Positions 1 through 16,644 of a stretch of 16,644 bases of DNA are shown here, one piece after another. The stretch comes from a bacterium (GTDB lineage Bacteria; JAHJDO01): assembly GCA_030652805.1 (NCBI GenBank), contig JAUSPT010000069.1, positions 1 through 16,644 on the forward strand, written 5' to 3'. Position numbers and translations under genes: made by a program. Every line of letters starts with the position of its first letter. Position 1 is the stretch's first letter. The notes beneath the pieces were generated by a model, which made no database searches, was not told the DNA's origin, and worked only from the letters and a program-made list of their open reading frames with translations.

Positions 1-22
1 CGCATTCTCTCTTCTCCTTTCT

Positions 23-52
23 CCCCGAAAGCTTTCGGGGATTTTGTTTTTT
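23..52 (+). terminator. Factor-independent terminator of an upstream gene
   Basis: The perfect palindrome CCCCGAAAGCTTTCGGGG at 23-40 can fold as a 7-bp GC-rich stem with an AGCT loop. It is followed by a T-rich run (ATTTTGTTTTTT) at 41-52. That is the standard form of an intrinsic terminator reading rightward, so it most likely ends a gene left of the window. The opposite strand has no U tract, which argues against a bidirectional role. No coding frame is convincing in 1-22. Confidence 0.8.
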
Positions 53-176
53 CCATAGGAGAGAGAGGATAGCCCTTTACTTTTTATCCTTCAATCACTT
101 TTGCATAAAATATTTTACATTACCCCGTTCTAACTAATTCTTCCCTTTTTACCCCAATTAGAGTAATATTTGGAGC
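53..176 (+). other. Intergenic leader of the tsaE operon
   Basis: This is AT-rich, non-coding sequence between the terminator and tsaE. The tsaE operon promoter must lie here if the terminator works. The best -10-like hexamer is TAAAAT at 106-111, but no good -35 stands 16-18 nt upstream, so I do not call a promoter. The only Shine-Dalgarno-like string is GGAG at 172-175. It stands one base before the ATG at 177, which is closer than usual. Confidence 0.5.
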
Positions 177-635
177 ATGAAAAAAGCAGTTACCACAAAC
201 AATCCAGAAGAAACAAAGTGTCTGGGTAAAAAAATAGGCAGGTTCTTAAAAGAGGGAGATGTTATTGCATTGGTTGGGAACCTAGGTGCGGGCAAGACTG
301 TTATTGCTAATGGCTTATGCACAGGACTTGGAGTAAAGGAAGATTATATAACAAGTCCGACTTACACAATAATCAATCAATATGATGGGAGAATTCCTGT
401 TTATCACATTGATCTATATAGATTAAATGATTCAAAAGAGCTTTACAACATAGGCTGGGATGAATATATCTATGGAAACGGAACATGTATAATAGAATGG
501 GCAGATAAGGCAGCTGAGATGTTACCTGAAGAATATCTAATGGTAAACATAGAAGTAACTGGAAAGGATAAGAGAAAAATAACTTTACAGGCAAAAGGAG
601 TGTCATATAAAAATCTACTGGAAAGAGTGAAATAA
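177..635 (+). CDS. tsaE: tRNA threonylcarbamoyladenosine biosynthesis ATPase TsaE
   Basis: TsaE is the small P-loop ATPase that drives the TsaB-TsaD complex in making N6-threonylcarbamoyladenosine (t6A37) on ANN-decoding tRNAs in the cytoplasm. At 152 residues it has normal family length. Visible are the N-terminal TTNNPEET segment, the Walker A motif GNLGAGKT (residues 34-41), the SPTYT motif, HIDLYRL and IIEWAD, all family hallmarks. ATG 177 is the only sensible start because an in-frame stop lies at 159-161; its GGAG is just one base from the ATG, so initiation may be weak. One base separates the stop from tsaB, a pairing common in bacteria. tsaD and tsaC are not in the window. Confidence 0.95.
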   Translation: MKKAVTTNNPEETKCLGKKIGRFLKEGDVIALVGNLGAGKTVIANGLCTGLGVKEDYITSPTYTIINQYDGRIPVYHIDLYRLNDSKELYNIGWDEYIYGNGTCIIEWADKAAEMLPEEYLMVNIEVTGKDKRKITLQAKGVSYKNLLERVK

Positions 636-636
636 A

Positions 637-1335
637 ATGAGAATACTTGGTATTGAAACCGCTACTAATGTCTGCAGTGTGTGTATACTGGAGAATTCCC
701 AGCTTATAGCGGAATACACAACGAATATAACAAAAACACATTCACAGCGTCTTATGCCAATGATAAAACATGTTCTTGCAAATGTCGAATTAATCCCAAA
801 GGATATAGGAGCTATTGCTGTTTCAATAGGACCAGGGTCTTTTACTGGGATTAGAATAAGTATTAGTGCAGCAAAAGGAATAGCAGTGGCACTTAACATT
901 CAAACAGTTGGAGTTTCTACATTGGATGGAATCGCATATAACCTGATGAATTCATACACTGGCCAAGTATGTGTAATCACAGACGCAAGAAGAAAGCAAG
1001 TATATACAGCGATTTATGAAATACCAAATATGAAAAAGATGACTAGTGACATGGTCCTTCCGATTGAAGAATTGATTAAGAAAATAAAAAAGAAAACAAT
1101 CTTTATCGGCAATGCATGCGCACTATATTGCAATACATTAAAAAAAGAATTGGGCGATTTGGCGGTTGTGTGTCCTTCTCATTCAGGTATTCCACGCGCT
1201 TCGAGTATTGCGTTTTTGGGTGAGAAGATATTAAAAGAAGGTAAGGGTTTGAGTCATTTTGACTTGAAACCAAATTATGTAAGATTATCGGATGCAGAAA
1301 TGAAATGGAAGGAAAAGCATGGAAAAATTAAGTAA
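637..1335 (+). CDS. tsaB: tRNA threonylcarbamoyladenosine biosynthesis protein TsaB
   Basis: TsaB is the inactive ASKHA-fold partner that dimerises with the TsaD catalytic subunit and recruits TsaE for t6A synthesis. The 232-residue protein starts with the typical MRILGIETAT strand and carries the signature IGPGSFTGIR near residues 64-73, followed by a segment ending in GVSTLDGIA. Length is normal (about 220-240). It begins one base after the tsaE stop with only a weak upstream AGAG, so translational coupling is likely. Its last 17 bases overlap the start of the malic enzyme gene. The overlap region holds the AAGGAA that probably serves that next gene. Confidence 0.93.
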   Translation: MRILGIETATNVCSVCILENSQLIAEYTTNITKTHSQRLMPMIKHVLANVELIPKDIGAIAVSIGPGSFTGIRISISAAKGIAVALNIQTVGVSTLDGIAYNLMNSYTGQVCVITDARRKQVYTAIYEIPNMKKMTSDMVLPIEELIKKIKKKTIFIGNACALYCNTLKKELGDLAVVCPSHSGIPRASSIAFLGEKILKEGKGLSHFDLKPNYVRLSDAEMKWKEKHGKIK

Positions 1336-2497
1336 AGAATCCCTTGAGGCTCATAAAAAATTAAAAGGTAAGATTGAAATAAAGAGCAAGATTAAACTAA
1401 ACAACATTCATGACTTAAGCATTGCCTATACTCCCGGAGTTGCAGAACCATGCAGGCAAATCTTCAGAAATAGGGAGAAGATTTATGACCTTACCTCAAA
1501 ATGGAACACAATAGCTATTGTTACTGATGGAAGCGCTGTTTTAGGCTTAGGCAATATTGGAGCAGATGCATCTTTGCCTGTTATGGAAGGGAAAGCTGTT
1601 CTTTTCAAACAATTTGGAGGGGTAGATGCTTTTCCTATATGCATAAACTCACAAGACACTGATGAAATAGTAAAAACAGTGAGACTAATTTCTCCAGCTT
1701 TTGGAGGAATTAATCTTGAGGATATATCAGCCCCAAGATGTTTTATCATAGAAGAAAAACTTAAAAGAGAGCTAGACATTCCTGTATTTCATGATGATCA
1801 GCATGGAACAGCAGTTGTTGTGTATGCTGCATTGCTTAATGCCTTAAAATTAGTTAGCAGACAAATAGACAAAATAAAAGTTGTTATTCTTGGAGCAGGA
1901 GCAGCTGGGATTGCCATCTCAAAGTTGCTTACTAACGCAGGATGCAGGAATATTCTTATATGCGATAGAGCAGGCATAATACACAAAAACAGAGAAGGCA
2001 ATATGAATTTTGCAAAGAAGGAGATTTCGAAAATTACGAACCCTGAGAACTTATCAGGAACTCTGGCAGATGCTACAGTTGGAGCTGATGTCTTTATAGG
2101 AGTATCAGGCCCTGAACTGGTCACAGGAGAGATGATCAGCAAGATGAATAAAGAGGCAGTTGTTTTTGCCATGTCAAATCCCGTTCCTGAAATCGCACCT
2201 GAAGAGGCTAAGCGGGCTGGAGCAAGGATTATTGGAACAGGTCGCAGCGATCTGCCAAACCAGATTAATAATGTACTTGCTTTTCCAGGAATATTCAGAG
2301 GCGCGTTGGATGTAAGAGCGTCAGATATAAACGAAGATATGAAAATAGCGGCTGCAGAGGCATTATCAAGCTTAATATCAAATAAAGAATTACATGACGA
2401 TTACATAATTGTTAATCCTTTTGATAAAAGAATAAAAAGCGCTGTTTCCAAAGCCGTTGCAAAAGCAGCTAGGGCCAGTGGTGTTGCAAGGAAGTAA
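1319..2497 (+). CDS. Malic enzyme, short bacterial/archaeal type (malate to pyruvate + CO2)
   Basis: This NAD(P)-dependent oxidative decarboxylase turns L-malate into pyruvate and CO2. The 392 residues match the short form without a phosphotransacetylase domain. The N-terminal malic domain shows YTPGVAEP with the catalytic Tyr37, Lys92 in EGKAVLFK, and metal ligands Glu134-Asp135 (NLED) and Asp160 (HDDQHGTA). The Rossmann domain starts at GAGAAG (192-197). NPVPEI and the closing FPGIFRGALD are also family-typical. Coenzyme preference cannot be settled by eye. ATG 1319 is preceded by AAGGA at proper spacing and overlaps tsaB by 17 nt. The annotation label malate dehydrogenase (oxaloacetate-decarboxylating) would also fit. 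Confidence 0.95.
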   Translation: MEKLSKESLEAHKKLKGKIEIKSKIKLNNIHDLSIAYTPGVAEPCRQIFRNREKIYDLTSKWNTIAIVTDGSAVLGLGNIGADASLPVMEGKAVLFKQFGGVDAFPICINSQDTDEIVKTVRLISPAFGGINLEDISAPRCFIIEEKLKRELDIPVFHDDQHGTAVVVYAALLNALKLVSRQIDKIKVVILGAGAAGIAISKLLTNAGCRNILICDRAGIIHKNREGNMNFAKKEISKITNPENLSGTLADATVGADVFIGVSGPELVTGEMISKMNKEAVVFAMSNPVPEIAPEEAKRAGARIIGTGRSDLPNQINNVLAFPGIFRGALDVRASDINEDMKIAAAEALSSLISNKELHDDYIIVNPFDKRIKSAVSKAVAKAARASGVARK

Positions 2498-2499
2498 AT

Positions 2500-3642
2500 A
2501 TGAAATACCGCACTATTGCACAGATTAACCTGAAAGCTATAGGGCATAACATTGCCCGGATAAGAAAAATAGTTGGTAAAGATAGAAAAATTCTTGCGGC
2601 AGTTAAGGCGAATGCTTATGGGCACGGAGATGCAGAGGCAGCAAAAACCGCAGCAGAATACGGAGTTAGCTATCTTGGTGTTGCCAATATTGAAGAAGCT
2701 ATCCACCTGCGCAGAGCGGATATAAATATACCGATTTTAATACTTGGCTGTTCATTTAAATATGAAATAGGGGACATCCTTTCATATAATATAAGTCCAA
2801 CTATAGCAGACATGGACTTTGCAGAAGCATTGAATAGAAAAGCAACAGAGTTCCCTAATAAAGTAGCAGTACATGTTAAAATTGATACCGGGATGGGACG
2901 GATAGGTTCATGCTTTGAACATGCTGTAGATTTTGTAAAAGAGCTCGCTAAATTAGAAAACCTGTTCTTAGAGGGTATATTTACACATTTTCCTTCTTCT
3001 GATGAAGCTGATAAAAGTTTCAGTCTGCTTCAAATAAAGCGGTTCAAAGATATTCTGGATAAACTAGAAACCTCAGGGGTCTCAATCCCTATAAAACATA
3101 TGGCAAACAGTGGAGCCATTCTCTCTAAAAATATTCATGACAGTTTTTTTGATATGGTCCGCCCTGGCTTAATGCTCTATGGAGCATATCCATCACCTTA
3201 TGTTTCCAATGACATCAAGCTTGAACCAGCTTTGACATTAAAAACAAGGGTTGTTTTTATAAAAGATGTGAAACAAGGTTCTACAATCAGCTATGGAAGA
3301 ACCCATATAACAAAGTCAAAAGCAAGGCTTGCTGCAATACCAATTGGATATGGCGATGGATACAGCAGATTACTTTCAAACAAAGGAGAGGTGCTGATAA
3401 AAGGCAAAAGAGCTCCGATTGTGGGAAGAGTTTGTATGGATCAGTCAATAGTAGATGTGAGTAAAATCCCTGAGGTATGCGTGGGAGATGAAGTTGTTTT
3501 AATTGGCAAGCAGGGACGGGGGCAAATAAGTGCTGAGGAAATTGCAGAAAAAATAGGCACAATACCTAATGAAGTATTCTGTATGATTAGTAAAAGAGTT
3601 CCGAGAGTATATATTAATAAGGAGTCAAAAGATAAACCATGA
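2500..3642 (+). CDS. alr: Alanine racemase
   Basis: This PLP enzyme interconverts L- and D-alanine and supplies D-Ala for peptidoglycan. The 380 residues match the family. The N-terminal TIM barrel carries the PLP lysine Lys36 in VKANAYGHG. The second catalytic base is Tyr265 in SYGRTH, the spacing expected for Alr. The C-terminal beta domain has IPIGYGDGY, GRVCMDQ and a terminal KRVPRVY. An AAGGAAG overlapping the end of the malic enzyme gene provides the ribosome site. The stop codon overlaps the next gene as ATGA, which suggests translational coupling to the deacetylase. Confidence 0.97.
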   Translation: MKYRTIAQINLKAIGHNIARIRKIVGKDRKILAAVKANAYGHGDAEAAKTAAEYGVSYLGVANIEEAIHLRRADINIPILILGCSFKYEIGDILSYNISPTIADMDFAEALNRKATEFPNKVAVHVKIDTGMGRIGSCFEHAVDFVKELAKLENLFLEGIFTHFPSSDEADKSFSLLQIKRFKDILDKLETSGVSIPIKHMANSGAILSKNIHDSFFDMVRPGLMLYGAYPSPYVSNDIKLEPALTLKTRVVFIKDVKQGSTISYGRTHITKSKARLAAIPIGYGDGYSRLLSNKGEVLIKGKRAPIVGRVCMDQSIVDVSKIPEVCVGDEVVLIGKQGRGQISAEEIAEKIGTIPNEVFCMISKRVPRVYINKESKDKP

Positions 3643-4439
3643 AAAAATGCGTTATGGCTTTTGGAGCACATTCTGACGACATAGAGATACAATGCGGAGG
3701 AACGTTATTAAAGTTTAAATCTAAAGGGTATGAGTTAATATATGTTGTGGTTACAACGAATGATATGGGATTTTCTCATGGATATAAAGAAAACATTGAG
3801 GTAAGAAGAAAGGAAGCAGAAAAAGGAGCAAAGTTTTTGGGAGCAATGCCGTTATTTCTTAATTTTAAAAAGTTTGATATTGCAAATGATAAAAATAAAA
3901 TTGTTAGCTTTATTGAGGATTCTAATATATTTAACAAATGGAAAAAGCTTCCAGGACGAGAGCCAATTTCAGTAGCTTTTTTCATTCCAGAGTGTGTAAT
4001 CGAGGTAGCTAACTTGATTGCTAAATATGAACCGGAGATTGTGTTAACTCATAGTCCAGATGATATACACCCCGATCATCATTCTACATCTGTATTGGTA
4101 TACAGGGCGTTTAAAGAGGCATCAGAAAAGATGAAATTAGGTAGTTTGTATCTCTGGGGTCCTGGTTCATGGGGATTCATAACGGAATTTAACCCAGATA
4201 TATTTATAGATATAAGTAACTACATAGACAAGAAAAATGAAGCTATTTCACAACACGCCTCTCAGGCAGTAGAATGGATTAAAACATATTTTGGAGAGAG
4301 AACAGCTCGCTGGGGAAAGAAGATAGGTGTCAAGCATGCTGAAGGTTTTTACAAAGTCAAAGATATATTAACAAAAGATAAAATTTCTTATATTAATACA
4401 TTGGAAAGGAGATTTTTGGAATATAAAAAAAGGAATTAG
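3639..4439 (+). CDS. PIG-L/LmbE family N-deacetylase
   Basis: This zinc-dependent deacetylase belongs to the family that removes acetyl groups from GlcNAc-containing substrates (GlcNAc-PI, mycothiol and bacillithiol precursors, or others). The AHxDDxE motif appears as AHSDDIE with His11, Asp13, Asp14 and Glu16; Ser replaces the more usual Pro. The second zinc motif HSPDDIHPDHH spans residues 138-148 and the fold runs to about residue 240. There is no signal peptide, so it is cytoplasmic. It overlaps alr by 4 nt and is followed after 2 nt by a GlmU-like transferase, so an amino-sugar substrate is a sensible inference. The exact substrate is unknown. An AAGGAG lies about 14 nt before the ATG, which is long, so coupling with alr may drive initiation. 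Confidence 0.9.
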   Translation: MKKCVMAFGAHSDDIEIQCGGTLLKFKSKGYELIYVVVTTNDMGFSHGYKENIEVRRKEAEKGAKFLGAMPLFLNFKKFDIANDKNKIVSFIEDSNIFNKWKKLPGREPISVAFFIPECVIEVANLIAKYEPEIVLTHSPDDIHPDHHSTSVLVYRAFKEASEKMKLGSLYLWGPGSWGFITEFNPDIFIDISNYIDKKNEAISQHASQAVEWIKTYFGERTARWGKKIGVKHAEGFYKVKDILTKDKISYINTLERRFLEYKKRN

Positions 4440-4441
4440 CG

Positions 4442-5146
4442 ATGAATTTTGGAAAATATGATAAAGAATATTACTTTGATTTATCTGATACAAATCTTGA
4501 GCCATTATTTGAAGATATTAAATATGTATGGGAGATTTTTCCAAAGATAAAAGAATGGATTGCAAAAAATTTAGTGAGCGAGATTAAAGGACACGTTCAA
4601 AGCAATGCATTTATAGGTAAAGATGTTTTTGTAGGTAATGGTACAGTTGTTGAATCAGGTGCTTATATAAAGGGACCAGCTATAATTGGGGAAAATGCAG
4701 TTATACGGCATGGAGCATACCTTAGAGAAAATTGTATAATTGAAGATAACTGCATTATTGGACATGCATCGGAGATCAAAAATTCTATAATGTTAAATGG
4801 CAGTGCTGTCTCTCATTTTGGGTATGTTGGAGATACAATACTTGGAAATGGAGTGAATTTGGCAGCAGGATGCAAGCTTTCTAATAATAAGAATGATAGC
4901 GAGGAAATCACTGTAACCATAGATGGGGAAAAATATTTTACTGGATTGAAACATTTTGGCGCGATTATAGGAGATAACACTAAAATTGGCTGCAATGCAG
5001 TCACAAATCCTGGAACATTAATAGGAAAAAACTGCACTATATATCCTTGTTCATCAATTAAGGGAATGCTTGAGTCAAATACCATAGTAAAGTTAAGACA
5101 AGAAATAGAAGTAGTAAAAAAGAGAGAAAATTTTGCGAAAAATTAG
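4442..5146 (+). CDS. Left-handed beta-helix (hexapeptide) transferase, GlmU C-terminal-like
   Basis: This 234-residue protein has an alpha-helical N-terminus (about 1-48, with FEDIKYVWEIFPKIKEWI), then a left-handed beta helix to about residue 215 built from hexapeptide repeats such as IGKDVF, IIGENA and IIEDNC. The segment SHFGYVGD places His125 where GlmU has its acetyl-transfer histidine (NHLTYLGD in E. coli GlmU). It continues with NGVNLAAGCKLSNN, like the C-terminal domain of sugar-1-phosphate nucleotidylyltransferases. No nucleotidyltransferase domain is present. It is probably an acetyl- or acyltransferase on an amino-sugar phosphate (inference). The gene sits 2 nt after the PIG-L gene and overlaps the glycosyltransferase by 14 nt. 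Confidence 0.86.
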   Translation: MNFGKYDKEYYFDLSDTNLEPLFEDIKYVWEIFPKIKEWIAKNLVSEIKGHVQSNAFIGKDVFVGNGTVVESGAYIKGPAIIGENAVIRHGAYLRENCIIEDNCIIGHASEIKNSIMLNGSAVSHFGYVGDTILGNGVNLAAGCKLSNNKNDSEEITVTIDGEKYFTGLKHFGAIIGDNTKIGCNAVTNPGTLIGKNCTIYPCSSIKGMLESNTIVKLRQEIEVVKKRENFAKN

Positions 5147-6257
5147 AATATTACGCATAGTTTCAAATCTAGGAGTGGGTGGTGTTCAGAAAAGAATGGT
5201 GTCGCTTTTGCCAAAACTTAACAAAGAGAGGCATGAAATTATCGTATGCAGCTTTAAATCAGGAGAATTGCAGCATTGCCTGGAACAATCCGGAATTCCA
5301 GTCCGAATAGTCCCGCGCAGATTCAAGTTTGATCCTGTTTGCATTTATAGACTGTGCTCAATCATGAAGAAAGAAAACATTGATATAGTTCATACTCACT
5401 GCCATAAACCCAACACCACAGGGAGAATCGCCGCAAAATTAGCAGGCGTGCCTGTTATAATTGCAAATGAGCATAATGTGGATAGTTGGAAAAGCAACTG
5501 GCAGCTAATCCTAGACAGATGGCTTGCTGCATACTCCGATAAAATTATTGCAGTATCAGAAGCAGTTAAAAGCTTTTATGTAGAAAATGCTAATATTTCT
5601 ACTGATAAGTTTGAGGTTATCTATAATGGAGTGGATTTGGATTTTTGGCAAAGTAATATACCTACAAAGGAAATGATTTTTAAGAAAAAGACGGAATTGG
5701 GCTTACTGCAGGGCGATAAAGTAATAGTAACTATAGGCCGTCTTCATCCGCAAAAGGGACATGAATACTTATTAAGAGCAGCAAGAACGATAATCCCCAG
5801 AATGAGAAACCTAAAGTTTCTGATAGTTGGAGATGGCCCAATGAAAGATAGTTTAGAATCTGTCTCGGAAAGATTAGGCATAAAAGAGAACGTTGCCTTT
5901 ACAGGTAAAAGAGACGATGTAAAAGATATACTATACCTCTCAGACATTTCAGTAGTTTCGTCTATTAGAGAAGGGTTCTCAAACGTAGTTTTAGAGTCAA
6001 TGGCCTGCATCAAGCCGGTTGTTGCAACAGATGTGGGCGGCAACAAGGAGATTATCATTGATGGAGAAAATGGGTTTATTGTTCCTTCCAGAGATGAGGA
6101 TGTTCTCGCAGATAGGATACTGACATTAGCTGGCAATGAAGAATTGACTAAAAAAATGGGACTTGCTGCCAAAGAGACTGTCAAAAGTTTTTCTTTAAGC
6201 CGTATGATTCACAAAACTGAAAAACTCTATGAAGAGTTGATGGATAAAAAAATATGA
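5133..6257 (+). CDS. Glycosyltransferase family 4 (GT-B fold)
   Basis: This is a GT4 retaining glycosyltransferase that moves a sugar from a nucleotide donor to a lipid or saccharide acceptor at the cytoplasmic membrane face. The N-terminal domain shows the acceptor-side glycine loop GVGGVQKR (residues 14-21) and VHTHCHKPN. The C-terminal domain has TIGRLHPQKGHEYLL, VGDGPMK and the donor-binding EX7E motif REGFSNVVLE (Glu280 and Glu288), then VATDVGG. The start is TTG at 5133, chosen because AGAGAG lies 6 nt upstream and no ATG gives the first beta strand. It overlaps the preceding gene by 14 nt and the next by 4 nt (ATGA). Donor and acceptor cannot be named. The family also includes BshA, but this protein does not look specifically like it. 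Confidence 0.92.
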   Translation: MRKIRILRIVSNLGVGGVQKRMVSLLPKLNKERHEIIVCSFKSGELQHCLEQSGIPVRIVPRRFKFDPVCIYRLCSIMKKENIDIVHTHCHKPNTTGRIAAKLAGVPVIIANEHNVDSWKSNWQLILDRWLAAYSDKIIAVSEAVKSFYVENANISTDKFEVIYNGVDLDFWQSNIPTKEMIFKKKTELGLLQGDKVIVTIGRLHPQKGHEYLLRAARTIIPRMRNLKFLIVGDGPMKDSLESVSERLGIKENVAFTGKRDDVKDILYLSDISVVSSIREGFSNVVLESMACIKPVVATDVGGNKEIIIDGENGFIVPSRDEDVLADRILTLAGNEELTKKMGLAAKETVKSFSLSRMIHKTEKLYEELMDKKI

Positions 6258-7132
6258 GACATACCCGTCAGTATTTGGGGGGGGTAACAGTAGCTGTGTG
6301 CGTAAGGTATCTGCCTAGAAGCCTAATGCTATTTTTAGGCAATATTCTTGGGGATTTTACATTCTATATACTCAGAATCAGACGAAAACAAGTTTTCAAA
6401 AATCTTAGGTTTGCTTTTGGAAATCAAAAAAGCAATATCGAATTGAAAAAGATAGCAAGGGAAATATATAAAAATCTTGGAAAAACACTTCTGGAATTTC
6501 TGCAGCTTCCGAGAATGAATGGAACAAGAATAAGAAGAATTGTTGATACATCTGAGCTATGTAAAATAGACCACATTCTAAAAAAAGGGAAAGGAGCTAT
6601 CTTGCTTGGTGCGCATTTTGGAAACTGGGAACTTTTAGGCGCTGCTTTTGGGCTTTTGGGATATCCTGTAAATGTAATTGGCAGACTTTCAGATAATAGA
6701 AGAATAGGAAATGCTATTGACAGGTATAGAAGGCTTGTTGGAATGAAAGTTATTCAGAAGAATGATCCCATTAGAAAGGTGTTTCGCTCACTCAGTAATA
6801 ATGAACTGGTTGCTATATTAATGGACCAAAATACGAGAAAAGATATGATTTTTGTAGATTTCTTTGGAAGACCTGCAGCTACTGCAAAAGGAATAGCTGT
6901 TTTTGCCCTGAGAACAGGAGCTCCAGTTGTTCCAGCTTTTATTGTAAGAGAGAGGAAACACCACAGAATACTTATTGGAAATCCTATATATGCGCATAGT
7001 TCTGAAAGCGCAGACAGTGATATACAGAAATATACAGCTCAATTTTCTAAGGTTATTGAATCTTATATCAGGCAATATCCTGACCAGTGGTTCTGGCTGC
7101 ATAATCGCTGGAAAACCCAGCCTAAAAAATAA
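6254..7132 (+). CDS. LpxL/HtrB-type lysophospholipid (lipid A) acyltransferase
   Basis: Members of this family add secondary acyl chains to lipid A or related glycolipids from acyl-ACP, at the inner membrane. In 292 residues (normal size) the protein has a basic N-terminus, a hydrophobic anchor around residues 10-40, and RIRRKQVFKNLRFAF. The catalytic HX4E motif is HFGNWE (His121 and Glu126). MDQNTRKD and the terminal QWFWLHNRWKT are also visible, all family hallmarks. It overlaps the GT4 gene as ATGA with no Shine-Dalgarno, so coupling is expected. A run of eight G lies at codons 8-11 (see findings). Its presence suggests an LPS-type outer membrane. The acyl chain and the precise acceptor are not predictable. 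Confidence 0.9.
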   Translation: MRHTRQYLGGVTVAVCVRYLPRSLMLFLGNILGDFTFYILRIRRKQVFKNLRFAFGNQKSNIELKKIAREIYKNLGKTLLEFLQLPRMNGTRIRRIVDTSELCKIDHILKKGKGAILLGAHFGNWELLGAAFGLLGYPVNVIGRLSDNRRIGNAIDRYRRLVGMKVIQKNDPIRKVFRSLSNNELVAILMDQNTRKDMIFVDFFGRPAATAKGIAVFALRTGAPVVPAFIVRERKHHRILIGNPIYAHSSESADSDIQKYTAQFSKVIESYIRQYPDQWFWLHNRWKTQPKK

Positions 7133-7153
7133 GTCAAATAAGAGGTGTTCTAA

Positions 7154-7972
7154 ATGTGGGCAAAAGTTATTAAATATGTTATTGGGACACTGATTGTTAT
7201 TTGTTTTCTGCATCTATATTTCAGGTATTTTGAATGGAAGAATATTTACTATGCTACTCGTGGAATTAGCAGAACTCCAGAAAGTATTGGTTTAAAGTTT
7301 GAAGATATCTTTTTTGAAACAGATGATCATGTTAAGCTGAATGGCTGGTACGTTCCTTGTGAAGGAGCAATATCAACTCTCCTTTTTTGCCATGGGAATG
7401 CTGGGAATATAAGCGACCGTCTCGACAGTATATACATATTTCATAATCTTGGTTTGAATGTTCTTATATTTGATTACAGGGGTTATGGCAAAAGCAGGGG
7501 ATTCTCAACAGAAAAAGGCACTTATCTGGACGCAATGGCTGCATATAAGTGGCTTATTTCAAAGAAAAAGCCGGACGAGAATAAGATTGTTATATTTGGC
7601 CGTTCTCTAGGAGGTTCAATAGCAATTGACCTTGCGGCAAAAATTAATAAAGGCTTACTTATTTCAGAAAGTGCATTTACATCTATAATTGATATTGGTA
7701 AGGAACTTTATCCATTTCTTCCTATTAAATACTGTGCAAGCATAAAATATGACAGTATTCAAAAAATAAAAAACATAAAGATTCCAAAGCTTATAATACA
7801 CTCAGAGGAGGATGAGATAATACCTTTTCCCCATGGCGAGAAACTCTTTAAGACGGCTCTTTTCCCTAAACAGTTTTATAAAATGAGCGGAGAGCATAAT
7901 GATGGCTTTATAATAATGGGTAAAGAATATGAGGAGGCAATAAAAAACTTCATCAAGAAAAATTTGAAATAA
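7154..7972 (+). CDS. Membrane-anchored alpha/beta hydrolase (ABHD13/BEM46-like)
   Basis: This serine hydrolase has 272 residues. Residues 5-24 form one hydrophobic N-terminal membrane segment, so the catalytic domain is anchored. The alpha/beta core shows the oxyanion HGNAGN, the DYRGYGKS motif, and the nucleophile elbow GRSLGG with Ser151. The rest of the triad is Asp220 (SEEDEIIP) and His248 (GEHNDG). The pattern is closest to the ABHD12/13/17-BEM46 group of (thio)esterases and lipid hydrolases; the substrate is unknown. AAGAGGTG lies 7 nt before the ATG. The gene is 21 nt downstream of the acyltransferase and is the last of the + strand run before a new promoter, so a role in lipid turnover is a guess from position. 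Confidence 0.88.
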   Translation: MWAKVIKYVIGTLIVICFLHLYFRYFEWKNIYYATRGISRTPESIGLKFEDIFFETDDHVKLNGWYVPCEGAISTLLFCHGNAGNISDRLDSIYIFHNLGLNVLIFDYRGYGKSRGFSTEKGTYLDAMAAYKWLISKKKPDENKIVIFGRSLGGSIAIDLAAKINKGLLISESAFTSIIDIGKELYPFLPIKYCASIKYDSIQKIKNIKIPKLIIHSEEDEIIPFPHGEKLFKTALFPKQFYKMSGEHNDGFIIMGKEYEEAIKNFIKKNLK

Positions 7973-7987
7973 GGACGGTGAAACCTG

Positions 7988-8016
7988 TTGAAGTTTGATA
8001 TTTAATTTTGTATAAT
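7988..8016 (+). promoter_or_regulatory. Sigma70-type promoter for gap-pgk-secG
   Basis: TTGAAG at 7988-7993 and a consensus TATAAT at 8011-8016 are separated by exactly 17 nt. The predicted start near 8023 gives a leader of about 50 nt ending in a strong Shine-Dalgarno before gap. No terminator hairpin separates this promoter from the upstream hydrolase gene, so some read-through from the upstream operon is possible. Confidence 0.75.
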
Positions 8017-8033
8017 CGAGTCTAAATTAATAA

Positions 8034-9077
<1,044 letters not shown>

Positions 9078-9082
9078 AAAAT

Positions 9083-10270
9083 ATGAGCAAATTGTCTTTA
9101 AGAGATATAGAAGTCAAAGATAAAAAAGTTTTAATGAGGGTGGATTTTAATGTTCCTCTGGATGGTAACTGTAATATAACAGATGACACTCGCATCAAAG
9201 CAGCTTTACCGAGTATTAAGTATTTAATAGAAAAGAGAGCAAAGTTAATACTTGTTTCTCATTTAGGCCGTCCAAAGGGGAACATAATTGAGAAAATGAG
9301 ATTAACTCCCGTAGGTATAAGGCTGGGGGAATTATTAGGGATAAAAGTTACCAAGCTGAATGATTGTGTTGGTTCTGAAGTTGAAAAAGAAGTAGACAAG
9401 TTGAAAATCGGCGAAGTATTACTTCTTGAAAATACGCGCTTTCATAAAGAAGAAGAAAAGAATGATGCAAACTTCTCTCAGTCTATGGCAAAGCTGGCAG
9501 ATATTTATGTTAACGATGCTTTTGGAACTGCTCATCGCGCACACGCCTCAACAGTCGGAGTGGCAATGTTTGTCAACAAGGCTGCATGCGGCTTTCTGAT
9601 GGAAAAGGAAATAAAAGCTTTAAGCAAGTTAACAGAGAATCCTGAGAGGCCTTTTACTCTCATTATGGGTGGGGCTAAACTTGCTGACAAAATACCGGTT
9701 ATGGAAAGACTTATTGACAAAATAGATACTTTGCTGCTCGGAGGCGGGGTAGCATACACCTTTTGCAAGGCAAAAAACTGGACAGTTGGAAACTCTCTTG
9801 TAGATGAAAGCAAAATAGACGTTGCAAAAGAAATAATAACAAAAATGCGTAAAGCACGTGCGGAATTACATACCCCTTTAGACCATGTAATAGTTCAGGA
9901 AATCTCTGAAGATGCACAAACAATAATAACTGAAAGAGGAGCAGTTCCCGCAGGCTGGATAGGGGTTGATATAGGACCTCAGGCAATCGAAGAGTACAAA
10001 ACTGAAATTGGGCTTTCAAAAACTGTTTTTTGGAATGGGCCGGTGGGCGTTTTTGAGATAGATAAATTTGCAAAGGGCACTATTGCTATTGCCAAAGAGC
10101 TTGCTAAAGTAGACGCATATACTGTCGTTGGAGGCGGAGATTCCATAGCAGCTGTAAATAAGGCAGGTGTGGCAGATAAGATCAGCCATATATCTACCGG
10201 CGGAGGCGCATCTCTTGAATATCTTGCAGGCATTGAGCTCCCGGGCATTGCTGCATTAACGGATAAATAA
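9083..10270 (+). CDS. pgk: Phosphoglycerate kinase
   Basis: Phosphoglycerate kinase transfers phosphate from 1,3-bisphosphoglycerate to ADP, the step after gap. The 395-residue monomer has RVDFNVP (19-25), DDTRIKAALP, SHLGRPKG (from 59), the LLENTRF segment, the hinge and nucleotide site with MGGAKLADKI, and the C-terminal VVGGGDS and STGGGASLEYL phosphate loops. AAGG near 9068 gives a ribosome site ahead of ATG 9083. In many bacteria tpiA follows; here secG follows after 4 nt and there is no triose-phosphate isomerase. Confidence 0.98.
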   Translation: MSKLSLRDIEVKDKKVLMRVDFNVPLDGNCNITDDTRIKAALPSIKYLIEKRAKLILVSHLGRPKGNIIEKMRLTPVGIRLGELLGIKVTKLNDCVGSEVEKEVDKLKIGEVLLLENTRFHKEEEKNDANFSQSMAKLADIYVNDAFGTAHRAHASTVGVAMFVNKAACGFLMEKEIKALSKLTENPERPFTLIMGGAKLADKIPVMERLIDKIDTLLLGGGVAYTFCKAKNWTVGNSLVDESKIDVAKEIITKMRKARAELHTPLDHVIVQEISEDAQTIITERGAVPAGWIGVDIGPQAIEEYKTEIGLSKTVFWNGPVGVFEIDKFAKGTIAIAKELAKVDAYTVVGGGDSIAAVNKAGVADKISHISTGGGASLEYLAGIELPGIAALTDK

Positions 10271-10274
10271 TTTT

Positions 10275-10598
10275 ATGTTTACGTTTATAAGTGTAATCCA
10301 TATTATAGCCTGTGTAAGTCTGATTTTAATTGTTCTCCTTCAGGTGGGAAAAGGAGCAGATATTGCCAGTATGTTTGGCGGAGCAGGTACTCAATCTCTA
10401 TTTGGAACAAGTTCTGAGACATTTATGACAAAGCTCACCACAGCAATGGCTATAATCTTTGTTCTCACGTCCATCTCCTTGAGCTTTATGTGGATTTCTC
10501 ATTACAGCGGTACTTCCATAGTGAAAAAGGAAGGTATAAAGCAGGTAGAAGCTGAAGCTGTAAAAGAAGAAGCCGTTGATAAAGAAACAGAGAAGTAA
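10275..10598 (+). CDS. secG: Preprotein translocase subunit SecG
   Basis: SecG is the small subunit of the SecYEG channel and helps SecA-driven export across the inner membrane. The 107 residues contain two hydrophobic helices (about 3-22 and 52-74) flanking the conserved loop with LLQVGKGAD, FGGAGTQSLFG and a short polar stretch. This is followed by a charged Glu/Lys-rich tail. It starts 4 nt after pgk without a clear Shine-Dalgarno, so coupling to pgk translation is probable. Position next to pgk is typical, usually with tpiA between. A terminator candidate begins 31 nt after its stop, inside the next gene. Confidence 0.93.
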   Translation: MFTFISVIHIIACVSLILIVLLQVGKGADIASMFGGAGTQSLFGTSSETFMTKLTTAMAIIFVLTSISLSFMWISHYSGTSIVKKEGIKQVEAEAVKEEAVDKETEK

Positions 10599-10615
10599 GT
10601 TATAGAGATTATACT

Positions 10616-12205
10616 ATGAAGAATATATTACCGCTTCTTGCGGTATTTTTTTTATTTATAAATACACACTCAATCTCTGGCGAACCTGCATATGGCGATG
10701 CAATAATTGCAGGCTCAATAGGGGATGCTTCAACGCTTATCCCAATACTGGCTTCAGACGGTGCTTCTCAGGATATTGTAGGGCTGGTATTTAATGGACT
10801 TCTTAAGTACGATAAGAACATAAAACTGGTTGGAGATCTGGCAGAATCATGGGAAGTCTCTTCTGATAAACTCACTATTACATTTCATTTGCGGAAAAAC
10901 GTTAAATGGCACGATGGTTTTCCATTTACAGCTTCTGATGTGATGTTTACATATAAAAAGCTTACAGATCCAGATGTTCCTACTCCATATAGCGGCGACT
11001 TTGAACGAATAAAAAAAGCAGAAGTTGTTGCCCCTTATACATTCAAGGTAACCTACAAAGAGCCATTCTCTCCAGCCCTTGCCAGCTGGGGAATGTGGAT
11101 TATGCCTGAGCATCTTCTAAAAGATAAGAATTTAATCAAGTGTAGTTTTGCGCGGCATCCAATAGGAACAGGACCATATAAGTTTAAAGAATGGAAAACC
11201 GGACAAAGAATTGTTCTTAAGGCAAACAACGACTACTTTGAAGGCAGACCATATATAGATAAGTATGTTTACCAGATAATTCCAGACGATGCGACAATGT
11301 TTCTTGAACTTAGCGCTGGGAATGTTGATTGGATGGGACTTAATCCTGTTCAATATACTTATCAGACTAATAAGACATGGTTTAAAACTGGTTTCAGCAA
11401 ATATAAATATCCAAGCTTTGGTTATACCTATCTGGGTTACAACCTTAAAAACCCGTTATTTAAAAATAAACTTGTTAGACAGGCTTTAACATATGCAATT
11501 AATAAGACTGAGATTATCAAAGGAGTTTTATTAGGCTTAGGAGAGATCTCAACGGGTCCTTTTCCTCCTGAATCCTGGGCATACAACAAACATGTGAGAA
11601 GATACCCGTATAATCCGCTAAAGGCAAAAGAAATACTGAAACTGTGCGGGTGGGAGGACCATGACGGAGATGGCTGGATTGATAAAGATGGAAAAAAGTT
11701 CGAATTTGAGATTATAACAAATCAGGGGAATGCACAGAGAAAGAAATGCGCAGAAATTATACAGCAGAATCTCAGACTTGTTGGTATTAAGGTAGATATA
11801 AGAATAATTGAATGGGCCTCTTTTCTAAATGAATTCATTTATAAAAAAAGGTTTGATACTATTTTACTTGCATGGGGTCTGGGCAGAGATCCTGATAGTT
11901 TTGATATCTGGCATTCATCTAAAACAAAAGAGAAAGAATTTAACTTTATTTCCTATAATAATCCAGAGGTAGATAAGCTCCTGGACGATGGAAGAAAGGA
12001 ATTTGAAATAGAGAAAAGGAGACAGATTTATCATAGGATCCACGAGGTTTTAGCTGAAGACCAGGCATATACATTTTTATATGTGCCTGATTCGCTTCCG
12101 GTTGTTCATACACGCTTTAAAGGTATAGAAGTCTCTCCGATCGGAATAGGCTACGATTTTATAAAATGGTATGTTCCGAAGCATCTGCAGAAATATACGC
12201 AATAG
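10616..12205 (+). CDS. Peptide-type ABC transporter substrate-binding protein (SBP family 5)
   Basis: This periplasmic extracytoplasmic solute receptor belongs to the DppA/OppA family. In 529 residues, a signal peptide (about 1-22, hydrophobic core LLAVFFLF) is followed by the typical opening with DASTLIPIL and VFNGLLKYD. Next come LAESWEVS, FHLRKNVKWHDG, the family signature region, PIGTGPYKF, VRQALTYAINK, and a late DPDSFDIWHSS. Residues 348-359 form an EF-hand-like D-x-D-x-DG loop common in these proteins. No lipobox cysteine is seen, so it is probably soluble. No permease or ATPase genes lie beside it, so the ligand is unknown. The start at 10616 follows a weak AGAGA and is the only one that keeps the signal peptide. 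Confidence 0.92.
   Translation: MKNILPLLAVFFLFINTHSISGEPAYGDAIIAGSIGDASTLIPILASDGASQDIVGLVFNGLLKYDKNIKLVGDLAESWEVSSDKLTITFHLRKNVKWHDGFPFTASDVMFTYKKLTDPDVPTPYSGDFERIKKAEVVAPYTFKVTYKEPFSPALASWGMWIMPEHLLKDKNLIKCSFARHPIGTGPYKFKEWKTGQRIVLKANNDYFEGRPYIDKYVYQIIPDDATMFLELSAGNVDWMGLNPVQYTYQTNKTWFKTGFSKYKYPSFGYTYLGYNLKNPLFKNKLVRQALTYAINKTEIIKGVLLGLGEISTGPFPPESWAYNKHVRRYPYNPLKAKEILKLCGWEDHDGDGWIDKDGKKFEFEIITNQGNAQRKKCAEIIQQNLRLVGIKVDIRIIEWASFLNEFIYKKRFDTILLAWGLGRDPDSFDIWHSSKTKEKEFNFISYNNPEVDKLLDDGRKEFEIEKRRQIYHRIHEVLAEDQAYTFLYVPDSLPVVHTRFKGIEVSPIGIGYDFIKWYVPKHLQKYTQ
10629..10653 (+). terminator. Intrinsic terminator inside the start of the next gene
   Basis: The stem TACCGC/GCGGTA (10629-10634 and 10640-10645) encloses the loop TTCTT and is followed at once by eight T (10646-10653). 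It fits a factor-independent terminator for gap-pgk-secG but lies in codons 5-13 of the downstream binding-protein gene. There it encodes part of the hydrophobic signal-peptide core. Ribosomes translating that gene would cover the stem, so it could act as an attenuator. Confidence 0.65.
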
Positions 12206-12213
12206 GACAAATT

Positions 12214-13008
12214 CTATTTTTTTATATGCTCCTGCCACTTCTCATCAAGACGTTCTAGATTTTCAAAGTCAAATTGATAACTGCTTCTAAGCGCATCTTC
12301 AAAACTCTTTCCATCACGCAAAGCTCTGCAGAGATTAGTAAATCTATACTGGCCTTTGCTCCTCAAAAAATCTACAAGAGAATAGGATATGCTATAGAAA
12401 AGTAAGACTTTTTCTTCATCTTCGGGATAACCAGTTTTATCAAGCACTTCATAAATGGAAAGACAGGCGTCTTTTTTTAATTCTTCCTTTATTGCACTTA
12501 TATATCCTGACTTGCTTGTTAGCTCCATACTCACAGCCAGTCCTTCATTGAACCACAGAGGAATATTCTTCTCTATAAAATCGGCTAAAATAAGATGTGT
12601 CATTTCATGTGGCAGAAGAGAAATTAAAAAATTTTCTGACTCTTTATAGCTTACTATCTCTCTTTTATCATAATTGGCAAATCCTGCTGACCAGGATGGA
12701 ATGTCGTTGTTTTCTAGATAATTCTTCTTATTTGCATATACGTATATCTTGCATCTTTTATCAAATGTCCAGAATTTCCCAAATCTGGTAAAGCCCACGC
12801 TTCTGTCTAACTGCTTATAATATTCTTCTGCTTTGTACCCAACGCGCTGAGTAAAACTTAAATCCTCTTCATAATATACTGAAAAATGATCGGATTTATA
12901 GATTTTCCAGTCTTCAGCTAGTATATTACACCCTAAAAAAAGAAAAAGTATAAGTGCAAAAAATAATGTCAAATGCCAAAGCTTCTTTGTGCCTATACCG
13001 TTTGTCAT
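12214..13008 (-). CDS. Putative gluzincin metallopeptidase lipoprotein (peptidase MA-like)
   Basis: This 264-residue exported protein has a hydrophobic signal (about 10-26) ending in FLFLGC, so Cys27 may be lipidated although the lipobox is not canonical. The core shows a zinc motif HEMTH (134-138) and a downstream WFNEGLA whose Glu155 would be the third ligand, the gluzincin arrangement of peptidase MA-like domains. The preceding VYANKKNY and SAGFANYD segments also suit that family. Substrate is unknown; protease activity is inferred from residues alone. Its ATG directly abuts the thiE stop, so the two are co-transcribed. It converges with the binding-protein gene, with 8 nt between and no clear terminator hairpin. 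Confidence 0.82.
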   Translation of the reverse strand: MTNGIGTKKLWHLTLFFALILFLFLGCNILAEDWKIYKSDHFSVYYEEDLSFTQRVGYKAEEYYKQLDRSVGFTRFGKFWTFDKRCKIYVYANKKNYLENNDIPSWSAGFANYDKREIVSYKESENFLISLLPHEMTHLILADFIEKNIPLWFNEGLAVSMELTSKSGYISAIKEELKKDACLSIYEVLDKTGYPEDEEKVLLFYSISYSLVDFLRSKGQYRFTNLCRALRDGKSFEDALRSSYQFDFENLERLDEKWQEHIKK

Positions 13009-13650
13009 TTATTGTTCCAGATACTTTTGAATATTCTTTATCTTTTGCTGAATATTGCGAGCTTCTGTGATCTCAGTAACTAAACTCACGCAGCGAGCAC
13101 CAGCTTTTATTACTTTAGCTATGTTATGCTCTTTAATTCCTCCTATTGCAACAAAAGGAAGATGGATGTTCTTAGATACATATCTTATATACTCAAGTCC
13201 TACTGCTTGAGCTGTGATTTTTTTAGTTTGTGTATTATAAATTGGCCCAACTCCTATATAATCTGCTCCTGTTCTCAGCGCTTCTTTGGCTTGCTTTGGG
13301 TTATGTGTGGAAAGACCGATAAACTGATTTGAATTAAGCAACTTACGGACCTCTTTGAGAGGAAGATCATCCTGCCCAATATGGATACCATCTGCCTCAC
13401 AAAGAATAGCAAGCTCAACATCATCATTAATGATAAATAGAGCATTGTATTTTTGAGTAATCTTCCTCAACCAGCAACATTCTTCATATTTAATTTTCTT
13501 TGTGCGAAATTTTTCTCTGTATTGAATAATTCTAATCCCGGCTTTAAGCATCTCGCTAACCACATATTCGTTTCCTCTTCCACAACTTGTTTCAAAACAA
13601 GTGATGCCATAAATTTGACCGGAGAATATATTTTTTAGATTAGGTTTCAT
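13009..13650 (-). CDS. thiE: Thiamine-phosphate synthase
   Basis: ThiE joins HMP-pyrophosphate and thiazole phosphate to form thiamine monophosphate. The 213-residue TIM barrel shows IIQYREK (41-47), INDD (74-77), ADGIHIGQDDLP, GLSTHN, the DYIGVGPIYNTQTK phosphate loop, and VAIGGI, all family motifs. No other thi genes or TPP riboswitch are in the window. The ATG has no evident Shine-Dalgarno; a TATAAT sits only 3 nt upstream and is probably not its promoter. TenI-like relatives share the fold, but the diphosphate-binding residues point to ThiE. Confidence 0.94.
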   Translation of the reverse strand: MKPNLKNIFSGQIYGITCFETSCGRGNEYVVSEMLKAGIRIIQYREKFRTKKIKYEECCWLRKITQKYNALFIINDDVELAILCEADGIHIGQDDLPLKEVRKLLNSNQFIGLSTHNPKQAKEALRTGADYIGVGPIYNTQTKKITAQAVGLEYIRYVSKNIHLPFVAIGGIKEHNIAKVIKAGARCVSLVTEITEARNIQQKIKNIQKYLEQ

Positions 13651-13759
13651 CTGATTATATTAAATCATAAGTAATATGCATATCAAGCATTTTATCTGGT
13701 GTTTTTAAATTACATTTGATAAAATTGCTTGTGTTGTGTAATTGATTAGGGAGATTAAA
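13651..13759. other. Divergent intergenic region thiE / HcyBio gene
   Basis: About 110 nt of AT-rich sequence must contain promoters for both directions. For the + strand, TAAAAT at 13720-13725 could be a -10, but its -35 is poor. The AGGGAG at 13748-13753 is a good ribosome site for GTG 13760 (6-nt spacing). The region is too short for a typical SAM or TPP riboswitch, and I see no paired structure of either. Confidence 0.5.
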
Positions 13760-14917
13760 GTGAAGACCTATGAAGAAATAAATGAAAGGATAAGAAAAGG
13801 CGAAGCAGTAGTTGTAACTGCTGAGGAGATTATTGATATAGTTGAAGAAAAAGGCATAAAAAAAGCTGCAAAAGAAGTAGATGTTGTAACAACAGGCACA
13901 TTTGCTCCAATGTGTTCCTCAGGTGCTTTTATTAATTTTAAAAATTCAAAACCAAAGATAAAAGCTCAGAAAGTATGGTTAAATGGCATTAATACATATG
14001 CTGGGCTTGCCGCTGCTGATATTTATCTTGGAGTAACAGAACTTCCTGATGAAGATTTATTAAATAAAGTATTTCCGGGCAACTTCAAATATGGAGGAGG
14101 ACATGTAATAGAGGATTTAGTTGCCGGCAAGCATATAAAACTCAAAGCAATATCTTATGGAACGGATTGTTATCCAAAGAAAGAGATTGAAACCGTAATA
14201 GACATAAAAAGTGTAAACCAGGCTATTTTAACAAACCCAAGAAATGCATATCAAAATTACAATGTTGCAATAAATAAATATTCTGACAGAAACATATACA
14301 CCTATATGGGAATTCTAAAGCCGAACATTGGCAATGCGAATTACTGCAGCGCCGGACAATTAAGCCCTTTACTAAACGACCCTTTTTATAAGACTATTGG
14401 CATAGGTACAAGAATATTTCTTGGAGGAGGAGAGGGATATGTTTATTGGGAGGGAACCCAGCATAATCCGTATGTTAAAAGAGGTCCTAATGGTGTGGTA
14501 AGAGCTCCAGCAGGAACTATTGCTGTAGTTGGAGATTTAAAAGGGATGTCTCCGGAATGGCTGAAAGGCACAAGTATTACAGGGTATGGGGTAACTTTAA
14601 CCATTGGCATAGGCATTCCAATCCCTATTTTAAGCGAGGATATAGTTAAATATACAGCTGTAAAGGATGAGGATATTTATACTCAAATCGTGGATTATAG
14701 TAAGGACTATCCTAATGGAGTCAACAAAAGCTATGGCGAGGTTAATTATAAGCAGTTAAGAGATGGATATATAGAGATAGAAGGAAAACAAGTTCCTACA
14801 GGTGCATTGTCAAGCTATAAGAAGGCAAGAGAAATAGCAGAAATTCTTAAACGTAGGATTAAAAAGGGGAGATTTGAACTGACAAAGCCGGTTAAATCTC
14901 TTTCTTCGGGAGAATAA
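13760..14917 (+). CDS. HcyBio (DUF39) protein, L-aspartate semialdehyde sulfurtransferase catalytic subunit
   Basis: Family members, known from methanogens (MA1821 type), act with an iron-sulfur partner to turn L-aspartate semialdehyde and sulfide into homocysteine without O-acetylhomoserine. Visible are TAEE near the start, FAPMCSSGA with Cys52, NGINTYAGLAAADIYLG, a GGGHVIEDLVAG loop, SYGTDCYP with Cys137, YCSAGQLSPL, and GTRIFLGGGEGYV. The two cysteines at about 52 and 137 fit the conserved pair of the family. The C-terminal CBS domains of MA1821 are absent. I chose GTG 13760 over TTG 13742 because AGGGAG precedes it at 6 nt; this gives 385 residues. The ferredoxin subunit follows after 2 nt. 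Confidence 0.91.
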   Translation: MKTYEEINERIRKGEAVVVTAEEIIDIVEEKGIKKAAKEVDVVTTGTFAPMCSSGAFINFKNSKPKIKAQKVWLNGINTYAGLAAADIYLGVTELPDEDLLNKVFPGNFKYGGGHVIEDLVAGKHIKLKAISYGTDCYPKKEIETVIDIKSVNQAILTNPRNAYQNYNVAINKYSDRNIYTYMGILKPNIGNANYCSAGQLSPLLNDPFYKTIGIGTRIFLGGGEGYVYWEGTQHNPYVKRGPNGVVRAPAGTIAVVGDLKGMSPEWLKGTSITGYGVTLTIGIGIPIPILSEDIVKYTAVKDEDIYTQIVDYSKDYPNGVNKSYGEVNYKQLRDGYIEIEGKQVPTGALSSYKKAREIAEILKRRIKKGRFELTKPVKSLSSGE

Positions 14918-14919
14918 GG

Positions 14920-15327
14920 ATGATTAAGAAAAGGGTTGTTTTAACTTTCCCACACGAAATAGTCAGCCAGCCGGTCGTATATCATCTTGTCAAGGATTAC
15001 AATTTGATGATAAACATACTCAGAGCCAGAGTTACTCCACAGGAGCAGGGGAGATTAGTAGTAGAAATAAGCGGCAGGAAAAAAGAGCTGGAAACCGGCA
15101 TGAATTATCTGGCTGAGTTAAATATAGATATTCAGCCGCTTGCACAGGACATTAAATGGCACGAAAGCAAATGTGTCCACTGCACTGCTTGCATACCGCA
15201 TTGTCCTACAAATGCTATATTCTTAAACAGAGATACAATGAAAGTATCATTTGATAAGCAAAAGTGTATAGCGTGTGAACTTTGTATTCCTGCCTGCCCA
15301 TATCAAGCAATTGAAATCGTAATTTAA
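14920..15327 (+). CDS. NIL-domain ferredoxin, sulfurtransferase iron-sulfur subunit
   Basis: This 135-residue protein joins a NIL domain (about 3-75) to a bacterial 2x[4Fe-4S] ferredoxin. The clusters are C-x2-C-x2-C-x3-C-P twice: Cys85/88/91/95 and Cys116/119/122/126. This is the architecture of MA1822, the electron- or sulfur-handling partner of the HcyBio protein in homocysteine synthesis. The gene begins 2 nt after its partner, with GGGAG and AAGG just upstream of the ATG. The adjacent pairing makes the function more secure than either gene alone. No oxygen-tolerant homocysteine route is visible in the window. Confidence 0.9.
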   Translation: MIKKRVVLTFPHEIVSQPVVYHLVKDYNLMINILRARVTPQEQGRLVVEISGRKKELETGMNYLAELNIDIQPLAQDIKWHESKCVHCTACIPHCPTNAIFLNRDTMKVSFDKQKCIACELCIPACPYQAIEIVI

Positions 15328-15336
15328 TTTAGCTAA

Positions 15337-15540
15337 GGTCTTGCACATTCAATATATTACTTTGCAATTCGTGCAACTGGTATCGCTTTGGCTTCAAGCA
15401 TACTCCTGATATCGCCTCTTTTAACAGCAATTTTTTCCTACTTTATTTTTGGCGAGATTCTTACAACAGGGCAGTTAATATCAGGTTCTGTACTCTTGAT
15501 TGGCGGGTATATTGTTTCCAAGAGTAAAGGAATTAAATAA
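15337..15540 (+). pseudogene. C-terminal remnant of an EamA/DMT-family permease
   Basis: In frame from 15337 to the stop at 15538-15540, 67 codons read as the last segments of an EamA drug/metabolite transporter. Recognisable are GLAHSIYYFAI, ASSILLISPLLTAIFSYFI with FGE, then TTGQLISGSVLLIGGYIVS. A full protein has about 290-300 residues and ten helices, so roughly three quarters are missing. Two in-frame stops (15325-15327 and 15334-15336) close it upstream, and no ATG, GTG or TTG start exists before codon 18. It begins only 9 nt after the ferredoxin stop, which suggests a deletion joint. The reading frame itself is intact, so the loss may be recent. Confidence 0.8.
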
Positions 15541-15556
15541 ATCTTTATTCAATTCC
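15529..15556. terminator. Inverted repeat across converging gene ends
   Basis: Arms GGAATTAAATAAA (15529-15541) and TTTATTCAATTCC (15544-15556) pair over 12 of 13 positions around a 2-nt loop. The one non-pair is A-C in the + transcript and a G-U wobble in the - transcript. It spans the last codons of the permease remnant and of the amidohydrolase. It could be a weak bidirectional terminator, but the stem is AT-rich and neither side has a U tract. Confidence 0.35.
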
Positions 15557-16432
15557 TAACTTTAGAACTCTGTTCACATTCTGCCAGCTTATTTTCTTAA
15601 ATGCCTCTTTTGAAATATTTCCTTCCTTATAAGCGTTTCTCAAAAATTCTGCATGACGATGGTCGTTTGTTGGAGAGCAAATATCTGTTCCAAAGAAAAG
15701 CTTATCCTGAAATTTCTCAATAAATGCATATCCAAATTCTGGGTCACGGGTTAAGGCATTATAACCACTGCCTGCAGATATATCTCCATATAGATTTGGA
15801 TATTCTTTCATAAGTCTGGGAACTGTGCCTCCTGAGGTAACCTTTCCTTCCGGATAGGTATTTCTATTTTCATTCGTTACATCTCCGCTGATCTCTGACC
15901 AGAAGGGTTGAGAATGCCCGATAAATATCAAATCAGGGAAGTCTTTCAAGGACTTTTCCAAACGCGGCAGATGCAGATTATCTATAAGACCGTAGCAATT
16001 CCCTTTTTGAGGAGCGATGTGGAAAAGAAGAGGCATTTGGCTTTTTTGACAGTGTTTAAATAAGTTCTGGACAAGAAGGTCATCAAAATATAGGTTCGCA
16101 CATACTTCTCCGACTCCTTTGCATCCTTTTTCCTTGTAAAAAAGCAGTTGGCGTGAGAGATCAGCGTCAGGACTGTTTTTTTCAGCCCGCGGGTCAATAT
16201 TACAGAAAGGAATGAATCTGTCAGGATATTTTTCGCAAACATCCATGATATCCTCCACTGTTGAAAATTGCTTTCTGCACTCAGGATTTACTCCAGGCAG
16301 GAGAATTCCCTTATCAACCCCTGCCCTGTCCATCATTTCTATCAACTCCTCTGGAGACGCATAATTATCCCCTTTTTCATTTCTTGGAAGAGATTTTTTC
16401 CTCGTAGTATGCAAATGAACGTCAATAAACAT
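15545..16432 (-). CDS. Amidohydrolase-2 family metal-dependent hydrolase
   Basis: This 295-residue TIM-barrel hydrolase or decarboxylase belongs to the amidohydrolase superfamily (Amidohydro_2). The metal ligands are visible: HLH (His6 and His8) at the end of strand 1, LLFHIAP, FIGHSQPFW, and FFGTDIC with Asp250. There is no signal peptide, so it is cytoplasmic. Specificity is not predictable: members include decarboxylases, lactonases and amide hydrolases. The Shine-Dalgarno AGGAG (16440-16444, - strand) overlaps the stop codon of the transposase remnant. The only promoter-like pair on this strand is weak (TTGCAT at 16505-16500, TATGCT at 16482-16477, 17 nt apart), so expression may start inside the transposase tail. 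Confidence 0.9.
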   Translation of the reverse strand: MFIDVHLHTTRKKSLPRNEKGDNYASPEELIEMMDRAGVDKGILLPGVNPECRKQFSTVEDIMDVCEKYPDRFIPFCNIDPRAEKNSPDADLSRQLLFYKEKGCKGVGEVCANLYFDDLLVQNLFKHCQKSQMPLLFHIAPQKGNCYGLIDNLHLPRLEKSLKDFPDLIFIGHSQPFWSEISGDVTNENRNTYPEGKVTSGGTVPRLMKEYPNLYGDISAGSGYNALTRDPEFGYAFIEKFQDKLFFGTDICSPTNDHRHAEFLRNAYKEGNISKEAFKKISWQNVNRVLKLGIE

Positions 16433-16442
16433 AGTCTGTCTC

Positions 16443-16644
16443 CTATTTTCTCAAAATAAGTGATTCAATAAGGTGTAGCATATATGAGGTTAGATGTCTA
16501 TGCAATGTGCTGGCTGGGCACATAGGTAACACTTTTTGTTTAAGATTCTCATTGTGATTCTCAATATATCTCATGGGTGTTAAATAATCAAGCGCTTGAT
16601 GAGGGCGATTAAAATTGTACTCAATCAGCCAATTTGTTACAGCT
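16443..16644 (-). mobile_element. Transposase/integrase core C-terminus (partial, runs off window)
   Basis: Read on the - strand from 16643, the frame is open for about 66 codons to a TAG at 16445-16443. It contains WLIEYNFNRPHQALDYLTP, the strongly conserved end of rve/DDE integrase-core transposases (IS481/IS3-like). A tail with KVLPMCP follows. The N-terminal part lies right of the window, so intactness cannot be judged. No terminal inverted repeat is seen between the stop and the amidohydrolase 10 nt later. That is closer than expected for a complete insertion sequence. Confidence 0.85.

Follow-up and report, generated by a model that had tools for sequence, protein, structure and literature searches.

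A terminator-type hairpin within the signal-peptide codons of the binding-protein gene following gap-pgk-secG, a candidate operon terminator and attenuator conserved across Omnitrophota

The window analysed here, a stretch of 16,644 nucleotides, belongs to genome G000 (2.0 Mb, 102 contigs), whose phylum is represented among the compared genomes by a single genus of five genomes. It carries the genes gap, pgk and secG in this order, followed by a gene for a solute-binding protein (SBP) of the SBP_bac_5 family (Table 1), the closest protein relatives of which are found in Omnitrophota. The secG stop codon and the SBP start codon are separated by 17 nt. In the window the binding-protein gene stands alone and is followed by a convergent gene, the binding-protein-dependent permeases of G000 being encoded on other contigs. 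In the Omnitrophota loci L034, L043 and L044, permease and ATPase genes lie downstream of the binding-protein gene; in L034 (562-5744) it is the first gene of an opp-type operon (two BPD_transp_1 and two ABC_tran genes), unlike its counterpart at 10616-12205 of the window. Elsewhere in the window, a strong terminator-like hairpin TCCCCGAAAGCTTTCGGGGA followed by TTTTGTTTTT occupies positions 22-41, shortly upstream of a gene starting at 177, and an open-ended frame on the minus strand at 16443-16643 (NRPHQALDYLTPM...), truncated by the contig end, resembles by eye the C-terminal part of a transposase.

Table 1. Features of the secG-SBP junction in the window.
Feature	Position	Strand	Evidence
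secG, final gene of the gap-pgk-secG run	10275..10598	+	Pfam SecG E=7.8e-18; sequence
secG stop codon TAA	10596-10598	+	sequence
SBP_bac_5 solute-binding protein gene, oligopeptide type, N-terminal signal peptide MKNILPLLAVFFLFINTHSISG	10616..12205	+	Pfam E=8.9e-100; open frame; orthologs
SBP start codon ATG	10616..10618	+	13 nt 5' of hairpin; sequence
Hairpin 5' arm TACCGC, codons 5-7	10629..10634	+	sequence; invariant in four genus members
Hairpin loop TTCTT	10635-10639	+	sequence
Hairpin 3' arm GCGGTA, codons 9-10 (Ala-Val)	10640..10645	+	sequence; Omnitrophota covariation
T8 tract, codons 11-13 (Phe-Phe-Leu)	10646..10653	+	sequence; TTT/TTR codon bias in tract

The preliminary description of this DNA had placed a GC-rich 6-bp stem followed by T8 past secG, within SBP codons 5-13, and this structure is accurate as read from the sequence. 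The element consists of the codons TTA CCG CTT CTT GCG GTA TTT TTT TTA (LPLLAVFFL), and a terminator scan located the hairpin 30 nt past the secG stop codon, on the + strand and with an unbroken T8 tail. It displays the features of intrinsic terminators, namely a GC-rich stem, a short loop and a T tract directly 3', and, as in pyrBI-type attenuators, both hairpin and T tract lie within an open frame whose start precedes them. The 38-nt fold of the element has a free energy of -9.6 kcal/mol (z = -3.1 versus shuffles), and single-sequence folds of 71 and 131 nt of the window revealed no strong alternative (antiterminator) structure. With a stem of just 6 bp, the window hairpin may be a weak terminator. 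The window contains 11 terminator-like sites versus 10.2 +/- 3.1 expected by chance; taken alone, the hairpin is within chance for one window and is suggestive only, and the case is carried by comparison. The genome background comprised 187 kb of G000 and 400 kb of G093; the 187 kb of G000 contain 21 terminator-like sites, among which the window element is the sole one at an ORF start. Rfam gave no match at the gathering score, its two chance-level matches (E 0.13 and 0.45) lying far below. A repeated genomic element was rejected, the 21-base core being found once in its own genome with 3 mismatches allowed.

Three other genomes of the genus carry the SBP gene, with 88-95% protein identity. 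Codons 5-13 are identical base for base in the four genus members, window included, among which the fourfold-degenerate sites of the gene differ by 11-31% and codons 2-4, 14 and 18-21 vary. Only one invariant stretch of codons in the gene is longer than this nine-codon run, whose borders coincide exactly with those of the element. In G004, the secG end and the spacer have been rebuilt and the hairpin is unaltered.

We searched for orthologs in genome contigs and 384 Omnitrophota genomes and could read the gene start in 134 loci, 130 of which have secG upstream. Under a strict rule (score >= 14 and p <= 0.05 versus synonymous controls), an in-frame hairpin with T tract lies inside the ORF in 91/134 loci; a relaxed rule adds about 11 more, for a total of about 102/134. 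The stems, longer in the relatives than in the window, are often unrelated in sequence (TACCGC..GCGGTA, ATATCCCGG..TCGGGATAT, GCTACCGA..TTGGTAGC, GGCACTGTT..AACAGTGTC and GATCACTGCTTT..AAGGCAGTGATC). About 30 of the 134 loci have no detectable hairpin, and nearly all loci of G+C 60% or more are among them. Relatives that lose the stem and keep the signal peptide, which the preliminary description had regarded as evidence against its reading, thus exist as a minority, mainly at G+C >= 60%, whereas the majority keep the hairpin; the element is lineage-wide and not indispensable. On the tree, which is built from 77 columns, is poorly resolved and shows clustering only, the trait requires 24 changes versus 36.5 when shuffled. 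In L135 and L181, a terminator is found in the spacer after secG and not inside the binding-protein ORF, a placement that is as expected of a terminator of the secG operon, the overlap having been undone or not yet made. In L112 and L039 (G079 lineage), the stem CCAATATCCC..GGGATATTGG is strongly kept and the T tract has decayed to TTGGTATTG; termination has possibly been lost there with the stem retained.

As a fair test for selection on the RNA we used synonymous randomisation, drawing codons according to the pooled usage of loci with similar G+C. The mean terminator score fell from 17.9 to 3.3 upon randomisation, with p<0.01 in 80/133 loci. For the window alone, p was 0.013 with random synonymous codons and 0.09 when codons were permuted within the segment, the latter being the weaker test. 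In control windows of the same size, a hairpin was found in 91/133 signal regions versus 1/133 SBP bodies and 2/252 secG windows. A chance hairpin is rejected by the randomisation and the control windows. Codon choice in the T tract points in the same direction, although the Phe and Leu contrasts are inflated because T content served to locate the tract: the TTT:TTC ratio for Phe is 162:15 in the tract versus 286:114 elsewhere (p 2e-8; 59:4 versus 77:41 for loci of G+C >= 50%) and the TTR:CTN ratio for Leu is 76:15 versus 358:826 (p 7e-24).

Covariation was computed on two groups of loci of equal length. In the first group 97.9% of the cells are paired, with 28 double-change cells, where shuffles give 9.5 and slid controls no more than 10; in the second, 95.8% are paired, with 14 double-change cells versus 4.8 in shuffles. 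In neither group did a slid register come near the covariation of the true one. The outermost G-C pair occurs both as GC and as CG, and the next five positions inward display all four Watson-Crick types. Arms from the same locus pair at 8.4/9 positions versus 4.7/9 for swapped arms, a descriptive figure given that arms were chosen for complementarity. The alignment of orthologous loci proposed in the preliminary description as a check therefore came out strongly in its favour, the pairing being conserved unchanged in the genus and with compensating codon changes across Omnitrophota.

Could the hairpin be a by-product of the protein, the signal motif K-IPL..AVFFL simply happening to be encoded by a pairing sequence? 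The motif does recur in many orthologs, and Lys and Phe/Leu are what A/T-rich flanks would naturally specify. However, synonymous randomisation abolishes the hairpin, which already refutes this reading; moreover, the pairing is kept where the peptide varies (KKISRTIGIFFL in L114, KLPIFLVAFLF in L150 and KRSLLFIKAVIFFL in L230), and the windows from secG, the SBP body and M16 peptidase signal regions lack a hairpin apart from rare cases. We give it next to no credence. A general trait of signal peptides or secreted genes was also rejected on the basis of M16 peptidase orthologs, which carry such a hairpin in 2/29 cases, from two sibling genomes only. In these two, L265:564-3224 (G093) and L280 (G079), the peptidase gene lies 3' of an apparent rpsU and its signal-peptide codons hold a hairpin ACTGCTGTG..CACAGCAGT with T4; the other 27 orthologs have no hairpin in the signal region. 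The proposal that one DNA segment serves as both secretion signal and terminator-type RNA is supported by the orthologs, the covariation and the synonymous tests. We conclude from these comparisons that the same segment is under selection in both capacities; the structure, its in-frame position and this joint selection on RNA and protein are directly seen at the level of sequence.

Strand and position of the element were then considered across the loci. A T-rich 3' side is seen in 82/91 loci, but just 29 have an A tract of the same strength 5' of the stem, so that selection acts on the + strand RNA. The hairpin begins at a median of 36 nt past the secG stop codon, as is usual for the terminator of an operon. 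In the window no in-frame ATG, GTG or TTG occurs between the hairpin and the mature domain, and the start codon must therefore precede the hairpin. The same lack of any start codon after the hairpin is found in 34/91 hairpin loci, and 79/91 have no ATG there; according to predicted starts, an ATG 3' of the hairpin is possible in 12/91. A start codon 3' of the hairpin was thus rejected as impossible in the window and, as regards ATG, as absent in 79/91 loci.

A hairpin located this close to a start codon could act on translation or RNA stability and not on termination, either by hindering SBP initiation or by protecting the 3' end of a processed secG mRNA. A stem 13 nt past the AUG would hinder 30S binding, and in the extended fold the U tract is base-paired to the region of the start codon. 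However, the conserved, TTT/TTR-biased 3' T tract is required by a terminator but not by a block to translation, and the distance between AUG and hairpin is not conserved (10-90% range 6-65 nt among loci), which makes such a role unlikely. The tract itself could be thought of as a slippery U8, at which transcriptional slippage or frameshifting would regulate the product, as a T8 in coding frame beside a stem is a classical slippage context. Nevertheless, in the examined loci the zero frame runs without a stop into the mature domain, and the T run is often broken (TTTTTCTTTT, TTTTTATTTTTA), which slippage would not tolerate; we regard this explanation as very improbable.

We favour, with a probability of about 0.7, the interpretation that the element is an intrinsic terminator ending the gap-pgk-secG unit that is set in the first codons of the next gene and attenuates this binding-protein gene. 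Judging from its structure, the hairpin would end most transcripts after secG. Since the start codon precedes the hairpin, every full-length SBP mRNA must include it, whichever promoter is used, and a hairpin that terminates is for this reason an attenuator of the binding-protein gene. The binding protein would then be made only from read-through transcripts, as would the products of the oppBCDF-type genes behind it in Omnitrophota, and the attenuator would set the share of glycolysis/secG operon transcription that reaches the transporter. A missing Rho factor as the cause of reliance on hairpins was rejected, Rho being present in 14/14 genomes tested. Termination inside an ORF would generate non-stop messages if ribosomes had already started, which a hairpin lying beside the AUG could reduce. 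As to how the overlap arose, the A-rich 5' and T-rich 3' flanks of a terminator, when read in frame, would give Lys/Asn and then Phe/Leu, approximating the n- and h-regions of a signal peptide, so that the flanks and the GC stem could double as an n-region followed by a Phe/Leu-rich core; the ease of this overlap may explain an exported-protein gene growing back into the secG terminator.

Readthrough would probably be set mainly by the leakiness of the hairpin, and ribosomes could increase readthrough, either by continuing from secG or by early loading at the SBP start codon. The strict form of such coupling would be a translation-coupled attenuator resembling the pyrBI leader, in which ribosomes at the SBP start, or re-initiating past secG, open the hairpin and readthrough reports initiation. 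The window hairpin, 13 nt past the AUG, is in reach of an initiating ribosome, the secG stop and SBP start are close in the window and in other loci (median 13 nt by a rough start call), strong Shine-Dalgarno-like sites are present in L034, L035, L050 and L051, and ribosomes are known to antiterminate ORF-internal hairpins in pyrL (PMC5021804) and pil1 (PMC3894217). On the other hand, the Shine-Dalgarno sequence of the window is weak, a timed device should have a constant start-to-hairpin distance, and an E. coli terminator 30 bp past an AUG lost only about 10% of its efficiency to its own translation, ribosomes needing 1-2 s to start (PMC4824070). We consider the strict form possible, albeit on balance improbable. 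In the same system, a ribosome sitting at a stop codon ceased to interfere with the terminator once that codon was over 27 nt upstream, and polymerase pausing can overcome the limit of distance and timing, as in pyrBI (PMC4824070). Set against the 13 nt and 30 nt of the window, these distance data make leaky termination our first choice for what sets readthrough, followed by ribosome coupling from secG. The preliminary description had proposed that translation of the binding protein itself would block folding; in our analysis, leaky termination or coupling via secG ribosomes appears just as likely. Stop-to-terminator distances as a gauge of coupled or runaway transcription amounted to 3 and 7 terminators, which is too few. 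A phylum-wide attenuator in which the start of an exported protein, served by ribosomes handed over from secG, gates polymerase into a transporter operon, the signal codons acting as address and sensor at once, is a rather doubtful extension of the coupling model.

The individual components of the operon terminator and attenuator that we propose are already known, whether terminators in translated leaders, leader-peptide attenuators, operon terminators serving as attenuators or ORF-internal 3' ends. In the frd-ampC case of E. coli, the terminator of the upstream operon is likewise the attenuator of the next gene, with an exported product, but in ampC the attenuator precedes the start codon, being part of the leader. 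A trp-type leader attenuator differs in that here there is no separate leader peptide and the frame of the hairpin runs on into the SBP. In pyrBI of E. coli, an intrinsic terminator is also located inside a translated ORF (pyrL) and works in a manner that depends on how far the ribosome is from the polymerase (PMC4824070, PMC5021804), but the ORF there encodes a leader peptide and the polymerase makes timed pauses, whereas the window hairpin lies in the signal peptide of a structural gene. In pil1 of Streptococcus gallolyticus, ribosomes translating into a hairpin terminator that precedes genes for exported proteins increase readthrough; in contrast to the SBP locus, a separate leader peptide of variable length is used there and the terminator is upstream of the gene and not within its codons (PMC3894217). 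The intergenic terminator of the Microcin C genes mccA-mccB similarly gives rise to two transcripts, a short abundant one and a long rare one, subject to the influence of ribosomes; in that case ribosome binding induces termination and the hairpin lies between the genes, not inside the second one (PMC6495379). Term-seq in E. coli detected 3' ends inside coding sequences and 5'UTRs, some of them generated by intrinsic termination (PMC7815308); these ORF-internal ends are comparable in that termination occurs inside a coding sequence. In the literature searched, which covers few subscription journals, we found no report of a covariation-conserved terminator in signal-peptide codons across a phylum.

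The junction thus provides a clear-cut natural example of overlapping codes in bacteria, where a segment of 25-45 nt specifies both a membrane-targeting peptide and a terminator-type hairpin and where the peptide and RNA constraints can be separated by synonymous-codon tests. It also suggests a route to such an overlap, as an A-tract, a GC stem and a T-tract read in frame amount to a recipe for a signal peptide. The locus is a directly testable case of the interplay between ribosome and polymerase at the very start of a gene. At the passage from glycolysis/secG to a peptide transporter, uncultured Omnitrophota appear to limit transcription by means of a hairpin internal to the gene.
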